Assembly (NCBI GenBank): GCA_947479085.1
Contig: CANJYB010000016.1
Location: forward strand, 1 to 64,000
Direction of reading: 5' to 3'
DNA: 64,000 nt
Source of the DNA: Bacteroidota bacterium
GTDB taxonomy: Bacteria > Bacteroidota > Bacteroidia > 2-12-FULL-35-15
A model generated the notes under the pieces. The model saw nothing but the letters and a program-made list of their open reading frames with translations, made no database searches and was not told the origin of the DNA. How positions within the stretch are numbered: the stretch's first letter is position 1; each line of letters begins with the position of its first letter. This document shows positions 1 through 64,000 of the stretch, piece after piece. The translations under genes were made by a program, and so were the position numbers.

Positions 1-320
<320 letters not shown>

Positions 321-420
321 ATTAAGCTTCGTATCTCTTTTTTTGTTAGTTAAATTGTCGTTGTATTTTCTTTCTTTATTTGTCAATCCTATTATGTCCG
401 CAAAAACGGATAATGATTTT

Positions 421-532
<112 letters not shown>

Positions 533-537
533 AAATT

Positions 538-570
538 AGCCCCAATTCTTTATTGAATTGGGGCTTTTTT
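538..570 (+). terminator. rRNA operon terminator
   Basis: Perfect 11-bp inverted repeat (AGCCCCAATTC at 538-548, GAATTGGGGCT at 555-565) with a 6-nt loop, followed by a T run. It lies just after 5S rRNA. Confidence 0.95.
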
Positions 571-623
571 ATTTTCTGAAAACTTCAATTGTATTATTCA
601 TGTAATCTTCCTTTTATTAATAT

Positions 624-631
624 TACTTTTG
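624..631 (+). promoter_or_regulatory. -7 element upstream of porin gene
   Basis: TACTTTTG matches the Bacteroidota -7 consensus TAnnTTTG, 17 nt before the start codon at 649. No TTG is found at the ideal upstream distance, so this is only a partial promoter match. Confidence 0.4.
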
Positions 632-648
632 TGCGCATTTAATTTCTT

Positions 649-2523
649 ATGAATCGATTTCAAAGTATATTCTTTTTCCTTTTTTTGTTTACCTCTTCTT
701 TCATGTTTTCCGGAAACGGAGATAGCTTAAAGTTGTTCCGTGATAATGGTATTACCAGGAATTGTTCTGTTCTGGGTTTTGAATATGGTGAAGACTCCTT
801 GAGACTTATAGATAATACCCTTTCCGGTTTTCAGAATTATTTTGAAAGAAACAATTTAGGAAATGTAGGTTTGCCCATTAATGATTTTAATTACTCCAAC
901 TTTACAAATCCTGATATTGGTTTCAGTTATTGGAAAAATAATTACAGGTCATATTTTTATTTACCCGAAAATTTAAAGTTTTATAACACAAGAACTCCGT
1001 TTACAGATTTATTTTACGTTGCAGGAAGCAAAAAGGAAGGCGTTTTTAAAATGACTTTTTCTTATAATATTAAGAAAAACTGGAACTTAACTATTCATTT
1101 CAGCAGGATAAGAAGCGAAGGGTTTTATAAAAAGGAGAAAACTCTTGATAATTTTGTTGGATTAACTTCGAATTACAAAACTAAAAACAACAGGTATTGG
1201 TTGCTGGTTAGTGGAGGGTTCAACAGCATAAAGAATGATGAAAGTGGTGGTATCGCCAATGATTCTGAATTTGTAAATGGAGCAGGAGTGGACCGACAAT
1301 TAATTTCAATGAATTTATCAAACGCAAAACGAACTGTTGTAAGTACGGGTATTTCTATAAAGCAATTTTTAAATTTTGGTAAGAAAAGCACTGACACCTC
1401 TTCTCAAGGTAATATTATACCGGGAAGCAGATTGGTGTTGACTTCTACCTACGATAATTATGCTTTAAAATATGAGGATGATTTTCCTGCAAGTGAATTT
1501 TACAAAAATATTTATTATGATTCCACTAAAACTTTTGATACTACTTTTACTTATAAGTTGGGTAATGAGCTGGAATGGAAACGTGTTGATAATAACAGGC
1601 ATAGAGGAATCATGGATATGCTTGGTCTGAGCTTTGGTCTTAAAGATGAAATAGTTAGGTTGAAACAAAGGGAAATGGATACTACTTTTAATAATATAAT
1701 ATTAAAGGGAGCTGTTTACAATACTTATTCGAACAATACATTGTGGTGGAAAGCCGGAGGTAGCTATGCTGTTAATGGATATAATAATGGTGATTACCTG
1801 GGAAACATTGTGATAAAGAAAAAACTGGCAGATAGTTTAATATTAATTTCTTTATTTGGTGAGGTCAGGGAAAGTGCTCCTGATTTTATTTATAACGGAT
1901 ACATTTCAAATAACTTTAAATGGAATAATAATTTTGATAAAACACATGAAACAAAATTTGGTGGAGATATTTCAATAAAAAAATTAAAATTGATGGTTGG
2001 GGCTGACTATAAAATAATTCAAAATACTTTGTATTTCGATAATTACTCCATTGCACATCAATATAAAGGAACGATTCCTGTTTTATCTGCATTTCTAAAA
2101 GAAGATTTGAAGTTAGGAAACTGGCACCTGGATAATTTAATAAAATATCAATATGTCCCAGATTCAATGGTTATAAGGGTTCCGGCTTTGGTGTTAGAAC
2201 ATTCACTTTACTATGAAGTCAATAATTTATTTAAAGGAGCTTTGAATCTGCAAATCGGGGCGAGGCTTTTTTATAATTCTGCTTATTATGCAAATGCTTA
2301 CATGCCTGCAACCGGAGAATTTTATTTGCAAAGCGAAAAAAAATATGGCGATTATCCTTTTATTGATTTCTTTTTAAATGCAAAAATAAAATCTGTTCGC
2401 GTATTTGTGAAAGTGGATCATCTGAACAGTGGGTTGATGGGAAACAATTACATGATTACTCCGCATTATCCTTACAATGATAGAAGTTATAAGATTGGGA
2501 TAAGCTGGAGGTTTTGGGATTAG
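649..2523 (+). CDS. putative Porin_10-type outer membrane beta-barrel porin
   Basis: A 624-residue outer membrane protein. Residues 1-22 form a signal peptide rich in Phe and Leu. The N-terminal part has the pattern typical of the Bacteroidota putative porin family (Pfam Porin_10): DSLRLIDNTLSGFQNY, then GNVGLP, then FYNTRTPFTDLFYVAGSKKEG. The rest alternates polar and aromatic residues with many YxxxY and Gly positions, as in transmembrane beta strands, and the protein ends in KIGISWRFWD with a terminal aromatic pair, as expected for a BAM substrate. It is monocistronic, reading away from the rRNA operon; the next gene is convergent. The family is known as putative porins, but the solute is unknown. 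Family assignment is from recognised sequence pattern, not a search. Confidence 0.82.
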   Translation: MNRFQSIFFFLFLFTSSFMFSGNGDSLKLFRDNGITRNCSVLGFEYGEDSLRLIDNTLSGFQNYFERNNLGNVGLPINDFNYSNFTNPDIGFSYWKNNYRSYFYLPENLKFYNTRTPFTDLFYVAGSKKEGVFKMTFSYNIKKNWNLTIHFSRIRSEGFYKKEKTLDNFVGLTSNYKTKNNRYWLLVSGGFNSIKNDESGGIANDSEFVNGAGVDRQLISMNLSNAKRTVVSTGISIKQFLNFGKKSTDTSSQGNIIPGSRLVLTSTYDNYALKYEDDFPASEFYKNIYYDSTKTFDTTFTYKLGNELEWKRVDNNRHRGIMDMLGLSFGLKDEIVRLKQREMDTTFNNIILKGAVYNTYSNNTLWWKAGGSYAVNGYNNGDYLGNIVIKKKLADSLILISLFGEVRESAPDFIYNGYISNNFKWNNNFDKTHETKFGGDISIKKLKLMVGADYKIIQNTLYFDNYSIAHQYKGTIPVLSAFLKEDLKLGNWHLDNLIKYQYVPDSMVIRVPALVLEHSLYYEVNNLFKGALNLQIGARLFYNSAYYANAYMPATGEFYLQSEKKYGDYPFIDFFLNAKIKSVRVFVKVDHLNSGLMGNNYMITPHYPYNDRSYKIGISWRFWD

Positions 2524-2758
2524 GTTTTTAATTTTAGAATTTTAGTGGGGGAGAATTTTAGAATGAAAAAAGTTAGGGGTATGATGGGAACGCAGATTAT
2601 TATGATTAGTAATGATGAAAAATCATTTCTTCTTTGATGATATGAGTTATGATTATTGCCTTCGGCAATTAGGATGAAAAAAGATCTCTCACAAAGACGC
2701 AGAGAACGCAAAGAAAAAAAATATTTCAACAGATTAAAAGATTAAAAATAAATTGTTT
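2524..2758. other. intergenic region with a half copy of a dispersed repeat
   Basis: Between convergent genes. It contains degenerate AATTTTAGAA direct repeats (near 2530-2560) and, at about 2687-2718, a block (ACAAAGACGC followed by AGAACGCAAAG) that matches one arm of the large palindrome at 52736-52811. No supported gene. Confidence 0.6.
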
Positions 2759-3520
2759 CTAATTTATTTTCTTCAATAAAGTTTCACAATCTTTTTTTGC
2801 CTTTATATCATCTTCATTGGCAGGAGTTATCTCTAGGGTCTTTTGTAACCAAAGTTTTGCTTCAATGTCTGTTCCCATTTCATGATAGGTTTCAGCCAGT
2901 TCAAATTGGTGCAACATAAATTTGGGTTCAATAGAAATGGCTGTCATAAAAGATTTGATGGCATCTTCATAGGTTCCTCCCGGTGGAACTCCCCCAAAAA
3001 AAGAATTAATCATTATTTTTTCGAATGAATTAAAACCTGCTATGGTGCGATGCCAGCGACCGAGAATATGGTAGGCTCCGGCAAGCTTAGGATTCAACTG
3101 AATGGCCCTGTCCACTTCTGATTTAATGACTTTTGAATTCGCAATTTTCACTTTTGAACTTGCATTCTCATAAATTCTTCCTAAAGCCATTGCATACACA
3201 CAATGAGCGTCTGCACTTGTTTCAATTATCTTGATTGCTTTTCGGGCAAGGTAACCTGCGGTGTTATAATATTTCATTTTTTCAGCTTCAGGTAAATAAT
3301 AGTAACTGTATTTGGTGTAACAATAACTTGCTCCATGAAGATAATTCACATTATTTGAATCGGCTTTTAATAAAGCCTGGTAAAGTGGAAGAGCTTCTTT
3401 GTAATTATAAGCAGTTTTGAATTTTAATGCTTTTGCATATTGTTCTTCGTTGGTTTGAGCCGCAAGACTTACAGTGAAAAATAAAAGGAATGCAGCCAGT
3501 TGAATTGTCTTCGATTTCAT
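2759..3520 (-). CDS. TPR protein of the RMD1-like (regulator of microtubule dynamics) domain type
   Basis: A 253-residue exported protein with a signal peptide (residues 1-21, ending SLAAQT). The rest is all-helical with TPR-like repeats. The block LGRWHRTIAGFN (about residue 152) through FFGGVPPGGTYEDAIKSF and LAETYHEMG is the pattern seen in bacterial relatives of RMDN proteins. It probably acts as a periplasmic scaffold; no catalytic residues are evident. It lies 27 nt downstream of the M1 peptidase gene on the same strand, so the two may be cotranscribed and could act together. The specific partner is not known. Confidence 0.7.
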   Translation of the reverse strand: MKSKTIQLAAFLLFFTVSLAAQTNEEQYAKALKFKTAYNYKEALPLYQALLKADSNNVNYLHGASYCYTKYSYYYLPEAEKMKYYNTAGYLARKAIKIIETSADAHCVYAMALGRIYENASSKVKIANSKVIKSEVDRAIQLNPKLAGAYHILGRWHRTIAGFNSFEKIMINSFFGGVPPGGTYEDAIKSFMTAISIEPKFMLHQFELAETYHEMGTDIEAKLWLQKTLEITPANEDDIKAKKDCETLLKKIN

Positions 3521-3547
3521 TGGAAATATTTTTTATTAATAATTAAT

Positions 3548-6500
3548 TTAAAATGCTCTGCTGATAGCTATTACAAAACGGTATTGAAAATAATCTTTGT
3601 CCGTTGCCGGAATCTTATTTAAGAATAAAGGCATATCAAATCGAATGGTCAAGGGGTTAACGGTTTGCAAAAATGCAAACTTCTTAATTGTTAATGCTGC
3701 ACCCACTCCCGCATCAGCTCTGATATCAGTCATTTTAATAATTTTATCTCCCGGTTGGCTGTAATTAATAATACCGGCATCACCAAATAGATAAGTTGTA
3801 AGTTTGAATGTACGGGTTAACCAGTTTTGTTTTTTTATTTTAATTATTCCATCAAATTCAAGTTCCGCATTTGCAGCTGCACCAGTTTGTCCTTTATAGG
3901 TAAACACTACTGTACCGTCTGATTGAACCTGTGGGGCTACGTATCCTGAATAACCTCTTAAATTAAGTCCTCCACCATAATTAAAATAATTGGTAGTAGC
4001 TCCAAACTTAGCCCAATTCGGGTCGAAGAAGCCTTGTGACCGGGTGTATTTATTTTCCATCATTTCTTCCGGATTAGCTCCTGATAAAAATAAAGATGAC
4101 TCACTTGCCCAGTTATTGCCTGTTCCCAATTGTCCATATAGTCTTGTGTTTAATTTTAATCTCCATAAATTGGTTCTGTTTACCATATTCAGATTAACAG
4201 CCTGGAAGTTATAATCACTTAAAATGGCTGAAGAGCGGAAACCTAAATTAATTATCCCGCTTCCTGAATGGCAGCTGTAACTATGTTCGATGCCAACATT
4301 TAACGTATTGTTTAATTTGTCAACCTGCCATTGGTCGGGCATAATTAAATAATGTAAATCAGTTGAATCTCCTCTGTACATTGACTTTACAAACATGTAA
4401 ATTTTATTTTTTCCTGACACATCTTTCCTGTCAAACCCAATGGTCATGGCCTGCAATCCATCCAATGCCTTTACAGAAGTATAGAACGAAGAACCTTTCA
4501 TAAATAAATCGGTAGCGGTGCGATAGGTAATTCTGAAATTCACAATGTCATGAAGATTCATATCATGTTTGGCTGCTGCAGTGTCGAGGAAATTTTGCCC
4601 TGCACCAGTATTAAACCAAACCGATGCGTCAAATATATGTTTGTAGTTCATGTAATTTCCATTCAGGTTGAGCCCTACTTTAACCCCATCATATCCATTG
4701 TACCAAAGGTCTGGTCGGGCAAAGAGCTCATACTTTGTCCAGTCGGAAGGATTATAAATTTTAGAATCGAAACGATAATTAACAGGGAACTTACTGCTGT
4801 TATTCATCATGTTCACATCTGCCAAGCGGTGGGTCGGGTCTATCACCACATCACTTATTCCTTCAGGAATAACAACTGTTGCAGTATAAGTTGGTTTTAC
4901 TTTATCCCATCCTATCCAGCGGGGAAGCACTTTTGCGTCTGTCTGTTTCACAAACCAGTTGTTAGGAATATGATAATTAAATGTGCTGTCATTTTTATCT
5001 ACCACCGAAAAGTCCAGCGGCATTTGCATTCCTTTTCGTTTGAATGTAATTTTATATTCATTTTTTTCTTTTCCTTTTCTTACAGATTTTACTGCATAAT
5101 CAATGGTTTTAGGGGTTTCCATCCATTCGTCAAAAAACCAGTTTAAATCTACATGAGTATATTGAATAATTGAATTCCGGAAATCTTCCATATACGGATG
5201 GGCTATTTTCCATTGATTAAAATAATGACTCATTGCAGCAAGGAACAGCGAATCGCCCAAGGTGTACTGTAGGTTATAAAGCATGGTGGCTGTTTTCATG
5301 TATACATTTCGGTATCCGCCTCCTTTAGCCACCGCACCGTTATACATATCAGAATGTGTACTCATATTGGTTTCCACATTTTTGGAGGCATCATTCAGAA
5401 AGGCAAGATAAACCCTTGTGTTTCTTATCATTTCAGGTTCAGTAAAGTACTTTACGTATTTATTTTTAGGTGGATATTTCAACACTTCTTTTCCATCAAT
5501 GGCTTCATAATCCCAGCAGGTAAGGAATTGCGTAAACCCTTCGTCCAATGCAGCCCGATAGGTTTCGTTGCTACCTACCATACCAAAAAACCAGTTATGC
5601 GAAATTTCATGTGCCAGCAAACTTCTGTAATCCGGGTCCATGCCACCATCCAGGGTTAACATCGGGTATTCCATTCCGTCCTGTGCATCGGCCACTGTCA
5701 TTTTAGGATAAGCATATAATCCCCAACTTTCTGAATTTACTTTAATCACCTTTGCTGCATAGGATGCCGCATTTTGCCAGCGCCCGGCATGAGGTTCTTC
5801 TGCAAATGCATAACATTTAATTCCATTCCATTCGGCTTCGCCAATGCGGTAAGTTGGGTCAGCTGTTAATGCAAAGTCATGCACATTTTCTGCATGGTAT
5901 TTCCATGTTTTGGTTGTTCCATCTGGCTTTATAATTTCCGAAGGTTTTTCTCCCCAGGGTTTATTTGCAAAATTTTTAATGTCCAGCTTTGCTCTTAAAT
6001 CAGGTGGAAGCACTTCATTGTTGTTTATTAATGTGCCCGTGGCATCCATTACATAATTGTTTGGAAAAGTAAATGCCACATCGTAGGTACCAAAGTCTCC
6101 GTAAAATTCATGGTCCATGTGCTGGTCGGTGTCCCAGCCTTGCTTGCGGTCGTAAACAGAGATACGCGGATACCAATGCACCACATCATAATGTTTGTAC
6201 CCAAAGGCATTGAACAGTTTCATGCGATTTCTTAACGTTCCACCATTAAAATATGTTTTGAATTCAATATCGAATTTGATGCTTTCTCCTGATTTTAAAG
6301 GTGTGGCAAGAATGACTTTAAGAATAGTATTGTCCTGTTCTATTTTTAAATCAACACTATTGGATGTAATTTTGGAAACATTGCAACCTAGTCCTTGCTC
6401 CGAATATTTACCAAACTTAACTTTGTTTCCGTTGTTTTTATAAAGGTCGGCAAGGTAGGAGCCTTTTGCCTGTGCATTACTGTATAAGTGAAAGTAAACA

Positions 6501-6772
6501 AATTTTAATTCGTCAGGCGAATTATTGTAATAGGTAAGTTCTTCCGATCCATCAATAATATCGGTCTTATCATCCAGCGCAGCTGTTATTTTATAATAAA
6601 TATCCTGTTGCCAATAACCCTCATATGGTTTACGGTTTTTCCAATAATACTGGTTGGTGGTGCTTTGGTAATTGTTTGCCGGAAACTGAGCCAAAGCAGA
6701 AAAACAATGGACAAGAATACCTGATAAGGTTAAAAGAAAATAGATTGTATTACGTTTTGTTTTATACATCAT
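3548..6772 (-). CDS. secreted M1 family metallopeptidase
   Basis: A 1074-residue zinc peptidase exported by a signal peptide (about residues 1-29, ending ALAQ). The gluzincin signature HEISH is at about residues 388-392, and the third ligand Glu follows after exactly 18 residues in LDEGFTQF, as in M1. An N-terminal beta domain precedes it. The ~450 residues after the catalytic region are beta-rich and end in a barrel-like run (YFQYRFVIAISRAF), a long tail common in Bacteroidota M1 homologues. It likely cleaves peptides at the cell surface or in the periplasm. Two ATGs are adjacent (6772 and 6769), so the start is uncertain by one codon. The TPR gene follows 27 nt downstream. Confidence 0.9.
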   Translation of the reverse strand: MMYKTKRNTIYFLLTLSGILVHCFSALAQFPANNYQSTTNQYYWKNRKPYEGYWQQDIYYKITAALDDKTDIIDGSEELTYYNNSPDELKFVYFHLYSNAQAKGSYLADLYKNNGNKVKFGKYSEQGLGCNVSKITSNSVDLKIEQDNTILKVILATPLKSGESIKFDIEFKTYFNGGTLRNRMKLFNAFGYKHYDVVHWYPRISVYDRKQGWDTDQHMDHEFYGDFGTYDVAFTFPNNYVMDATGTLINNNEVLPPDLRAKLDIKNFANKPWGEKPSEIIKPDGTTKTWKYHAENVHDFALTADPTYRIGEAEWNGIKCYAFAEEPHAGRWQNAASYAAKVIKVNSESWGLYAYPKMTVADAQDGMEYPMLTLDGGMDPDYRSLLAHEISHNWFFGMVGSNETYRAALDEGFTQFLTCWDYEAIDGKEVLKYPPKNKYVKYFTEPEMIRNTRVYLAFLNDASKNVETNMSTHSDMYNGAVAKGGGYRNVYMKTATMLYNLQYTLGDSLFLAAMSHYFNQWKIAHPYMEDFRNSIIQYTHVDLNWFFDEWMETPKTIDYAVKSVRKGKEKNEYKITFKRKGMQMPLDFSVVDKNDSTFNYHIPNNWFVKQTDAKVLPRWIGWDKVKPTYTATVVIPEGISDVVIDPTHRLADVNMMNNSSKFPVNYRFDSKIYNPSDWTKYELFARPDLWYNGYDGVKVGLNLNGNYMNYKHIFDASVWFNTGAGQNFLDTAAAKHDMNLHDIVNFRITYRTATDLFMKGSSFYTSVKALDGLQAMTIGFDRKDVSGKNKIYMFVKSMYRGDSTDLHYLIMPDQWQVDKLNNTLNVGIEHSYSCHSGSGIINLGFRSSAILSDYNFQAVNLNMVNRTNLWRLKLNTRLYGQLGTGNNWASESSLFLSGANPEEMMENKYTRSQGFFDPNWAKFGATTNYFNYGGGLNLRGYSGYVAPQVQSDGTVVFTYKGQTGAAANAELEFDGIIKIKKQNWLTRTFKLTTYLFGDAGIINYSQPGDKIIKMTDIRADAGVGAALTIKKFAFLQTVNPLTIRFDMPLFLNKIPATDKDYFQYRFVIAISRAF

Positions 6773-7027
6773 AAATGGAGATAAATGGGATGGTAAATAT
6801 AGAGAATAATTTTAGAATCAGGGAGGGAGAATTGAGTTGCAGAGAATTCTTCAGAATCTTTTCCGGATCAAAAATAAACGATGATTAACAGTTTTTTTAA
6901 TTGGGATGCTTCTTAAACTTAAATTTTCGGCAGGGAAGTTGCATTCTCAATGTCACGATTTCAGCTTTAATGAAATTGTTCTTTTAAATAAACTTTTTAT
7001 CTTTGCTTAAATTTTAAAACGCTTCCG
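6773..7027. other. divergent promoter region
   Basis: A 255-bp gap between divergent genes. It holds the well-formed promoter of the plus-strand TPR gene (6976-7005). No clear -7 element was found for the minus-strand M1 gene. No small gene is supported. Confidence 0.5.
6976..7005 (+). promoter_or_regulatory. promoter of TPR gene (TTG-19-TAtcTTTG)
   Basis: TTG at 6976-6978 and TATCTTTG at 6998-7005 are separated by 19 nt, the preferred spacing of the Bacteroidota housekeeping sigma factor. The start codon at 7028 follows 22 nt later, giving a short leader. Confidence 0.75.
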
Positions 7028-7819
7028 ATGAAAAAAACATTTTTATTCAGCATTTTATTTCTTCTTTTCATTTCTGTAAATGCCCAGGAAAACACCCCTC
7101 AATATTGGGATAAAAAAGGGAAAACAGATTATAACAATAAAAAATACGAACAGGCGATTGCCGATTTTACAAAGGCAATAGAGTTAAATCCGAAATGGGC
7201 TGATTATTATTTTAACCGTGGTTGGGCAAAATATTATTTGGAAAGATATGACCAGGCGATTGAAGATTATTCAAAGGCAATTGAATTGAACCAGACCGAC
7301 CCTGACTATTATTGCAACAGGGCGATGGCAAAACATGATTTTAATAAGTTGGAAGATGCTATAGCGGATTATACAAAGGCAATAGAGCTGAACCCGAAAG
7401 ATGCATTGTATTATTTCGACAGGGGAAATGTGGAATACGATTTGGAAAAATACGAAGATGCGGTGAAAGATTATACCAAAGCGATTGAGCTGGACCCCAA
7501 AGATAACGAAGTATATAACCAACGCGGGACGGCTTATGATGAATTAAAAAAATACGATGAAGCAGTGGCAGATTACAGCAAAGCCATTTTATTAAATCCG
7601 AAACGTCCGGAGAGTTATTTTAATAAAGGCCTGACGGAAATAAATATGAAAAGATTTACAGCTGCGGTTAAAGATTTTTCGAAAGTAATAGAATTGAGCC
7701 CTAATTTTAATAATGATGTTTATCGCTACAGGGGCATGGCCTATTTTGAATTAAAAAATTATGCGGCTGCTTCGGCAGATAATAAAAAATATAAAATGCT
7801 GGAAAAAGGAGGGAAGTAA
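7028..7819 (+). CDS. exported tetratricopeptide repeat protein
   Basis: A 263-residue protein with a signal peptide (about 1-20, ending SVNAQ) followed by about seven consecutive 34-residue TPR units. Each unit has the form YYxRGxAxYxLxxYxxAIxDYxKAIELNPK. The repeats fill the whole mature chain, so it is a periplasmic protein-binding scaffold with no catalytic domain. It has its own promoter and a hairpin terminator close behind, so it is a single-gene unit. Repeats of this regularity also occur in the C-terminus of the 55348 gene; no direct functional link is shown. Confidence 0.88.
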   Translation: MKKTFLFSILFLLFISVNAQENTPQYWDKKGKTDYNNKKYEQAIADFTKAIELNPKWADYYFNRGWAKYYLERYDQAIEDYSKAIELNQTDPDYYCNRAMAKHDFNKLEDAIADYTKAIELNPKDALYYFDRGNVEYDLEKYEDAVKDYTKAIELDPKDNEVYNQRGTAYDELKKYDEAVADYSKAILLNPKRPESYFNKGLTEINMKRFTAAVKDFSKVIELSPNFNNDVYRYRGMAYFELKNYAAASADNKKYKMLEKGGK

Positions 7820-7838
7820 TACACTATCTTTTTTTAAT

Positions 7839-7879
7839 AAAAACGAAGTTGTCTCAAAAATGGGGGCAGCCTCGTTTTT
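7839..7879 (+). terminator. terminator after TPR gene
   Basis: AAAAACGAAGTTGTC (7839-7853) pairs with GGCAGCCTCGTTTTT (7865-7879), with one mismatch and two G-U pairs, and ends in a T run, 20 nt after the stop codon. Confidence 0.75.
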
Positions 7880-8270
7880 GTATTTAACGGTTTATAGTAT
7901 TTGTGCCAACCGAATACGCAAAAAAAACTGTTTTTAGACCCCAAAATGATTAACTTATTGAAAATGAGAACAAGTCAGCGGGCTCATGAGTACTCATGGA
8001 CGTCCTTCCTGATCTGGAAGGCAACAAACTGGTACGGATATGTCTCCTTCCATGTCTGGAAGGAGGGGAAAACAGACTCATAAATTACCTTCCATTAATG
8101 TAAGAGGGTTCATTCGAATAAAAATATATGTTTCTTGGTATGGAAGAATAGTAAATCGGAAAAATGGGAGCATTAAACTTTATATTCTGATCAAGGAGAA
8201 ATTATCTGAACTTTGAGTTGAATGTATTTTCTTTATAAAAAGAGTTCAATAAGTTCTAAATGTATAAAAA
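7880..8270. other. gap with twin small hairpins, no supported gene
   Basis: About 390 bp. Near 7999-8070 two similar hairpins occur in a row: CCTTCC-x6-GGAAGG and, about 40 bp later, CTCCTTCC-x6-GGAAGGAG. The only open frame (7901-8083) starts with TTG, has no promoter and no recognisable protein pattern, so it is not called. Function unknown. Confidence 0.4.
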
Positions 8271-8301
8271 AATCCTGCTTTTAAAGAGCAGGATTTTTTT
8301 T
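8271..8301 (-). terminator. terminator downstream of beta-helix lipoprotein
   Basis: AATCCTGCT (8271-8279) and AGCAGGATT (8287-8295) form a 9-bp stem flanked by A and T runs on both sides, so it can act in both directions. It lies 15 nt beyond the stop codon of the minus-strand gene. Confidence 0.85.
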
Positions 8302-8316
8302 GTTAATTACCTTAAG

Positions 8317-9789
8317 TTATTGTTGTATTTCGTACGCACCTAAATCTGGAGCACCAAAATTTCTGAATTTATCATTTAAATCTTTAGATATATAAAAGAG
8401 TGAATTACCGGAATCTTTCGCTAAAGAGGTTGTGTTTAAATTGTAATCATTATTATTTTCATCTTTAAAGCTTGGATTGGTGTTTTGTAAAATATTACTA
8501 TAGTGCGAAGCACTGCCAGTACTTAAAGTAGTTTTAAGTAAACAATGGTCGAACATGAAATTAAAATTAGTGGGTAAAGCTGTATTGTTATCAAAAGCCA
8601 GTTCCTCATCAATATCCCCTGAAATAATGGAATTGATAAAATTAGCTGTGTCGAGGTCAGCTAAAGTGGTATTGCCTGTTGCATCAGTATATGAATTGGT
8701 AAGAACTACTGATGGGTTAGTTCGCGCGGTGGTGGTAGCAGAACCAGTTCCATTATTGGTATTGTGGTCCCAGTAATTGGCAAAAGTGCATTGCTGGAAA
8801 TTATAAGCACCCCCAAAAGTTAAAGCGGCAACATATTGTCCGCAATTAGCAAATACACAATTATAACTGTAAATATGTGCATCTAACGCATAAATGGCTG
8901 CAGCTTTTTGATTCTTAATAATGGTATTGGTCAATGTTAATGATGGACGGTGAGGGTAATCAGTATTATCGCCTACTTTTAAACCAATGGCTCCGTTTTT
9001 TATTATTGCCCAATCTATTTTGTTATTTATGCTGCCGTTCATCAGCCAAATATATCCCCATTGGCCCGGAATTTCTTTGTATTCAGGTTCGAGCCTGTCT
9101 CCTTCAAAGGTTATACGTTCATCGTGGCTACCCATTACTTTTAATGAGCCATAGGCGTATACCCATAACACTGCATTTTTATGGAAATAAACCTGAGTAC
9201 CAGGGGTCATGGTTAATGTGCAAGCGGAATCAACCACAGCGAAACCAAAAATAAGGTGCGGTTTGTCACTTTTCCAGACTGCATCTTTTGAATTATTGCA
9301 AATAATAGAGTAGGGAGGAAGCCCGTTAAGGGGGAAATGGTCAGGCTTATGTAAATATACATTTCGCCCTATGGCTGTTAAGTATACTGATTGAACATTT
9401 CCATTGGTTTCAAAAATTACTTCATCTTCTAAAATTACATGTGCACCTGGTTCGTTCGGATTAACAGTTACCTGCACAAATGCATATAAACTATCCCCCC
9501 CCAAAATTTCCACATCTTTAATGGAGGTTCCGTTTACTCCGTCCACATTTAATCGGAACTGAGAACTGCTTCCTCCTGCCAAATGAATGTTGGAAATGTT
9601 CATGGGCTGGGTATGATTATTATAAATACGGAACAGTTTGGTGGTGGAACCAACCTGTGTAAACACCGTATCAAATAATACGGAATCGGTAGAAAAATCA
9701 AGCTTTGCACCAGAGTCGGTAAGCAGCTGATCTTTTTTACAAGACGACAAAATCAGAATTGGTAAAAGCAATAAAAGTATGTTTTTCAT
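8317..9789 (-). CDS. lipoprotein with right-handed beta-helix-like region
   Basis: A 490-residue outer-membrane-type lipoprotein. The start is placed at the ATG at 9789, not at the longer open frame to 9909, because it gives a clean lipoprotein signal (MKNILLLLLPILILSSCKKD) with Cys as the acylation site. An N-terminal Ig-like segment (STDSVLFDTVFTQVGSTTKLF to NPNEPG) is of the kind that precedes many Bacteroidota surface lipoproteins. From about residue 210 it has repeated short beta turns with runs of Asn, Thr and buried hydrophobics (for example SLTLTNTIIKNQKAAAIYAL), as in parallel beta-helix proteins. It ends GAPDLGAYEI, a motif often closing such domains. Ligand unknown. Single gene with its own terminator. 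Confidence 0.75.
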   Translation of the reverse strand: MKNILLLLLPILILSSCKKDQLLTDSGAKLDFSTDSVLFDTVFTQVGSTTKLFRIYNNHTQPMNISNIHLAGGSSSQFRLNVDGVNGTSIKDVEILGGDSLYAFVQVTVNPNEPGAHVILEDEVIFETNGNVQSVYLTAIGRNVYLHKPDHFPLNGLPPYSIICNNSKDAVWKSDKPHLIFGFAVVDSACTLTMTPGTQVYFHKNAVLWVYAYGSLKVMGSHDERITFEGDRLEPEYKEIPGQWGYIWLMNGSINNKIDWAIIKNGAIGLKVGDNTDYPHRPSLTLTNTIIKNQKAAAIYALDAHIYSYNCVFANCGQYVAALTFGGAYNFQQCTFANYWDHNTNNGTGSATTTARTNPSVVLTNSYTDATGNTTLADLDTANFINSIISGDIDEELAFDNNTALPTNFNFMFDHCLLKTTLSTGSASHYSNILQNTNPSFKDENNNDYNLNTTSLAKDSGNSLFYISKDLNDKFRNFGAPDLGAYEIQQ

Positions 9790-9935
9790 AGTACAAAGAT
9801 ATTTAATGATATATAATAAACGCAGGAATTGATAAAATATTGTGTAAAATGAAAAATAAATGAAAACTTTTTTAAAATTCATGTTTAAAAAAAGATTTAC
9901 CTTTGACATTCCATTTCAATTTAACCTTTGAGAAG

Positions 9936-10163
9936 ATGAAAAATAACGTAATACAAACCGAAGACCCCGATAACTGGAAATGGGGAGTGTTTTATTTCAA
10001 TAAAAATGACAAACGTATTTTTCCACCCAAGAGACAAAAGATGATGGGCTGGACCATTAACTTTGCGAACCCTATATCTATAATGGTTTTTGTTGCTTTT
10101 ATAGTGCTTATGACGGTAATAGGCATTTTTATTCCTCGTTTATTCGATACCAAAATTCATTGA
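9936..10163 (+). CDS. small membrane protein, DUF5808-like
   Basis: A 75-residue protein. The start is placed at the ATG at 9936 (preceded by AGAAG) instead of the longer frame from 9903. It begins with a soluble stretch with DPDNWKWGVFYFNKNDKRIF and GWTINFANP, the pattern of the DUF5808 family in which a short WG-W-containing segment precedes a membrane helix. One membrane segment follows (about residues 45-67, ISIMVFVAFIVLMTVIGIFI). Function unknown. Divergent from the beta-helix lipoprotein and about 106 bp before the next plus-strand gene. Confidence 0.7.
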   Translation: MKNNVIQTEDPDNWKWGVFYFNKNDKRIFPPKRQKMMGWTINFANPISIMVFVAFIVLMTVIGIFIPRLFDTKIH

Positions 10164-10269
10164 GGGAAAGAAGAAAATTGAATTTTAAAATGCTTCCTTC
10201 ATCGCAAAAATTGCCTCTATTGTCTCTTATTAGCAAATACTCCTTATATTTACAAACAAAACAAAGAGC

Positions 10270-11343
10270 ATGAAAAAGGTAGTAGTAGGGTGTATGTTGA
10301 TAGTTTTCATCAGTTCCTGCAAAAAGGATTCGCCTCCTGAAGGAGTTGATTCACTTACTTCCGTATGCACGTATCGTGAATCAGGATTAGATGTCTCTTG
10401 GGACCAATCAGGAAGTAACCGCATAGCCTATTCTAAAAAGGAAACGGATACTTATTATGATATACATCTTGCCAATCCGGATGGAACAAATGATGTTTGT
10501 TTAACTTGCGATCATACGGCTTTACCAAACAGGCATATTGCTTGCCCTTACTGGACTGCCAACGGGAAATGGATAATTATGGTGGTAGAAAAAGCAGTTC
10601 ATCCTGGAAGTTCAACAGATGCATTGCCTGGTTTTGGTGCATATTGTGATATATGGATTATGCGAAATGATGGGGTGTATGCTTATAAGCTGGTGGATAT
10701 AATTAATGACAACGACCATGGAGTGATTGCTCCCCGCATATCTCACGATGGAAAACAACTGGTATGGACCGACCGAAAGGCCGCACCGAATTTGATGAAT
10801 CCATTGCAGCAGGCCGGATTCTGGACCATAAAACTTGCTGATATTCATTTCAGTGCTTATGACAGTATAGCTCCAACTATTAGTAATATCAGGACAATAG
10901 AACCAGTGGCAGATGCTTTTTATGAGTGTTATGGTTTTTCTCCTGACGATAGTAAACTCATTTTTTGCAGCGATATCTATCAAACTTCTTTTTTGAATGA
11001 ACATATTTATACTATAGATACATTAGGCAATGGCCTTAATCAATTAACTACCGAGGATTATAACGAACATGCTTTTTATAAACCCGATGGAAGTAAAATA
11101 GTATGGATGAGCAGTACTAAAAGCACCAAAGGTGGAACTGACTGGTGGCGCATGAACCCCGATGGAACAAATAAAGAACGACTTACCTATTTTAACGAGC
11201 CTAACAGTTCTCAATATGCCGGTCAAGCTGTTTGGGCAGGTTTAGGTTCATTTGCTCCGGAAGGAAACCGTTTTGTTGGAGGAAGGCAGGTAAGCCTTGT
11301 TACACAGGAAGGAGAAATAATGATGGTAAACATTAAACATTGA
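10270..11343 (+). CDS. TolB-like beta-propeller lipoprotein
   Basis: A 357-residue lipoprotein with signal MKKVVVGCMLIVFISSCKKD; Cys17 is the acylation site. The mature protein contains repeated PD40-type propeller blades: WDQSGSNRIAYS, DIHLANPDGTNDVCLT, SPDDSKLIFCSD, YKPDGSKIVWMSS and WRMNPDGTNKERLT. Such propellers bind peptides or partner proteins in the periplasm. No enzymatic domain is attached. The M16-like gene starts 64 nt downstream on the same strand, so joint transcription is possible. Confidence 0.78.
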   Translation: MKKVVVGCMLIVFISSCKKDSPPEGVDSLTSVCTYRESGLDVSWDQSGSNRIAYSKKETDTYYDIHLANPDGTNDVCLTCDHTALPNRHIACPYWTANGKWIIMVVEKAVHPGSSTDALPGFGAYCDIWIMRNDGVYAYKLVDIINDNDHGVIAPRISHDGKQLVWTDRKAAPNLMNPLQQAGFWTIKLADIHFSAYDSIAPTISNIRTIEPVADAFYECYGFSPDDSKLIFCSDIYQTSFLNEHIYTIDTLGNGLNQLTTEDYNEHAFYKPDGSKIVWMSSTKSTKGGTDWWRMNPDGTNKERLTYFNEPNSSQYAGQAVWAGLGSFAPEGNRFVGGRQVSLVTQEGEIMMVNIKH

Positions 11344-11407
11344 TAAAAACAAATTGTCATACAATCACTTTAAATTAAAATCAGAGGTTAAATATTGATA
11401 TTATAAA

Positions 11408-12697
11408 ATGCAGATACTCGACAGGAAAACACCTCCCGCTTTCAAAACGGTAGAAAAGATAGAAATGATTCATGCAAGCGAAAGACGCCTGGGAAATAAT
11501 ATACCGGTGTATGCTGTTAATGCAGGAACACAGGAACTGATAAAAATAGAGTTTATTTTTTCAGCAGGTATGTACCAGCAGCATATTCCATTGCAGGCTG
11601 CCACAGTAAGCGCTATGCTCGAAGAAGGAACTTCAAAGATGACCGCAGCTGAGATTGCCGATGCAGTGGATTATTACGGAGCCTTCCTTGAAACAGGAGT
11701 TTCGCAGGACCATGCTTCGGTGGTTCTTTATACTTTAAATAAACACCTAAAGGCTACTCTTCCGGTGGTTGAGCAACTGATTAAAGATTCTGTTTTTCCC
11801 CAGGCCGAACTGGATACTCACCTTCAGAATAAAAAACAAGTTTTTTTTGTAAATAACCAAAAGGTAGCTAATGTTGCCCGTAAGCGTTTTTCAGAATTAA
11901 TATTCGGAGAAAAACATCCCTATGGTATTAACGTAAAGGAAAAAGATTTTGATATTATTTCCATACCTTATCTAAAAGAGTTTTATTCCACCTATTACCG
12001 TGCTAACAGTTGTAAAATTGTATTAGCTGGAAAAGTAAATGATGATGTATTTCCATTGCTCGAACAACATTTTGGAGGTAATGACTGGTTGGCAACTAAT
12101 GACCTGTCAAAACCGGAGATAACAATGGCTACAGTAAAAGAGCGCGAACAAATAATATACAAAGAGGATGCATTGCAATCAGCCATAAGAATTGGAAAAG
12201 TAATGTTTAATAAAACGCATGCTGATTATCAGCCATTGCAAATATTAAACACAGTTTTTGGTGGATATTTTGGTTCACGGTTAATGTCAAATATCAGGGA
12301 AGACAAAGGTTATACTTATGGTATAGGCTCCGGATTGGTATCATTAAAACAGGGAGGTTATTTCTTTGTTTCTACAGAGGTAGGAGTGGATGTTTGCCAG
12401 AAGGCCATTGATGAAGTGTATTTTGAAATGAACCGTCTACGTACCGAATTGATTCCGGATGACGAGTTGCAACTGGTGAAGAATTACCTGCTAGGTACTT
12501 TTCTTCGCAGTGTGGATGGCCCTTTTGCTATGGCTGAAAAGTTTAAAGGCATAATGGAATATAACCTAGGGTATGATTATTTTGACAGATACATTTCAAC
12601 CATTAAGACAATTTCTGCATCTACTTTATTAGAGCTTGCTAATACTTATTTTGATAAGGAAAGTATGGTGGAACTGGTTGTTGGTAAAAAGAATTAA
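11408..12697 (+). CDS. M16 peptidase-like protein, non-catalytic subunit
   Basis: A 429-residue cytoplasmic-type protein (no signal peptide seen) with the two-domain M16 fold. Where active members have the zinc motif HxxEH, this one has AATVSAMLEEGTSKMTAAEI (about residues 59-78), with no His, so it cannot bind zinc. It keeps the C-terminal R/Y region (SRLMSNIREDKGYTYGIGSG, about residues 294-313) that completes the active site of a partner. In known bacterial pairs the catalytic subunit is usually encoded immediately upstream; here the upstream gene is a TolB-like lipoprotein, and no catalytic M16 gene is in the window. Presumably it pairs with a subunit encoded elsewhere. Confidence 0.85.
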   Translation: MQILDRKTPPAFKTVEKIEMIHASERRLGNNIPVYAVNAGTQELIKIEFIFSAGMYQQHIPLQAATVSAMLEEGTSKMTAAEIADAVDYYGAFLETGVSQDHASVVLYTLNKHLKATLPVVEQLIKDSVFPQAELDTHLQNKKQVFFVNNQKVANVARKRFSELIFGEKHPYGINVKEKDFDIISIPYLKEFYSTYYRANSCKIVLAGKVNDDVFPLLEQHFGGNDWLATNDLSKPEITMATVKEREQIIYKEDALQSAIRIGKVMFNKTHADYQPLQILNTVFGGYFGSRLMSNIREDKGYTYGIGSGLVSLKQGGYFFVSTEVGVDVCQKAIDEVYFEMNRLRTELIPDDELQLVKNYLLGTFLRSVDGPFAMAEKFKGIMEYNLGYDYFDRYISTIKTISASTLLELANTYFDKESMVELVVGKKN

Positions 12698-12729
12698 CAA
12701 TATTTTAATTTTAAAAAACTTAAATTAAT

Positions 12730-12737
12730 TAACTTTG
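12730..12737 (+). promoter_or_regulatory. -7 element of T9SS protein gene
   Basis: TAACTTTG matches TAnnTTTG. It lies 18 nt before the ATG at 12756 and overlaps the start of the longer open frame (12735), supporting the internal ATG. Confidence 0.5.
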
Positions 12738-12755
12738 CAAGCGAAAAAATTTAAA

Positions 12756-14840
12756 ATGCTAAAGAAACTTATTTTTGCAGTTGTATTTCTTACTTCTTAT
12801 TTTACAACCGCAACAGCACAGGTACCCTCTCCTCAACCAACATGCGTGAGTGTTACTCCTGCACCACTTGGTGCAGTTACCATTACTTGGATTACACCAG
12901 CGGGGCCTGGCGCACAATTTGCTTTTTATACCATTTACAGGGCAAATGCTTATGCAGGTCCTTATATTTCTGCTGGAACTGTTAATGTATTTACGCAAAC
13001 AAGCTTTACGGATAATTTAGCCGGGGCAAATACAGCTTCAAAGTATTATTATATTCAAACTACTTATAATGCCCCAGGACCAATTACATCGCCACCTGTT
13101 GACACGGTTCGTAGTATTTTTCTATCTGTGGCTGGTGTATCTGCCGCAAATTTAACCTGGAACTCCGAAAACCCTGTGGGTACTCCGCCCATTGTTACTT
13201 CTTCCGGTGTTTATAATGTTTTTATGGAATTCCCTACAGGTTCAGGTAACTGGACATTAACAGGAACTACCACTAACCTTAATTACCTGGATACTATTTT
13301 TGTTTGTAATGCCGCTATAAATTTCAGAGTAGAAATAGCAGATAATACAGGATGCGTTTCTGTATCTTCAGTTGCTACTGATGTTTTTCAAAACCTGATT
13401 GCACCGGGAGTAACCACCATGGATACGTTAAGTGTGGACAATAGTAATCACCCGATGATGAACTGGGGAGCAAGTAATTCCCCGGATGTTGCAGGCTATA
13501 TTATTTACCAAAACGTTGGAGGTGTATGGATAACCGTTGACACCGTATTTGGAATCGGGAATACTAATTATACCAATTTGGCAGGAAACGCAGGTGTTGA
13601 TTCACTTATCTTTCGTGTAGCGGCTTTTGACAGTTGTGGAAATATAGGTTTAGCAGGAAATAATTTGCAGACGATGTATTTGACCTCTGTGGCAGACATA
13701 TGTAATCATAGTGCTACGCTTAGCTGGTCTGCTTACCCGTTAATAGGAAATGGGTTGGCCGGATGTAATATTTTCCAGGCTACAGCATCTGCAGCAGGTC
13801 CTTATACTTATATAGGTACAGTTCCTCCAGGCGTTCAAACGTTCATCGCTACCGGGCTAAGTACATCCACCACTTATTATTTTAAAGTAGATGCGTTTGA
13901 TTTTTCAGGACAAAATAGGGCTGCATCCAACAGGAGGACTTTTTATTGTGCTGCACCCATTCCTCCCAACTTTTTATATGTAGTAACCACCAGTGTAGGA
14001 GCATCCAACAGGGTAGATGTTAGTACTTTTGTTGATACAGCAGCATCTGTTTTGGGTTATAAAATTATGAGAGCTACTGTAAACAGTCCCAATGGATATA
14101 CGCAGGTAGGTTTTATGGGACCTGTAACTTACCCTCTTTTTATGTATTCGGATTATACTGCTGATGCGGACAATAATTCCTATTTTTATAAGGTAATAAA
14201 TGTAGACAGTTGTGGTTTTGATGGAATGGAATCAAATATTGGCAGAAGCATAAAGCTCACCGCCACCGGAAATTCAGACTTTACCAATACATTAACCTGG
14301 AATAAATACGAAACCTGGGATGGTGCAGTAATTTCTTATAAAATTTATCGCGGGTTAGATGGATTAATTGATATAGCAAATCCGATAATGGTAATACCCT
14401 CACCTTTTTTAACTGATGAATTTACCTATGTGGATACTTCGGTTTGGAGAACATTGAAAGGTGATGGTAATTTTTATTACATGATAGAAGCCGTGGAAGG
14501 AGCAGGAGCAATTTTTAATTTTGGAGCTACCAGCAGATCAAATATTGCCATTGCTAAGCAGGAGCCGGAAATGTTTATTCCTAATTGTTTTACTCCGGAA
14601 GCAGGTGTTAATGTTATTTTTGTTCCGGTTACTACCTGGGCAGATTATGCAAATTATTCAATGGAAATTTTTAACCGCTTCGGTGAAAATTTATTTTCTA
14701 CTAAAAAGATTGGCGATGGTTGGGATGGACAAGTGCGTGGCAAAAATTGTGAAACGGGTGTTTATGTTTATCTGGTAAAATACCGCACTGCCAAGGGTGA
14801 GGATATTCAACGAAAAGGTATTGTTACCTTATTAAGATAA
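12756..14840 (+). CDS. T9SS type B secreted protein with fibronectin type III-like repeats
   Basis: A 694-residue protein exported by Sec (MLKKLIFAVVFLTSYFTTATAQ) and then by the type IX system. The start is the ATG at 12756, giving a clean signal peptide downstream of the -7 element. The body consists of repeated fibronectin-type III-like domains (for example NLTWNSENPVG, ATLSWSAYPL, NTLTWNKYETWDGAVISYKIYRG). The last ~85 residues are the gliding-motility C-terminal domain: FIPNCFTPEAGVN, then MEIFNRFGENLFST, then GDGWDGQVRGKNCETGVYVY, ending RKGIVTLLR. This type B signal directs export through the outer membrane. It is probably a surface adhesin or matrix protein. Single gene with a terminator. 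Confidence 0.92.
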   Translation: MLKKLIFAVVFLTSYFTTATAQVPSPQPTCVSVTPAPLGAVTITWITPAGPGAQFAFYTIYRANAYAGPYISAGTVNVFTQTSFTDNLAGANTASKYYYIQTTYNAPGPITSPPVDTVRSIFLSVAGVSAANLTWNSENPVGTPPIVTSSGVYNVFMEFPTGSGNWTLTGTTTNLNYLDTIFVCNAAINFRVEIADNTGCVSVSSVATDVFQNLIAPGVTTMDTLSVDNSNHPMMNWGASNSPDVAGYIIYQNVGGVWITVDTVFGIGNTNYTNLAGNAGVDSLIFRVAAFDSCGNIGLAGNNLQTMYLTSVADICNHSATLSWSAYPLIGNGLAGCNIFQATASAAGPYTYIGTVPPGVQTFIATGLSTSTTYYFKVDAFDFSGQNRAASNRRTFYCAAPIPPNFLYVVTTSVGASNRVDVSTFVDTAASVLGYKIMRATVNSPNGYTQVGFMGPVTYPLFMYSDYTADADNNSYFYKVINVDSCGFDGMESNIGRSIKLTATGNSDFTNTLTWNKYETWDGAVISYKIYRGLDGLIDIANPIMVIPSPFLTDEFTYVDTSVWRTLKGDGNFYYMIEAVEGAGAIFNFGATSRSNIAIAKQEPEMFIPNCFTPEAGVNVIFVPVTTWADYANYSMEIFNRFGENLFSTKKIGDGWDGQVRGKNCETGVYVYLVKYRTAKGEDIQRKGIVTLLR

Positions 14841-14862
14841 AAGTTAAAGATTTTAATATTAT

Positions 14863-14894
14863 AAAGTCCCGAAGAATTTCGGGACTTTTTTATT
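14863..14894 (+). terminator. terminator after T9SS protein gene
   Basis: AAAGTCCCGAA (14863-14873) and TTCGGGACTTT (14878-14888), a perfect 11-bp stem with a 4-nt loop, followed by a T run. Confidence 0.92.
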
Positions 14895-15070
14895 TTATAT
14901 CAATTAATTTGAATAGGAAACTTTCTGTAATTTCTTGTTACTTTATTTATGAAAGAATTAAAGTAATATGGAAATAAAAAACCTCTAATTACTTTCATAA
15001 TCAGAGGAAAGAAATAAGAATAGTAAATGTAGGTTTAGGAAAAGTAAAAAGGCCTAAGCAGAAATATAGC

Positions 15071-15742
15071 TTAGTCTTTAATATAAATTATCCGGCTGTG
15101 ATAAGTGCTGTCCGAAACTTCTGTGAAGTTTAAGGTAATTTTAGTACGTGGAGCGTTAATATTACTTATGCTTCCTGATCCGGTAAATACTCTGTCAATA
15201 GAAGGACTACCGCAATTGATAGTTTGCTGAGGAATAGAAATACTTGTTCCGCTGGTTAAGTATGAATAGGCAAATCCTGAGGAATAACCACAAAAAAGAA
15301 GGTAATTAAGTTGCCCTGTCATATCTAACGAAAGAAAAAGCTGGTCGCTGAAACGAGTAGTATCCGAAGCGTATTGCAAAGGATAATGATGGTAATACAA
15401 TGCGTTGGTATAAACTCCTTCTACATCTACCACATAAACAGTTCTGGTAGCTGTACCTGTATTTCCTGATTTATCGGTTGAGGTGTAAGTAATGGTGTAT
15501 GTTCCAATAACAGAAGGATTAACGTCAATTGACGAGGTAACTTTACAGGTACCATCAACTTCATCCATTGCTGTAGCATCTCCATCCACATATAGTCTGC
15601 CTTTTTGCAAATAACAGGTTTGCAGTCCATTTACAGTAACCACCGGCCCTGTGGTATCAGGACTTTCTTTTTTACAACCTGAATAAATTACAGATACTGC
15701 TATTAAAGCAATGCAGGAAAGAATAGAAATAGATCTTTTCAT
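15071..15742 (-). CDS. lipoprotein with DUF5011-type immunoglobulin-like domain
   Basis: A 223-residue lipoprotein. The signal (MKRSISILSCIALIAVSVIY) is followed by the lipobox YSGC; Cys23 is acylated. Residues ~30-105 form a bacterial Ig-like DUF5011 domain: DTTGPVVTVNG, then DGDATAMDEVDGTCKVTSSI, then GTYTITYTSTDKSGNTGTATRTVYV, which is highly characteristic. The C-terminal ~115 residues are beta-rich, end in a typical strand (SRIIYIKD) and match nothing I recognise. Likely surface-exposed; role unknown. It lies 91 nt after the 132-residue protein gene but has its own -7 element, so it may be separately transcribed. Confidence 0.8.
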   Translation of the reverse strand: MKRSISILSCIALIAVSVIYSGCKKESPDTTGPVVTVNGLQTCYLQKGRLYVDGDATAMDEVDGTCKVTSSIDVNPSVIGTYTITYTSTDKSGNTGTATRTVYVVDVEGVYTNALYYHHYPLQYASDTTRFSDQLFLSLDMTGQLNYLLFCGYSSGFAYSYLTSGTSISIPQQTINCGSPSIDRVFTGSGSISNINAPRTKITLNFTEVSDSTYHSRIIYIKD

Positions 15743-15767
15743 TTTTTGTTTATTTTAAACTAAGTGG

Positions 15768-15775
15768 CAAATTTA
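15768..15775 (-). promoter_or_regulatory. -7 element of DUF5011 lipoprotein gene
   Basis: Minus-strand TAAATTTG matches TAnnTTTG, 25 nt before the ATG at 15742. No TTG at the ideal distance. Confidence 0.45.
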
Positions 15776-15833
15776 ATTAAATTTTATACATTGCTTTATT
15801 GATAATATAAAATAGAGATGAACATAAGTTTCA

Positions 15834-16232
15834 TTAACCTTTAAATTTTTTTAGTTCCTCTAATGAAATATCAAATGCCTTAGCATATTTGTGAAGCTTG
15901 TCATCACTTAAAGATGAAAATACGTCTGGTTTAAAATGCCGTTTAATGTTAAATTTCCAGAAGCCTGTATAGCTTGACAGCAAAGCAATGTCCATTAATT
16001 TTAATTCCATAAAATACTTAACAGGACTTATTTCTCCATTTTGTACCGCTTTTCTTGCTTCTTCCACCCGTTCTTTTATTTCATCCCAGGCATTGTCAAG
16101 TGCATCGGCTTTTACTTCCCAGCCTGTGCTCAGGTCGGTTACGTATTTCCCGTCTTTGTCTTTTACATATACTACTTCGCGCGACACATTGGTTAATGCC
16201 GAAGGGTCTTGCGGGATATCTTCCTTTTTCAT
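15834..16232 (-). CDS. conserved small protein downstream of flavin-dependent halogenase-like enzyme
   Basis: A 132-residue soluble protein that I do not recognise. The N-terminus (VYVKDKDGKYVTDLSTGWEVKADALDNAW) suggests a short beta hairpin. A long amphipathic helix follows (IKERVEEARKAVQNGEISPVKYFMELKLMD, about residues 52-82), then a basic aromatic segment and a Lys-rich C-terminal helix. No signal peptide or membrane helix. Its ATG lies 4 nt after the stop codon of the flavoprotein, so the two are almost certainly translated from one mRNA and may function together, for example as a partner or substrate carrier; that is inference. Confidence 0.7.
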   Translation of the reverse strand: MKKEDIPQDPSALTNVSREVVYVKDKDGKYVTDLSTGWEVKADALDNAWDEIKERVEEARKAVQNGEISPVKYFMELKLMDIALLSSYTGFWKFNIKRHFKPDVFSSLSDDKLHKYAKAFDISLEELKKFKG

Positions 16233-16236
16233 TCGT

Positions 16237-17949
16237 TTAGCTTATAGCAAGTTCTTCTTTAATTTTGTAAAACCAGATAATCCTTACCTGCTTATCCATT
16301 TCTTCGTCAGGGCCTATTGCATCAGGGCCTGTTGTTTCTGCTGTTAATCCTTTTCCTGCCTCCGGGCAAATAGAGTAGGGGTTAACCATTAAGTCCATTG
16401 GTGTACCAAATGCCTGTGCGCTCATTAAACGATATAAGGCCGCTGCAAATTTTTCCAATGAAGCCAGGTTGCTGGTTACTTTTTCAATCAATTCTTTTGG
16501 GCTGTATTGTTTCTCTAATCCTTGCTGCCATTCTCTCATAAAGGGAACATCAAACGGGTCGATGTAGCGATCGGTAAATATTTCTGTGTCATATTGCTGC
16601 CACTCCAGGAACATTTGCTGAACCCTTTTGTTCAGTTCTCCAAACCGGCTTCCTATAGCAGTTGGTGAGGCAAATAGTTCCTTTGCAACTTTCAAATTCA
16701 CAAAACCTTTATTGGTAAACAATAGGCAAGGTACGGACCAGTATATGGCCCAGTCCCAGAATATTTTTACCACCATGGTCTGAGTATTTCCCATCAGCAA
16801 ATATTTGTTCTGATAAATAGGAATCCAGTTCTCGATATGTGATTGGTGTGATTTTTCATATACAGAAGCTCGAAGGGCAATGTCTTCACCTGATAAATCG
16901 CGAAGAATTAAATCGGTCATCCAGGTATTCGCCAGGGAAATAAAATCAGAGCCCGGGGAATATAGCGGGTCCAGGAAAGCTCCTGATTCACCCACCACTC
17001 CCCATCTGTCTGCCGAATACAACTGACCCGACTCATGAGCATAATGTTTCAATACTCTGAAATCAAGCAGGCCATCTCCCTCTCCTCTTGGCTTCAACAT
17101 TTTGTAGCAAAGCGGTTCGTTTTTTTCTAACCAGGCAAGCGATTTTTCATACGTATTTATTTCTTCGAACGGATGAACTGCAGGGTCGGCCACTATGCCT
17201 ATACTGGTGTTTTTAGAACCCAATGGAATAATCCATACCCAATAGCCTTTGTCCATAAAGTGAACGGTACTTAAATATCTTAGTTTGGGGTCGAGGTGAG
17301 ATTTCCATTTTATGTTATCAGACCAATCGTCCACATCTATTTCTCCTTTCAATCTCCACCATACAGCATTTGAATGGTGTTCCATTGGTTTTGCAAATTT
17401 CAATTTGCGTTTCAGCAGACTCCCTCTTCCGGTAGCATCGGCTATCCACTTACCTTTTACAATAATATCTTCCCCATCTTTGCTATAAGTCAGCTGGTGT
17501 CCGTCAGCAGAAATCTGAACATCCTTCGCCCTTGCTCCACGTATTAATTCCGTGCCCAATGTTTGGGTATGTGTTGCCAGGTAGTTTTCGAGTGTACCCC
17601 TGTCCAGCTGATGGCTGGGAACAGGCAGTTTTAGGCGGGGACCTAATTCTACACGGTTAGAAATTTCTCCTTTGTTATTTGTTTTAAAGAAAAACCGGAG
17701 CCCGTGTTTAGGCAATTCGTGTTCCTCAAGGTAGCCTTTTAAGTCGAGCACTTCGCGCATGTAATAGGTAGCCAGTTCCACTGTCGATTCACCCACCTTA
17801 TGGGCAGCAGCTGGTGCCGCACTGTCCATGCTTTCGAGCACTAAGATAGAAATATCAGGTTTTTCCCTTTTTAATTGGATAGATAAAGTCAGCCCTGCAA
17901 GTCCTCCACCGGGAATAATAACGTCATACATTTTTTCTGTGTTTTCCAT
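16237..17949 (-). CDS. flavin-dependent halogenase-like FAD oxidoreductase
   Basis: A 570-residue FAD enzyme. GGGLAGL at residues 14-20 is the dinucleotide-binding loop, and KVGEST (51-56) is the GES-type flavin motif. WVWIIP at 237-242 matches the WxWxIP signature of flavin-dependent halogenases, and FLDPLYSPGSD (325-335) matches their FxPxSxG-type motif. Lys81 lies in the region of the catalytic lysine of that family but its identity is not proven. Such enzymes halogenate aromatic substrates with reduced FAD from a separate reductase; some relatives are plain hydroxylases or reductases. The extra C-terminal region (400-570) is helical. A -7-like TAATTTCG (17956-17963) ends 6 nt before the ATG, so the mRNA may be leaderless, or Met7 (17931) may be the true start. 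No other pigment-pathway genes are nearby. Confidence 0.78.
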   Translation of the reverse strand: MENTEKMYDVIIPGGGLAGLTLSIQLKREKPDISILVLESMDSAAPAAAHKVGESTVELATYYMREVLDLKGYLEEHELPKHGLRFFFKTNNKGEISNRVELGPRLKLPVPSHQLDRGTLENYLATHTQTLGTELIRGARAKDVQISADGHQLTYSKDGEDIIVKGKWIADATGRGSLLKRKLKFAKPMEHHSNAVWWRLKGEIDVDDWSDNIKWKSHLDPKLRYLSTVHFMDKGYWVWIIPLGSKNTSIGIVADPAVHPFEEINTYEKSLAWLEKNEPLCYKMLKPRGEGDGLLDFRVLKHYAHESGQLYSADRWGVVGESGAFLDPLYSPGSDFISLANTWMTDLILRDLSGEDIALRASVYEKSHQSHIENWIPIYQNKYLLMGNTQTMVVKIFWDWAIYWSVPCLLFTNKGFVNLKVAKELFASPTAIGSRFGELNKRVQQMFLEWQQYDTEIFTDRYIDPFDVPFMREWQQGLEKQYSPKELIEKVTSNLASLEKFAAALYRLMSAQAFGTPMDLMVNPYSICPEAGKGLTAETTGPDAIGPDEEMDKQVRIIWFYKIKEELAIS

Positions 17950-18117
17950 AGGATGCGAAATTAAGGAAATAATAAACAGGTATTTCTGAGGGAAGAAGGT
18001 TTTTTCGGAAGAAAGTTTTTTTGTAATTCATTTGTTATATTTATGGAGCAAAAATTCATTAACAAAAAGAGAATATTAAACAAGAACGGACAAAACGGCT
18101 GAATATGCGGTGCAAAT

Positions 18118-18387
18118 ATGACGGAAAGACAGAAGAATTTTAACAAATGGAAGCGAATGGTGCGCGAGAGCAACGCGATGGTGCGCGAACGAAACCGAAT
18201 GGTGCGCGAGAGGGTCGCGATGGTTCGCCAGAGCAACGCAACGGTGCGCGAGAGCAACGCACTGGTGCGCGCGAGTATCGCGATGATGCGCGCGAGTATG
18301 GCACTGGTTCGCGAGAGCAACGCGATGGTGCGCGAAGGCAACGCACTGAAAAATGCGGGTAACCGGTTGTTTCTATTTGAAATGTGA
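18118..18387 (+). CDS. heptad-repeat mini-protein (MVRESNA repeats)
   Basis: An 89-residue, strongly basic protein. It opens MTERQKNFNKWKR, then runs through nine tandem heptads of the form (M/L/T)(V/M)R(E/A/Q)xxA, ending LKNAGNRLFLFEM. All units are exactly 21 bp. The hydrophobic/charged pattern suggests a long helix or coiled coil. It lies alone on the plus strand between minus-strand genes. No clear promoter or Shine-Dalgarno sequence is seen, as is common in this phylum. The opposite strand is also open (17961-18413), but it would encode an improbable Arg-Leu-Ser-rich hydrophobic chain, so the plus strand is favoured. The array is much richer in G and C than its surroundings. It could instead be non-coding. 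Confidence 0.45.
   Translation: MTERQKNFNKWKRMVRESNAMVRERNRMVRERVAMVRQSNATVRESNALVRASIAMMRASMALVRESNAMVREGNALKNAGNRLFLFEM
18157..18345 (+). repeat. 21-bp tandem repeat array A
   Basis: Nine consecutive 21-bp units, first unit ATGGTGCGCGAGAGCAACGC plus G, with scattered substitutions and no indels, so frame is kept throughout. Units differ mainly at codons 1, 4, 5 and 6, which is the variation expected if a heptad is under protein-level constraint. Confidence 0.95.
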
Positions 18388-18393
18388 AAAAAG

Positions 18394-18431
18394 AAAATCC
18401 CTCCCTTCCGCATTTGGAAAGGAGGGATTTT
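18394..18431 (-). terminator. terminator after lipoprotein gene 18451-19293
   Basis: Stem AAAATCCCTCCCTTCC (18394-18409) with GGAAAGGAGGGATTTT (18416-18431), one mismatch, followed on the minus strand by a T run. It also lies 7 nt after the plus-strand heptad reading frame. Confidence 0.85.
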
Positions 18432-18450
18432 GAATTAAAAAGGTATTCGG

Positions 18451-19293
18451 TTAGTGTAAAGTAATGGTATAAACATTTCCATTGATGGTAACTGTTGCCT
18501 GGTTATCGCAGGCTCCGTTTCCAAAATCGATGGTACGGGTTGGCTTACCAGATGGTGTTAGTTCCACTATTCCGCTTACAAACTGGTGACAACTTAATTC
18601 TCTGCGCAATGCTGATGTGATGCTGGCAGTAAATGCATTACCATGTGCGTTGGTTCCGGAAGCGGACCCTGTTACCAGGTAAACATCGTCATTCAAGGTC
18701 GGAGTGCTTTCTCCCTGTATCCACTCGCGGGTGCGGCTTGAAGTCCAGGTTACGGTTCCTCCATTGTTTGCTTTAATAATGGTTCCGTTCACAGTGATAG
18801 AAAAAGTTAAATGCCATGCACTGTTATGACCATTGTTTACTACTGTTTTACTTCCCTGTACTTCATTGTCGTTTACAAAGTAGTTAGTAAAAGTGATGGT
18901 GTGTGTGGAAGCAGAATCGCGGTAGTGGCCTACGTACGAAACATTAATCTGTCCCCTGCGGTATCTTCCATCAACACATAAGCAGTTAGTAGCTCCAAAG
19001 TTAATGGTTAATAAGTGAGGGTTAACAGTAGTATCGTTGTTAACCACAGCGCAGGTACTCAACATTCCTTTTTCGTTTGAATTATAAGAACCCATGTAAG
19101 AAGTAACACTTCCTGAAGCCGCTTCGTCAGCAATGTTTTGTACATCGTTGTAAGTTCCTTCGGCAAGTGCATGATCACCGGCAGCATTGGTGTCGGTGTC
19201 GGTTACATCATCCTGTTTTTTTTTGCAGGAAGAAAACAAAATACCCACAGTAGCTGCTACCATCAGGTAATTAAAGATTTTTTTGTTTTTCAT
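18451..19293 (-). CDS. lipoprotein of unknown function
   Basis: A 280-residue lipoprotein with signal MKNKKIFNYLMVAATVGILF and lipobox FSSC, followed by the usual Lys/Asp-rich tether (KKKQDDVTDTDTN). The mature part is beta-rich, with Thr/Asn-rich strands (HTITFTNYFVNDNEVQGSKTV, GTIIKANNGGTVTWTSSRTREW). Cys pairs occur in ATNCLCVDGR and at C240/C264-like positions near the C-terminus (SCHQFVSGIV, NGACDNQATV), consistent with disulfides. No known domain recognised. Probably outer-membrane or surface anchored. Single gene between a repeat locus and lpdA. Confidence 0.75.
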   Translation of the reverse strand: MKNKKIFNYLMVAATVGILFSSCKKKQDDVTDTDTNAAGDHALAEGTYNDVQNIADEAASGSVTSYMGSYNSNEKGMLSTCAVVNNDTTVNPHLLTINFGATNCLCVDGRYRRGQINVSYVGHYRDSASTHTITFTNYFVNDNEVQGSKTVVNNGHNSAWHLTFSITVNGTIIKANNGGTVTWTSSRTREWIQGESTPTLNDDVYLVTGSASGTNAHGNAFTASITSALRRELSCHQFVSGIVELTPSGKPTRTIDFGNGACDNQATVTINGNVYTITLH

Positions 19294-19421
19294 TTTGTTA
19301 AAGATTAAAGATTAGAAATAAATTTTATTTGCATCTATGACGCTGATGAAAAAGATAAGTTTAATAGTAAGTGAAAATTAATTTACAGAACACGATGAAC
19401 AACCTAAATAATGGTATAAAA

Positions 19422-19454
19422 AAACCTTGAAGGTTTAGAGAACCTTCAAGGTTT
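19422..19454 (-). terminator. palindromic terminator of lpdA (AACCTTGAAGGTT type)
   Basis: AAACCTTGAAGGTT (19422-19435) and AACCTTCAAGGTTT (19441-19454) form a perfect 14-bp stem with a 5-nt loop, and on the minus strand a run of T follows. Each arm is itself nearly palindromic. A second member of this sequence family is at 63458-63490. Confidence 0.85.
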
Positions 19455-19506
19455 GTAAACACAACCAGGAAGGGCTTTTGAGCCCCTTCGGAGGAATAGA
19501 GGAGTA

Positions 19507-20895
19507 TTAAATATGTATCACTTCGCCATAAGCAGCAGCAGCAGCTTCCATAATGGCTTCGCTCATGGTAGGGTGAGGGTGAACTGTTTTGATAAGTTCA
19601 TGTCCTGTAGTTTCCAGTTTGCGGATGGCCACTATTTCTGCAATCATTTCGGTAACGTTGGCACCAATCATGTGCGCACCTAATAATTCACCGTATTTTG
19701 CATCGAAAATCAATTTCACAAATCCATCCTTTGCACCTGCAGCACTGGCTTTTCCGCTGGCAGAAAAAGGAAATTTACCAATCTTTAATTCATAACCGGC
19801 TTCTTTTGCTTTCGCTTCGGTATATCCCACAGAAGCTATCTCCGGCTGACAATAGGTACATCCGGGGATATTATTATAATCTAACGGTTCAGGCGAATGG
19901 CCTGCAATTTTTTCTACACAGATAATTCCTTCGGCACTTGCCACATGGGCTAAGGCCTGCCCGCCCACACAGTCGCCAATGGCATAATAGCCTGGAATGT
20001 TGGTCTGGTAATAAGGATTTGTTAATATTTTTCCTTTGTCGGTAGCAATACCTGTTTCTTCCAGGCCAATGTTTTCAATGTTTGCCTGTATACCCACTGC
20101 TGATAATACTACTTCAGCATCCATCATCTCTTCACCGGCCTTGGTTTTTATTTTCACTTTACATTCAGCACCTTTTGTATCCACACTTTCTACTGAAGAT
20201 TCAAGCATTACATTGATTCCCATTTTTTTAAACGAACGTTCCAGTTGTTTCGAAACCTCCGCATCTTCCACCGGAACAAGGGCAGGAAGGAATTCCACCA
20301 AAGTAACCTTGGTTCCCATGGTAGCATAAAAATAAGCAAACTCACTGCCTATGGCACCTGAACCCACTACTACCATTGTTTTTGGTAATTTAGGCAATAC
20401 CATTGCATCTCGGTAACCTATTATTTTTTTGCCATCAATTGGTAAGTTGGGCAATTGGCGTGAACGCGCACCGGTAGCTATAATAATGTTCTTCGCTTCG
20501 TAAGTAGTTACTTTTTTGTCAGCATCTGTTACGTCTACTTTTTTACCTGCTTTTATTTTAGCAGTACCCGAAATAACATCTATTTTATTTTTCTTCATCA
20601 GGAACTGAACACCTTTGCTCATCCCATCAGCCACATCCCTGCTGCGTTTTACCACTTTTGTAAAATCGGCTTCACCACCTTTAACAGTGATGCCGTAATC
20701 GGCCGCATGATTAAGATATTCGAATACCTGTGCACTTTTTAATAAAGCTTTTGTGGGAATACAGCCCCAGTTAAGACAAATACCTCCAAGGCTTTCGCGC
20801 TCAATCACAGCAGTTTTTAAACCTAATTGTGATGCCCTGATGGCAGCCACATATCCGCCCGGACCACTTCCTACTACTATTAAATCGTAAGTCAT
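19507..20895 (-). CDS. lpdA: dihydrolipoyl dehydrogenase (E3)
   Basis: A 462-residue flavoprotein that reoxidises the lipoyl groups of pyruvate and 2-oxoglutarate dehydrogenases and the glycine cleavage system, using FAD and NAD+. FAD-binding GSGPGG (9-14); redox disulfide Cys40/Cys45 in GGICLNWGCIPTKALL; NAD-binding GSGAIGSEFA near residue 178; second FAD motif YAIGDC near 303; and the C-terminal catalytic HPHPTMSEAIMEA. All key residues are present and the length is normal. A -7-like TACTTTCG lies at 20941-20948 on the minus strand. The gene is monocistronic with its own palindromic terminator; the E1/E2 genes are not in the window. Confidence 0.97.
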   Translation of the reverse strand: MTYDLIVVGSGPGGYVAAIRASQLGLKTAVIERESLGGICLNWGCIPTKALLKSAQVFEYLNHAADYGITVKGGEADFTKVVKRSRDVADGMSKGVQFLMKKNKIDVISGTAKIKAGKKVDVTDADKKVTTYEAKNIIIATGARSRQLPNLPIDGKKIIGYRDAMVLPKLPKTMVVVGSGAIGSEFAYFYATMGTKVTLVEFLPALVPVEDAEVSKQLERSFKKMGINVMLESSVESVDTKGAECKVKIKTKAGEEMMDAEVVLSAVGIQANIENIGLEETGIATDKGKILTNPYYQTNIPGYYAIGDCVGGQALAHVASAEGIICVEKIAGHSPEPLDYNNIPGCTYCQPEIASVGYTEAKAKEAGYELKIGKFPFSASGKASAAGAKDGFVKLIFDAKYGELLGAHMIGANVTEMIAEIVAIRKLETTGHELIKTVHPHPTMSEAIMEAAAAAYGEVIHI

Positions 20896-20940
20896 ATACT
20901 ATGTTTTTTATTTTGAATGGTTAACTCATTTTAAGAGTTG

Positions 20941-20948
20941 CGAAAGTA
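20941..20948 (-). promoter_or_regulatory. -7-like element of lpdA
   Basis: Minus-strand TACTTTCG, one base from TAnnTTTG, with a TTTG 16 nt further upstream. It lies 45 nt before the ATG. Confidence 0.4.
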
Positions 20949-21040
20949 GTAATTTATTTTGTTACAAATATTGAAACTCCCGTATTATGTAAATGGAATT
21001 TGTAAATTCGCAATCTTTTAAACTATAGAACTAAAAATCC

Positions 21041-22789
21041 ATGAAATATATTATTTCTTACAAAAATCCGCATCAGCATTTTATCGATATCGAATTTAAT
21101 GCTGAAAACATTCAGCAGGATGAATTAGTAATTCAGCTTCCGTCATGGAGACCCGGCAGGTATGAGCTGGGCAACTTTGCCAAAAATGTTCAGAAATGGG
21201 CAGCATTTGATGAAGCAGGAAATCCCCTGAATTTTCAAAAAGTAACCAAGGACAGCTGGAAGGTGGAGACCAAAGGCGTATCGCAGGTTCATGTTAAATA
21301 TAATTATTATGCGGTAGATTTGAATGCCGGTTCTACTTACCTGGATACAAATCAACTCTATGTAAACCCTGTTAATTGTTGCGTATATATTCCAGGACGG
21401 ATGGATGGTGTAGTGTTATCAGTTATTGTTCCAGAAGATTATAAAATAGCCATCTCTGCTGCCAATGCCCGTTTTGATGAAGGAACAGGAAAACAATCTT
21501 TTCTGTTGGCAGATTATGATGAATTGTTCGATACACCATTTATAGCCAGCAAAACCCTGCAACATTCAGCATTCGACCTGGGTGAAAACAAATTTCATCT
21601 CTGGTTCCAGGGAGAGTGTAAACCCAACTGGGAAAAGCTGACCATCGATTTCATGAAGTTCTGCAAAGAGCAGGTGGATATTTTTGGTGAGGCCTTTTTT
21701 AAAGAATACCATTTTTTATTTCAAATCCTTCCCACCCGTTTTTATCACGGGGTAGAGCATACAGAATCCACGGTCATTGCGCTTGGTCCCGGGTATAATG
21801 TTATGAAAGGAGACCTTTACGAAGACCTGTTGGGAGTAAGTTGTCATGAACTTTTTCATTCCTGGAATATTAAAACCATTCGCCCCATAGAGATGCAACC
21901 CTATGATTATACAAAGGAAAATTACTCTAAACTGGGCTATGTGTGCGAAGGAATTACTACTTATTACGGAGATTATTTATTGTATCGTTCCGGTGTGTTT
22001 AACCAGGAGCAATATTTTCAGACCTTTAACGAACGCATGCAAAAGCATTTTGACAATCACGGAAGATACAATCTTTCCGTTGCCGATTCCTCTTTTGACA
22101 CTTGGCTGGATGGTTATGTTCCCGGAATTCCCAATCGTAAAACATCTATTTATGACGAGGGAAATTTACTCGCCTTTTGCACCGATATTTTTATTCGGAA
22201 AAATTCAGATAATAAATATTCTCTTGACGATGCGATGCGTTACTTATATAAAGAGTTTGCTCTAAGCGAAAAAGGTTATTCAGACATAGATTATAAAGGA
22301 ATAGTGGAACACTTTGCAAACACCACTTTCGATTTTATTTATAATAACTATATAAATAAAGCGGCTGATTATACTTCCATTCTCAAGGAAGCAATGGAAT
22401 ACATCGGTTGCGAACTTTCAATTGTTTCGGCTTCGAGGTTTCACGAACATGCTTTAGGATTAAAAACACAGGAAATAGGAGGATTTGCAAAAGTAACAGC
22501 AGTCTATCCCGGTTCGGTGGCAGACAATGCAGGAATAGCGGTCAACGATGATATACTTTCTGTAAACAACATGCACGTAAAGGCCGATGGAACAGGAACC
22601 AATTTCAGCGAATGGTGTGCCTATTTTGGCAACAGGCCACTGCAACTTACAGTTTTAAGTAATAGCATAACAAAAGGAATAGAAATTATTCCTCAACCCG
22701 ATTCTTTTTATAAAACAATAACCATTAAAAAACAGGATTCTCCTTCAGAAAATCAAAAAAAGAATTTTGATTTATGGAGTGGAAAATAA
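21041..22789 (+). CDS. M61 family aminopeptidase with PDZ domain
   Basis: A 582-residue zinc peptidase of the glycyl aminopeptidase (M61) family. The N-terminal beta domain (1-150) contains the family pattern QLPSWRPGRYELGNFAKNVQ. The zinc motif HELFHSWNIKTIRP begins at residue 269, with the third-ligand region GYVCEGITTYYGDY about 35 residues on. A C-terminal PDZ domain (about 480-555, GFAKVTAVYPGSVADNAGIAVNDDILSV) would bind peptide ends. Length and domain order are normal for the family. No signal peptide is visible, so it is probably cytoplasmic here. A -7-like TAAATTCG is at 21003-21010. Divergent from lpdA. Confidence 0.93.
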   Translation: MKYIISYKNPHQHFIDIEFNAENIQQDELVIQLPSWRPGRYELGNFAKNVQKWAAFDEAGNPLNFQKVTKDSWKVETKGVSQVHVKYNYYAVDLNAGSTYLDTNQLYVNPVNCCVYIPGRMDGVVLSVIVPEDYKIAISAANARFDEGTGKQSFLLADYDELFDTPFIASKTLQHSAFDLGENKFHLWFQGECKPNWEKLTIDFMKFCKEQVDIFGEAFFKEYHFLFQILPTRFYHGVEHTESTVIALGPGYNVMKGDLYEDLLGVSCHELFHSWNIKTIRPIEMQPYDYTKENYSKLGYVCEGITTYYGDYLLYRSGVFNQEQYFQTFNERMQKHFDNHGRYNLSVADSSFDTWLDGYVPGIPNRKTSIYDEGNLLAFCTDIFIRKNSDNKYSLDDAMRYLYKEFALSEKGYSDIDYKGIVEHFANTTFDFIYNNYINKAADYTSILKEAMEYIGCELSIVSASRFHEHALGLKTQEIGGFAKVTAVYPGSVADNAGIAVNDDILSVNNMHVKADGTGTNFSEWCAYFGNRPLQLTVLSNSITKGIEIIPQPDSFYKTITIKKQDSPSENQKKNFDLWSGK

Positions 22790-22797
22790 ATTTTCCC

Positions 22798-22834
22798 AAC
22801 ACCCAGTCAGGCATTGAAACCCTGACAGGTTGTT
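22798..22834. repeat. degenerate copy of the CCCTGTCAGGG palindrome
   Basis: CAGTCAGG and CCTGACAG arms with a central GAAACC, a worn member of the family also at 35295-35327, 47795-47826 and 59695-59727. It follows the M61 stop codon. Confidence 0.6.
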
Positions 22835-22981
22835 GCTTTTAAAGTAACCTCTCTAATTGTTTTAAAAATACTCATAAAAATTGTTAATAAGTTTTATTCT
22901 GAAAAAGTTTTTCGACTAACTATTTTAAGTTATTTAGCACCATAAATAACTAAAATCAATTTTTAACTAAAACTCTAAAAC

Positions 22982-23464
22982 ATGGAACAAACAAACACAG
23001 ACGCTGGTATGCCAGCAAAAAGACCAACCTTTTTAACAGTATTATGCATCCTTACATTTGTGGGTGTTGCAATTTCATTAATTGGTGGAATTATGAATTA
23101 TTTTGCCTATTCAGCATTAGCCGCCACAGGTGATATGTTTGGCGGAATGAAAACCGATGCAGGTCAGGACATGAACAATGCAATGAATTCTATGGCAAGT
23201 GCATTAGGAATGGATTACGGAAAAATGGCAATGGTTGCTATGATTCAGGCATTATTAAACATCCCTATCTTAATAGGAGCTATTATGATGTGGAAACAAA
23301 AGAAAATGGGTTTCTGGGTGTATGCTATTTTCGAAATTATCCAACCAATTTTACCATTAGTAATGGGTCTTGGTTTATTAGGAGGTGTTATGGCTACTGT
23401 AGGATTAATTTTCTCTATCCTTTTTATCATTCTTTATGGTGTAAATTTAAAACACATGAAATAA
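22982..23464 (+). CDS. small four-helix membrane protein (paralogue of 24066 gene)
   Basis: A 160-residue membrane protein of unknown function. A short polar N-terminus leads to PTFLTVLCILTFVGVAISLIGGIM, the first membrane helix. A soluble loop rich in Met (MFGGMKTDAGQDMNNAMNSMAS) follows, then three further helices (about residues 80-100, 108-130, 132-155), ending YGVNLKHMK. The 24066 protein shares this opening (PKFLKVLCILSF), layout and ending (YGLNFKHLK), so the two are paralogues. It has its own terminator. Role unknown. Confidence 0.75.
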   Translation: MEQTNTDAGMPAKRPTFLTVLCILTFVGVAISLIGGIMNYFAYSALAATGDMFGGMKTDAGQDMNNAMNSMASALGMDYGKMAMVAMIQALLNIPILIGAIMMWKQKKMGFWVYAIFEIIQPILPLVMGLGLLGGVMATVGLIFSILFIILYGVNLKHMK

Positions 23465-23484
23465 GTAAAACATACTTTATACTT

Positions 23485-23516
23485 AAAAATCCTTCCTTGA
23501 AAAAGGAGGGATTTTT
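23485..23516 (+). terminator. terminator after 22982 gene
   Basis: AAAAATCCTTCCTT (23485-23498) pairs with AAGGAGGGATTTTT (23503-23516), one mismatch, 4-nt loop, T run. Confidence 0.88.
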
Positions 23517-23576
23517 ATTTTTATAACAGTATATTTGTAAAAATTATAAATAGTAGTTACCTCTTAAATATATAAA

Positions 23577-24056
23577 ATGATAAACTCAGTATTACTACGT
23601 TATGGCGACTATGGCAGCGATGCAGCTGCAGGAACTTTTTTGGGCATGGGCATATTAATGATAATTATACTTGCTATTGCCATTGGATTAATTCCACAGA
23701 TATTGTACCTGCTTACCTTACAAAACACTTTAAAAGAAGTAAGCCCCGAAAACCAGCAAATGCCTCCCGGAAATGTATGGCTCAATCTTATTCCCTTGTT
23801 CGGTTTGGTTTGGCAATTTATAATAGTTAACCGAATGGCAGATTCTTTAAAAGCTGAATTTGCAAAACGAAATGTACAGGTAGATGAAGTTCGCCCCGGA
23901 TATAGCATCGGTATCACCTATTGTATTTTACTATGTTGCTCAGTAGTACCCATTTTAGGAGTCCTGGCGGCCCTAGGCGGCATAGTTTGTTGGATAATTT
24001 ACTGGGTAAAAATAGCAGGCTACAAAACCAAACTTCAACAAACCAAACCAATCTAA
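23577..24056 (+). CDS. membrane protein with LYLLTLQNTLKEVSPEN motif
   Basis: A 159-residue membrane protein. It has a first helix (about 22-48), the conserved segment LYLLTLQNTLKEVSPENQQMPPGNVWLNLIPLFGLVWQFIIVNRMADSLKAEF (residues 46-98), which I recognise as recurrent in Bacteroidota hypothetical proteins, and two C-terminal helices (about 110-148). The conserved loop is rich in Asn and Pro and may face the cytoplasm. The 24066 gene begins 9 nt after its stop codon, so the two are translationally close. Function unknown. Confidence 0.75.
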   Translation: MINSVLLRYGDYGSDAAAGTFLGMGILMIIILAIAIGLIPQILYLLTLQNTLKEVSPENQQMPPGNVWLNLIPLFGLVWQFIIVNRMADSLKAEFAKRNVQVDEVRPGYSIGITYCILLCCSVVPILGVLAALGGIVCWIIYWVKIAGYKTKLQQTKPI

Positions 24057-24065
24057 ACAAATACT

Positions 24066-24581
24066 ATGGAAGCAACTACATTAGAATTATCTGAAACCAA
24101 TCAAATGCCTAAATTTTTAAAGGTATTGTGCATATTAAGTTTTATAATGTGCGGCATCATGTTGCTCTTTGCATTAATAGGCCTCAAAAACCTGTTTATG
24201 ACCCCCGAAGAAATCCTCGGGATGAACCCTTACATGCAAACCATGCAGGATAATAATCCGGAAGCCTACCAAGCCATGCTGGACAGTATGCAGTATAAAA
24301 ATGTCAGTGCCATTCTTGGTGTTATTATGCCAATAATATCATTATTCGGAGTTATATTTATGTGGAAAAGAAAAAAATCAGGTTTCTACATTTATCTTGT
24401 TGGGGAATTTTTACCGTATCTGACTATTTTTTTAACAAACGGACTGGCTACCATGTATGCTGCCACCAGTCAGATGGGAGAAAACGGAACGATGGCCATC
24501 AATATTTTTATTGGAATGGTCATTTTCTTTGATTTACTGTTTGTAGTTTTATATGGCTTAAATTTTAAGCACTTGAAATAA
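24066..24581 (+). CDS. small four-helix membrane protein (paralogue of 22982 gene)
   Basis: A 171-residue membrane protein resembling the 22982 product: polar N-terminus, PKFLKVLCILSFIMCGIMLLF helix, Met- and Asn-rich loop (MTPEEILGMNPYMQTMQDNNPEAYQAMLDSMQ), a helix ending in FMWKRKKSGFYIYLVGE (MMWKQKKMGFWVYAIFE in the paralogue), and the ending YGLNFKHLK. Only 9 nt separate it from the preceding gene, so they probably share an mRNA that ends at the terminator at 24603-24640. Function unknown. Confidence 0.75.
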   Translation: MEATTLELSETNQMPKFLKVLCILSFIMCGIMLLFALIGLKNLFMTPEEILGMNPYMQTMQDNNPEAYQAMLDSMQYKNVSAILGVIMPIISLFGVIFMWKRKKSGFYIYLVGEFLPYLTIFLTNGLATMYAATSQMGENGTMAINIFIGMVIFFDLLFVVLYGLNFKHLK

Positions 24582-24602
24582 AAAGGAATTTTACATTTCC
24601 AT

Positions 24603-24640
24603 AAAAATCCCGCTTTTTCTCACATAAGGGCGGGATTTTT
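24603..24640 (+). terminator. terminator after small membrane protein genes
   Basis: AAAAATCCCGC (24603-24613) pairs with GCGGGATTTTT (24630-24640), a perfect 11-bp stem with T run. Confidence 0.9.
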
Positions 24641-24935
24641 AGTTACTACTAATAATAATACATCACCTTAATAATACTTTCTTAACTTTTTCCCTTTTTT
24701 GAGATACCTCCCAAATCTCCCTTTTTCCATCCTGGGACAGGCTTGGTATAAGGTTGGTATAAGGTTGGTGTAAGGCTGGTAAACTCCAGAGTTTGGTTTA
24801 TTGTAAATGTCACTGATAAAGCCTAGACAGTATTAATAAAAAATAAAAACCTCCGGACTTAATTAAATTTCTCCCTTTGTGTATCTTTCAGCACTTATCT
24901 CCGTTACATATACGTAACCGGTTTAATTAAGCCTT
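24641..24935. other. gap with a short 12-bp tandem repeat
   Basis: At 24741-24781 the 12-bp unit (T/C)TGGTATAAGG(T/C) is repeated about three and a half times with one substitution. Otherwise AT-rich, with no supported gene and no convincing promoter for the sigma factor gene. Confidence 0.55.
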
Positions 24936-25472
24936 ATGCTTAAAGAAAAAGAACAGCAACTAATAGAACAGTCGAAAGCAAACCCGCAGTGTTTTGAACC
25001 ACTGTATGTAAAGTACTATGAACCGGTTATTAAGTTTATTTATAAACGCATAGAATCTTTTGATGATTGTAAGGAAGTAACTGCCCGGGTATTTACCAGG
25101 GCACTTACAAACATTAATAAATACAAAGACTTTGGGCTTCCATTTTCCAGTTGGCTATATCGGATTTCAATTAATGAGATTACCCAGTTTTACAGAGATT
25201 CCGGCAAAACCAGGGCAATTAGTTTAGATGAAAAAGCAATAAGAAATATGGCGCAGGAAACAGAAACCGACAAAAAGGAACTGGTTGCTCACTTAAAGAT
25301 GGCTCTTAATCACCTCACCGAAGATGACCTCTTGCTTATTGAACTCAGGTATTTCGAGGAAAGACCGTTTACTGAAGTGGGTAGTATTTTGGGAATAACA
25401 GAAAACAATGCCAAGGTAAAAACATACCGGGTATTAGATAAGTTGAGGAGTATTTATAATAAAATGGATTAA
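24936..25472 (+). CDS. ECF-type RNA polymerase sigma factor
   Basis: A 178-residue sigma-70 family factor without region 1.1 or 3. Region 2 spans about residues 14-85: FEPLYVKYYEPVIKFIYKRI, DCKEVTARVFTRALTNINKY and FSSWLYRISINEITQFYR. Region 4 spans about 113-168: LNHLTEDDLLLIELRYFEERPFTEVGSILGITENNAKVKTYRVLDKL, a helix-turn-helix. It would direct transcription of a small regulon. The next two genes, a single-pass membrane protein and an outer membrane barrel, read in the same direction; the first lies 34 nt downstream and is the likely regulator. Confidence 0.93.
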   Translation: MLKEKEQQLIEQSKANPQCFEPLYVKYYEPVIKFIYKRIESFDDCKEVTARVFTRALTNINKYKDFGLPFSSWLYRISINEITQFYRDSGKTRAISLDEKAIRNMAQETETDKKELVAHLKMALNHLTEDDLLLIELRYFEERPFTEVGSILGITENNAKVKTYRVLDKLRSIYNKMD

Positions 25473-25506
25473 ATAAGTTTAAGAAGATTATTAACTGATA
25501 AAAAAA

Positions 25507-26451
25507 ATGAAGAACTATAAACTACTGGAATCCCGTCCGGAACTAACCAGTGAACAGCTAAGGCAAGGAATGGATTTTAATAAGATTCAGATAAAAGCTG
25601 CACTTGCAAAGAAAGCTATTGTTAAAGCATTGTTTATTAAAGGCATTGCAGGTATTGCAATAATTGCTTCAGGTATTTTTATTTATTCAGAGATAAGCCA
25701 TTCAGTATTAAATAAAGCAGCATTAAAGCCGGAAGATTCCGTTATTCAATCTCCTATGATTATAAAGGAATCATTGGTAAATACTAAAAAAGCAACTGCT
25801 GAAACTCCTGAACAAAATAAGAATGAAGACAAAAAGAGTGCAGCCTTAACCCAATCTATTAAGAATTACCCTCCGGATTCTGTTAAATCAGATGAAGGTG
25901 TAACTAAAATAAATCCAGTAACACCTGGTGATAAAGAACCTTCGGAAGTCAGTGCGACTCCTATTGTTGATTCAACTGTTACACGCCCTGAAGCACCATT
26001 AAAATCAAGACAATCATCAACCGTTACCAGGGTAAAATCCTGCAAAATATGGAATACAACTAATGTCTGCAACCTTCCTAAAACAGCTAAGTTCGTTTAT
26101 TCAATGGATTGCAATGTGGAAGATTTTGATTACCGAGATTGCCAGTCTGTAAACCAGTTGGGTAATTTTACTATTGTTTGGCTTACTGTGGCTTCCAATG
26201 GGAAGTCAACTTTTCAAATAGAAAACCAATTGAAGAATATTAACTTGGTGAAAGCGCATAGAAATAAAGTGTCATCTCCTTTGATGATAGGAGTGAACAG
26301 AGATAGCCAGTTTTTAGGTGCAAATTTAAAAGCAAAGAAACTGGTGGCTCATTTTGATAAACAAATGGACTTTTTCCTTTTCTTTAAAGATGCCAAAGAA
26401 GGAGACAAAATTATTATCAAAAATTTTATAGAAGCGCTGATTGAGAAGTAG
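25507..26451 (+). CDS. single-pass membrane protein, putative anti-sigma-like regulator
   Basis: A 314-residue protein. A ~40-residue cytoplasmic segment (MKNYKLLESRPELTSEQLRQ onward) precedes one membrane helix (about 45-62, ALFIKGIAGIAIIASGIFIY). A long Pro/Ser/Thr/Lys-rich periplasmic linker runs to about residue 175. A compact C-terminal domain with four Cys (CKIWNTTNVCNLP, DCNVEDFDYRDC) is probably disulfide-bonded. The N-out topology and position directly after an ECF sigma gene fit an anti-sigma factor, but I see no zinc-binding ZAS motif, so this is inference from context. The linker resembles those that span the periplasm to the outer membrane. Confidence 0.6.
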   Translation: MKNYKLLESRPELTSEQLRQGMDFNKIQIKAALAKKAIVKALFIKGIAGIAIIASGIFIYSEISHSVLNKAALKPEDSVIQSPMIIKESLVNTKKATAETPEQNKNEDKKSAALTQSIKNYPPDSVKSDEGVTKINPVTPGDKEPSEVSATPIVDSTVTRPEAPLKSRQSSTVTRVKSCKIWNTTNVCNLPKTAKFVYSMDCNVEDFDYRDCQSVNQLGNFTIVWLTVASNGKSTFQIENQLKNINLVKAHRNKVSSPLMIGVNRDSQFLGANLKAKKLVAHFDKQMDFFLFFKDAKEGDKIIIKNFIEALIEK

Positions 26452-26575
26452 CGCTAGAATCTAAATCACCTATTCATATAAATTTTGATTTGAAAAAAGA
26501 TAACTTTTTTCAGTGGAATTGTATTGCCTTTTTTATACTAAACCAGAATAATAAATCATTTTGATGTTAACTACT

Positions 26576-27832
26576 ATGAAAACAAAATCCATCATTTTTA
26601 TTTACTTAACAATTAGTAAAGTTGTATTTGCTCAATTGCCTGAACAAGGTTTATTGAATCGACCCTTGAATCTTTATCTTAATTGTGATAACTGCTATCA
26701 GGACTTTATGAAGTCGGAAATTAAGTTTGTTAATTATGTTCGAAACAGACAAGATGCAGATGTTGATTTATTAGTTACTTCCCAGATGGCAGGTGGGGAG
26801 AGCATGGAATATAAATTATTTTTCATTGGCCTGAAAAATTTCACTCTTACAAACGACACGTTAAGATACTTTGCTAAAGCAGGAAATATGGAAGATGATA
26901 CCAGGAGGGAATTAGTACAAATGATAAAGTTAGGATTGATGCGGTATATTGCTCACACCATTTATGCCAAAGATATACAAATAGGGATGGACGAAACAAG
27001 CGAAAATGAAGCACTACAAAACAAAACTACTGATAAATGGAAAAGCTGGATAATTGAAATAAACGGGAACGCAGATATTAATGAAGAAAAATCCTCACTT
27101 ATACAGAATTATTCAGGTTCCATAATAGCCAACAAAACAACTGAGAAAATAAAAATTGATATCGGTATAAGGAAGGAATACAGTTCTAACCGCTATGTAA
27201 GTGAGCAAAGCACAATTAATAGTTATAATAAATCGCAGTCGGTATATGGGCAATTAATTAAAAGTTTAAATACGCATTGGTCTTACGGCCTTTTTGGAAG
27301 AATGGGTAGCGGAACATACAGTAATCAAAAGTTCTATACCTCGGCAGCTCCGGCTTTGGAATATAATTTATTCCCTTATGATCAGTCGCAGCGCAAGCTG
27401 CTTACCATTTCCTGGTTCGTCCCGGTTGGTCATTATGATTATGCGGATACAACCATTTATGGAAAAATAAAGGAAAATACTTTGGAGAATAAATTAAACG
27501 TATCGCTCTCTGTTACCCAGCCCTGGGGGGCTGTCAGTCTTTCTGTGGTAGGTTCGCATTATCTCCCGGATACTTACAAAAACCGTTTTTCTGTTTTCGG
27601 TTCCGCCAGTCTTCGCCTTTTTAAAGGACTTTATTTCAACTTTTTTGTAGGCTATCAATTGGTGCACGACCAACTATCATTGCCAAAAGAAGGGGCAAGT
27701 GAACAGGAACTATTACTTCATCAAAGAGAAATAGAAACTAGTTATTTATTTAATTTCAATACTGGAATTACGTATCGCTTTGGGTCAAAGTTTAACAATG
27801 TAGTAAACCCGAGAATAAACAATGGCGAATAA
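26576..27832 (+). CDS. outer membrane beta-barrel protein, sigma-linked
   Basis: A 418-residue protein. The start is set at the ATG at 26576, giving the signal MKTKSIIFIYLTISKVVFAQ; an ATG at 26564 is also in frame. The N-terminal domain contains LNCDNCYQDFMKSEIKFVNYVRNRQDADVDLLVTSQMAGG, a recognisable pattern of an uncharacterised family (two Cys, DFxKxEIxFVNYVRDRxxADVxxLVT). From about residue 160 alternating strands form a barrel (SKSIYGQL-, WSYGLFGRMGSG-, LTISWFVPVGHYDY- and FNTGITYRFGSKF-like strands). Probably part of the sigma-regulated envelope response, by context. It ends 12 bp before the convergent ridA. Confidence 0.72.
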   Translation: MKTKSIIFIYLTISKVVFAQLPEQGLLNRPLNLYLNCDNCYQDFMKSEIKFVNYVRNRQDADVDLLVTSQMAGGESMEYKLFFIGLKNFTLTNDTLRYFAKAGNMEDDTRRELVQMIKLGLMRYIAHTIYAKDIQIGMDETSENEALQNKTTDKWKSWIIEINGNADINEEKSSLIQNYSGSIIANKTTEKIKIDIGIRKEYSSNRYVSEQSTINSYNKSQSVYGQLIKSLNTHWSYGLFGRMGSGTYSNQKFYTSAAPALEYNLFPYDQSQRKLLTISWFVPVGHYDYADTTIYGKIKENTLENKLNVSLSVTQPWGAVSLSVVGSHYLPDTYKNRFSVFGSASLRLFKGLYFNFFVGYQLVHDQLSLPKEGASEQELLLHQREIETSYLFNFNTGITYRFGSKFNNVVNPRINNGE

Positions 27833-27844
27833 CTTTTTTAAATT

Positions 27845-28228
27845 TTATTCTCCAATAGCAATCACACTAATCTCAACATTTACCCCAAGCGGAAGTTTAG
27901 AAACCTGCACTGTTTCGCGGGCAGGATAGCCACCACCTGAAAGATAAGAACCATATACTTCATTAACAGAAGCAAAGTCATTTAAATCGGTAAGGAAAAT
28001 GGTAGTTTTTACCACATCAGCAAAATTAAGCCCGGCTTCAGTCAAAATGCCTTTTATGTTTTGCATCACCTGGTGCGTTTCAGTTTTAATATCTGCCATC
28101 ATCAGTTCTCCGGTTTCCGGGTGTTTGCCCACCTGTCCACTAACAAATAACATGTTTCCTACCATTACTCCATGGCTGTAAGGTCCAATAGGTGCCGGTG
28201 CATTTTTAGTTGTGATTATCTTTTTCAT
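27845..28228 (-). CDS. ridA: RidA family enamine/imine deaminase
   Basis: A 127-residue RidA (YjgF/YER057c) protein. Such enzymes hydrolyse reactive 2-aminoacrylate and related enamines released by PLP enzymes, giving 2-keto acids. The pattern NAPAPIGPYSHGVMVGNMLFVSGQVG covers the N-terminal strand pair. DVVKTTIFLTDLNDFASVNEVYGSYL is the middle helix. The catalytic Arg lies in GGYPARETVQVSKLPLGVNVEISVIA, and length is normal. A -7 element TACATTTG is at 28281-28288 on the minus strand. Monocistronic; convergent with the barrel gene. Confidence 0.95.
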   Translation of the reverse strand: MKKIITTKNAPAPIGPYSHGVMVGNMLFVSGQVGKHPETGELMMADIKTETHQVMQNIKGILTEAGLNFADVVKTTIFLTDLNDFASVNEVYGSYLSGGGYPARETVQVSKLPLGVNVEISVIAIGE

Positions 28229-28280
28229 TTTACTACGAATTACGAATTTTTACGAATTTCGAATCTAAACTTATAAGATG

Positions 28281-28288
28281 CAAATGTA
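28281..28288 (-). promoter_or_regulatory. -7 element of ridA
   Basis: Minus-strand TACATTTG matches TAnnTTTG, 52 nt before the ATG. No well-spaced TTG. Confidence 0.45.
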
Positions 28289-28362
28289 GAAAAAGTATTG
28301 GGTAAAGCGTATTGAATCGAAACACATATTATTCCCAAGACTTTGTACTTAAGACTCCATAC

Positions 28363-30876
28363 TTAGTAATCATACCAATCTTTTCTTCTGCTAAGTTTTA
28401 AATCTTTCAGCATAGCTGATTTAACAGAGATATCAACAGAATAGGATTGCCGGAAGCCAAAAGGTACCCAGTTGAAACGCATTTCCCAGCAATGCAAATC
28501 GCGATAAATATTTATTGATGTAAGGGTGAGTTTTTTAGAGGTAAAATCAAACCCTGAAGTAAGGCTTATTTTCCACTTTTTGGTTACACTCAAATCTCCA
28601 TTAAATGTGGCTGACTGAGTGATGGTTTTGGTAATTCCCGTCTTGGAATAGTTCAGGTTATAATAAATATTCAAACTCCAGGGAACCGAAAAATCCACGT
28701 AATAATCTTTATGGGTATTAATATAATCCAATTCATCTGAGGGAGTTTGTTTTACTGCCTTGGTATCCGCTTTCTTTTCCTTGCTTTTAAGAGAGGTACT
28801 AAGAGAAAGTGTTGCATTGGTAAGTCTACCAAGGCGATTGTTAGCCCATTCAAAATGTTCGATATGATTTCCGGTAGAATCAATCTGGTAAGGGTCTAAA
28901 GTTGCTCCCCCGGTTAAATCAAGCTTTTTAAACAGTTTGGTTCGGCCCACAAAATTAATAGGGGACCAATTATAGTTACTAACAGCGGCATTGTAAGCAA
29001 ATGAAACACCAAGGTTGTCAATAAGATTTACTTTTTTAAATACAGCGCCCGAATCGGTCTGGTGTTTTGTTTTTGCTTCCAACGTATTATTCAAACTAAA
29101 TGCAACCAACCCTGACCTGCCTGCCGCTGGTCCGCCATATATTCCATTCTGATAAATGGAATATTGAGGCAATACATGATTGTAATCACCTTCCACATAC
29201 TGGTAATAACCATATTGACTTTCGCTGAAATCGGGCCGGTAAGATGCAGTAATAGTTGGAGTGGCCACATGACGTATTTGTTTCAGATGTTTGGTTTTGA
29301 AAAAATAATCTCCATATAAATGAGTGGACATTGCAGTAGCCACACTAAAATCATTGGCCATGGCAACCCCATGAATGGTATCCTGGAATAAATGAGTAGG
29401 GTTAGTGGATGTGGTGTCATATCGTTCGCGCAAGGTTTGAAAATAAATGCTACTACCCATATTTATACTTGGCGTAACGGTAAAAACTTTAAAAAGATTA
29501 AAGGATGTACTAATTGGCACTGCAAAGTGTACCCCGTTTTTCATTTGCTGAATGGTTTTATTTGTAAACAAGGTAGAGTCACCCGAACTTATATCATTTC
29601 TTGCATTGGCAGATGCTGACATTCCTATTTTATCATACCATTTATTCCCAACAGCATTTTTACTTTTGAAAGGATAAATGCGATTCATGGTCAGGGATAA
29701 TTCAGGCAGACTTGCCGTTACTACTTTTGTTTGCGTGTTTTGCGAATGGCGTAGATTGGCAGAAAAGTTAAAAGGAGTTCCTGTAAAGGTTTTGGCATAC
29801 GCAATATTAGAAGAAAAAGTGTTTTGCAAATAAGCACCAGTTACATTCCCGTTATATTTGTTATACGAACTGCTTCCTGCATTTACATCAGCAGAAAATC
29901 GACTGGTAGGGTGAGAGCGGGCATCCTGAGCATGGTTCCAACGCACAAAAAAATCATTTCTTGTTTGAGTGCTTGGCAGTACTTTATCTCCATCGGAAAT
30001 TTGAGAAAAACTAATGTTGAATGCACCGGTGTATTTATATATGTTTTTATAACTGCTGGCGGCTTTGGCACCAAAACTTCCATTTCCGTAAATATCAGCC
30101 CGCAATGCCAAATCTATTTTCTCACTTCCTCCAAAATAAAAACCACCATCTCTTAAAAAGAACCCCAGATTATTAGACTCACCATAAGTAGGCAAAAGTA
30201 TCCCGCTCCTTCTTCCTTTTTTATTTGGGAAATAACCAAAAGGGATAACCAGTGGAGTTGGGATATCTGCAATATAAAGGCATGCGGGACCGGTTACTAT
30301 CTTATCATCTGGAATCACTTTAATCTTTTTTGCTCCTATGTAGTAATGAGGATGAGGGAGGTCGCAGGTAGTGTACTTTCCATGGGCTACATAGTATACA
30401 TTATTAGTATCCTTTTTGATATCCTGGCCATGTATAAACCCGTCATTCTGTTGGGTAATTACATCGTTTATCTTTCCTTTCTTGGTTTTAAAGTTATAGG
30501 TTATTTTGCCGGCAGTAAATTTATCGGCCGCCTGTTCAAAAACCGGTAACTGGCTATCCTTTCCTGCACTATCTTTTATACTGGTGGCATATACCAAATC
30601 TTTCCCGAAATCAATTTCAATGTAACCTGCAGTTAACTTAATGTCTTCATATATTACATGGGCATTGTTATAAAGGTATGCTTTTTGATTTACCATGTCC
30701 ACATTCATGGAGTCTTTGGCATTATAAATTACTTTGCTATTCAGGAAGGAATCATCGCTAATGGATTTCTTTAGGGTATCGTTTGTTTCAGTTTTAGGAA
30801 CAGTTTGTGCAAAACCTGCGACAGTTATTAACAAACAGATTTGGATAAAAATAAATTTAACTGAAACTAAACGCAA
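28363..30876 (-). CDS. lptD: LPS-assembly outer membrane protein LptD
   Basis: An 837-residue outer membrane protein that inserts lipopolysaccharide into the outer leaflet, with LptE. A signal peptide (ending VAGFAQT) is followed by an N-terminal OstA-like domain (about 45-200: KVIYNAKDSMNVDMVNQKAYLYNNAHVIYEDIKLTAGYIEID). The conserved CDLPHPHYYIGAKKIKVIPDDKIVTGPACLYIADIPTP and FGYFPNKKGRRSGILLPTYG pattern marks the LptD junction to the barrel. The ~550-residue C-terminal part is a large barrel. The start codon must be TTG: an in-frame stop (TAA) lies two codons before it, no ATG precedes the signal peptide, and a -7 element (TAGTTTTG) sits 43 nt upstream. Divergent from the amidase gene. Confidence 0.9.
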   Translation of the reverse strand: MRLVSVKFIFIQICLLITVAGFAQTVPKTETNDTLKKSISDDSFLNSKVIYNAKDSMNVDMVNQKAYLYNNAHVIYEDIKLTAGYIEIDFGKDLVYATSIKDSAGKDSQLPVFEQAADKFTAGKITYNFKTKKGKINDVITQQNDGFIHGQDIKKDTNNVYYVAHGKYTTCDLPHPHYYIGAKKIKVIPDDKIVTGPACLYIADIPTPLVIPFGYFPNKKGRRSGILLPTYGESNNLGFFLRDGGFYFGGSEKIDLALRADIYGNGSFGAKAASSYKNIYKYTGAFNISFSQISDGDKVLPSTQTRNDFFVRWNHAQDARSHPTSRFSADVNAGSSSYNKYNGNVTGAYLQNTFSSNIAYAKTFTGTPFNFSANLRHSQNTQTKVVTASLPELSLTMNRIYPFKSKNAVGNKWYDKIGMSASANARNDISSGDSTLFTNKTIQQMKNGVHFAVPISTSFNLFKVFTVTPSINMGSSIYFQTLRERYDTTSTNPTHLFQDTIHGVAMANDFSVATAMSTHLYGDYFFKTKHLKQIRHVATPTITASYRPDFSESQYGYYQYVEGDYNHVLPQYSIYQNGIYGGPAAGRSGLVAFSLNNTLEAKTKHQTDSGAVFKKVNLIDNLGVSFAYNAAVSNYNWSPINFVGRTKLFKKLDLTGGATLDPYQIDSTGNHIEHFEWANNRLGRLTNATLSLSTSLKSKEKKADTKAVKQTPSDELDYINTHKDYYVDFSVPWSLNIYYNLNYSKTGITKTITQSATFNGDLSVTKKWKISLTSGFDFTSKKLTLTSINIYRDLHCWEMRFNWVPFGFRQSYSVDISVKSAMLKDLKLSRRKDWYDY

Positions 30877-30919
30877 TTTTTAAAACTAATTTTGTGATAT
30901 AAGAGACTTTTGAATGGCT

Positions 30920-30927
30920 CAAAACTA
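30920..30927 (-). promoter_or_regulatory. -7 element of lptD
   Basis: Minus-strand TAGTTTTG matches TAnnTTTG and lies 43 nt before the TTG start. The palindrome at 30940-30955 occupies the region where a -33 element would be expected, a good position for a repressor. Confidence 0.5.
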
Positions 30928-30939
30928 ACCAAAAAAAAC

Positions 30940-30985
30940 CAACAATTAATTGTTGCTTTTACAGGTTGCCAACAATTAACTGTTG
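30940..30985. promoter_or_regulatory. paired 16-bp palindromes between lptD and the amidase
   Basis: CAACAATTAATTGTTG (30940-30955) is a perfect 16-bp palindrome; CAACAATTAACTGTTG (30970-30985) is the same with one substitution. Their starts are exactly 30 bp apart, close to three helical turns, so two dimeric regulators would lie on the same face of the DNA. Both lie in the divergent control region, so they are candidate operators. This is inference; the regulator is unknown. Confidence 0.55.
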
Positions 30986-31015
30986 CTAATTATTAAAAAA
31001 AGTAATACCAGGAAA

Positions 31016-32875
31016 ATGTTAAACAAACTAATTTGCTTTTTCTTTATTTCATTTGTACTTCTTTTAGCGAGTTCGTTCTCTCCAAAATTCACGCCAACAT
31101 TTGGGATTAAGACAGTTGTCATTGACGCAGGTCATGGAGGCAAAGACCCTGGTTGTCACGGCAGTCTTTATAAGGAAAAAGATGTGGCATTAGCAGTTGC
31201 TCTTAAACTAGGGAAATACATTGAAGATAACTTAAAGGATGTAAAAGTAATATATACCCGTAAAACGGATGTGTTTGTAGAATTACAGGAACGTGCGATG
31301 ATTGCCAATCGTGCCAAAGCAGATTTGTTTATCTGTGTTCATTGCAATTCGGCATGTGTAAGGGATAAAGTAAAGAAAAAGGATATTTGTAGGGACCAGG
31401 TGCATGGGGCAGAAACATACGTAATGGGTATTAAAAATGAGAAAGGAAAACTGGATGTAGCAAAACGGGAGAATGCCTCCATTTTGTTGGAAGATAATTA
31501 TGTACAGAAATACCAGGGCTTTGACCCTAACTCTGATGAGTCATACATCATCATGAGTATGTTCAATGATACTTACCTGAACCAAAGCTTAAGTTTTGCG
31601 GCAAAAGCGCAAAAACAATATGCTACCAAAGCAGGAAGAGAAGATCATGGAGTAAAACGGGCCAGTTTATGGGTGCTTTGGAGAACTTATATGCCGGCAG
31701 TATTGACTGAGATAGGGTATCTTACCAATAAAAGGGAGGAACTCTTTTTAGGTTCCGAAAAAGGGCAGGATTATATTGCCGCAGGACTCTTTCGCGCCTT
31801 CAGAGAATATAAAGATGATATAGAGGGTACCGCAAAAAAGTACAACGATGATATAGAAAACCAGGAACCATATCATCTTACTAAAGAAGATAGCCTGGAT
31901 ATGATAGCCACAGCAGCTCCGGCCCTGGTGGACGATTCTTTAAATACCGAAACTGTTTCAGAGAAGAAGGATGAGGTGAAATTGGATGCTCCTCCTGTTA
32001 AAAAGGAGGAAGAGAAGCCAATTGCTGTGGTTGAAAAAAAGAAAGAAAATAAAGCTGAACCCGTTGCAGATAAAAAGAAGGAAGATAAGAAAACAGTAGA
32101 TAAAGAGAAAAATAAAAAGAATAAGCCTGTTCCAGTAACAGACAAGAACAAAGATGATAAAAAGGAAGTGGTGGCTGTAAAAAGGAAAGAAGACAGAACT
32201 ATGCCTTTATTAGATTCGCCTACAGAACCTGCTGCGGAAGCACCAACTAATATAATAAAGAAGGAAGAAGCAAAAACACCTGTTGAAGAAAAGAAAAAAG
32301 AAGAAAAAAAGGAAGAGAAGAAAGAAGTAGTAGTTGAGAAAAAGGAAAGTATTGTTCCTGCGCCCATTGTTGGCATGGAGAAAAACGAGAAGAAGGAACC
32401 CGCAATAAATAAAACAACAGAAGTTAAACCGCTTATTGCTGAAAAGAAGAAAGAAGAGCAGAAGCCAGAGCCTTTAGTTATAAAGGAGAAACAGAAAGAG
32501 GAGAAGAAAGAAATGGCGGCAACTAAACCAGAGGTTGACAAAGCAAATAAAGTGGAGGAGCCAAAGAAAACGGAAACAGAGAATAAAAAAGAACCTTTGC
32601 CGGAAAATAAAAAGGAAGCGCAGGCATCAGATGCTCCGATAATTTATAAAGTTCAGTTTTTATCTTCCGGAAAAAAAATTCCTTTGTCATCGGATAAATT
32701 CAAAGGCGTTGAAAAGCCTGGAGAGTATATGGATAATGGAACTTATAAATATACTGCCGGAGAATTTACTACTAAAAAGGAAGCAGCAAACCTGCAAAAC
32801 GAGATGCGAAAAAACGGATTTAATGATGCTTTTGTTATTTCAACTCAAGATGGAAAAAGAATTCCTTTTAAGTAA
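31016..32875 (+). CDS. N-acetylmuramoyl-L-alanine amidase with long KE-rich linker and SPOR-like domain
   Basis: A 619-residue Amidase_3 enzyme that cleaves the bond between MurNAc and L-Ala of peptidoglycan. The start is the ATG at 31016 (preceded by AGGA), not the TTG at 30983, which lies inside the palindrome; a signal-like helix follows. Catalytic domain about 26-260: VVIDAGHGGKDPG (zinc His), KEKDVALAVALKLG (Glu), LFICVHCNSA (His), and AVLTEIGYLTN (catalytic Glu). Residues ~275-540 are a low-complexity linker of Lys, Glu, Pro, Val. The last ~75 residues (IIYKVQFLSSGKKIP to NGFNDAFVIS) resemble a SPOR domain, which binds denuded glycan strands at division sites. The linker is long enough to span the periplasm. 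The MCE gene follows 44 nt downstream. Confidence 0.93.
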   Translation: MLNKLICFFFISFVLLLASSFSPKFTPTFGIKTVVIDAGHGGKDPGCHGSLYKEKDVALAVALKLGKYIEDNLKDVKVIYTRKTDVFVELQERAMIANRAKADLFICVHCNSACVRDKVKKKDICRDQVHGAETYVMGIKNEKGKLDVAKRENASILLEDNYVQKYQGFDPNSDESYIIMSMFNDTYLNQSLSFAAKAQKQYATKAGREDHGVKRASLWVLWRTYMPAVLTEIGYLTNKREELFLGSEKGQDYIAAGLFRAFREYKDDIEGTAKKYNDDIENQEPYHLTKEDSLDMIATAAPALVDDSLNTETVSEKKDEVKLDAPPVKKEEEKPIAVVEKKKENKAEPVADKKKEDKKTVDKEKNKKNKPVPVTDKNKDDKKEVVAVKRKEDRTMPLLDSPTEPAAEAPTNIIKKEEAKTPVEEKKKEEKKEEKKEVVVEKKESIVPAPIVGMEKNEKKEPAINKTTEVKPLIAEKKKEEQKPEPLVIKEKQKEEKKEMAATKPEVDKANKVEEPKKTETENKKEPLPENKKEAQASDAPIIYKVQFLSSGKKIPLSSDKFKGVEKPGEYMDNGTYKYTAGEFTTKKEAANLQNEMRKNGFNDAFVISTQDGKRIPFK

Positions 32876-32889
32876 GTCCAATAAATCAT

Positions 32890-32897
32890 TAAATTTG
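32890..32897 (+). promoter_or_regulatory. possible internal -7 element before MCE gene
   Basis: TAAATTTG, a match to TAnnTTTG, 22 nt before the GTG start at 32920. No TTG at the ideal distance, so weak. Confidence 0.3.
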
Positions 32898-32919
32898 CCG
32901 AACAAAGAAGCATAGAAAA

Positions 32920-33885
32920 GTGAAAATAAAAAAAGAAGTTAAAATAGGAATCGTTACTACCATTGCCATAGCCTGCTTTATTTTTGGTTTTAATTTCCTG
33001 AAAGGAAAAAACCTTTTTTCTTCTCAGCGCGAGTTTTTTGCGGTTTATAATGACATTGATGGTCTGGTTGAAGCTAACCCATTACTTATTAACGGAAACA
33101 GGGTGGGGATGGTTGGTAAAATTAAGTTTATTCCAGATTCTAAGGGACAGATAGTGGTTAGTCTAATTGTCCAGGATGAAATACCAATACCATTTAACTC
33201 AGTAGCAAAAGTTGTCAGCTCTGATATTCTGGGTTCAAAAGCAATTACTATATTATTAGGCAGTTCTCAAAGTGAAGCAAAAACGGGCGATACATTAATG
33301 TCTTCGCAGGAAGATAATTTGAAACAAGCAGTAAATAAAACGATTGCTCCTCTCCAAATTAAAGCACAGGCTTTACTAGGCTCACTCGATTCATTAATGA
33401 TTGCCTTTAAACAGGTGTTTAATGAAAACACCCAAAAGAATCTTTCTAAAAGTTTTGAAAGTATAAAGGATGCGATTGCTTCTTTAGAAACTACCTCTTT
33501 CCGTTTAGATACTTTGGTTAGAACCGAAAAAGTTAAAATATCAAGCATTTTGACCAAGATTAATAAAATAGCTACCACCCTTGCCGATAATAGTGATAAG
33601 TTAGGAAACGTAATCAGTAATTTTTCAAATATAAGTGATTCCATTGCCAAATCAAATCTTACTTCGGCTATCAACAATGCTGATGTGGCCTTAAAACAAG
33701 CTTCCGATATATTCTCAAAAATAAACAGAGGAGAGGGTACAATGGGTATGTTAGTTAATAATGACAGCTTATATAAGAAACTGGATAAAACAGTAGAAGA
33801 TCTTGATAAACTGATGAAAGATGTTCGAATTAATCCAAACCGTTATATAAATATTAGAAATAAACGGAAACCTTATAAGGATTGA
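32920..33885 (+). CDS. MCE (MlaD-type) domain protein
   Basis: A 321-residue protein of the MlaD/MCE family, which bind lipids in transport between the inner and outer membranes. It starts with GTG (KIKKEVKIGIVTTIAIACFIFGFNFLKG), a membrane anchor of about residues 8-28. The MCE domain (about 35-120) has FFAVYNDIDGLVEANPLLINGNRVGMVGKIKFIPD, the hallmark of MlaD. A long helical C-terminal region (140-300) with Asn/Ser/Asp-rich repeats (TTLADNSDKLGNVISNFSNISDSIAK) is typical of coiled MCE tails. It follows the amidase by 44 nt and precedes two Fe-S proteins; this order is a recurrent Bacteroidota arrangement. The ABC ATPase and permease are not here. Confidence 0.88.
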   Translation: MKIKKEVKIGIVTTIAIACFIFGFNFLKGKNLFSSQREFFAVYNDIDGLVEANPLLINGNRVGMVGKIKFIPDSKGQIVVSLIVQDEIPIPFNSVAKVVSSDILGSKAITILLGSSQSEAKTGDTLMSSQEDNLKQAVNKTIAPLQIKAQALLGSLDSLMIAFKQVFNENTQKNLSKSFESIKDAIASLETTSFRLDTLVRTEKVKISSILTKINKIATTLADNSDKLGNVISNFSNISDSIAKSNLTSAINNADVALKQASDIFSKINRGEGTMGMLVNNDSLYKKLDKTVEDLDKLMKDVRINPNRYINIRNKRKPYKD

Positions 33886-33941
33886 GGTGTTTTATTTCAG
33901 ATTTCCTTTTTATTAGAAAGTAGTTTTTAGACATTCCATTA

Positions 33942-35261
33942 ATGATATCATCAATAATTTTCATTCTTTTATTTTCTGCTGGAGCTGTTTGGGTTACAAT
34001 AAATTTTCTTAAAATAAGACGCAACATTCTTATTGGTAAAGAAATTGACAGAAAGGATAATCCGGCACAACGTTGGAAAATAATGACCCTTGTCGCATTG
34101 GGTCAGAAGAAAATGTTTGAACGCCCTATTCCGGCTATTCTTCACTTGTTTTTGTATTCAGCTTTTGTAATTACTCAAATAGAATTAATTGAAATTGTTT
34201 GCGATGGGGCATCCGGTCACCATCGTATGTTTCGTTCTTCCTTAGGAGGATTTTATACTTTTCTAGTTAGTTTTATTGAAGTACTTTCTGTTCTTGCTTT
34301 TATTGGCACCATTGCATTTTTGTCAAGAAGGAATTTATTAAAAGTTCCCCGTCTTGTAAAAAGTGAATTGAATGGATGGCCCAAACTGGATGCAAACTTT
34401 ATTCTGATTGGCGAACTTACCTTAATCACTTTTATCTTTATGATGAATGGTGCGGATGAGGTGCTGTTTAATAATGGATGGTCTCACGCTGAAGATGCAA
34501 GAGGTTCTTTTGGCTTGGCTATCAGTAGTCATTTAGGACCAATGTTATTTGGAGGAATGTCTGAATCTTCATTGCATATAGTGGAGCGGATAGGTTGGTG
34601 GGGACATATAGTAATGGTATTAGGGTTCTTAAACTATTTACCGTATTCCAAACATTTTCATATTTTGCTGGCGTTTCCCAATGTTTATTTTTCTAACCTT
34701 TTGGCAAAAGGAAAATTTACTAACCTCGAATCGGTTACCAATGAAGTAAAACTGATGTTCGATCCTTCTGCAGTTGTTCCTCCTCCATCAGCCGAACCAA
34801 TGCGTTTCGGGGCAAAGGATGTGATGGATTTAAGTTGGAAACAATTACTGGATGCATACACTTGTACCGAGTGTGGCCGTTGTACTTCATCCTGTCCTGC
34901 AAATATTACAGGCAAACTTCTTTCGCCCCGAAAAATAATGATGGATACCCGCGACCGATTAACAGAAGTTGGTAAAAACATGGACGCGAATAAAGGTGAA
35001 TTTAAGGATGATGGAAAAAGCTTATTGACCGATTATATTGCTCCTGAAGAGTTATGGGCATGTACCTCCTGCAATGCATGTGTGCAGGAATGCCCTGTTA
35101 ATATTGATCCTTTAAGTATTATTATTGATTTAAGAAGATTTTTGGTTATGGAGCAAAGTGCTGCACCAACGGAATTGAATATGATGTTTACCAATATAGA
35201 GAATAATGGTGCCCCTTGGCAGTTTGCACAGGCTGACCGATTAAAATGGAAAGACGAATAA
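33942..35261 (+). CDS. membrane-bound (Fe-S)-binding protein, heterodisulfide-reductase-like
   Basis: A 439-residue membrane protein. Helices at about 1-22, 68-88, 105-130, 155-172 and 220-245 form an integral domain like the DsrM/HdrE-type cytochrome module. The soluble C-terminal part contains two four-Cys iron-sulfur motifs: CTECGRCTSSCP (about 305-316) and CTSCNACVQECP (about 374-385), each ending CP. Such proteins move electrons between quinone and a soluble partner. The partner is probably the CCG-domain protein encoded 90 nt downstream, with which it forms a pair found widely in Bacteroidota; the physiological donor is unknown. Confidence 0.88.
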   Translation: MISSIIFILLFSAGAVWVTINFLKIRRNILIGKEIDRKDNPAQRWKIMTLVALGQKKMFERPIPAILHLFLYSAFVITQIELIEIVCDGASGHHRMFRSSLGGFYTFLVSFIEVLSVLAFIGTIAFLSRRNLLKVPRLVKSELNGWPKLDANFILIGELTLITFIFMMNGADEVLFNNGWSHAEDARGSFGLAISSHLGPMLFGGMSESSLHIVERIGWWGHIVMVLGFLNYLPYSKHFHILLAFPNVYFSNLLAKGKFTNLESVTNEVKLMFDPSAVVPPPSAEPMRFGAKDVMDLSWKQLLDAYTCTECGRCTSSCPANITGKLLSPRKIMMDTRDRLTEVGKNMDANKGEFKDDGKSLLTDYIAPEELWACTSCNACVQECPVNIDPLSIIIDLRRFLVMEQSAAPTELNMMFTNIENNGAPWQFAQADRLKWKDE

Positions 35262-35294
35262 CGAATTTTAACGAATAACGAATCTGTAAGGACA

Positions 35295-35327
35295 ACCCCT
35301 GTAAGGGTTTTAAACCCTGACAGGGGT
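35295..35327. repeat. dispersed palindrome, CCCTGTCAGGG family
   Basis: Arms ACCCCTGTAAGGGTT (35295-35309) and AACCCTGACAGGGGT (35313-35327), one mismatch, 3-nt loop. It lies in the 90-nt gap between the two Fe-S protein genes and is not followed by a T run. Confidence 0.85.
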
Positions 35328-35351
35328 GAAGCCTAAAAGGAATAAAAACAA

Positions 35352-36140
35352 ATGAGCGAACTAAAAGTAACAACAATGGCAGACTACCTTGCAAAAGGTG
35401 AAGTACCTGAAATTTTATTTTGGGTGGGCTGTGCAGGAAGTTTTGACGACAGGGCAAAGAAAATAACAAAAGCCATTGTAAAAATTTTAAACCATGCCAA
35501 TGTAAAGTTTGCTGTTTTGGGTACAGAAGAAAGTTGCACTGGCGACCCGGCCAAACGTGCCGGAAACGAATTCCTGTTCCAGATGCAAGCAATGACCAAT
35601 ATTACTGTACTTAACGGATATGAAATAAAACGAATTGTTACCGGTTGCCCTCATTGTTTTAATACTCTTAAAAACGAATATCCTTCTCTTGGAGGTAATT
35701 ACGAGGTGGTTCATCACACACAGTTGATACAGGAATTATTAAACTCAGGAAGAATTAAAATAGAAGGAGGCAGTTTTAAGGGAAAAAAAATCACCTTTCA
35801 CGACCCTTGCTACCTTGGCCGAGCCAACGATGTGTACGAAGCCCCGCGGCAGGTAATGATAAACCTGGATGCAGAACTTACTGAAATGAAACGCAGCCGT
35901 GCCAATGGATTATGCTGTGGTGCCGGTGGAGCTCAAATGTTTAAGGAAGCCGAAAAAGGGGATAAGGAAGTAAACATTGAACGAACGGAAGAAGCACTTG
36001 CTCTTAATCCGGATATAATAGCTGTGGGATGTCCTTTTTGCAATACAATGATGACTGATGGGGTAAAAAACTTTAACAAGGAACAAACGGTAAAAGTTCT
36101 TGATGTAGCTGAACTAATTGCACAGGCAAAGGATTTATAG
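35352..36140 (+). CDS. (Fe-S)-binding protein with CCG domains
   Basis: A 262-residue soluble protein with two cysteine-rich CCG-type domains of the heterodisulfide reductase subunit B / GlpC / LutA family. First domain: WVGCAGSFDDRA (about 22), ESCTGDPAKRAGNEF and RIVTGCPHCFNTLKNEY. Second domain: ITFHDPCYLGRANDVYEAPRQV, then GLCCGAGGAQMFKEAEKG (the CCG motif), then AVGCPFCNTMMTDG. All Cys of both motifs are present, so it can carry non-cubane or [4Fe-4S] clusters. It probably accepts electrons from the membrane Fe-S protein encoded just upstream. Start at the ATG at 35352. Confidence 0.93.
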   Translation: MSELKVTTMADYLAKGEVPEILFWVGCAGSFDDRAKKITKAIVKILNHANVKFAVLGTEESCTGDPAKRAGNEFLFQMQAMTNITVLNGYEIKRIVTGCPHCFNTLKNEYPSLGGNYEVVHHTQLIQELLNSGRIKIEGGSFKGKKITFHDPCYLGRANDVYEAPRQVMINLDAELTEMKRSRANGLCCGAGGAQMFKEAEKGDKEVNIERTEEALALNPDIIAVGCPFCNTMMTDGVKNFNKEQTVKVLDVAELIAQAKDL

Positions 36141-36679
36141 AAGTTTAAGGTGTTTCTTTAAATTCCCATACTTTTTCCCTTTCTTTCTAACATTTTTTAT
36201 AATCTTCCTATACTTTTCTTCAAAAACCCTAACCTTATTTTCAAAAACCCTAACCTTTTTCTTTACGTTCCTATACTTTTTTCAAATCTTCCTATACTTT
36301 TTCCGAAATCTTCTAGGAAAAAATGGAAATCTTCTGGGAAAAATTCAAAATCTTCTGGGAAAAAATGAAATTCTTCTAGGAAAAAATCAAAATCTTCTAG
36401 GAAAAAATCAAAATCTTAGGGAAGAATTGCCAAAAAGTATAGGAAGATTTGAAAAAAGTATAGGAAAGTAGAAATAAAGTATGGGAAGATTTAAAGAAAG
36501 GATGGGAAAATGCAGAGAAATTAGGGGAAGATGAAGAAAGAGGATGTAAGTATAAAGTTTAACTAAACGACTATGCATTTTTAAGGCGATTCCAATCGGC
36601 TCAGTCGAATAGGAATTTCATAAACTTTTATACAAATAGGAATTACAGTTTGATTATAAATCAAAGAATTGGATTTGCT
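36141..36679. other. gap holding the broken 21-bp repeat locus
   Basis: About 540 bp between convergent genes. It is almost filled by repeats with 21-bp period (36220-36524), described separately. No intact gene is supported; the plus-strand frame 36118-36471 starts by TTG inside the upstream gene and encodes an improbable Phe/Leu run. Confidence 0.6.
36220..36524. repeat. 21-bp tandem repeat array B with inverted halves
   Basis: Three zones, all with 21-bp period. Left (36220-36302): CAAAAACCCTAACC and CCTATACTTTTTTCAAATCT units. Centre (36306-36410): five units of the form AAATCTTCT(A/G)GGAAAAAAT plus two bases. Right (36432-36524): GAAGATTTGAAAAAAGTATAG-type units. Left arm 36268-36302 and right arm 36432-36466 are a perfect 35-bp inverted repeat. 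Read on the plus strand, the right part is heptads EDLKKVW, ESRNKVW, EDLKKGW and ENAEKLG, ending in a stop, with one TAG replacing a Trp codon. So it looks like a degenerate heptad-repeat gene that was partly inverted and duplicated. Confidence 0.85.
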
Positions 36680-37261
36680 TTAAAACTTCAGCAGTTCTTC
36701 ATAAAGCTCTTTTAAAGGAAGCCCCATCACATTGAAGTAAGAACCTTCTATTTTTTCAACCGCAATATAGCCTATCCATTCCTGTGCACCATAAGCTCCG
36801 GCTTTGTCGTAAGGATGAAAGTTTCGGATATAATATTCTATTTCCTCCGGGGAAAGGTTTTTGAAATACACATTAGTAGCTGCATAAAAGGAAATAACTT
36901 TTTCTTTCGATTTCAGACAAACTCCTGTAAACACTTTATGCATTTTACCGGATAACAAGGTAAGCATCCGAACAGCATCTTCATAGTTTTCCGGCTTGTT
37001 TAAAACCTTGTCACCAATCCATACTATTGTATCGGCAGTTATAACAATAGTATTGTAATTTAATTCTTTATCAAATGCATTTGCTTTTTTTTCGCATAAA
37101 TAAAGAGGAATTTGTTCTGCTTTTAAATCTTCAGGAAAACTTTCATCCACCTCTTTGCTTACTACTTCAAATTCGAGCCCAAGATCTTTCAATAAAAATT
37201 GTCTTCTTGGAGATTTGGATGCAAGAATAAAATGATACTTTTTTAGTTCTTCAAAATGCAT
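36680..37261 (-). CDS. maf: Maf family nucleoside triphosphate pyrophosphatase
   Basis: A 193-residue Maf-like protein that hydrolyses the alpha-beta phosphate bond of non-canonical or surplus nucleoside triphosphates to monophosphates, clearing modified nucleotides. Family landmarks: ILASKSPRRQFLLKDLGLEFEVV (12-35) with the phosphate-binding SxSPRR, DESFPEDL, YLCEKKANAF, ITADTIVWIG (the catalytic Asp) and the C-terminal NFHPYDKAGAYGAQEW, then GSYFNVMGLPL. All are present and length is normal. It is the last gene of a long minus-strand run, 17 nt after the UbiA prenyltransferase gene. Confidence 0.95.
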   Translation of the reverse strand: MHFEELKKYHFILASKSPRRQFLLKDLGLEFEVVSKEVDESFPEDLKAEQIPLYLCEKKANAFDKELNYNTIVITADTIVWIGDKVLNKPENYEDAVRMLTLLSGKMHKVFTGVCLKSKEKVISFYAATNVYFKNLSPEEIEYYIRNFHPYDKAGAYGAQEWIGYIAVEKIEGSYFNVMGLPLKELYEELLKF

Positions 37262-37278
37262 GAGAGAATTTGGGATTT

Positions 37279-38229
37279 CTATTTAAAAAGGAAGTAATTA
37301 AAAACTATCAGGTAACAAACGCCCATCAGCATAATAAATTTTGCTGTATTGCCGGCAAAGCGAAATTCCTTTTTTGTATTCGCGCTAAGAATTTTATAAA
37401 TAAGAAAAGCGAACGGAAATTGCAATGCAATGGTAACATAGTAAATTCCAATCCAATCCTGTTGAATATACTGCAACATCTGGAGATAACCTAGGCAAAC
37501 CATAGTGGCAAAAGCAATAATAGCAGCCACCACTTTGGCGGAGTTTATTCCAATAACTATAGGCATCGTTTTACATCCATATTCTTTATCGCCTTCGTAA
37601 TCTTCAATATCTTTAAGGATTTCGCGAAGCAAGGTGGTGATAAAAGCAAAAAAAGAAAGCCCTAACACCCATTTCCAGATTAGCATAAAACTAAGGGATT
37701 CATCAACCGGCAAGTATTCTTTATAACAAGGTAACAATTCAAAAACACCAACTACTAATGGTACAATAGCCGTAAATAAAGCAATTACAATATTCCCGAT
37801 TAAAAACTGCCTCTTAAAAGTTGTGGAATAAAACCATAGACCTGTTGCACAAATAAAATGAATGAAAACCAGTTTCCAATGCCCAATAACCCATGAAACA
37901 TAAAGTCCGATTAGTACAGCCAAAATGGAAATAACAGTATGAGCACCCATTGCTACCCGTCTTTTTACCCCTTTGTCAATCACCATCCTGTCTGGTTTGT
38001 TTACCCTATCAATCTTTACATCAAAGTAATCATTGATAACATACCCTCCAGCAGCAATCATTATGGTAGAAAGTACAAGCAGAAAAAAATTGAAGTTGCT
38101 TAATTGCAGAACATAGTAATTGCTTTGTGATTTTAATAGTGGAGCAACAAGACAATACCTCACCACATATTGTGTAAAAGCAATAATAAGCAGATTTTGA
38201 ATTCGAATGAGTTTAAGAAAAGAAATCAT
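37279..38229 (-). CDS. UbiA family prenyltransferase (geranylgeranylglycerol-phosphate transferase-like)
   Basis: A 316-residue integral membrane enzyme with about eight or nine helices. The first Asp motif is NDYFDVKIDRVNKPDR (about 67-82) and the second is DIEDYEGDKEYGCKTMPIVIG (about 202-222), both needed for binding the prenyl diphosphate and Mg2+. Bacteroidota members of this subgroup are commonly annotated geranylgeranylglycerol-phosphate geranylgeranyltransferase, an archaeal-type lipid enzyme, but the true acceptor here is not shown. Genes upstream are a DUF2520 protein (30 nt gap) and the Ccm set, downstream Maf (17 nt gap). In many relatives a KdsC-type phosphatase lies between the DUF2520 and UbiA genes; here it is missing. 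Confidence 0.88.
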   Translation of the reverse strand: MISFLKLIRIQNLLIIAFTQYVVRYCLVAPLLKSQSNYYVLQLSNFNFFLLVLSTIMIAAGGYVINDYFDVKIDRVNKPDRMVIDKGVKRRVAMGAHTVISILAVLIGLYVSWVIGHWKLVFIHFICATGLWFYSTTFKRQFLIGNIVIALFTAIVPLVVGVFELLPCYKEYLPVDESLSFMLIWKWVLGLSFFAFITTLLREILKDIEDYEGDKEYGCKTMPIVIGINSAKVVAAIIAFATMVCLGYLQMLQYIQQDWIGIYYVTIALQFPFAFLIYKILSANTKKEFRFAGNTAKFIMLMGVCYLIVFNYFLFK

Positions 38230-38259
38230 AAATTAGTTTTACAAATAGTTGCGAATTTA

Positions 38260-39051
38260 CTACTTATTCTTTTGCTTTGATTTAATAATACTTTTACTTA
38301 ACAATTCATAAATCTTTTGGTAATCTCTATTTTCAGTAAGAAGTTTCAGGTGAGCTTTCATTGTTTTTTTATCTCCCCGAATGGCGGGTCCTGTTTGCAT
38401 AAAGACAGGAGAGCGTTCTTCTATTTTAGCCGAAGTTTCTTTTATAAGTGGAATTAACAAATCAATTCCTTCTGCATGTTCACTTAAAATACTTTCGGCT
38501 ATTGCAAACATGTGGTTAGTGAAATTATTTGCAAACACAGCTGCAAGATGAATTGCTTTTCGTTTTTTTGAATTAGCTCCCTTCACATCATTTTTACTTA
38601 TACTATTCCCAAGTTGCTGAAGTGTATCAAACGTTTTTTCATTACTGGCTTCCAGGATAATTGGAACATTTGAAAAATCAATTGTTCTGTTTTTGGAAAA
38701 AGTCTGAAGAGGATAAAAAACACCATAATTATCTGAAGCTTTCCTCAAAACATTCATGTCTGTCGCCCCGGATGTATGAACAATTATTTTGTTTTCTGTT
38801 TTCAGATATTTCACCACTTTCGAAATGGCTTTATCATTAACTGCAATAATATAAATGTCGGCTGATAAATTAATTTTCTCTGGATGAGTGGTGAATTTGC
38901 TTTTCAACTTAGTTGCTAATTCTTCGGCAGAAGAAGGATGCAAACTAACCACCTGAAGAATGTTGTGCTGTGCTTTTTTTAATGCTAACCCTAATTGAGT
39001 AGCTACATTGCCGGCACCAATCAAAACGATTTTGTGATTTTTATTTGGCAT
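38260..39051 (-). CDS. Rossmann-like DUF2520 protein
   Basis: A 263-residue soluble protein. An N-terminal Rossmann NAD(P)-binding domain (KIVLIGAGNVATQLGLALKKA, residues 7-27, with GxGxxA/G) is followed by the block ADIYIIAVNDKAISKVVKYL and HTSGATDMNVLRKA. A C-terminal helical domain (about 155-255) with RKAIHLAAVFANNFTNHMFAIAE is the DUF2520 type. The layout resembles pyrroline-5-carboxylate or F420-dependent NADP reductases, but the substrate is unknown. Its ATG lies 10 nt after the stop codon of the ccmF-like gene, so it is in the same mRNA. Confidence 0.85.
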   Translation of the reverse strand: MPNKNHKIVLIGAGNVATQLGLALKKAQHNILQVVSLHPSSAEELATKLKSKFTTHPEKINLSADIYIIAVNDKAISKVVKYLKTENKIIVHTSGATDMNVLRKASDNYGVFYPLQTFSKNRTIDFSNVPIILEASNEKTFDTLQQLGNSISKNDVKGANSKKRKAIHLAAVFANNFTNHMFAIAESILSEHAEGIDLLIPLIKETSAKIEERSPVFMQTGPAIRGDKKTMKAHLKLLTENRDYQKIYELLSKSIIKSKQKNK

Positions 39052-39060
39052 GATAAAAAC

Positions 39061-41472
39061 TTATTTTCTAATCCGTTCTATTATTGCAAGCAAAGTACCA
39101 ATTGCCATAATGATTGCTCCCAACCAAAGAATATTGATGTAAGGGAAAACAATGGCCTGCATCACAATAAAATCTTTTGTATTCGATTTTTTCTCCTGCA
39201 AAGATATTTCAATTTTTCCTGTCGAAGGATCTATTTTCCAGAACATAAACTGAAGTCCCATCTCATCCACTTTTGATGCAATGGGTTGAATCATGTTATT
39301 ATGAATAACATAAAGCGGTGCAGCTATATATGTTTTTTTTATATCCAATACCCTGAAAAAGGCTTGCACAGCGATGTCTTTGTCATCTATCTTGTATTTT
39401 GATTTATCTATTCGGGTAGAAAGAGAGTCAAATACAATAATTGCGTTGGAAGAAAAAATGGTATCTCCCTTTTTCATAGTATGATTTTTTGCCGCATCGT
39501 ATTCATCAGCCGGATTATCCTTTTTTTCTTTCGGGTCTTCTATTAATGCAAAGGTGACATGTGTATAAACGTCAAATGTCGGAAAGTGTCTTGTATCAGG
39601 TTCAGGCACGTTACCCATCCTTGGGTTAATTTGAAACAATGGAGACAATGTGAATTCTTTCTTTAATTTTCCTGTTGCATCTTTTGTAAAATAATCCACA
39701 TTAAAATGCACATTGATACCCTCTTTTTTTCTTCCAACATAGGTTACCAGGTATTTTCCCATTGGAAGGGTATCTCCCAAAGTCAAAAGGATATTATCAC
39801 TGTTAGAAAACTTTTCTCCCAAACTTTCAATGCTCTTTCCGGAAGTATTTTGCGAAATAATATCTTTTTTAGAAGTGGAAATTAAAACACCAAGCATCAC
39901 TAATGCAAAACCGATGTGTGCAACAGATGCTCCGGCTTTCCTTATCTTTCCCTTTAATACAAGGAACATATAATTGGCATTTGCCACGGCTGCAAATATG
40001 GAAGAGAAAAGAAGAATGGAATAATAAGGTTTGTCGAAGTTGACAAGGTAAATCATTAAAAAAGTAAGCGCCAATGAAATGACTAAGGAAATTGAAATCT
40101 TCTTTAAGAATACTTTTAGTTCTGTATTTTTATATTTAAAGTATTGCCCGATAGCGATGAGCAGAGTTGTTATAAAAGCGAAGGGTAACTGCCATGAATT
40201 ATAAAATCCGATAGCATCTTTTGCCGGTGCTTTATGTAAATCAAACAACTTATTCCATACGGGCATTGAAGTATAAAACATTATCTGGAAAGAAGAAACT
40301 AATAATACAATTGCTCCCACAAACATCCAGAATTCCCTTGACCATATTCCCTCTTCCTGCGCCTGTCTTGGAAAGTGTTTCCAGTTTTTTATTAAAAGAT
40401 AAACACCAAGTAATAAAAAGAAAAATAAATAAATTAACAATTGCCCTGACATTCCTAAATCAGTGAATGCATGAACGGAAGAGTCTCCTAATATGCCACT
40501 ACGGGTAAGGAAAGTAGAGTAGAGAATAAGTACAAAAGTTAATATAGCTAGAAAGAAAGCCGCTAATAATGATTGCCCGTGGTTTCTGTTTATCAATAGT
40601 AAATGTGCAGTTCCAACCAATGTTAACCATGGAACCAATGATGCATTTTCTACCGGGTCCCAGGCCCAGAAGCCCCCGAAACTTAATGCCTCATAAGCCC
40701 ATGCGCCACCCATTAAAATACCAACACCTAAAACAGCCACACCAACAAACGCCCATGGCAATGCAGGTTTTATCCAATCATTAAAACGTTTTTGCCATAA
40801 CCCCGCCATTGCATAAGCAAAAGGAACAACAGTTAATGCAAACCCTAAAAACAAAGTAGGAGGGTGGATGGTCATCCAGTAATTCTGGAGCAATGGATTT
40901 AATCCTCTTCCGTCTAATTTGTCAAGATATTGAGGGTTTTGAAACAGGGGTATATAAGCAAAGTCAGGATGATTACGCAATAAAACTGTAAAAGGATTGC
41001 TACCAATACGATGTTCGAATACAAAAATACCAAGAAGCATGGAAGTAAGAAAAGCCTGAACTAACGAAATGGTAGCCATTACGGGCGCTTCAAAAGTCTT
41101 TGATGTTTTCTGCAATACCAAACCAATCACCACATGCCAGAACGTCCAGAGTAAAAAACTTCCTTCCTGTCCTTCCCAAAAGCAGGAAAGAATATAGCGC
41201 ATAGGCATTTCCTTATTGCTGTGATGCCATACATATTCATATTCAAAATAATGACTGTAAAGCATTACGAACAAGGAACCAACAATTCCTACTACTGATA
41301 ATGCATGAATACGGAAGGAAATACGTGCAATGCGTTTCCATGAAGGAGCAACTTCGTTTTCGCGTGCAGCAAAGAAATAACTTACTCCTGCTAAAAGTGC
41401 AAAAACAAAGGAAAGAATAACGAATACATTACCAAGTTTTCCAATCCATAAATGCTCATTGATGTATTCCAT
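39061..41472 (-). CDS. ccmF: cytochrome c biogenesis protein, CcmF/CcsA type
   Basis: An 803-residue membrane protein of the heme-handling superfamily. Its ~12 to 14 helices surround the Trp-rich WWD motif, here GGFWAWDPVENASLVPWL (about 263-280), where heme is held during attachment to apocytochrome c. The first half is CcmF-like; a large periplasmic region (about 560-760) with conserved DTRHFPTFDVY and a final helix follows. The gene lies in the conserved order ccmB, ccmC, ccmD, ccmE, ccmF on the minus strand, 44 nt after ccmE. The name ccmF is given for this position; CcsA is a common alternative label. Confidence 0.9.
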   Translation of the reverse strand: MEYINEHLWIGKLGNVFVILSFVFALLAGVSYFFAARENEVAPSWKRIARISFRIHALSVVGIVGSLFVMLYSHYFEYEYVWHHSNKEMPMRYILSCFWEGQEGSFLLWTFWHVVIGLVLQKTSKTFEAPVMATISLVQAFLTSMLLGIFVFEHRIGSNPFTVLLRNHPDFAYIPLFQNPQYLDKLDGRGLNPLLQNYWMTIHPPTLFLGFALTVVPFAYAMAGLWQKRFNDWIKPALPWAFVGVAVLGVGILMGGAWAYEALSFGGFWAWDPVENASLVPWLTLVGTAHLLLINRNHGQSLLAAFFLAILTFVLILYSTFLTRSGILGDSSVHAFTDLGMSGQLLIYLFFFLLLGVYLLIKNWKHFPRQAQEEGIWSREFWMFVGAIVLLVSSFQIMFYTSMPVWNKLFDLHKAPAKDAIGFYNSWQLPFAFITTLLIAIGQYFKYKNTELKVFLKKISISLVISLALTFLMIYLVNFDKPYYSILLFSSIFAAVANANYMFLVLKGKIRKAGASVAHIGFALVMLGVLISTSKKDIISQNTSGKSIESLGEKFSNSDNILLTLGDTLPMGKYLVTYVGRKKEGINVHFNVDYFTKDATGKLKKEFTLSPLFQINPRMGNVPEPDTRHFPTFDVYTHVTFALIEDPKEKKDNPADEYDAAKNHTMKKGDTIFSSNAIIVFDSLSTRIDKSKYKIDDKDIAVQAFFRVLDIKKTYIAAPLYVIHNNMIQPIASKVDEMGLQFMFWKIDPSTGKIEISLQEKKSNTKDFIVMQAIVFPYINILWLGAIIMAIGTLLAIIERIRK

Positions 41473-41516
41473 ATTACTAATTACGAATTGTTAAGAATTT
41501 ACTAATGACCAATGAA

Positions 41517-41912
41517 CTAATTACTCGCCTGAGGTTTGCCATCATTGTATTTCGAAGGGCATTTCATTAAAATATCAGATGCCTCGAATTCGTTTTCAGG
41601 CATTTTCATTTTTCCAATCAAAACTATTTGTTCTGAATGTTCAAAATCCTGGGGTTTATTTTTGTGAAGTATTACTTTGCATTCTTTGCCTTTATTATCG
41701 GTCATAAAAAAGGTAAATTTATTAGCATCCACTTTTGGTTCATATACCATTTCCTTTTCTTTATCACGCTTACCAACCACATGAAACTCGTTGCCAGGTT
41801 CATTTGCAGCTTCTGTAAAACTTGCATACGTACTTGTATTATTTAATGTAGTAAATATGGCCCCGATGGCTACAGCAATAATTACAATCCCGATGATATG
41901 TATCTTCTTCAT
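41517..41912 (-). CDS. ccmE: cytochrome c maturation protein CcmE, C-x-x-x-Y variant
   Basis: A 131-residue heme chaperone. One N-terminal membrane helix (about 5-22) leads to a periplasmic beta-barrel domain. Covalent heme in classical CcmE attaches to His in HxxxY; here the matching site is Cys118-Pro-Ser-Lys-Tyr122, a CxxxY form described in some archaea and Desulfovibrio. It takes heme from CcmC and passes it to the CcmF-like protein. Its ATG overlaps the TGA stop of ccmD as ATGA, so translation is coupled. Confidence 0.9.
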   Translation of the reverse strand: MKKIHIIGIVIIAVAIGAIFTTLNNTSTYASFTEAANEPGNEFHVVGKRDKEKEMVYEPKVDANKFTFFMTDNKGKECKVILHKNKPQDFEHSEQIVLIGKMKMPENEFEASDILMKCPSKYNDGKPQASN

Positions 41913-42136
41913 TTTTTTATCTCCTTTTCTAACTTACTTATTTTTCTGTCCAGCATAACCAGGTAGGTGACAATGCCTATAAAGATTACAGAAATGACTG
42001 TAACCACCACATATATTTTTCCGGATTGATATAAACCGGTTGCCATTTCCACTGCTGGTGTATCCTGTGCAGATGCGCTAATTGAAACTAACAGCATTGC
42101 GAAAAACAATGCCATTTTTTTTACTGAACTAATCAT
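41909..42136 (-). CDS. ccmD: CcmD family small membrane protein
   Basis: A 75-residue protein. A predicted signal or first helix (MALFFAMLLVSISASAQ) is followed by one membrane helix (KIYVVVTVISVIFIGIVTYLVM, about 40-61) and a charged coil LDRKISKLEKEIKK. The LDRKxxKLEKEI ending is typical of Bacteroidota CcmD-like proteins. CcmD helps release holo-CcmE from CcmC and CcmA/B. The gene overlaps the ccmC end by 8 bp and the ccmE start by 3 bp, as expected for tight coupling. Confidence 0.85.
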   Translation of the reverse strand: MISSVKKMALFFAMLLVSISASAQDTPAVEMATGLYQSGKIYVVVTVISVIFIGIVTYLVMLDRKISKLEKEIKK

Positions 42137-42794
42137 TGTATAATAATTTTCGTTTTACTTTTTCTAACCTAACTCTCAGGGTAAATATCCACACAGTAAG
42201 TAATATCCATCCGATAACTGCGGGATAAAACACCATCCGCATAGTACTATCCAGGTCATATTTGTTGAAGCCGGGATTACCACCATTGCCTGGGTGTAAT
42301 GAGTCATTCATTCTTGGCAGAATCATCAGGAATACAACTAACATTACATAAGCAAATATGTTATAGACCGCTGCAATTCTCGCGCGTTTTTGTTCTTCGT
42401 CAATAGAACCCCGCAAAACAAAATAAGCAAGATAGATAAGCATTGTTATAGCAGCTCCATTCAGTTTTGTATCGGCCACCCACCATGCACCCCAGGTATA
42501 TTTCGCCCAGATGGAACCGGTAATAAGTCCCAAAGCACCAACAAGCATCCCAGTATGGGCAGCCTGCGAAGCAACTATGTCACTTTCTATGTTTGATTTA
42601 CTAAGGTATTTAATACTATGCCATAAGGAAACAAAAAGTATGGTCATCATGGAGAACCACATAGGTACGTGAAAGTAAAGGTTACGGATGGTTTCGTGAA
42701 GAATTGGCTGAGCCGGAACATTAAAAAGGAAACCTGCAATAATTGTATAAAGTACAAATACCACTGCAACTACTTTCCACCAATTTTTTTTCAT
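42129..42794 (-). CDS. ccmC: heme handling protein CcmC
   Basis: A 221-residue integral membrane protein with about six helices. It contains the Trp-rich heme motif in the form WGAWWVADTKLNGAAITML (about 105-123), flanked by His-bearing helices (YFHVPMWFSMM; PRMNDSLHPGNGG). CcmC loads heme onto CcmE. The order with ccmD (8-bp overlap) and ccmB (59-nt gap) is the conserved one. Confidence 0.9.
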   Translation of the reverse strand: MKKNWWKVVAVVFVLYTIIAGFLFNVPAQPILHETIRNLYFHVPMWFSMMTILFVSLWHSIKYLSKSNIESDIVASQAAHTGMLVGALGLITGSIWAKYTWGAWWVADTKLNGAAITMLIYLAYFVLRGSIDEEQKRARIAAVYNIFAYVMLVVFLMILPRMNDSLHPGNGGNPGFNKYDLDSTMRMVFYPAVIGWILLTVWIFTLRVRLEKVKRKLLYND

Positions 42795-42853
42795 TGTATT
42801 TATTTGCGAACCCTGCGCTTTTCTGTCTCTTTTAAGGGGTTAATTTTCCTTTT

Positions 42854-43510
42854 TTAATCGCGCCAAAGGTAGCGAAATAATAGATATGATAAAGCGATAA
42901 TTATTACATTAATAAACACTAAAACCAGCAAATAGTTTACATCCCATTTCTCCAATCCATCAATAGCATTTTTTGAAAGTTTAATGAGCACCATAAGTAG
43001 AGGAATCATGATAGGGAAACTTAAAATAGCCATTAAGGTAAAGTTATTGCTGGTTTTAGAGGCAATAGCAGAAACCATTGTTAATAAGGAGGAAAACCCG
43101 AAACTACCAAGCAAAAGGGTTAAAAGAAATAAAGGAAAGTCCTGGATAAGGTTGCCTATAAACACACTGTAAACTAATAAACACAACGCTGATAGCACCG
43201 TTAATAGCAAGGAATTGTAAATTATTTTGGAAAGGATAACCGCCTGCGGACTAACCAATGTATACAAATAAAGCAACTTCCCTTTGGTTTCGCTGATAAA
43301 GCTTTTAGCAATGGCATTAACTGAAGCAAATAATAATATTATCCAGAAAAGGGCATTCCAGACAGAAGGAGTGACAATGCTTTTAAAAGATAAATAGCTC
43401 ACAAATATAGTAGAAACAACATACAACAGGATACCACCCAAAGCATACTTGTTTCTTATTTCCAACTTTATTTCCTTGGCAATAAGGTATTTTATCTGTT
43501 TTAAAAGCAA
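42854..43510 (-). CDS. ccmB: heme exporter permease CcmB
   Basis: A 218-residue membrane protein with about six helices, the permease of the CcmAB complex that helps release heme-loaded CcmE. The N-terminus LLKQIKYLIAKEIKLEIRNKYALGGILLYVVSTIFVSYLSF and the segment VNAIAKSFISETKGKLLYLYTLVSP are typical. The start codon must be TTG: no ATG is available before the conserved N-terminus, and an in-frame TAA (the stop codon of the upstream MBL gene) lies two codons before it. No CcmA ATPase gene is adjacent in this window; it must lie elsewhere if present. Confidence 0.9.
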   Translation of the reverse strand: MLLKQIKYLIAKEIKLEIRNKYALGGILLYVVSTIFVSYLSFKSIVTPSVWNALFWIILLFASVNAIAKSFISETKGKLLYLYTLVSPQAVILSKIIYNSLLLTVLSALCLLVYSVFIGNLIQDFPLFLLTLLLGSFGFSSLLTMVSAIASKTSNNFTLMAILSFPIMIPLLMVLIKLSKNAIDGLEKWDVNYLLVLVFINVIIIALSYLLFRYLWRD

Positions 43511-43513
43511 GGG

Positions 43514-44917
43514 TTAATTTATTTCTATAATATCGTTTTGTGCCGGAATACTAATATGCCTGAACCCTGCATCCAGTAATTTTTCCTTGTAATTCAATTG
43601 TACTTCATATTCACCATGCACCAGGAAAACCTGTTTTGCTTTTTTCACATCCTGACAACTCAGGTACTCTATCATCTCTTTATAATCTCCATGAGCACTG
43701 TATGAATCAATGATAATTACTTCTGCATGTACCTCATGTTCCACTCCGAAAATCTTTACCGTTTTATTTCCAGCTCTTAATTTACCTCCAAGTGAATTAG
43801 GTTCCGCATAACCGACCATTAATATAGTATTGGCAGGATTGGAAACATTATTGGCAATATGATGTTTTATTCTTCCCGCATCGGCCATGCCCGAAGCAGA
43901 AATGATAATACAGGGTTCCGGCAAATCATTCAGTTGTTTTGATTCTATTACATCCTGAACATAAATCAGGTTATCAAAACCAAACGGATTGCTATCCGTT
44001 TTCATGTATTCAATTATATCTTCGTTAAAACATTCCGGGTGCTTTCGCATAATAGCAGTGGCATTTACCGAAAGTGGGCTATCCACATAGACATTAATAC
44101 GAGGGAGCATTTTTTTATGTTCCATCCTATCCAGCGCATACACCAGTTCCTGTGTTCTACCTAGACTAAAGGCAGGAATAATTAACTTTCCCTTTTTTGT
44201 AATACAAGTATTATACACCACATCAAACAATTTTTGTTCGCTGAAAGTAGTATCGCCATGCAACCTGTCCCCATAGGTAGATTCAGTAATTATATAATCA
44301 GCCTGCGGAAAAGGTTGAGGGTCTTTCAAAATAGCATCATTGTACCTTCCAATATCTCCTGAAAAGAAAATCTTCTTTGTTCCACCGTTTTCTGTCAACT
44401 CCAGGTTAACACCTGCAGCACCTAATATATGGCCTGAATCGGTAAAAGTTACTTTGAGGTTTTCATAAACAGAATAAGAAGTATTGTACGGAACACTTAC
44501 CAATAAAGATAAACAGGCTTCCACATCCTTTACCGAATAAATCGGTTTTAACAGGTCCTGGTGTTGTTTCATTCTTCTTTTATTAATAAAACGCACATCA
44601 CTTTCCTGGATATGAGCACTGTCTAAAAGCATAATTTTGCATAAATCTGCAGTGGCCGGAGTACATATAATAGGTCCTTTAAATCCCTGTTTCACCAGGT
44701 TTGGTATATTTCCTGAATGGTCGATATGCGCATGAGAAAGAATAAGATAATCTATTTCCCCGGGTTCGAACACAAATTCTCTGTTCATTCCATCCGTTTC
44801 AGCCCCTCTTCCCTGAAAGAACCCACAATCCAATAAAATCATTTTGCCGTCATCCGGCATAAGTAAATGTTTGCTACCTGTAACCGTCCTTGCTGCACCA
44901 CAAAATTTTATCTTCAT
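43514..44917 (-). CDS. MBL-fold beta-CASP RNA-specificity hydrolase
   Basis: A 467-residue metallo-beta-lactamase-fold protein with beta-CASP and RNA-binding (RMMBL) domains. The start is set at the ATG at 44917 because it gives the family N-terminus MKIKFCGAARTVTGSKHLL and because a -7 element (44939-44946) lies inside the longer frame. The active site is SHAHIDHSG (H62, H64, D66, H67), with downstream metal ligands in FTDSGHILGAAG and FFSGDIGRYND. The C-terminal RMMBL part has SASGMADAGRIKHHI and SYSAHGDYKEMIEYLS. Such enzymes are RNA nucleases of the CPSF73-like group. It heads the long minus-strand run; ccmB begins 3 nt after its stop in the same frame. Confidence 0.9.
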   Translation of the reverse strand: MKIKFCGAARTVTGSKHLLMPDDGKMILLDCGFFQGRGAETDGMNREFVFEPGEIDYLILSHAHIDHSGNIPNLVKQGFKGPIICTPATADLCKIMLLDSAHIQESDVRFINKRRMKQHQDLLKPIYSVKDVEACLSLLVSVPYNTSYSVYENLKVTFTDSGHILGAAGVNLELTENGGTKKIFFSGDIGRYNDAILKDPQPFPQADYIITESTYGDRLHGDTTFSEQKLFDVVYNTCITKKGKLIIPAFSLGRTQELVYALDRMEHKKMLPRINVYVDSPLSVNATAIMRKHPECFNEDIIEYMKTDSNPFGFDNLIYVQDVIESKQLNDLPEPCIIISASGMADAGRIKHHIANNVSNPANTILMVGYAEPNSLGGKLRAGNKTVKIFGVEHEVHAEVIIIDSYSAHGDYKEMIEYLSCQDVKKAKQVFLVHGEYEVQLNYKEKLLDAGFRHISIPAQNDIIEIN

Positions 44918-44938
44918 AAAAGCTTTCTTAATTCTTTG

Positions 44939-44946
44939 CAAAGATA
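44939..44946 (-). promoter_or_regulatory. -7 element of the MBL-ccm-UbiA-maf operon
   Basis: Minus-strand TATCTTTG, an exact match to TAnnTTTG, 22 nt before the ATG at 44917. It lies within the longer open frame up to 44962, ruling that start out if the promoter is used. Confidence 0.55.
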
Positions 44947-45019
44947 AGTTTACTAAGTACATCTTTATATAATTTATAGGTATTAATCCGAATCAGGGGT
45001 TGGGATAAGTACTTATTAT

Positions 45020-45137
45020 TGCCACGACCTTTAGGTCGTGGATAAATTAAAAAAAATCAGGCTTTAGCCAAACAATTGTATTTCGGCTAAAGCCTAATAA
45101 AATTAACGCATTCAACCACGACCTAAAGGTCTTGGCA
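45020..45137. repeat. nested palindromic element (CCACGACC / GGCTTTAGCC)
   Basis: Outer arms TGCCACGACCTTTAGGTCGTGG (split: 45020-45041) and its near-complement at 45116-45137 (one mismatch). Inner arms AGGCTTTAGCC (45059-45069) and GGCTAAAGCCT (45085-45095). The outer arms are themselves palindromic (CCACGACCT / AGGTCGTGG). It resembles REP/BIME-type elements seen widely in Bacteroidota; no transposase is nearby. Confidence 0.85.
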
Positions 45138-45180
45138 ATTAATCCAATCCTTGATTCCCATTACACAAACCACGTCCGGA

Positions 45181-45217
45181 AGCCCCGCCCCCTCTCCTTT
45201 GGAGAGGGGGCGGGGCT
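45181..45217. repeat. GC-rich 17-bp hairpin
   Basis: AGCCCCGCCCCCTCTCC (45181-45197) pairs perfectly with GGAGAGGGGGCGGGGCT (45201-45217), 3-nt loop, followed by four A but no T run. A more degenerate relative follows to about 45325. The base composition is far from that of the surroundings. Confidence 0.9.
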
Positions 45218-45387
45218 AAAAGTCCCGAGCTATTCGGGAGTGAGGCGACATAAGGCGAAGCCTTCACCCCCAACTTCCCGAAACTCCCCCTCCCCTTTGT
45301 GGAGGGGATAAAGGAGAGGGGTGTTAATTGTGAATAAACATGTGTACAAATCTCCCCCTATCTTTCTCCCTCCATTTTATTTATTTA

Positions 45388-45395
45388 TAACTTCG
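45388..45395 (+). promoter_or_regulatory. -7-like element of 7TM-HD gene
   Basis: TAACTTCG, one base from TAnnTTTG, 21 nt before the TTG start codon. Confidence 0.4.
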
Positions 45396-45416
45396 CATAA
45401 TTAATCTCGCATCTAC

Positions 45417-47483
45417 TTGAAAAAATTCATTTCATTCATTCATCACAGTCACCCCGAAGTTTACAAAGCATTGTTATTTGTACTGGCTATTTCAGCTATT
45501 GTGGGCATTTTCCCGAAACAAGGCAAATTCAAGTACGAGTTTCAGAACCTGAAAGGAAAGCCATGGTATCACGATGATTTGATTGCACCTTTCGATTTTG
45601 CCATTAATAAAACCAGGGAAGAACTTGCCAATGAAAAAGCTGAGGTTTTAAAATCGGCCAAACCTTATTTTAAAGTAGATAACAGTATTGCTAAAGCAAA
45701 AAAGGCAGAACTAACAAAGGAAATGGAAGCCAAATGGGATAATAAAAAGCCCAAAGCCCTTAAAGAAAAAACCTTTGCCCTCGCCAATAGTATTTTCGAT
45801 TCCATTTACAGCAAGGGAATTATAGAAACAGCCGATGTTATAGAAAATAAAACTCCCGATTTCACCATTGATGTGCTCAATAACAATGTAGCCGAAGAGC
45901 ACGACCTCAGTTATTTTTTCACCATCAGTACTGCTTATACCTACGAACAAAAGCAATTGCTGACCAATGCTAAAAACGCTGATATTAAATTTGTTTCCTC
46001 ATTGCTCGAAAACGCCATAGCACACAGTATTTTTTACGACAAAGAAACATCCGACAAAATCCTCCAGCAAGCCATTGACGATATCGCCCCTTCCCGCGAT
46101 ATTATTCTGAAAGACCAGGCCATTGTTTCCAAAGGCGAAATAGTGGATGCCAAAAAATACCAGGTGCTCGAGTCGTTAAAAGCCGAATACGATGGACAAT
46201 CCGTTGGTGCGGGCAGTTATCTTTTTATTCTTTTGGGGCAGTTAATTATTGTTTCCATTTGCCTTGCTGTACTAATAGCCTTTCTCGCCTTTTTCAGGAG
46301 AGAAATCTTTGTGGACAATGCAAAAATCACCTTCATTCTTATCCTCATTATCCTCCAGGTACTCATGACCAAGCTGGCTGCCAATTCAGTAGCTTTCAAT
46401 ATTTTTATACTTCCGTTTTGTATACTGCCCATAATCATTCGTTCCTTTTTCGATACCCGTGTCGCACTCTTTGTCCACCTGGTCACCGTGCTCATCATCT
46501 CCTTCATGGCACCCGACCGTTTTGTCTTTGTCTTTATTCAAATGCTTGGGGGCATGGTGGCCATTTTCAGCATTGTCAATATGCGAAACCGCTCCCAGAT
46601 ATTTATTTCATCAGGAGTCATCTTCCTTACCTATTGCATCTCCTTCATCGGCATCACCATCATACAGGAAGGCGGCAGCGATGCCATCATCTGGTTCGAT
46701 TTTGCCTGGTTTGGAGTAAGCGCCACACTCACCTTGTTCTCCTATCCGCTTATTTTTGTTTTCGAAAAAATATTCGGCCTCACCTCCGATGTATCCCTGC
46801 TCGAACTATCCGACACCAACGGCAAACTCCTTCGCGAACTCGCTTCCCGTGCTCCCGGCACCTTCCAGCATTCACTCATGGTCGCCAACATAGCCGAAGA
46901 AGCCATTTATACCATCGGTGGAAACGCGCTATTGGTCCGCACCGGGGCACTCTTTCACGACATCGGTAAAATGGAAATGCCCATGTACTTCATCGAAAAC
47001 CAGGTAAACGGAATCAACCCCCACGATGAACTAAGTTTTGACGAATCCGCCACCATCATCATCGGCCACGTTATCAAAGGAATCGAAATAGCCAAGAAAA
47101 ACAAGCTACCCGAACAAATCATCGACTTCATCCGCACCCATCACGGCACCAGCCTCACCACCTATTTTTACCGTTCCTTTCAAAACGCATTCCCCGACCA
47201 GATAATTGACGAATCAAAATTCCATTACCCCGGCCCCATTCCTTTTTCCAAGGAAACCGCTGTCCTCATGATGGCCGACTCAGTAGAAGCCGCCTCCCGA
47301 AGCCTTAAAAAGTATGATGTCGAAAGTATAGATACCCTTGTCGAGCGCATCATCACCACACAAATAGAACAAAACCAATTTGCCAATGCCGATATCACCT
47401 TTAAAGACATCAATACATTAAAAAAGATTTTCAAGAAAAAATTAATGAATGTATATCATGTCCGGGTCGAGTACCCGAGGTAG
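45417..47483 (+). CDS. 7TM-HD family membrane phosphohydrolase (PgpH-like)
   Basis: A 688-residue protein with the 7TMR-HD layout: an extracytoplasmic helical/beta region (about 45-265, containing YFKVDNSIAKAKKAELTKEMEAKW), seven membrane helices (about 270-465), and a cytoplasmic HD domain (about 485-660). The HD motif is FHDIGKMEMPMYF at about 513, with the downstream HVIKGIEIAKKNKLPEQIIDFIRTHHGTSLTTYFY and DSVEAASRSL. Related PgpH proteins hydrolyse cyclic di-AMP; that substrate is plausible but not shown here. The start codon appears to be TTG (no ATG gives the conserved KKFISFIHHSHPEVYK start), supported by a nearby -7-like element. Confidence 0.9.
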   Translation: MKKFISFIHHSHPEVYKALLFVLAISAIVGIFPKQGKFKYEFQNLKGKPWYHDDLIAPFDFAINKTREELANEKAEVLKSAKPYFKVDNSIAKAKKAELTKEMEAKWDNKKPKALKEKTFALANSIFDSIYSKGIIETADVIENKTPDFTIDVLNNNVAEEHDLSYFFTISTAYTYEQKQLLTNAKNADIKFVSSLLENAIAHSIFYDKETSDKILQQAIDDIAPSRDIILKDQAIVSKGEIVDAKKYQVLESLKAEYDGQSVGAGSYLFILLGQLIIVSICLAVLIAFLAFFRREIFVDNAKITFILILIILQVLMTKLAANSVAFNIFILPFCILPIIIRSFFDTRVALFVHLVTVLIISFMAPDRFVFVFIQMLGGMVAIFSIVNMRNRSQIFISSGVIFLTYCISFIGITIIQEGGSDAIIWFDFAWFGVSATLTLFSYPLIFVFEKIFGLTSDVSLLELSDTNGKLLRELASRAPGTFQHSLMVANIAEEAIYTIGGNALLVRTGALFHDIGKMEMPMYFIENQVNGINPHDELSFDESATIIIGHVIKGIEIAKKNKLPEQIIDFIRTHHGTSLTTYFYRSFQNAFPDQIIDESKFHYPGPIPFSKETAVLMMADSVEAASRSLKKYDVESIDTLVERIITTQIEQNQFANADITFKDINTLKKIFKKKLMNVYHVRVEYPR

Positions 47484-47794
47484 TAAATATTCCACAGCAT
47501 CACAACTTTGAACTTTAAACTTTTAAACTTTAAACTTAATTAGGGCGGGCACCTTGCCACTTCGTATTTCACTGTCTTCCTGCCCTCACGCGGTATCTTT
47601 TTTTTTCATCACCATCTCCCTCCGAATCCGGTCCTTTCCGGATTTGGAGGTTTTCACTCCTTCCAACCTTCCAGCCGAAAAAAAAGGATACTTCGCGCGG
47701 GTCAGGCGCAGATGGATAGTGTATCACTTTTATTTTCCTTTCCGAATTTGTAAGTTTCGTATCTCACCTTTTTACCCCAATCGTTACGAAACAC

Positions 47795-47826
47795 ACCCTG
47801 TCAGGGTTTAGAACCCTGACAGGGGT
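47795..47826. repeat. dispersed palindrome, CCCTGTCAGGG family
   Basis: Arms ACCCTGTCAGGGTT (47795-47808) and AACCCTGACAGGGGT (47812-47826), 3-nt loop. Confidence 0.88.
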
Positions 47827-47952
47827 ATTTCCTTCCCATGCGCGACCATTCTGCTCATGCGCATCATTCGGTTCCGGTCACTGAACTTCGGTCACTGATC
47901 TTGCCGAAGTGCCGAAGTGCTCGCCACCACACAAATCACTTCTCCCTCCCCC

Positions 47953-48040
47953 GACTCCAGAGGAGTCAAATCTCAATAGCCCCTGGTGCAACCGGGGGAA
48001 AAAGAAACACCTACCCTCTCCACAACTCCGTTAGGAGTTG
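47953..48040. repeat. composite of three short palindromes
   Basis: GACTCC-AG-GGAGTC-type hairpin (47953-47967), a CCCCTGGT / ACC-GGGGG hairpin (about 47980-47998) and CAACTCC-GTTA-GGAGTTG (48023-48040). The same succession recurs as a dispersed element in many Bacteroidota genomes, by recollection. No T run. Confidence 0.75.
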
Positions 48041-48135
48041 AATATCAAGTCCGGTATTGAATCTGTTTTTTTGAATTATTTATTTTAAAGAGGGTTGTGC
48101 AACGGCTACCTTTGTTATTCGCAGTGTTTTCGTCT

Positions 48136-48819
48136 CTACCAAAGTAATCTTACTCTATGTCCAATTGCTATAAACAAAGCTGCTACGCTAAGTCCGTAAA
48201 CAATTGTAATTATTAAATACTTGTTCTTTCCATAAAGTCCTGTAATACCAAATAATATAACCAGCATAGTCGGTAAGTAAGTCAGAGGCGAAGCACCTAC
48301 ATTGTCAATCCACCAGTAGTTAAAGGGATTGTAACATTTATCGTTTGGTATTAAGAGTAAAAAACTTGAAATAAGAAGAATAAGGATTGAAACTTCTTTT
48401 TTGCCTTTGAAATATAGAAGTCCTGCTAATATTGGCATAAAGAGTAGTCCTAACCTAATCACAGCACTTGTCAGATAAGGAGCAATAAATATTGTTCCTC
48501 TATAACAAACAGGACTTGTGCAAATAACTGATATGGGTATGGCCAACCAGATGAAAAGCGTCCATTTTCCTGACAATAGTTTTAGCTGGTCTTTGTGTTG
48601 CCAAATTTGTTTTAGACAAAAGACTGATAAAACAATACTCGCAACTGCTCCGAGAATAAATAATGGAATAAAGAATACCGGAAATGAAAACTTCGGCCAT
48701 ATTTTATTTGCAGTAGCTATGTCATATAATGCTTTTATCCAAAGCAAGTTTCCCATTATGAAACCTCCTGTTAGCAGGATGCGATTTACAGATTGAGTTC
48801 TCATTTTAACATTGTGCAT
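48136..48819 (-). CDS. membrane protein of unknown function
   Basis: A 227-residue protein with about seven membrane helices (for example FPVFFIPLFILGAVASIVLSVFCL, WTLFIWLAIPISVICTSPVC, SILILLISSFLLLIP, LTYLPTMLVILFGITGLYG, LIITIVYGLSVAALFIAIG). Two Cys-bearing loops (ICTSPVCYRG; NDKCYNPFNYWW) face the same side. I do not recognise the family. A clean promoter (TTG-19-TATATTTG, 48837-48866) drives it. It sits alone in a repeat-rich region between the HD gene and the amidohydrolase, on the minus strand, so it may be a mobile or recently acquired gene, but nothing proves this. The start could also be the second ATG at 48804. Confidence 0.65.
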   Translation of the reverse strand: MHNVKMRTQSVNRILLTGGFIMGNLLWIKALYDIATANKIWPKFSFPVFFIPLFILGAVASIVLSVFCLKQIWQHKDQLKLLSGKWTLFIWLAIPISVICTSPVCYRGTIFIAPYLTSAVIRLGLLFMPILAGLLYFKGKKEVSILILLISSFLLLIPNDKCYNPFNYWWIDNVGASPLTYLPTMLVILFGITGLYGKNKYLIITIVYGLSVAALFIAIGHRVRLLW

Positions 48820-48836
48820 AACATATATATACGCAA

Positions 48837-48866
48837 CAAATATAAATATAATTCCCTCATTTTCAA
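48837..48866 (-). promoter_or_regulatory. promoter of 48136-48819 gene (TTG-19-TATATTTG)
   Basis: On the minus strand TTG (48866-48864) and TATATTTG (48844-48837) are 19 nt apart, the ideal Bacteroidota spacing, 17 nt before the ATG. Confidence 0.75.
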
Positions 48867-48935
48867 GGTTAATATAATAAAACGCATTGCGTTAATCCAG
48901 CTTTAATTGCCACCACATCAATCCTATGTGTTTTC

Positions 48936-49223
48936 CTATGTTTCTATGAGCCTATGTGGTAAAAGTACTTCTATTTCATCCTCCGATTCACTACCAACTA
49001 CCTCCGATTCAGTACCAACTACCTCCGATTCACTACTAACTACCTCCGATTCTGTACCAAGTACCTCCGATTGTGTATCAACTACCTCCGATTGTGTACC
49101 AACTACCTCCGATTCAGTACCAACTACCTCCGATTGTGTACCATGTATCTCCGACACCCTTTTTTTTCCTTCCGAAACCCTTATCCCACTTAGCTCAGCT
49201 CGTTTTATGCCGATTTGGCGCAT
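48936..49223 (-). CDS. heptad-repeat mini-protein (GTESEVV repeats)
   Basis: A 95-residue acidic protein. It opens with ATG (MRQIGIKRAELSGIRVSEGK) and then runs through about eight heptads of the form (V/S/D)(G/D/S)T(E/Q)SEV, ending SEDEIEVLLPHRLIET. All units are 21 bp. The opposite strand is also open (48907-49278, Thr/Ser/Asp heptads) but starts with TTG; the minus frame has an ATG and a better-mixed start, so it is preferred. The repeated VVGTESE pattern suggests a helix or repeated strand with an acidic face. No promoter or Shine-Dalgarno site is evident, so coding status is uncertain. Confidence 0.4.
   Translation of the reverse strand: MRQIGIKRAELSGIRVSEGKKRVSEIHGTQSEVVGTESEVVGTQSEVVDTQSEVLGTESEVVSSESEVVGTESEVVGSESEDEIEVLLPHRLIET
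48980..49147. repeat. 21-bp tandem repeat array C
   Basis: Eight consecutive 21-bp units starting CCTCCGATTCACTACCAACTA, with only a few substitutions (for example GATTGTGTACC) and no indels, followed by a truncated ninth copy. Confidence 0.96.
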
Positions 49224-49345
49224 TTTTGGCAGATTATTAAGCCCATCAATAAAGGCTTTCCGTAAAATAACCTCTTAAACCCCTTTTCTGTACCCTAACC
49301 AACCCAAATTTTCCCTCTTTTACCCCAAACAACCCACATCAAAAA

Positions 49346-49380
49346 CAAAAAACTCCCCTGCAAATGCAGAAGAGTCTTTT
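49346..49380 (-). terminator. probable terminator of TolB-amidohydrolase gene
   Basis: ACTCCCCTGC and GCAGAAGAGT with a short AAAT loop (two mismatches) and, on the minus strand, a downstream T run. About 50 nt after the stop codon. Confidence 0.5.
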
Positions 49381-49427
49381 TATTATCAACCAATCAATAC
49401 CTTATTTCCAATAATAAAGGAACAAAA

Positions 49428-52400
49428 TTAATCCTCCGTCACCTCATGCCAAGGGAAATTACCCCCACCTTTCGAAGTTTCCCAATAAAATTTGCCACGT
49501 TTTACATCATAGTTCCCTATTTGGTTCATCGTTTCAGCGTCATATAAGCGGCCGTTCACCATTACATACTTAATACTTTCCGTATTACGGATGTTCTCCA
49601 GCGGGTTTTTATCCATTACTATTAAGTCAGCCAGTTTTCCTTTCTCCAGGGAACCAATCTGGTCACCCATACCAATATAATCCGCCCCGTTTTGCGTAGC
49701 GCAACGGATAGCCTGCAAAGGAGTAAGTCCGCCCATTTGCAACATCCATAATTCCCAATGCGCCCCAATGCCCTGTATCTGTCCGTGAGAGCCAATGTTC
49801 ACTTTAACTCCCGCATCGGTAAGTTTTTTACAAGAACGGGAAACCTGCATCCAGCCCCAGTCGTATTCGCTGTCCGGAATCATTGTTCTTTCGCGCGAGC
49901 GGCTATCAATAATAGAACGAGGGAAGAAATTTAACAGGCGCTTGTTTTCCCAGACATTTGTTTTCTGGTACCAATAGTCCTCCCCATTTATAGCACCATA
50001 ACATACTATAAGAGTAGGAGTATAGCCTGTTTTGCTGCCACTCCAAAGTTTAATTACGTCATTACTAAGGTCAGCAATCGGAATATTATGTTCTATCCCG
50101 GTATGTCCGTCAATTATTTCGCTCATGTTGTCAAAAAAAGTAGAGCCACCTTCGGGCACCACATTTATCTGCAAATCCCTGGCAGCAGCTATCACCTGCT
50201 GGCGTTGTTCCCTGCGAGGCTGGTTATAGCTTTTTACAGAAAAAGCACCAAAAGCTTTTGTTCTCGCAATGGCCGAACGGGCATCGTCATAACTATTAAT
50301 AACCGCTTTAAAATCACCTTCGGCACCATACAGAATAGTTCCGGTGGAATATATCCGCGGCCCCACCATGTATCCGGCCTTTACCATTTCCGATTGAGAA
50401 AATACCATCTCCGAATTAGAAGAAGGGTCATGAGTGGTAGTAACCCCAAAGGCAAGGTTGGCATAATAACTCCATTGTTTCTGTGGGCTTGGTCCCAAAC
50501 GCCAGGTACTCAAATGCGAGTGAACATCCACCATGCCCGGCATAATGGTTTTGCCGGTACAATCTATAACCTTTGCATCTCCGGGAATTTTAACATCATC
50601 TGCCTTGCCAACAGCCTCTATTTTATTATCATTTACAAGGATGGTTCCGTTTTCGATTACCTCATCTCCTTTCATGGAAATGATTCTTGCTCCTTTAAAA
50701 GCCACATACCCTTTCGGTTTATCAGTAGGAAGTTCCAAATCTATTTTCACCCCAACGCTGTCCATTGGCGGCAGTTTATCAGGCGCTCCTTCCAGGAAAG
50801 CAAAGCGTTCTTTCAGGTTATCTGTAAAGTATTGGTCGCCATAAGTCCAGTGAATTCGCTTGCTATCTTTGCTCCAGGCCAGGTTCAGGCCGGCATCTTT
50901 TGCTATTTGAGCCACCGGCATAGCGCCCATACCACCCGATATTTCAATAGGTTTACCGGTTTTAGGGAAAGCCACAACATAGGCTTTGAAAAGTTCAATA
51001 AATGCCAACCAATTTCCATCAGGGCTTGGAGTAACTGAGGTAGCGTACTTGGAAGTAAAGCAGGTTTTAATTTCGTTGGTATTTATATCAATAGTCTTAT
51101 ACACCTTACTATCGCCTTCATCAGTTTGAAATAAAACCTTATCATTTCCCAAAAACTGAGGATTAGAACCTTCCTTAGTCAATAATTTTGGAGTATAATT
51201 CGGAATGTTTTCCATAATGTAAATGCCGGGGTTAACGCAATTCGTAAACCCCATGTGGTCGTTACCATCTTCTTTTACATATACCACTTTCATCCCATTA
51301 GGAGAAAAATGAGGAGTACGGTATATGCCTTTGTCCTGGGTCATTTTCATTGGAGTTTTGTCAATAAGGCTCATTTTCATTACTGTGCCCTGGTTCTCGT
51401 CATTCCAGGTGGTGTAGATAACTTCATCCTCGTTAGGAGAAAAAGAAGGTTCGAATTCAAAGTCTTTTGAAGAAGTTAAGCGCGTAGGTTTTCCATCGGG
51501 CAGGTCCTTTTTCCATAAATACCCCACGGAATTAAATATTAGTATTTTTTCATCATGGTTAACAGTAAGGTTGCGAATTACCTTTACTGTAAACTTATCA
51601 GGAGCCACTTCCTGTCTGAATTTCAAGGCGTCTATTACTTTGTGTTTGGCATTTACCGTAAACGGAATTTCCTTGGCAGAAGATTTATCAATGTCAACAT
51701 TCCATATTTTACCATTTGCCCAAATGATAATGTGTTTGTCGCTTAACCAGTTGAAATTAGTGTACACACCAAATATGGCCCAGGCTTCCTGCTGGTCTTT
51801 GCTGAGTTTATCGTATATCGGCCATTCTTCGCCTGTTTCCATATTTCTTAAATATAAAACAGAAGCCTCATGAACACGTTTTACAAAAGCCAGTGTTCTG
51901 CCATCTTTCGAAATCTGCGGGCGAATGGCACCACCTGGTCCACCTGTAATATCTTCGGTTTCGCCAGTCTGGCGGTCGTATCTTTTAATTACATAAATCT
52001 GTTTGTTCGGGTCTTTATTATATAAAAACATTCCACCCGGATACATGTCCTCACTATAATATACATAACGGCCATCAGGCGATACGCAAGGCTCGCCCAC
52101 ATCCTGTTGAGAATTCTTTTTTACTGTCAGTTGCAAACCATCGCCACCGCTGATGTGGTAAATCCACATTTCACCAGCACCGAGAGAACGGGTAGAGGTA
52201 AAATGTTTACGGGCGATGATGTATTGCCCATCAGGGGTCCAGACAGGATTGTTTAATAATCGGAAGCTTTCTTTGGTTACCTGTTTGGCATCCGTTCCAT
52301 CCGCATTCATTGTCCAGATGTTGTTTCCTCCACCCGCATCGGATGTAAAACAAATCTTTTTGCCATCAGGAGAGAAGCGAGGCTGCACCTCGAACGGGAA

Positions 52401-52673
52401 ACCACTTCTCAACACTTTTGCTTCGCCACCCGAAACCGGCATGGTATAAATGTCGCCTAACATATCAAAAACAATGTCTTTACCATCGGGGCTGACATCT
52501 AGGTTCATCCAGGTGCCTTCGGTGGTTGTAAAATCTACCTCCTTAAAAGTTCCTTTCGGGTTGGACACGTCCCATTTTTTGTCTTTTTCTTTGTCTTTTC
52601 CTTTATCCTTATCTTTTTGGGCAAAGGATACTGAGGCCAAAAGGCAGGCTGCAAGTAGTAGTTTTGATTTCAT
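49428..52673 (-). CDS. TolB-like propeller fused to amidohydrolase
   Basis: A 1081-residue exported protein (signal MKSKLLLAACLLASVSFAQ). After a Lys/Asp-rich spacer (KDKDKGKDKEKDKK), residues ~35-640 are PD40/TolB propeller blades: LDVSPDGKDIVFDMLGDIYT, PRFSPDGKKICFTSDAGG, NPVWTPDGQYIIARK, PSFSPNEDEVIYTTW. The C-terminal ~440 residues are an amidohydrolase domain: TGKTIMPGMVDVHSHLSTWRLG (metal HxH), EGGSTFFDNMSEIIDGHTGIEHNIP, VNIGSHGQIQGIGAHWE and GSLEKGKLADLIVMDKNPLENI, which are standard. The fusion is common in Bacteroidota; the natural substrate is unknown. Single gene, weak terminator, no clear promoter found. Confidence 0.92.
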   Translation of the reverse strand: MKSKLLLAACLLASVSFAQKDKDKGKDKEKDKKWDVSNPKGTFKEVDFTTTEGTWMNLDVSPDGKDIVFDMLGDIYTMPVSGGEAKVLRSGFPFEVQPRFSPDGKKICFTSDAGGGNNIWTMNADGTDAKQVTKESFRLLNNPVWTPDGQYIIARKHFTSTRSLGAGEMWIYHISGGDGLQLTVKKNSQQDVGEPCVSPDGRYVYYSEDMYPGGMFLYNKDPNKQIYVIKRYDRQTGETEDITGGPGGAIRPQISKDGRTLAFVKRVHEASVLYLRNMETGEEWPIYDKLSKDQQEAWAIFGVYTNFNWLSDKHIIIWANGKIWNVDIDKSSAKEIPFTVNAKHKVIDALKFRQEVAPDKFTVKVIRNLTVNHDEKILIFNSVGYLWKKDLPDGKPTRLTSSKDFEFEPSFSPNEDEVIYTTWNDENQGTVMKMSLIDKTPMKMTQDKGIYRTPHFSPNGMKVVYVKEDGNDHMGFTNCVNPGIYIMENIPNYTPKLLTKEGSNPQFLGNDKVLFQTDEGDSKVYKTIDINTNEIKTCFTSKYATSVTPSPDGNWLAFIELFKAYVVAFPKTGKPIEISGGMGAMPVAQIAKDAGLNLAWSKDSKRIHWTYGDQYFTDNLKERFAFLEGAPDKLPPMDSVGVKIDLELPTDKPKGYVAFKGARIISMKGDEVIENGTILVNDNKIEAVGKADDVKIPGDAKVIDCTGKTIMPGMVDVHSHLSTWRLGPSPQKQWSYYANLAFGVTTTHDPSSNSEMVFSQSEMVKAGYMVGPRIYSTGTILYGAEGDFKAVINSYDDARSAIARTKAFGAFSVKSYNQPRREQRQQVIAAARDLQINVVPEGGSTFFDNMSEIIDGHTGIEHNIPIADLSNDVIKLWSGSKTGYTPTLIVCYGAINGEDYWYQKTNVWENKRLLNFFPRSIIDSRSRERTMIPDSEYDWGWMQVSRSCKKLTDAGVKVNIGSHGQIQGIGAHWELWMLQMGGLTPLQAIRCATQNGADYIGMGDQIGSLEKGKLADLIVMDKNPLENIRNTESIKYVMVNGRLYDAETMNQIGNYDVKRGKFYWETSKGGGNFPWHEVTED

Positions 52674-52735
52674 CTATATAAATTGTTTTATTGTTATATT
52701 ATTATGGATATCTTAATTAATCGACTATAAAAATT

Positions 52736-52811
52736 TCTCGCAAAGACGCGAAGAACGCAAAGTGTTGAACAAAGGGTATATTTTCTTAGCGAACTTTGCG
52801 TCTTTGCGAGA
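52736..52811. repeat. large palindrome (TCTCGCAAAGACGC)
   Basis: Left arm TCTCGCAAAGACGC plus GAAGAACGCAAAG (52736-52762) and right arm ending GCGTCTTTGCGAGA (52785-52811). The outer 14 bp pair perfectly, the inner part partly. A single-arm relative is at about 2687-2718. No T run and no ORF, so it is an intergenic repeat rather than a terminator. Confidence 0.85.
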
Positions 52812-52898
52812 CACCTAAATATTTGCGGATGCTAAATAAGCTATAAAAAATGAGATGGGAAAGAAATTTGAGGATAAGCGGTAATAAATTGGGATAAA

Positions 52899-53045
52899 TT
52901 AATCGAGGGAATTGGTGGTTACCCAATATTTATAACCTATTATTGCTTTTTCCCATTTTTTGAGTTTGGTTAAATCGCGGTAATGGTATTTGGGCAGCAG
53001 GGCTTTGTTTAACTTTGCAAGCAATCTGAACAGGGATTTTTTCAT
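52899..53045 (-). CDS. conserved 48-residue basic protein divergent from rpmE2
   Basis: A 48-residue protein read from the ATG at 53045 to TAA at 52899-52901: MKKSLFRLLAKLNKALLPKY, then HYRDLTKLKKWEKAIIGYKY, then WVTTNSLD. The pattern (FxLLAKLNKxxLP, then KWxxAIIGYxYWVTxNxLD) is one I recognise from short Bacteroidota hypothetical proteins, and the gene often lies next to rpmE-type genes. It is basic and helical with no membrane segment. It is in a different frame from, and more plausible than, the 63-residue open frame over the same bases. A -7-like TACCTTTG (53050-53057) ends 4 nt before the ATG, suggesting a leaderless mRNA. Confidence 0.7.
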   Translation of the reverse strand: MKKSLFRLLAKLNKALLPKYHYRDLTKLKKWEKAIIGYKYWVTTNSLD

Positions 53046-53049
53046 GAGG

Positions 53050-53057
53050 CAAAGGTA
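53050..53057 (-). promoter_or_regulatory. -7 element of 48-residue protein gene
   Basis: Minus-strand TACCTTTG, exact TAnnTTTG, 4 nt before the ATG, so transcription would begin at or next to the start codon. Confidence 0.45.
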
Positions 53058-53083
53058 AAGTTAAATTTTTTATCAGGGAAGTG

Positions 53084-53113
53084 TTGCACGTATGGTAGAA
53101 ATATCTATCTTTG
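53084..53113 (+). promoter_or_regulatory. promoter of rpmE2 (TTG-19-TAtcTTTG)
   Basis: TTG at 53084-53086 and TATCTTTG at 53106-53113, 19 nt apart. It overlaps the start of the longer open frame (53111), which supports the ATG at 53141. Confidence 0.8.
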
Positions 53114-53140
53114 TCGTCCAAAATAAAAAAAGAAAGTAAA

Positions 53141-53431
53141 ATGAAACTAGGAATTCACCCAGAAAATTATCGTTTAGTAGTATTCAAAGATTTGAGTATT
53201 GATTATTCATTCATCACTAAATCATGTGTTGAAACAAAAGAAACCATCGTTTGGGAAGATGGAAACGAATATCCGATTGTAAAATTAGAGATCTCGAACA
53301 TGTCTCACCCTTTTTATACAGGTAAAGTTAAATTGGTGGATACAGCAGGTCGTGTTGATAAATTCCGTACCCGTTACGCGAAAAAAGAAGAAACTAAAAA
53401 AGAAGAACCGAAAAACGAAGAAACGAAATAG
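53141..53431 (+). CDS. rpmE2: 50S ribosomal protein L31 type B
   Basis: A 96-residue ribosomal protein; start at the ATG at 53141, giving [19 protein letters not shown]. It belongs to the zinc-free type B group: the Cys quartet of classical L31 is absent (a single Cys in [10 protein letters not shown]). The core has [45 protein letters not shown], a diagnostic match. The C-terminal Lys/Glu tail ([15 protein letters not shown]) is a Bacteroidota feature. It is monocistronic with a clear promoter and terminator. Divergent from the 48-residue protein gene. Confidence 0.97.
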
Positions 53432-53450
53432 TTTTTTAATTATTGCCGGG

Positions 53451-53485
53451 AAATCCTTCATCAAGAAATTGGTGAAGGATTTTTT
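53451..53485 (+). terminator. terminator of rpmE2
   Basis: AAATCCTTCATCAA (53451-53464) pairs with TTGGTGAAGGATTTTTT (53469-53485), with a 4-nt loop and T run, one G-T mismatch. Confidence 0.88.
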
Positions 53486-53536
53486 GTTTTATGCTATTAT
53501 ATAATTATCTATTTTAGCGTTTCAAATAAATTAACG

Positions 53537-54538
53537 ATGGAGCAAATGCCAACACCTACCAAGTTATTTCCTTATCCTAACTCCTGGTATGTTATTGAAA
53601 ATTCAGAAAATCTTAAGCCGCTTCAATTAATAGAAAAGCAGATTGCAGGGAAAAACTTTGTATTGTTCCGGACGGCTTCTGGCGAGGCCTGTCTTTCGGA
53701 CGCTTACTGTCCGCATTTGGGTGGGCACCTTGCACATGGAGGCCATATAGAAGGAGAAACCATTGTTTGCCCGTTTCATTATTTTTGTTTTGATACAAAA
53801 GGAGCATGTGTTAAAACAGGATATGGTACTAAACCACCTCCTAAAGCCATTTTAAAAACTTACCCGATAAGAGAAAGGAACGGATTTATACTTTACTGGC
53901 ACCATGAGCAGGAAGAATTGCCTGAATGGGAAGTGCCGGAAACGGACAATGATGACTGGACAGAAATAAAAACAACAGATTTCCTGTTGAGCAGTCATCC
54001 GCAGGAAACAACTGAGAACAGTGTGGATGTGGGACATTTTTCGGTGGTTCATAAATACAGCAATATTACTACCCTTAAAGAGTTGAAAGCGGAAGGAGCA
54101 TATCTGAATGCATCGTATGGCTTTAACAGAGCTCCTGAAGGTTTTATAGGGAAGGGCACACAAGGAATAAAGGCGGAAATTGATATTCATGTGTATGGCT
54201 TGGGATATTCATTTGTGGAGGTGGATTTGCCGGAAATGAAATTGAGAACAAGGCAATATGTTTTTCCTACCCCCATTGATGGAAATAAAATAAATCTGAA
54301 GATAGGCATGAGTGTAAATAAAAGATTTAAGTCTTCTAAGATTCATCCTGCACTTTCTCTAATACCCAAAAAGACATTGACAAAAATTTTATTGAATAAG
54401 GCATTTGCAGGATATGCCAATGATGTAGGGCAGGATTTTAAGATATGGGAAAATAAAGTCTATATGGATCATCCGGCCTTGGCTAAAGGCGATGGACCGA
54501 TAGGGAAATACCGCCAATGGGCCAAACAATTTTATTAA
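53537..54538 (+). CDS. Rieske non-heme iron oxygenase, alpha-subunit type
   Basis: A 333-residue oxygenase. The Rieske [2Fe-2S] cluster is bound by Cys58, His60 (CPHLGGH) and Cys78, His81 (CPFHYF). The mononuclear iron site lies in ENSVDVGHFSVVHKYSN: Asp164 bridges, His167 and His172 bind iron; the third Asp is in ANDVGQDFKIWENKVYM near the C-terminus. Length and order fit the KshA-like group that hydroxylates sterols and other bulky ring compounds, but the substrate is unknown. The electron-supplying reductase is not encoded nearby. The next gene starts 3 nt after its stop codon. Confidence 0.9.
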   Translation: MEQMPTPTKLFPYPNSWYVIENSENLKPLQLIEKQIAGKNFVLFRTASGEACLSDAYCPHLGGHLAHGGHIEGETIVCPFHYFCFDTKGACVKTGYGTKPPPKAILKTYPIRERNGFILYWHHEQEELPEWEVPETDNDDWTEIKTTDFLLSSHPQETTENSVDVGHFSVVHKYSNITTLKELKAEGAYLNASYGFNRAPEGFIGKGTQGIKAEIDIHVYGLGYSFVEVDLPEMKLRTRQYVFPTPIDGNKINLKIGMSVNKRFKSSKIHPALSLIPKKTLTKILLNKAFAGYANDVGQDFKIWENKVYMDHPALAKGDGPIGKYRQWAKQFY

Positions 54539-54541
54539 TCC

Positions 54542-55306
54542 ATGTTTAGATTCATAATTATTTTAGTTTCTTTTCTTGTTTCATCATCTTCACCTGATGA
54601 AATGCAAATGGGTATTGATTATTTTAATGCAAGAGCTACTAATGCTAAAGGATTGGTTGCCGATGAAACCAACATTAATAAAGCCATTACTGTTTTTGAG
54701 AAACAAATTTCAGAAAATAAAAGTACCGAGCAGGCTGTAGCCTATTATCTCAAAAGTCTTAATTTTAAAGGAAGATTTGTGGCAATGAATGATGAGACTA
54801 AAAAGAAAATTTATCGCAAAGCGAAAGACCTTGGTAATAAATATATCCGACAATACCCTGAAAGCGGACCAATACGCTTTGAATTGATTTCTTCCATTGG
54901 CCTTGAGGCGGAGATGGATGGAATATTAAAAAGTATTCAGAATGATGTGATGAAACTGATGCTATACCATTCGCAAATGTTAATTAAAACCGACTCGATG
55001 TGCATGCAGGGAGGTGGCTGGAAAGTATTGGCAATATTGAATTATAAAACTCCCAATATTCCTTTATTAGTTTCCTGGCCAAGTAAGGAAACGGCAAAAA
55101 AGCTTTTGCAAAAATCGTTGGTTTATTTCCCAACTATTATTTCAAATAATTTTTATTATGCCGAAGCTTTACTGGAGAACAAGGAGAATGTAAGGGCTAA
55201 AATATATTTTCAATTGGTTTTAAAGTTGCCACCACGAAAAGATTGTGTGCTGGAAGATGAATATTTTAAAATAAAGGCGAGAAAGTATTTAGAAAAAATG
55301 GTTTAA
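54542..55306 (+). CDS. exported helical repeat protein (TatT/TPR-like)
   Basis: A 254-residue protein with a signal-like N-terminus (FRFIIILVSFLVSSSS). The mature chain is entirely helical; the C-terminal half (GGGWKVLAILNYKTPNIPLL, then KETAKKLLQKSLVYFPTIISNNFYYAEALLENKENVRAKIYFQLVLKLPP) has the layout of TPR-like helical repeats as in the TRAP T-component family. No enzymatic motif. It starts 3 nt after the Rieske gene and ends 41 nt before the next plus-strand gene, so they are probably one transcript. The family name is tentative. Confidence 0.65.
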   Translation: MFRFIIILVSFLVSSSSPDEMQMGIDYFNARATNAKGLVADETNINKAITVFEKQISENKSTEQAVAYYLKSLNFKGRFVAMNDETKKKIYRKAKDLGNKYIRQYPESGPIRFELISSIGLEAEMDGILKSIQNDVMKLMLYHSQMLIKTDSMCMQGGGWKVLAILNYKTPNIPLLVSWPSKETAKKLLQKSLVYFPTIISNNFYYAEALLENKENVRAKIYFQLVLKLPPRKDCVLEDEYFKIKARKYLEKMV

Positions 55307-55347
55307 AGATTTTTTATTTAAGTTGAACTTATAGTTAAGAAAATAAA

Positions 55348-57198
55348 ATGAGCAAAATAAAACCAACAGAGAAACCACTACAAAAGAAAAAGATGGAGGA
55401 GAGTTCTCAAAAATCAAAACTATTAAATCCAAAGTATTTATTAGGTGGGATAATGATTCTTGTTCTGGTCATTTATTCCAATGCTCTTCATAACGATATT
55501 CTGACGTTTGATGACAATGACTATTTTAATAATTACCCGGAAGTAATTAATTTCAGTTGGGCGAGCATCAAAACCTATTTTACTCATTATTATTTAATTA
55601 TGTACCAGCCTTTGCCTGTGCTGACTTTGGCTGCCAATTATCATTTTTCCGGCTTTCATTCTTTCCCGATGCATGTTTTTAATCTTGTGTTCCACCTGAT
55701 AAATATATTGCTTGTTTTCCGATTCATCGATTTACTTATAAAAAACAAAAACATTGCACTTATAATTGCTTTGATATTCGCTATCCACCCGATGAATGTG
55801 GAAGCTGTTTCATGGATTTCGGCAAGAAGCAGCAGCATGTACACTTGTTTTTATTTGTTTGCGCTTATTGCTTATTTAAAATACCTTGGAGAAAACAAAA
55901 CGAAGTATATAATTTATGCGGCATTGTTTTTTATTGTCTCTCTTTTTTGTAAAGCACAGGCAGTAACATTACCAGTAGTTATGCTATTGCTTGATTTTTA
56001 TTTTAACAGGGAAATATTTTCGGTTAAGGTTTTACTTGAAAAGGTTCCCTTCTTCTTATTGAGTATTACTTTTGGGATTGTGACTTTACTTGATAAAGAT
56101 ACCATGTCGAACATTACCAGCGGGATGGTGAATACCTACAACCCTTTGGATATTTTTTTTATTGTTTGTCATTCGATGGTGTTTTATGTTTTTAAGTTTT
56201 TCCTTCCCGTTAACCTTTGCAGTATTTATGTATATCCGCCAAAAGCGGGTGCTATGCTGCCAATGACTTATTATCTGTCGGCAATTGTTTTTATTGGGTT
56301 GCTTTATCTTTTATTTAAGTTCAGAAAAAATAAAGAAGTTGTTTTGGGTGCAGGTTTGTTTCTCATCACCATTGCCATTAACATTCAGTTGATTCCATCG
56401 CGATTATTTGAAGTAACAGACCGATATGGATATTTTCCATATTTAGGTTTGAGCTTGTTAATCCTGTTTTATATAAATCATTTGAAAGAAACGAACAGGA
56501 TTAAATACACTAACTATAAACCGTATTTTATTATTGCGTTGCTATGTTACGGAGTGTTTTTTTCGTTTGCTGTTTACAGCCGAAACACTGTTTGGCAAAA
56601 CGATGATACCCTGATGACAGATATTATTAAAAAGAATCCCCAGTCAGAATACCTTTACAGGGCTTATGGGAACAGAGGGTTTTATTATAAAAGAACCAAC
56701 CGACCTCAGGAAGCTATTTCAGATTTTACAGAAGCAATAAAATTAAAACCCGATGATAGCCGTAATTATTTTAACCGTGCATTGACCTATATGCTGATGA
56801 ATGATAATGGAAATGCGACTGCTGATTTTACAGAAGCAATAAAACTTGATCCCAAACAACCGTTGCTATATGCTAACAGAACACAAACCCGTTTGCTGAT
56901 GAAAGACACTGCTGGAAGCATAGCAGATGCAGAACAGTGTATAAGGCTTGATTCAACCAATGTAGATTCTTACAATACATTAGCAACTATAGAATATGCG
57001 AGGCAGCAATATGATAAAAGTGAACAACACCTTACTGCAGCTATTACAAGTAATCCTAAGTTTGCAATCGGATTTAAGAACAGGGGACTTCTATATATGA
57101 AGTTGAATAAAATGGATAAAGCCTGTGCGGATTTTGAAACGGCTTCCAATCTTGGCAACCAGGATGGAGCCTCTCTTCACCAGCAGAACTGTCATTAA
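55348..57198 (+). CDS. multi-pass membrane protein of the TMTC/GT-C type with TPR tail
   Basis: A 616-residue protein. About eleven to twelve membrane helices fill residues 25-420. The pattern FDDNDYFNNYPEV with its Asp, then FLHQPLP-like PLPVLTLAANYHF and FHSFPMHVFNLVFHLINILLV, then FAIHPMNVEAVSWISARSSSMYTCFYL, is that of Tmtc/GT-C glycosyltransferases that use lipid-linked sugars. The final ~180 residues (about 430-610) hold five TPR units (YRAYGNRGFYYKRTNRPQEAISDFTEAIKLKPDDS and relatives). It probably transfers a sugar to exported proteins; no target is shown. It ends before a hairpin at 57204-57236. Confidence 0.85.
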   Translation: MSKIKPTEKPLQKKKMEESSQKSKLLNPKYLLGGIMILVLVIYSNALHNDILTFDDNDYFNNYPEVINFSWASIKTYFTHYYLIMYQPLPVLTLAANYHFSGFHSFPMHVFNLVFHLINILLVFRFIDLLIKNKNIALIIALIFAIHPMNVEAVSWISARSSSMYTCFYLFALIAYLKYLGENKTKYIIYAALFFIVSLFCKAQAVTLPVVMLLLDFYFNREIFSVKVLLEKVPFFLLSITFGIVTLLDKDTMSNITSGMVNTYNPLDIFFIVCHSMVFYVFKFFLPVNLCSIYVYPPKAGAMLPMTYYLSAIVFIGLLYLLFKFRKNKEVVLGAGLFLITIAINIQLIPSRLFEVTDRYGYFPYLGLSLLILFYINHLKETNRIKYTNYKPYFIIALLCYGVFFSFAVYSRNTVWQNDDTLMTDIIKKNPQSEYLYRAYGNRGFYYKRTNRPQEAISDFTEAIKLKPDDSRNYFNRALTYMLMNDNGNATADFTEAIKLDPKQPLLYANRTQTRLLMKDTAGSIADAEQCIRLDSTNVDSYNTLATIEYARQQYDKSEQHLTAAITSNPKFAIGFKNRGLLYMKLNKMDKACADFETASNLGNQDGASLHQQNCH

Positions 57199-57203
57199 AC
57201 AAA

Positions 57204-57236
57204 AAGGGTACTACCTTTTAAAAAGGTAGTACCTTT
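57204..57236 (+). terminator. terminator of GT-C/TPR gene
   Basis: AAAGGGTACTACCTTTT (57203-57219) and AAAAGGTAGTACCTTT (57221-57236), with one extra base, make a long stem with almost no loop; only a short T run follows. Confidence 0.6.
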
Positions 57237-57253
57237 ATAATAGTGAAGACTTT

Positions 57254-57676
57254 TTAATTAAAATGAAAAAAGAAAAACACTACCGCTGCATACGATTTTG
57301 GAATACCGCTGGCACTGCCAATGCTGCTTCCCGAACTGTTGCGAACAGTACCATTCGATTCTATTTTACCAATACTGCTTCCTGATTCGTTTCTAACGGT
57401 TCCGTCTGATTCTATTTTACCAACACTGCTGCCGGAACTGTTACGTATCGTTCCATCTGAATCTATTTTACCAATGCTGCTTCCTGAACTGTTGCGAATA
57501 GTGCCATTGGATTCTATTTTACCAACACTACTTCCTGAACTGTTACGAATGGTGCCATCCGATTCTATTTTTCCATTGCTACTTCCGCTTGAGCTTCGGA
57601 TATCCTGAGCGTGAAGGGTTGATATGCCAATTAATAGCATACATACTGTTGCGATACTGAATGTGATTTTTTTCAT
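57254..57676 (-). CDS. exported protein of tandem 17-residue beta repeats
   Basis: A 140-residue protein with signal MKKITFSIATVCMLLIGIST (cleavage after LHAQ). The mature part is five consecutive 17-residue units of the form NSSGSS(V/I)GKIESDGTIR, plus a partial sixth, then GSASGIPKSYAAVVFFFFHFN. The pattern resembles '4-fold beta flower'-type Gly/Ile/Asp repeats. The units are 51 bp and nearly identical at DNA level, so the array may change in copy number. The hydrophobic FFFF ending is unusual for a secreted protein. A -7 element TACATTTG is at 57720-57727. Function unknown. Confidence 0.75.
   Translation of the reverse strand: MKKITFSIATVCMLLIGISTLHAQDIRSSSGSSNGKIESDGTIRNSSGSSVGKIESNGTIRNSSGSSIGKIDSDGTIRNSSGSSVGKIESDGTVRNESGSSIGKIESNGTVRNSSGSSIGSASGIPKSYAAVVFFFFHFN
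57290..57600 (-). repeat. 51-bp tandem repeat inside the 17-residue-repeat gene
   Basis: About five 51-bp units encode the 17-residue repeats. The coding units differ mainly at the S/V/I, N/D and I/V positions. Confidence 0.88.
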
Positions 57677-57719
57677 GATTTTAATTTTTAAAATGTTAAT
57701 GAGTTAATTATTTGTTGAA

Positions 57720-57727
57720 CAAATGTA
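57720..57727 (-). promoter_or_regulatory. -7 element of 17-residue-repeat gene
   Basis: Minus-strand TACATTTG, exact TAnnTTTG, 44 nt before the ATG. Confidence 0.45.
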
Positions 57728-57825
57728 GTTAAAAAGATTCCAATCTTATGATTTGTTGATTTTTTGAATTCAAATAATTCCATGTTTGAAATTTCACTTT
57801 TTTATAAAGATTATGTAAGGGAATT

Positions 57826-57863
57826 AAAAAAGAGGAATTCCTTTTACAGAATTCCTCTTTTTT
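57826..57863 (-). terminator. terminator of the FKBP operon (original 3' end)
   Basis: AAAAAAGAGGAATTC (57826-57840) pairs perfectly with GAATTCCTCTTTTTT (57849-57863), 8-nt loop, with T runs on both sides. It lies 19 nt after the stop codon of the FKBP remnant (57882-57884), supporting that the remnant was the authentic 3' end of the operon. Confidence 0.88.
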
Positions 57864-57881
57864 AAAAATGAATAGTAATTA

Positions 57882-57980
57882 TTAATGACCTCCCTGAGGA
57901 GCATCATGCACATCTACCAATTCCACATCAAATGTTAAATCAGCTTTAGCAGGTATTTGTGGTTGGGATTTGATAATATT
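57882..57980 (-). pseudogene. remnant of an FKBP C-terminus
   Basis: In one minus-strand frame, this stretch reads QPQIPAKADLTFDVEL, then VDVHDAPQGGH and stop. It closely matches the end of FKBP domain 3 of the neighbouring intact gene (PPQIPAKADLTFDLEL at 58488-58535). It has no start and is preceded by a frame change at about 57970. It is followed at 19 nt by a strong terminator. The simplest reading is that this is the leftover 3' end of the gene at 58013-59665 before a retropepsin domain was inserted. The DNA is also alike between the two copies, so the event is not ancient. Confidence 0.8.
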
Positions 57981-58012
57981 AAAAAGCAGTCAAAAGCAAA
58001 CATTTATAGGTA

Positions 58013-59665
58013 TTATTCAATTATTAACAAACTGTTTTTATTATCAATTGTGATTTTACTGAATTTTTGAAGGGCACTTTGACCTAACAAAACCGGGGCA
58101 GACAAATTATCAACTATTGACGCTTCAATATTTTTTAATACTGTTGTTCCTATTGTTAGTTCTTTTATGATAATTTTTGTTCCCTCACTAATTTTCCCAT
58201 CAGCGGTTAAATAATTTTGAGATCCCCTGAAATCTGTTTTGTCAATCTTGCCTTGTTTGAATAAGAACAAGGCCTCATTGGATGACATTGAAAAATCACT
58301 AGCACCAGTATCAAAAATAACATTGTCAATTTCCACTCCATTAACTTTGACATCCATTTCATAAACACCACTCATTTTTTTTCTTAATGGAATTCCTTTA
58401 ATTGTTTGAGGGTTATTTGTTGTTTTTTGAAATTCTTTATCAATCTTTTCAGGCTGATAATTTATTGTTTGATCACCAACTCCTAACAATTCCAAATCAA
58501 ATGTTAAATCTGCTTTTGCAGGTATTTGTGGCGGGCGACCTTGCTCACCGTAAGCTAAAAAGTAAGGGATAACAATTCTTAATTTATCTCCTAAATTCAT
58601 CAAAGCAATTCCTTCTTCCCAACCCGGAATAACCTGTCCCTGGCCAAGAGGAAACTCAATAGGCTCCCCTCTTTCTACTGATGAATCGAACATTTTGCCA
58701 TCGGCAAGATAACCTGAATAATGAACTTTCACTACTTTTCCTGCTTCCGCTTTTACAGGGTTGCTGCTTTTGTTTATCACATAATATTTAATTCCGGAAG
58801 CAGTAGTTTGTTCTTTTACTCCTGCAATGTTATAAGGAACAGGTGCAACAGCAGCCTGAACATCTATAATCTCCACATCAAATATCAAATCGGATTTTGC
58901 AGGAATAACTGGTGCACGACCTGCCTCACCATAAGCCAATGCATAAGGAATAATCAATTTTGCTTTTTCTCCTTTATGAAGCAAAGCCAATCCTTCGTCC
59001 CAGCCCGGAATAACCTGTCCGGCACCAACTTTTAAACCTGCAAATGGTTTACCTCTTTCAACGGATGAATCGAACATTTTACCATCTCTGAAAAAACCAC
59101 TGTAATGCACAGTAACCTTAGCACCTGCGCAAGAAGCCGCATCTTTATGGGTTTCGTACATAATGTATTTTAAACCTGTTTTGGTAGTAATGGTGTCTTT
59201 CTCTTTCCCTTTTGCACTCCATTGTTTCAATCCTTCCGTAACTTTTAATAATTCAATATCAAAAATAAGAGTAGCGTTTGCAGGTATTTTGCCCATTGCT
59301 CTGTCTCCGTAAGCAATTGTAGGAGGTAGTTTAATGGTAGCTTTATCTCCTTCCTGTAACAAAGCAAATGCTTCGTCCCAACCTTTGATAACCTGACCTG
59401 CACCCAGTTTAAATTCAAAAGGCTGACCTCTTGGAATGGAGCTGTCAAATACAGTATCATTGGTTAATTTTCCGGTATAGTTTACGGTGATTTTATCACC
59501 TGCACTTGCTTTTTTGCCATTTCCTTTTTCAGTGATGGTATATTCAAGGCCTGATTCTGTTTTAATTGTTTTCGGATTTTTCACTTTTTCGCTTGTAATT
59601 TTTTTGTCCTGTGCATTGGCAGCTATTGCTGTTATTGCCATAATCAAGGTGAATACTTTTTTCAT
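58013..59665 (-). CDS. triple-FKBP peptidyl-prolyl isomerase fused to retropepsin-like aspartic protease
   Basis: A 550-residue exported protein (signal MKKVFTLIMAITAIAANAQ). FKBP domain 1 is about 35-145 (SGLEYTITEKGNGKKASAGD to NATLIFDIELLKV), domain 2 about 160-275 (TGLKYIMYE to DLIFDVEIIDV), and domain 3 about 290-400 (SGIKYYVINK to DLTFDLELLGV). Each has the PPIase pattern VxYSG / GQVIPGWDEG / IPYxLAYGE. From ~415 it is a retropepsin-type aspartic protease: VIFDTGASDFSM with the catalytic Asp at about 452, then a flap-like YLTADGKISEG, then APVLLGQSALQKF, which is the hydrophobic-Gly feature. A single domain would dimerise. The protease part appears to have been inserted; see the remnant at 57882-57980. 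The fusion might fold and cut envelope proteins, but that is inference. Confidence 0.85.
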   Translation of the reverse strand: MKKVFTLIMAITAIAANAQDKKITSEKVKNPKTIKTESGLEYTITEKGNGKKASAGDKITVNYTGKLTNDTVFDSSIPRGQPFEFKLGAGQVIKGWDEAFALLQEGDKATIKLPPTIAYGDRAMGKIPANATLIFDIELLKVTEGLKQWSAKGKEKDTITTKTGLKYIMYETHKDAASCAGAKVTVHYSGFFRDGKMFDSSVERGKPFAGLKVGAGQVIPGWDEGLALLHKGEKAKLIIPYALAYGEAGRAPVIPAKSDLIFDVEIIDVQAAVAPVPYNIAGVKEQTTASGIKYYVINKSSNPVKAEAGKVVKVHYSGYLADGKMFDSSVERGEPIEFPLGQGQVIPGWEEGIALMNLGDKLRIVIPYFLAYGEQGRPPQIPAKADLTFDLELLGVGDQTINYQPEKIDKEFQKTTNNPQTIKGIPLRKKMSGVYEMDVKVNGVEIDNVIFDTGASDFSMSSNEALFLFKQGKIDKTDFRGSQNYLTADGKISEGTKIIIKELTIGTTVLKNIEASIVDNLSAPVLLGQSALQKFSKITIDNKNSLLIIE

Positions 59666-59694
59666 TTTTTACTAATTTATTTATTTTACGAATT

Positions 59695-59727
59695 ACCCCT
59701 GTCAGGGTTCTAAACCCTGACAGGGGT
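59695..59727. repeat. dispersed palindrome, CCCTGTCAGGG family
   Basis: ACCCCTGTCAGGGTT (59695-59709) pairs perfectly with AACCCTGACAGGGGT (59713-59727), 3-nt loop. It lies in the leader between two FKBP genes, 30 nt before the ATG of the triple-FKBP gene. Confidence 0.92.
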
Positions 59728-59754
59728 ATGTTTTAAACTATTTTTAAATAAAAA

Positions 59755-60765
59755 TTATTTTCCTGAAGGAACTCCCGGAGGAATTACAGCTGGCTTTCCT
59801 GCTGTAAAACTTACCAGTTCCACGTCAAATACAAGTGTTGAATATGGAGGAATTGGTCCACCACCTTGTTCTCCGTAACCAATAGCAGAAGGAACGATTA
59901 ATTGTGCTTTAGTTCCAGGGTTCATTAACATAATGGCTTCGTCCCATCCTGGTATTACCTGACCTACACCAATAGCAATATCAATTGGCTCATAAGGTCT
60001 TTTTTCGTCAAAGATATTTGCTTTCTGAGCTACATCCTTATCAGAAGTGTCAAACACAGTACCGTCTAATAATCTTCCGGTATATTTTACTTTTACGTTA
60101 TCACCTTTATTAGGTTTTGCTCCTCTTCCTTTTGTTTTTTCAATATAGATTAAACCGGTAGGTGTAGCTTTAGTTGAGATTTTATTGTCAGCAATGTATT
60201 TTGCAAATTCGGATGCTTCTTTTGATTTACGTTCAGAAAGCATTGCATTGCGCTCGTCTGTTTTCTTTTTCTTTTCTGCATCCACTTCTTCTTTGGAAGT
60301 GATTTTTGCCAACTTTGCTTCGAAGGTTAACATAGAACCTGCCATTACAAAAGGAGGAAGTTTTTCCTGTTTGAATGTTTTTAGATAAACTGAATCAGCA
60401 GAAATCATAAAACTTGCGCTGTCGCCTACCGACATCATGGTGATGGCATCTTCAAAACTTCCGTGGAAGGTTGATTTGTTTAACGGAAATTCAATGTAGT
60501 TATTTTGGCTTCTTGTAAATTTAGGATCTTTTGAATCAAACAGAACAGAGTCTTTGCTGTTTTTGTAAGACATTACTAATCTTACTAAATCACCTTCTTT
60601 TGGTTTTGCACCTTTATCATCGTGTGTGTAGAATTTTGCATAAACACCATTTTCATTTGCATCATATCCAGGATAAGGAGATTTGTTGCAAGAAGTAAGT
60701 GCTACTGCTGATACCACAAGCCCTAAGGCTGCAGTTTTAATTGTTGTTGTAATCGACATTTTCAT
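59755..60765 (-). CDS. FKBP-type peptidyl-prolyl isomerase lipoprotein (two FKBP domains)
   Basis: A 336-residue lipoprotein; signal to ALTSC (Cys26) gives the acylation site. Its N-terminal half (about 30-160) is a degenerate FKBP domain (VYAKFYTHDDKGAKPKEGDLVRLVMSYKN). A helical linker (about 165-205) follows, then a complete C-terminal FKBP domain (about 205-325: TGLIYIEKTKGRGAKPNKGDNVKVKYTGRLLDGTVFDTS, VGQVIPGWDEAIMLMNPGTKAQLIVPSAIGYGEQGGGPIPPYSTLVFDVELVSF). Periplasmic chaperone for outer membrane or gliding proteins, by family. A second ATG at 60759 is in frame. Next in line after the 60808 gene (42-nt gap). Confidence 0.9.
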   Translation of the reverse strand: MKMSITTTIKTAALGLVVSAVALTSCNKSPYPGYDANENGVYAKFYTHDDKGAKPKEGDLVRLVMSYKNSKDSVLFDSKDPKFTRSQNNYIEFPLNKSTFHGSFEDAITMMSVGDSASFMISADSVYLKTFKQEKLPPFVMAGSMLTFEAKLAKITSKEEVDAEKKKKTDERNAMLSERKSKEASEFAKYIADNKISTKATPTGLIYIEKTKGRGAKPNKGDNVKVKYTGRLLDGTVFDTSDKDVAQKANIFDEKRPYEPIDIAIGVGQVIPGWDEAIMLMNPGTKAQLIVPSAIGYGEQGGGPIPPYSTLVFDVELVSFTAGKPAVIPPGVPSGK

Positions 60766-60807
60766 TTTTTTTTAGTTGTTGTTTTTATTTATTTAGTAAA
60801 GGATTTA

Positions 60808-61707
60808 TTAATTATTGTATTTAGTTAAGCTAAGCATTTCTATTTCGTAAACCACGGTGGTGTATGGAGGCACAATTCCGGTGGAAGAGCCTGTTTCACC
60901 AAAAGCAAGTTGCGAAGGAATAATAAACTTTGTTTTTGCTCCTTCGTTCATTAGTCTTATGGCGCTTTCCAGCCCGCTGATTATCTGGCCCTGTGTACCT
61001 ACTATCATTTCGAGTGGCTGGTTGCGTTCGTAAGTAGATTCAAATGTTTTTCCGTTCAGGAAATAACCTTTGTAATGAATTTTAATGGTGTTTCCTGTTT
61101 CGGCATTGTCGCCTGCACCCTGTTTAATAGGTAAATAAAACATGCCGTTATTCAATGGATAATATTCGGTATGGCAAGTATCCAGATAAGTTTGGAGCTT
61201 ACGCTGTTCCTCAATATCGCGGTCTTCCACCATCTGTTCATAGTTTTTCAGTTCCTGTTCATATTCCGGAGGAGTAAGGATTTTATGAAGTTTAACATCC
61301 ATTTTCACAACACTTCCCGCAGGGAGAAATAAAGGCAAATCGGCACGAAAGAACTTTTTGAAAAGAGAATCGGCACTGACAATGAAAGAAACACTGTCTC
61401 CATCATTCATGGTCATCAATCCTTCTTCAAAGCTGCCTTCGAAAGAAGAATGCTGGAATGGAAGAATTACTTTACCTGTTTCGTTGTTTGAATAGGAATC
61501 CAGGAACACGGAATCTTTTTCTGTTTTGTAAGTAATAATCAATTGAAGGTATTCGCCCGGCTGAGGTTTCCGCTTACCATCACCAATTACCTGCAGTTTA
61601 TAATGCAAGCCCGAATCGGTAAGTGTGTATCCTTTGTATTTCGATTTTCTGAAACAGGAAGAAAAAACAAAACTGATTAAAAGAAGGTATAAAACGTATT
61701 TTTTCAT
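60808..61707 (-). CDS. FKBP-type peptidyl-prolyl isomerase lipoprotein (two FKBP domains)
   Basis: A 299-residue lipoprotein (signal YVLYLLLISFVFSSC, Cys18). It has the same layout as the 59755 product: degenerate N-terminal FKBP domain (GLHYKLQVIGDGKRKPQPGEYLQLIITYKTEKD), helical linker (YEQELKNYEQMVEDRDIEEQRKLQTYL), complete C-terminal FKBP domain (GMFYLPIKQGAGDNAETGNTIKIHYKGYFLNGKTFESTY, IISGLESAIRLMNEGAKTKFIIPSQLAFGETGSSTGIVPPYTTVVYEIEML). The two are paralogues. Its ATG directly follows the TAA of the 61708 gene with no gap, so they are translated together. Confidence 0.9.
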   Translation of the reverse strand: MKKYVLYLLLISFVFSSCFRKSKYKGYTLTDSGLHYKLQVIGDGKRKPQPGEYLQLIITYKTEKDSVFLDSYSNNETGKVILPFQHSSFEGSFEEGLMTMNDGDSVSFIVSADSLFKKFFRADLPLFLPAGSVVKMDVKLHKILTPPEYEQELKNYEQMVEDRDIEEQRKLQTYLDTCHTEYYPLNNGMFYLPIKQGAGDNAETGNTIKIHYKGYFLNGKTFESTYERNQPLEMIVGTQGQIISGLESAIRLMNEGAKTKFIIPSQLAFGETGSSTGIVPPYTTVVYEIEMLSLTKYNN

Positions 61708-62241
61708 TTATCTCAGCGACAATAATTCGAGTTCGTACATAACAGAAGCATGTGGTGGAATTTTGCTGTCATCGCCCACCAAACCATGTGCAAGATGGGA
61801 GGGAAGTATCATCACTGCCTTATCTCCCACGTGCATGTATTTAATTCCTTCGTGCAATCCGCTTTCCACATTATCCTGTCCTATTAAAAATTCCTTGGCA
61901 CCGGTAGAATCGGAAGAATAACAAAGAGTGCCATCGAGCAAACTGATTTTGTAATTTACTTTAGCTCTTTTGGCATCTTCGGCTTGTGCTCCAGTTCCGT
62001 TTTTTGTAATCATGTATCTTAATCCTGTGCCGGTGGTGGTCATTTTCCAGTTATGATGTTCCACATATCGATCTATTTCGTCACTTTCCTGCTTTACGTA
62101 CATTTTGTTGGCATCTATCAGTTTTTCTTTAAACGCCTGGCTTTCTATGTTTACAGGTTTAGCAGTGTTGTTCCTGTTGCAGGAAGTAACAAAACTTAAG
62201 GTTCCCAGAAAAATAAATAAATATAATTTTAAACTCAGCAT
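61708..62241 (-). CDS. GldI-like FKBP lipoprotein
   Basis: A 177-residue lipoprotein; start at the ATG at 62241, giving MLSLKLYLFIFLGTLSFVTSC with Cys21 acylated. The longer frame to 62265 begins with TTG. One FKBP domain (about 75-175: GLRYMITKNGTGAQAEDAKRAKVNYKISLLDGTLCYSS, VESGLHEGIKYMHVGDKAVMILPSHLAHG, PPHASVMYELELLSLR). The size and position next to nrnA match GldI of gliding Bacteroidota, so it may help fold gliding or T9SS components. Its stop codon touches the next ATG. Confidence 0.88.
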   Translation of the reverse strand: MLSLKLYLFIFLGTLSFVTSCNRNNTAKPVNIESQAFKEKLIDANKMYVKQESDEIDRYVEHHNWKMTTTGTGLRYMITKNGTGAQAEDAKRAKVNYKISLLDGTLCYSSDSTGAKEFLIGQDNVESGLHEGIKYMHVGDKAVMILPSHLAHGLVGDDSKIPPHASVMYELELLSLR

Positions 62242-62281
62242 CTTTTTAATTCTAAAATTCTCCAACTCAAAAATTCCAGAA

Positions 62282-63307
62282 TTATTTCTTAATCTTTTTA
62301 TTCAACTCCTTTTTATACTCCGGCAAAACGGAAATAAACTTAATCACCGATTCGTCCAAAGATAAATCACTTTGTCCGCCTGCGGCATGTGCATGGCCTC
62401 CGCCATTAAAGTTTTTTCTTGCAAAGAGGTTAACATCAAATGTTCCTTTCGAACGGAAAGAAGTTTTTACAGCATCATCTCTTTCTACAAAAAAGGCTGC
62501 AAAACAAATCCCTTCGATGGAAAGTGCATAGTTTACCACTCCTTCGGTATCTCCTTTTTTATAATTAAATCGTTTCAGTTCGTCTGCCCTTAAGCTGAAA
62601 AAAGCAGTGTTGTATTCCTTTAGTACCGTCAGTTTTTCGGATAAACAAAAGCCAAGCAAACGCAAACGGCTTTCGGTATTATCGTCATAAATGCGGTTAT
62701 GAATTTCAGAATTATCAGCTCCGGCCTTTATCAATGCTGCCACTATTTCGTGTGTGCGGTAGGTAGTGGACGGAAAACGGAACGAGCCGGTATCGGTCAT
62801 CATGCCGGTGTACAGACAGTCGGCTATGTTTTTATTCAGCTTTTTATCATCGCCCATCAGGTGAATAAAATCGAAAACCAGTTCGCAGGTGGAACAGGCT
62901 TCCACATTATGCAACATGTATTTGGCAAAACCATCGGGTTGCAGGTGGTGGTCGATAATCAATTTAGGAGCTTTCGATTTTTCTACTTCCGTTCCCAAAT
63001 CGTTGATGCGCTTCAGGGAGTTAAAATCGAGACAAAAAATAAGGTCGGCTTTGGCAACTAATGGCTTGGCCACTTTTGCTTTCAGCGAAAAGTCAATTAC
63101 TTTATTATTGCCCGGCAGCCAGTTCAAAAAAGCGGGGTAATCGTTTGGAGTAATAACGGTTACTTTATGTTTTTTTTGAATTAAATAATTATATAATCCT
63201 AATGAAGAACCCATTGCATCACCATCGGGCGACCAATGTGTCACTATCACAATGTTCTTGGGTGTGGATAAAAGAGTAGTTACCTCTTTAATTTGAGCTT
63301 GGTTCAA
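62282..63307 (-). CDS. nrnA: DHH family phosphoesterase (NrnA-type nanoRNase / pAp phosphatase)
   Basis: A 341-residue cytoplasmic enzyme. DHH domain: VIVTHWSPDGDAMGSSLGL (metal-binding DxD), FCLDFNSLKRI, then LIIDHHLQPDGF (the DHH motif, about residue 117) and GMMTDTGSFRFPSTT. The DHHA1 domain ends NGGGHAHAAGG, binding the substrate. Such enzymes degrade short oligoribonucleotides and 3'-phosphoadenosine 5'-phosphate. Only a TTG start (63307) fits; no ATG lies upstream in frame. A -7 element TATTTTTG (63333-63340) lies 25 nt before it and supports this. It heads the FKBP run: 40 nt to the GldI-like gene. Confidence 0.93.
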   Translation of the reverse strand: MNQAQIKEVTTLLSTPKNIVIVTHWSPDGDAMGSSLGLYNYLIQKKHKVTVITPNDYPAFLNWLPGNNKVIDFSLKAKVAKPLVAKADLIFCLDFNSLKRINDLGTEVEKSKAPKLIIDHHLQPDGFAKYMLHNVEACSTCELVFDFIHLMGDDKKLNKNIADCLYTGMMTDTGSFRFPSTTYRTHEIVAALIKAGADNSEIHNRIYDDNTESRLRLLGFCLSEKLTVLKEYNTAFFSLRADELKRFNYKKGDTEGVVNYALSIEGICFAAFFVERDDAVKTSFRSKGTFDVNLFARKNFNGGGHAHAAGGQSDLSLDESVIKFISVLPEYKKELNKKIKK

Positions 63308-63332
63308 AGTTTGTTTTTTTATTAATGGGCTA

Positions 63333-63340
63333 CAAAAATA
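63333..63340 (-). promoter_or_regulatory. -7 element of nrnA-FKBP operon
   Basis: Minus-strand TATTTTTG matches TAnnTTTG, 25 nt before the TTG start. No TTG at the ideal distance upstream. Confidence 0.5.
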
Positions 63341-63706
63341 CTATTATTTTTCACTTGGAGAGGTTTAGGATATGTGAACGAATGTTAAAGGCTGTTTTAA
63401 TTCGGAAATAGGGCGGTTTTGGGATGAAAAATAACAGGAAAGGGTGAGGGTATTATTAAACCTTCAAGGTTTTCAAAACCTTGAAGGTTTATTGTATTAT
63501 GATTTTCTTTATTCGTTTGTTGGTGAAAAACACCAATAAAGGCGTAAAACTAAAATATCTATTATGTTTTTTTATTTGGCTTTGGAATAAATATTTTTTT
63601 AAATTTGACGTGTATTTAATAGCATACTTATTATAGATAGAACTGAATAGTTCAAAAATACATATAAATATCCTTATATGAATACTGGGTTAAACTTTAA
63701 TTTTAA
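63341..63706. other. intergenic region between nrnA and the final lipoprotein gene
   Basis: About 365 bp between divergent genes. The main element is the CCTTCAAGG palindrome (63458-63490). The rest is AT-rich with no supported gene. Confidence 0.5.
63458..63490. repeat. dispersed palindrome, CCTTCAAGG family
   Basis: AAACCTTCAAGGTTTT (63458-63473) and AAAACCTTGAAGGTTT (63475-63490), a perfect 16-bp pairing around one base. Both arms are self-palindromic. It matches the lpdA terminator palindrome at 19422-19454 in sequence but is not next to a gene end here. Confidence 0.9.
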
Positions 63707-64000
63707 ATGAAAAAATTACTTTTTTGTATATTCGTTTTTGTTTCGGGGTGTGCACCTGTAATAAAAGTACAAATGCCTTATACGGATAGTAATCCGCCCG
63801 AAATAACTTATGTAAAACGAGAGGGCGCAACACCAACAGAAAAGGAAAAGAATTATGATAATTTAATAGAAAAGATTCTTCTTGTGTGTCCTGGTTCTAA
63901 AATAAAAACTGGTCGCGAAGATTTTAAAAGTGACGAAAGTTTGTTTTTTCAAATGGTAGGATATTCAACATATACTTATAAAGATAAACCCGTTCAGTTT
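63707..64000 (+). CDS. lipoprotein, N-terminal part (cut by window end)
   Basis: The first 98 residues of a lipoprotein read from the ATG at 63707 and open to the right edge. Signal MKKLLFCIFVFVSG with lipobox VSGC; Cys15 is the acylation site. The mature part begins APVIKVQMPYTDSNPPEITYV, then a charged stretch (REGATPTEKEKNYDNLIEKI), then LLVCPGSKIKTGREDFKSDESLFFQMVGYSTYTYKD. No known domain is recognised in the visible part. It is divergent from nrnA. Confidence 0.7.
   Translation, partial: MKKLLFCIFVFVSGCAPVIKVQMPYTDSNPPEITYVKREGATPTEKEKNYDNLIEKILLVCPGSKIKTGREDFKSDESLFFQMVGYSTYTYKDKPVQF

Follow-up and report, generated by a model that had tools for sequence, protein, structure and literature searches.

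A palindromic element of 21-bp units belongs to a genome-wide class of intergenic repeat arrays in one Bacteroidota clade

The repeat element described here lies between two genes in a 64,000-nucleotide stretch of a Bacteroidota bacterium genome (the window). It is non-coding DNA, and a member of a genome-wide class of intergenic tandem-repeat arrays. The class is probably satellite-like, consisting of non-coding arrays with fast turnover, whose ruler corresponds to two helical turns of DNA.

The element in the window and its second copy

The original prediction placed a block with a 21-bp period at positions 36220-36524. The period was found to be present, far above chance, and the repeat block stood, whereas its limits did not; those common to a second copy in the same genome define a wider element, at about 36155-36551. 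Its parts, for which no strand is assigned, and the flanking genes are as follows:

36155-36551: whole element, a long imperfect palindrome on a 21-bp period (limits common to the second copy, G000:C4:80400-80809, minus strand)
36163-36267: left outer part, 21-bp units in inverted orientation, TTCCTATACTTTTTTCAAATC type
36268-36302: left arm of the perfect 35-bp inverted repeat
36306-36417: central part, five units of 21 bp, AAATCTTCTAGGAAAAAATCA (the second copy has a single extra 21-bp unit)
36432-36466: right arm of the perfect 35-bp inverted repeat
36467-36551: right outer part, 21-bp units, GGAAGATTTGAAAAAAGTATA type; this part had been read as EDLKKVW
35352-36140, plus strand: flanking gene, cysteine-rich CCG-domain protein
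36680-37261, minus strand: flanking gene, Maf-like protein

The two arms, as proposed, are exact reverse complements over 35 bp, which is also the maximal perfect extension; the longest perfect inverted match in the controls was at most 14 bp, both in column-permuted arrays and in Markov shuffles. The five or so central units expected between the arms correspond to a TRF array of 5.3 copies at 36306-36417, and further 21-bp arrays were called at 36213-36259, 36268-36313, and 36420-36508. Longer inverted arms of 86 nt, with 77% complementarity, enclose 107 nt, and the description of the block as an inverted duplication of 21-bp units proved correct. RNA structure prediction bore out the anticipated long hairpin fold, with a z-score of -5.4 compared to dinucleotide shuffles, and of -5.8 compared to column-permuted arrays (0 of 40 permutations were as good). 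The flanking genes are convergent, as had been noted.

The second copy, about 400 bp in length and 85-86% identical, is located on another contig of the same genome (G000) in the opposite orientation. It is flanked by genes for a DUF3108 protein and for tryptophan 2,3-dioxygenase (TDO), unrelated to the flanks of the window copy. The alignment of the two copies contains a single gap, among the central units, and its length is exactly 21 bp. The copies differ at four positions of the paired arms; in the C4 copy, three of these changes disrupt a pair and the fourth leaves a T-G pair, without any compensation. A third hairpin array in this genome, built of unrelated units, lies between TrmA and IlvE on contig C26, and the fold z-scores of these three elements compared to column-permuted controls range from -5.8 to -6.4. 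A further relative of the window element, the third array of its kind, was found between genes in the related genome G015, without inverted arms. When 84,980 species genomes were scanned with an exact IUPAC pattern, a single MAG matched, the G015 record, and no match indicated a phage or plasmid origin of the window element. An assembly error at this locus is unlikely, because the second copy is diverged and lies on a different contig, and comparable arrays are present in other genomes.

The block had been interpreted as a heptad gene, inverted and duplicated in place, with a single TAG in the EDLKKVW frame of the right half. This frame actually contains two TAG stops, and stops are present in all six frames of both copies (counts for single frames range from 2 to 10 in the window element, and from 3 to 10 in the C4 copy), so that no open frame runs through the repeats. 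No intact coding version was found; the related G015 array is intergenic. Pooled analysis of 31 arrays, from G000 and its relative G015, revealed no codon-phase bias of unit variation (Fisher p = 0.94), and open frames were about as frequent as expected by chance, with 21 arrays having one, compared with 19.4 expected with columns permuted. The stops, the codon-phase test, and the open-frame test together led to the rejection of a heptad gene, at this locus and across the class.

A class of arrays with one spacing

In 400 kb sampled from G000, 83% of the 11-mers repeated within 130 bp recur at multiples of 21 bp. The same measure gives 72% in the window and 91% in G015, but 3-16% in G010, G009, and G011. 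The pooled excess match over 29 arrays was +0.31 at lag 21, +0.47 at lag 42, +0.27 at lag 63, and +0.43 at lag 84, and approximately zero at all other lags, including 7, 10, 11, 20, and 22; inside arrays, it was -0.02 at lag 7 and -0.03 at lag 14. Since these 29 arrays exhibit no 10-11-bp sub-periodicity, the spacing does not stem from curvature directed by the sequence, and A-tract curvature at 10-11 bp was rejected for want of a lag signal.

The clade, represented by draft assemblies that may have collapsed array lengths, provided 43 arrays of at least 126 bp. Of these, 14 belong to a 42-bp type, and several of the 14 are without any 21-bp sub-repeat (m21 0.06-0.27), indicating that the spacing is not merely inherited from one 21-mer. 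The GC content of the 43 arrays ranges from 0.25 to 0.64. Most sampled arrays have private units, with no sequence relative among the others. Three 42-bp arrays, L112 11201-11425 (G000), L117 11030-11516 (G015), and L225 11569-11805 (G012), contain a common CACCTYC..(G)TATA-AAA motif, and may form a single family in a set of arrays that are otherwise private. L108, which is among the 43, has a period of 126 and lies in a long ORF; it is probably coding.

The sample of G000 (473 kb, about 11% of the genome, with genes called as simple ORFs of at least 100 aa) contains 27 strong arrays, and the density over the clade is about 60 per Mb; extrapolation gives an estimate of about 250 arrays in the 4.28-Mb genome. 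Although 86% of the sample is covered by ORFs of at least 100 aa, nearly all class arrays lie outside long ORFs. The few arrays scored within ORFs are in short ones (123-210 aa), whose frames may be kept open by the repeat itself. Array contexts (19 co-directional, 3 convergent, and 2 divergent) resemble the genome background (134, 27, and 40, respectively), and a preference for convergent genes was rejected; as most class arrays lie between co-directional genes, the convergent setting of the window element is incidental.

Two further arrays in the window, likewise without an assigned strand, are:

18157-18344: array with the 21-bp unit ATGGTGCGCGAGAGCAACGCG, probably of the same class
48980-49154: class array with the 21-bp unit CCTCCGATTCAGTACCAACTA

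The first comprises 9 copies with a GC content of 0.64, readable as MVRESNA heptads on the plus strand, and probably belongs to the non-coding class, because it has no codon-phase bias, and several of its frames are open. The second contains 8.3 copies, readable as VVGTESE heptads on the minus strand, and exhibits no hairpin excess (z = +0.8), which indicates that the 21-bp period occurs without dyad symmetry. The window also contains 51-bp repeats at 57318-57586, in a 140-aa minus-strand ORF with a signal-like start; these repeats, of about 17 aa (GKIESDGTIRNSSGSSV), look truly coding.

Hairpin potential exceeded that of column-permuted controls in 20 of 31 arrays (z below -1), often with 0 of 40 permutations as good, and opposed arms or self-complementary units are directly readable in many arrays. 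About one third of the arrays have no such excess, indicating that dyad symmetry is common, rather than universal. Compensatory changes between units were not above shuffles in any of 17 arrays, and thus provided no evidence for selection on RNA structure. No intrinsic transcription terminator (a short stem followed by a T-tract) was found in 36100-36700, and searches of Rfam gave no match above the gathering score, only sub-threshold hairpins of the miRNA type. The 42-bp hairpin array downstream of the CCG-domain gene in G015 (L066 2303-2558) maintains a constant stem, TATATTGC/GCAATATA, while its loop block swaps between units, from CACCAAAA to AATTGAAT.

Distribution and turnover among relatives

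The arrays are concentrated in a clade of six species (G000, G005, G015, G004, G012, and G034), which has a support of 0.999 in a tree of three proteins. All six members contain arrays, with 46 strong arrays in 763 kb, compared to one in about 690 kb for the rest of the genus (Poisson p = 4e-17), and one in 318 kb for other genera. The sole array outside the clade, but within the genus, is at a contig end in G027, where contig C23 of a fragmented assembly starts inside a 21-bp array (L228, 1-162). Arrays may break assemblies, and hence be under-counted in draft genomes.

The positions of the arrays are not conserved between close relatives, whose corresponding gaps have no array, or one that is unrelated or degenerate. 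The gap between TrmA and IlvE is about 705 bp in G000, compared to 79-92 bp in G015, G004, G012, and G034. Similarly, the gap between DUF3108 and TDO is about 815 bp in G000, compared to about 115-135 bp in G005, G004, and G024, and in G015 it measures about 605 bp and carries a degenerate array of 21-bp period. The region downstream of the CCG-domain gene contains an unrelated 42-bp array in G015, and no array in G005; a Maf gene beside the CCG-domain gene was not found in the other relatives examined. In the samples of G035, G002, G008, and G034, heptamer arrays (7/14-bp) are frequent in some array-poor relatives. The 21-bp clade is mostly without them, and G034 has both kinds.

Origin of the 21-bp spacing

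The satellite-like reading is supported by the whole-unit copy difference, the private units, the restriction to one clade, the recent gain of arrays where relatives have empty sites, and the lack of a coding signal. Arrays would arise in intergenic DNA, and would change in length by whole units of 21 or 42 bp, a step directly shown once, by the one-unit difference between the two copies. They would stay internally homogeneous and lose resemblance to one another, while keeping the spacing; opposed arms would probably result from fold-back template switching, or from inversion within an array. B-form DNA is the expected substrate of the ruler, as a length of 21 or 42 bp is common to units that are unrelated in sequence and GC content, and coding constraint was undetected. 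No integer below 21 bases completes a whole number of B-DNA turns (21 = 2 x 10.5). Most likely, units would slip or exchange unequally in register with the helix, or else be bound or recombined by a protein along one helical face, and the process, apparently confined to one clade, would be recent or still active. Several points count against this explanation: neither a generator nor a binding protein was identified, about one third of the arrays have no excess of hairpin potential, a 10-11-bp sub-periodicity is absent, and pure slippage should affect genes too, yet few arrays lie within long ORFs. More tentatively, a clade-specific enzyme or protein might build or maintain hundreds of two- or four-turn-ruled arrays, and favor dyad-symmetric units, which would constitute a bacterial satellite-DNA system.

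The exact spacing of 21 or 42 bases is not explained by the known repeat classes with which it was compared. Eukaryotic satellite DNA keeps its unit length while its sequence turns over, is homogeneous within an array, and forms higher-order dimers. The arrays share the kept unit length, the homogeneity within arrays, and the dimers (42 from 21), but are short (150-670 bp), lie in compact bacterial gaps, and would be ruled by two helical turns rather than by the nucleosome. In plasmid iterons and phased operators, a DNA-binding protein recognizes helically phased repeats of about 21 bp. The spacing of the arrays is similar, but hundreds of chromosomal loci with differing units are involved, and no adjacent initiator gene was established. 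A CRISPR array was rejected, since the units abut without spacers.

Intergenic arrays of heptamers (7-nt) have a patchy, lineage-specific distribution in Cyanobacteria, Beggiatoaceae, and Bacteroidetes, where some of them enlarge gaps that are shorter in close relatives (PMC4679880); heptamers are the most abundant intergenic tandem class, and are widespread in prokaryotes (PMC6344855). The arrays described here are likewise intergenic, tandem, and patchy in their lineage-specific spread, but have a period of 21 or 42, and no lag-7 excess inside arrays. Rather than one recurring heptamer, they have units unrelated between arrays, commonly with dyad symmetry and opposed arms. A heptamer origin was rejected, because slippage would give lags of 7, 14, and 28, which are absent inside arrays. 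REP elements are palindromes of a common sequence family, with a tag tetranucleotide (GTAG or CGTC) and RAYT transposases (PMC3733652). The resemblance to REP/BIME sequences lies in the extragenic position, the palindromic character, and the recurrence within one genome; the differences are the unrelated units, the long arrays of exact period, and Y1 transposases that do not track the arrays. Few similarities between arrays, and no association with Y1_Tnp, were detected in the comparison with the REP/BIME and RAYT system. In the open-licence papers searched, heptamer arrays and REPs were found, but not a class with a 21-bp ruler.

Among the alternatives, phased operator or structure sites for a putative clade-specific DNA-binding protein, with a role in the nucleoid, partition, or silencing, are unlikely. 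Dyad-symmetric units two turns apart would place bound dimers all on one face of the helix, and the unit sequence would vary if the protein reads structure, or has several specificities. The exact 21/42-bp spacing, the dyad symmetry above permuted controls in most arrays, and the intergenic location in one clade only are as expected for such sites. However, no motif is common to the arrays, their positions are not conserved in close relatives, which would be odd for essential sites, and a candidate protein was not identified.

Dispersal by a transposase, as a family of mobile elements (REP/RAYT, MITE, or reverse-transcriptase product), would explain why the window element occurs twice with unrelated flanks and has a third relative in G015, as well as the sites that are empty in relatives. 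This origin is nonetheless quite improbable, as most sampled arrays have no sequence in common with the others, and no common ends or target duplication were found in the gap sequences compared among relatives. Y1 transposases were rejected as the generator, since Y1_Tnp is equally present in array-rich and array-poor genomes, and a reverse transcriptase (retron/DRT) was rejected because RVT_1 is absent from the array-rich G000, G015, and G004, and from G034.

Very improbable, too, is a structured RNA or dsRNA source, in which read-through hairpins would be processed, or would act as terminators or 3′ stabilizers of mRNA. Strong hairpins are predicted, and the element lies closely 3′ of a stop codon; against this, compensatory changes are absent in the 17 arrays, three of the four arm changes in the C4 copy break pairs, no terminator-like site was found, and some arrays have no hairpin potential. 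In addition, A-form RNA, with about 11 bp per turn, would predict periods of 22, 33, or 44, not 21. A decayed heptad (coiled-coil) gene that underwent inversion and duplication in place is extremely improbable: EDLKKVW heptads can be aligned to the right half (E = 2e-8, with 2 TAG), but 21 = 3 x 7 makes any open frame look like heptads, and the stops in every frame of both copies, the unbiased codon phase and chance-level open frames of the 31 arrays, the many unrelated units among the arrays of this genome, and the failure to find an intact coding homologue all argue against it.

The unit lengths of tandem repeats are normally varied. In this clade only, nearly all short-range repeats have one exact 21-bp spacing, in mostly unrelated sequences. 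This period is easily mistaken for that of heptad-repeat proteins, and calls for caution in annotation. The spacing points either to helix-quantized DNA slippage, or to a helical phase maintained by a protein; judging from the papers found, both would be new for bacteria.

Follow-up and report, generated by a model that had tools for sequence, protein, structure and literature searches.

How an exported prolyl isomerase comes to end in an aspartic protease, and how recently the two were joined, are questions raised by one gene in a 64,000-nt stretch of a Bacteroidota bacterium genome (contig CANJYB010000016.1), hereafter the window. An unbroken open reading frame of 550 codons on the minus strand (58013-59665) encodes an apparent signal peptide (judged by eye; roughly residues 1-19 of the 550-aa product), three FKBP domains, a linker and a retropepsin domain. 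FKBP_C (PF00254) matches three stretches of the product in Pfam (E 1.7e-97), and the retropepsin domain (58067-58354, minus strand) matches PF13975 across residues 438-533 (E 1.7e-13; 51.4 bits against a cut-off of 28.2) as well as PF13650 (E 2e-9; 38.5 bits against 24.3); TIGR02281, the clan AA DTGA subfamily model, reaches 56.8 bits, just under its cut-off of 57.95. The first-pass annotation of this DNA, which had read a retropepsin-type end behind three FKBP domains and had proposed a protease HMM search as a check, is borne out by these Pfam matches, with both protease scores well over cut-off. It had also named a catalytic Asp at about 452 and an LLG motif, and Asp452 indeed sits in FDTGAS, the single DTG of the whole protein, with LLG at 526.

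Behind the stop codon of the fused gene, on the same strand, lies a second FKBP3 end (57882-57962), which continues into the tail VDVHDAPQGGH and a stop at 57882 and translates as QIPAKADLTFDVELVDVHDAPQGGH. This downstream piece matches the ends of all three FKBP domains, domain 3 best (85%, against 73% for domain 2 and 62% for domain 1), and at the DNA level 57903-57962 is 85% identical to 58472-58531. The core is a 49-nt repeat with 45/49 nt identical (blastn E 2e-17, 400-nt subject), one copy at 57914-57962 and the other, which codes for the FKBP3 end in the fused protein, at 58483-58531 (minus strand). A duplicated remnant had been claimed for 57882-57980, to be checked by aligning it with FKBP3 as DNA; the repeat is real, but its extent was overstated, since the core is confined to 57914-57962 and 57963-57980 is inserted DNA. 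Counted from repeat start to repeat start, the inserted unit comprises 569 bp (57963-58531, minus strand), and leaving it out, so that 58532 is joined to 57962, yields an in-frame 404-aa triple FKBP whose end resembles that of the gene in the nearest congener, G005, DVELIDVHDGAPDQGGGH. Of the positions that distinguish the two copies, seven have the same base in at least three of four near congeners; this base is found in the downstream copy at six and in the fused copy at one. Given these congener bases and the in-frame join, the downstream piece is evidently the native gene end, with the protease inserted in front of it. Because the whole native 3' end is kept, the change is an in-frame insertion and not a replacement, so that of the two routes first proposed, insertion or exchange, the former stands and the latter falls.

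The old stop is followed, after about 16 nt and not the 19 nt first reported, by a perfect 17-nt inverted repeat (57824-57840/57849-57865) which, with its T run, forms a hairpin (57824-57865, minus strand; RNA fold -22.2 kcal/mol, z -5.57). This element, likely the original terminator, had been correctly noticed, is not among the calls of a simple consensus terminator scan, and has a similar hairpin-like counterpart, by eye, behind the triple-FKBP gene of G005. Composition also separates the two parts of the fused gene, as the first-pass annotation had noted: the protease segment has a GC content of 30.6% versus 38.8% for the FKBP part, and among 1096 coding windows from the same stretch, each 468 nt long, 1.6% are as low as the protease segment. 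The native part (residues 1-378; 58532-59665, minus strand) shares 81-90% amino acid identity with its five best-matching congeners, and in a mosaic test DNA identity along FKBP3 showed no drop up to the breakpoint.

Relatives of the same gene supply the unaltered state. A whole-protein search of 59 genomes, including its own and 35 congeners, gave matches in 58. The 3' end could be read in 29 of the 35 congeners (the six others being G001, G010, G020, G023, G025 and G031), and in 28 of these the protein runs 4-20 residues past the last FKBP motif and then stops, protease-free and without the inserted unit; the locus L016, whose contig ends inside FKBP3, stands outside this count. The expectation that related genomes would hold the same gene without its protease is thus answered by 28 congeners. 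With a query composed of FKBP3 and the protease, 384 of 395 class genomes gave matches (about six candidates scored per genome), and among the matches listed the window's own was alone in spanning both parts; none of the others extends past residue 142 of 250, a point reached by G242 and, with stops, by G374, so that all fall short of the catalytic motif at 152. An old fusion since lost in relatives has nothing positive in its favor, would need many independent losses and would leave unexplained why the native gene end follows the protease, and we find it hardly credible.

The surroundings of the gene are partly conserved. Upstream, the minus strand carries at 59755-63307 a row of three further FKBP genes, whose products look by eye like lipoproteins, and a DHH gene that resembles NrnA but scores under the NrnA cut-off. 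Inspection by eye shows this gene order again in G015 and, with one ORF more, in G005. A perfect 16-bp hairpin (59694-59728) separates the triple-FKBP gene from the next upstream FKBP gene. Behind the terminator, 57254-57676 holds a gene for a five-fold beta-flower protein (PF21785) with internal repeats spaced 51 nt. A beta-flower gene follows the triple-FKBP gene on the same strand at L043 and L044, is located elsewhere at L045, and was not found in the examined stretches of L040, L041 and L042, the three nearest congeners; synteny of the right flank past the tail and hairpin therefore rests on two more distant congeners. No tRNA gene was found in 50000-64000, and a PADLOC search for defense systems had no match to the window protein.

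With the genome in 50 draft contigs and a repeat that could mislead an assembler, the fused gene might in principle be an assembly chimera. Both flanks of the insert belong to the triple-FKBP gene, however, and the insert is present in one copy only in the genome; one other PF13975 match there is a 182-aa ORF on contig C5. Since both flanks come from one gene and the repeat copies differ, the observed structure would not result from simple misjoining at the repeat, and we regard a chimera as very improbable. Beyond the single genomic copy, a search for signs of a mobile element found no inverted-repeat pair at the insert ends (57500-59700).

Capture of a protease by the triple-FKBP gene is thus well supported by these comparisons, and the insertion seems recent, because the native 3' end and terminator can still be read. 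On balance, we think it rather probable that a 569-bp segment encoding a secreted-type retropepsin, horizontally acquired, recently entered the gene close to the FKBP3 end without breaking the frame, giving an exported chaperone-protease. The retropepsin domain would have arrived horizontally; its FKBP-side junction would have formed through short homology and its other junction illegitimately, a combination that would leave a partial repeat such as the one seen; the FKBP3 end carried by the insert would keep the FKBP3 domain whole. In the exported product, the FKBP domains may bind unfolded envelope proteins, the two protease halves of paired chains may form one active site, and the paired protease may cut the bound clients, or the linker, freeing the FKBP part. 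The folding and cleaving machine named in the first-pass annotation stays a hypothesis.

The retropepsin domain agrees with its homologues at 24 of 29 conserved columns (at least nine of ten homologues agreeing), including DTG and the L and G of LLG, and departs at five, one of them a Ser for an otherwise invariant Gly. By sequence, the nearest PDB chains are those of a Rickettsia retropepsin (E 4e-6; 3e-11 with an 11-sequence profile). Structure models were poor, with mean pLDDT values of 63.7 and 55.7 and, in the full-length model, values below 50 over residues 399-550; a Foldseek search with the weak model of pLDDT 63.7 gave no match at E 0.001, the best rows being non-protease, with plasmepsins from E 0.27. 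The Rickettsia conorii protein, APRc/RC1339, is not known to carry FKBP domains. It is a half-size retropepsin like the window domain (PMC4140852; PDB 5c9b, 5c9d, 5c9f), described in an excerpt of that account as membrane-embedded, and its dimer and activity are experimental, whereas the window protein is known from sequence. The RloA secreted retropepsins of Pseudomonas are likewise exported and share the DTG motif with the window domain; as excerpted, their description (PMC12239564) presents RloA as dimeric, reports a disulfide shared by the periplasmic members, where the window protein has one Cys, residue 179, and mentions no FKBP part, in contrast to the three FKBP domains here. The same excerpt states that bacterial retropepsins pair up, their DTG motifs meeting at the dimer interface, and that DTG and the following Ala mark retropepsins (PMC12239564); a second retropepsin motif is named in part of another account (PMC2761423).

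The retropepsin domain is sporadic. The single protease sequence found matches in 17 of 198 relatives, its own genome included (that in G034 weak, E 8.6e-4), and in 7 of 395 phylum genomes. A profile at E 1e-8 gave matches in 22 of the 395 class genomes and in 9 of the 395 from the phylum, own included, with at most ten candidates scored per genome in these two sets; at E 0.001 it picked out 11 of 37 near genomes, and in five of these the match was strong (E <1e-50). Pfam run on 20 homologous ORFs identified the protease in all 20, TPR repeats in seven, and cyclophilin, FKBP and M28 together in one; by eye, the remaining 12 are stand-alone exported or lipoprotein-like proteins, some with an extra stretch. 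Alignment A5 holds 20 of 24 ORFs, leaving out L062 (weak match), L064 and L065 (second hits at loci already counted) and L080 (a 113-aa fragment); L079 and L081 gave no re-hit. Among 15 protease-family loci, L142 and L150 were run through Pfam, L150 falling below the protease models at E 0.001, and the rest were judged by eye.

No close donor was found in the 198 relatives or the 395 phylum genomes; the best identity to another family member is about 55% over 118 residues. A donor like G024 had seemed a candidate, its tail GVEGDQ resembling the fused GVGDQ, and was dropped because L011 and L012 are the better match to the fused copy along its first stretch. Plasmids yielded two matches to the protease, one at 44% identity and one weak, while phage records, PHROGs and, in a single-protein search, viral contigs yielded none. 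On the 15-kb Phocaeicola plasmid record OY726032.1 (L100), a protease-TPR fusion lies near a DnaG-like gene, and another family member sits on a viral-collection contig. A neighboring gene on OY726032.1 looks mobilisation-like by eye, without a Pfam match. Separately, at L096 (G007:C114), a stand-alone retropepsin, lipoprotein-like by eye, adjoins a pair of genes, one similar to ZorB (E 7.9e-12) and the other weakly similar to ZorA (E 5.8e-4).

Two further members of the family appear to have been captured by other proteins. The first, from G552, a genome of the same phylum, is an exported 928-aa fusion (L101:4111-6897) of M28 (247-442), cyclophilin (468-612), FKBP (685-792) and retropepsin (822-911) domains, in which the retropepsin keeps LDTGAD and LLG. 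We searched for P0004 in 96 genomes, with G552 among them, and twelve of the homologues listed extend as far as the FKBP end; of these, nine stop at residues 793-798 and G789 (partial) at 794, while G675 and G430 run past it only through stop codons. Others end earlier (G478, at a contig end, G751, G758 and G769), and among the matches listed no other runs through the G552 retropepsin in an open frame. Compared as DNA with G686 (89%), homology stops at the FKBP end, where the G686 gene itself ends; long homology resumes about 5.6 kb further on in G552, with short repeats between. As in the window protein, the retropepsin lies close behind an FKBP domain, but the host gene is a different one and the retropepsin is appended at its native end, beside a variable region. 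That region, next to the fusion gene, opens with a protein-kinase gene. The first-pass annotation knew of no described fusion of this kind; this stands as far as the open-access literature searched is concerned, but the window case is not unique, since G552 holds a second FKBP-retropepsin fusion.

The second, in G230, is an exported 544-aa TPR protein (L142:1228-2859) with a retropepsin at residues about 74-235, a stretch absent from all 14 aligned ORFs of other genomes (14 of 19 loci, leaving out L160, a stand-alone retropepsin, and L167, L169, L170 and L171). Its homologues are distant, mostly at 25-35% identity, and the G230 capture need not therefore be recent. We found no junction repeats in L142:1200-2150, and L101:6200-7100 of G552 holds one 20-nt pair at 75% identity with one copy at the junction, which may be due to chance. 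Repeats of the length seen in the window thus flank one of the three capture events, and as none like them were seen in the G552 and G230 junction stretches, a shared insertion mechanism is not supported. We take the three events to be independent, because the host genes and sites differ; a single lineage for the captured domains was neither supported nor rejected, with p-AU values of 0.122 (window and G552), 0.12 (all three) and 0.234 (window and G230) on a tree that is mostly unresolved.

These cases bear on what the fused protease does. It could be a self-releasing passenger that cuts the linker after export, leaving a near-ordinary triple FKBP, its fold preserved, and a free protease. The insert brings its own FKBP3 end, so the fold should be kept, and by analogy with APRc, the nearest solved relative by sequence, which autoprocesses via its catalytic Asp according to an excerpt of PMC4140852, such cleavage would be plausible; but the G230 domain lies inside a TPR protein, which release would split in two, and only a short stretch separates FKBP and protease in G552, and we consider this explanation somewhat unlikely. 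The fusion might instead be a neutral accident, a recent, functionless insertion on its way to loss. That it occurs in one genome while the 28 readable congener genes lack it, that the old tail is still intact, as befits a young event, and that the domain is off the family consensus at the five columns noted above would all fit; yet the frame and catalytic motifs are intact even though 4 of the 49 repeat positions have already diverged, and the G552 and G230 captures suggest that such fusions can be kept, which makes an accident, in our view, unlikely.

The FKBP part of the fusion resembles known exported isomerases. Like FkpA/FklB-type FKBPs, the window product is exported, and it scores above the cut-offs of both NCBIfam PRK10902 and PRK11570, which we take to be FkpA and FklB; unlike these, it has three tandem FKBP domains and a C-terminal protease. 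It also exceeds the cut-off of the BamJ model (NF053689; 208.5 versus 100, over three stretches), probably as a sum over three generic FKBP domains, while falling far under that of BamM (45.4 versus 315) and under that of GldI (TIGR03516; 73.5 versus 157.6). BamJ is a surface lipoprotein with an N-terminal lipobox Cys. The window protein shares the FKBP-type fold with BamJ and BamM but has three domains and no lipobox, its sole Cys, residue 179, lying in the FKBP part with none before it. In an excerpted account of the Bacteroidota BAM complex, BamM is a PPI-fold subunit, and for two other species the BAM accessory subunits are described as surface lipoproteins, of which two have PPI folds (PMC12611786).

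Our searches of the open-access literature, with subscription journals and preprints outside coverage, found no paper on an FKBP-retropepsin fusion, no report of a peptidyl-prolyl and retropepsin fusion as judged by titles and the starts of abstracts, and none on retropepsins in Bacteroidetes (the spelling Bacteroidota being outside coverage); PF13975 combined with bacteria yielded plant work only. What is new is the FKBP-retropepsin fusion with a readable scar, together with repeated capture; both domains are of known kinds. Retropepsin hosts seen number three, two of them with the domain close behind FKBP, and we read the family as a secreted-protease domain that recurrently joins exported proteins. 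More tentatively, secreted retropepsins may roam between Bacteroidota on mobile DNA and enter exported chaperone and repeat proteins, turning client binders into client cutters, a possibility under which the window locus would be a snapshot of one such event, its scar still intact.

As a rule, gene fusions come to notice long after they arose. In this locus the insert, the former tail and the empty site are all readable, and two further captures from the same protease family offer comparisons. The locus is accordingly a compact test system for the movement of domains between bacterial proteins. If the fusion is active, prolyl isomerisation and aspartic proteolysis would be coupled within a single polypeptide of the bacterial envelope.
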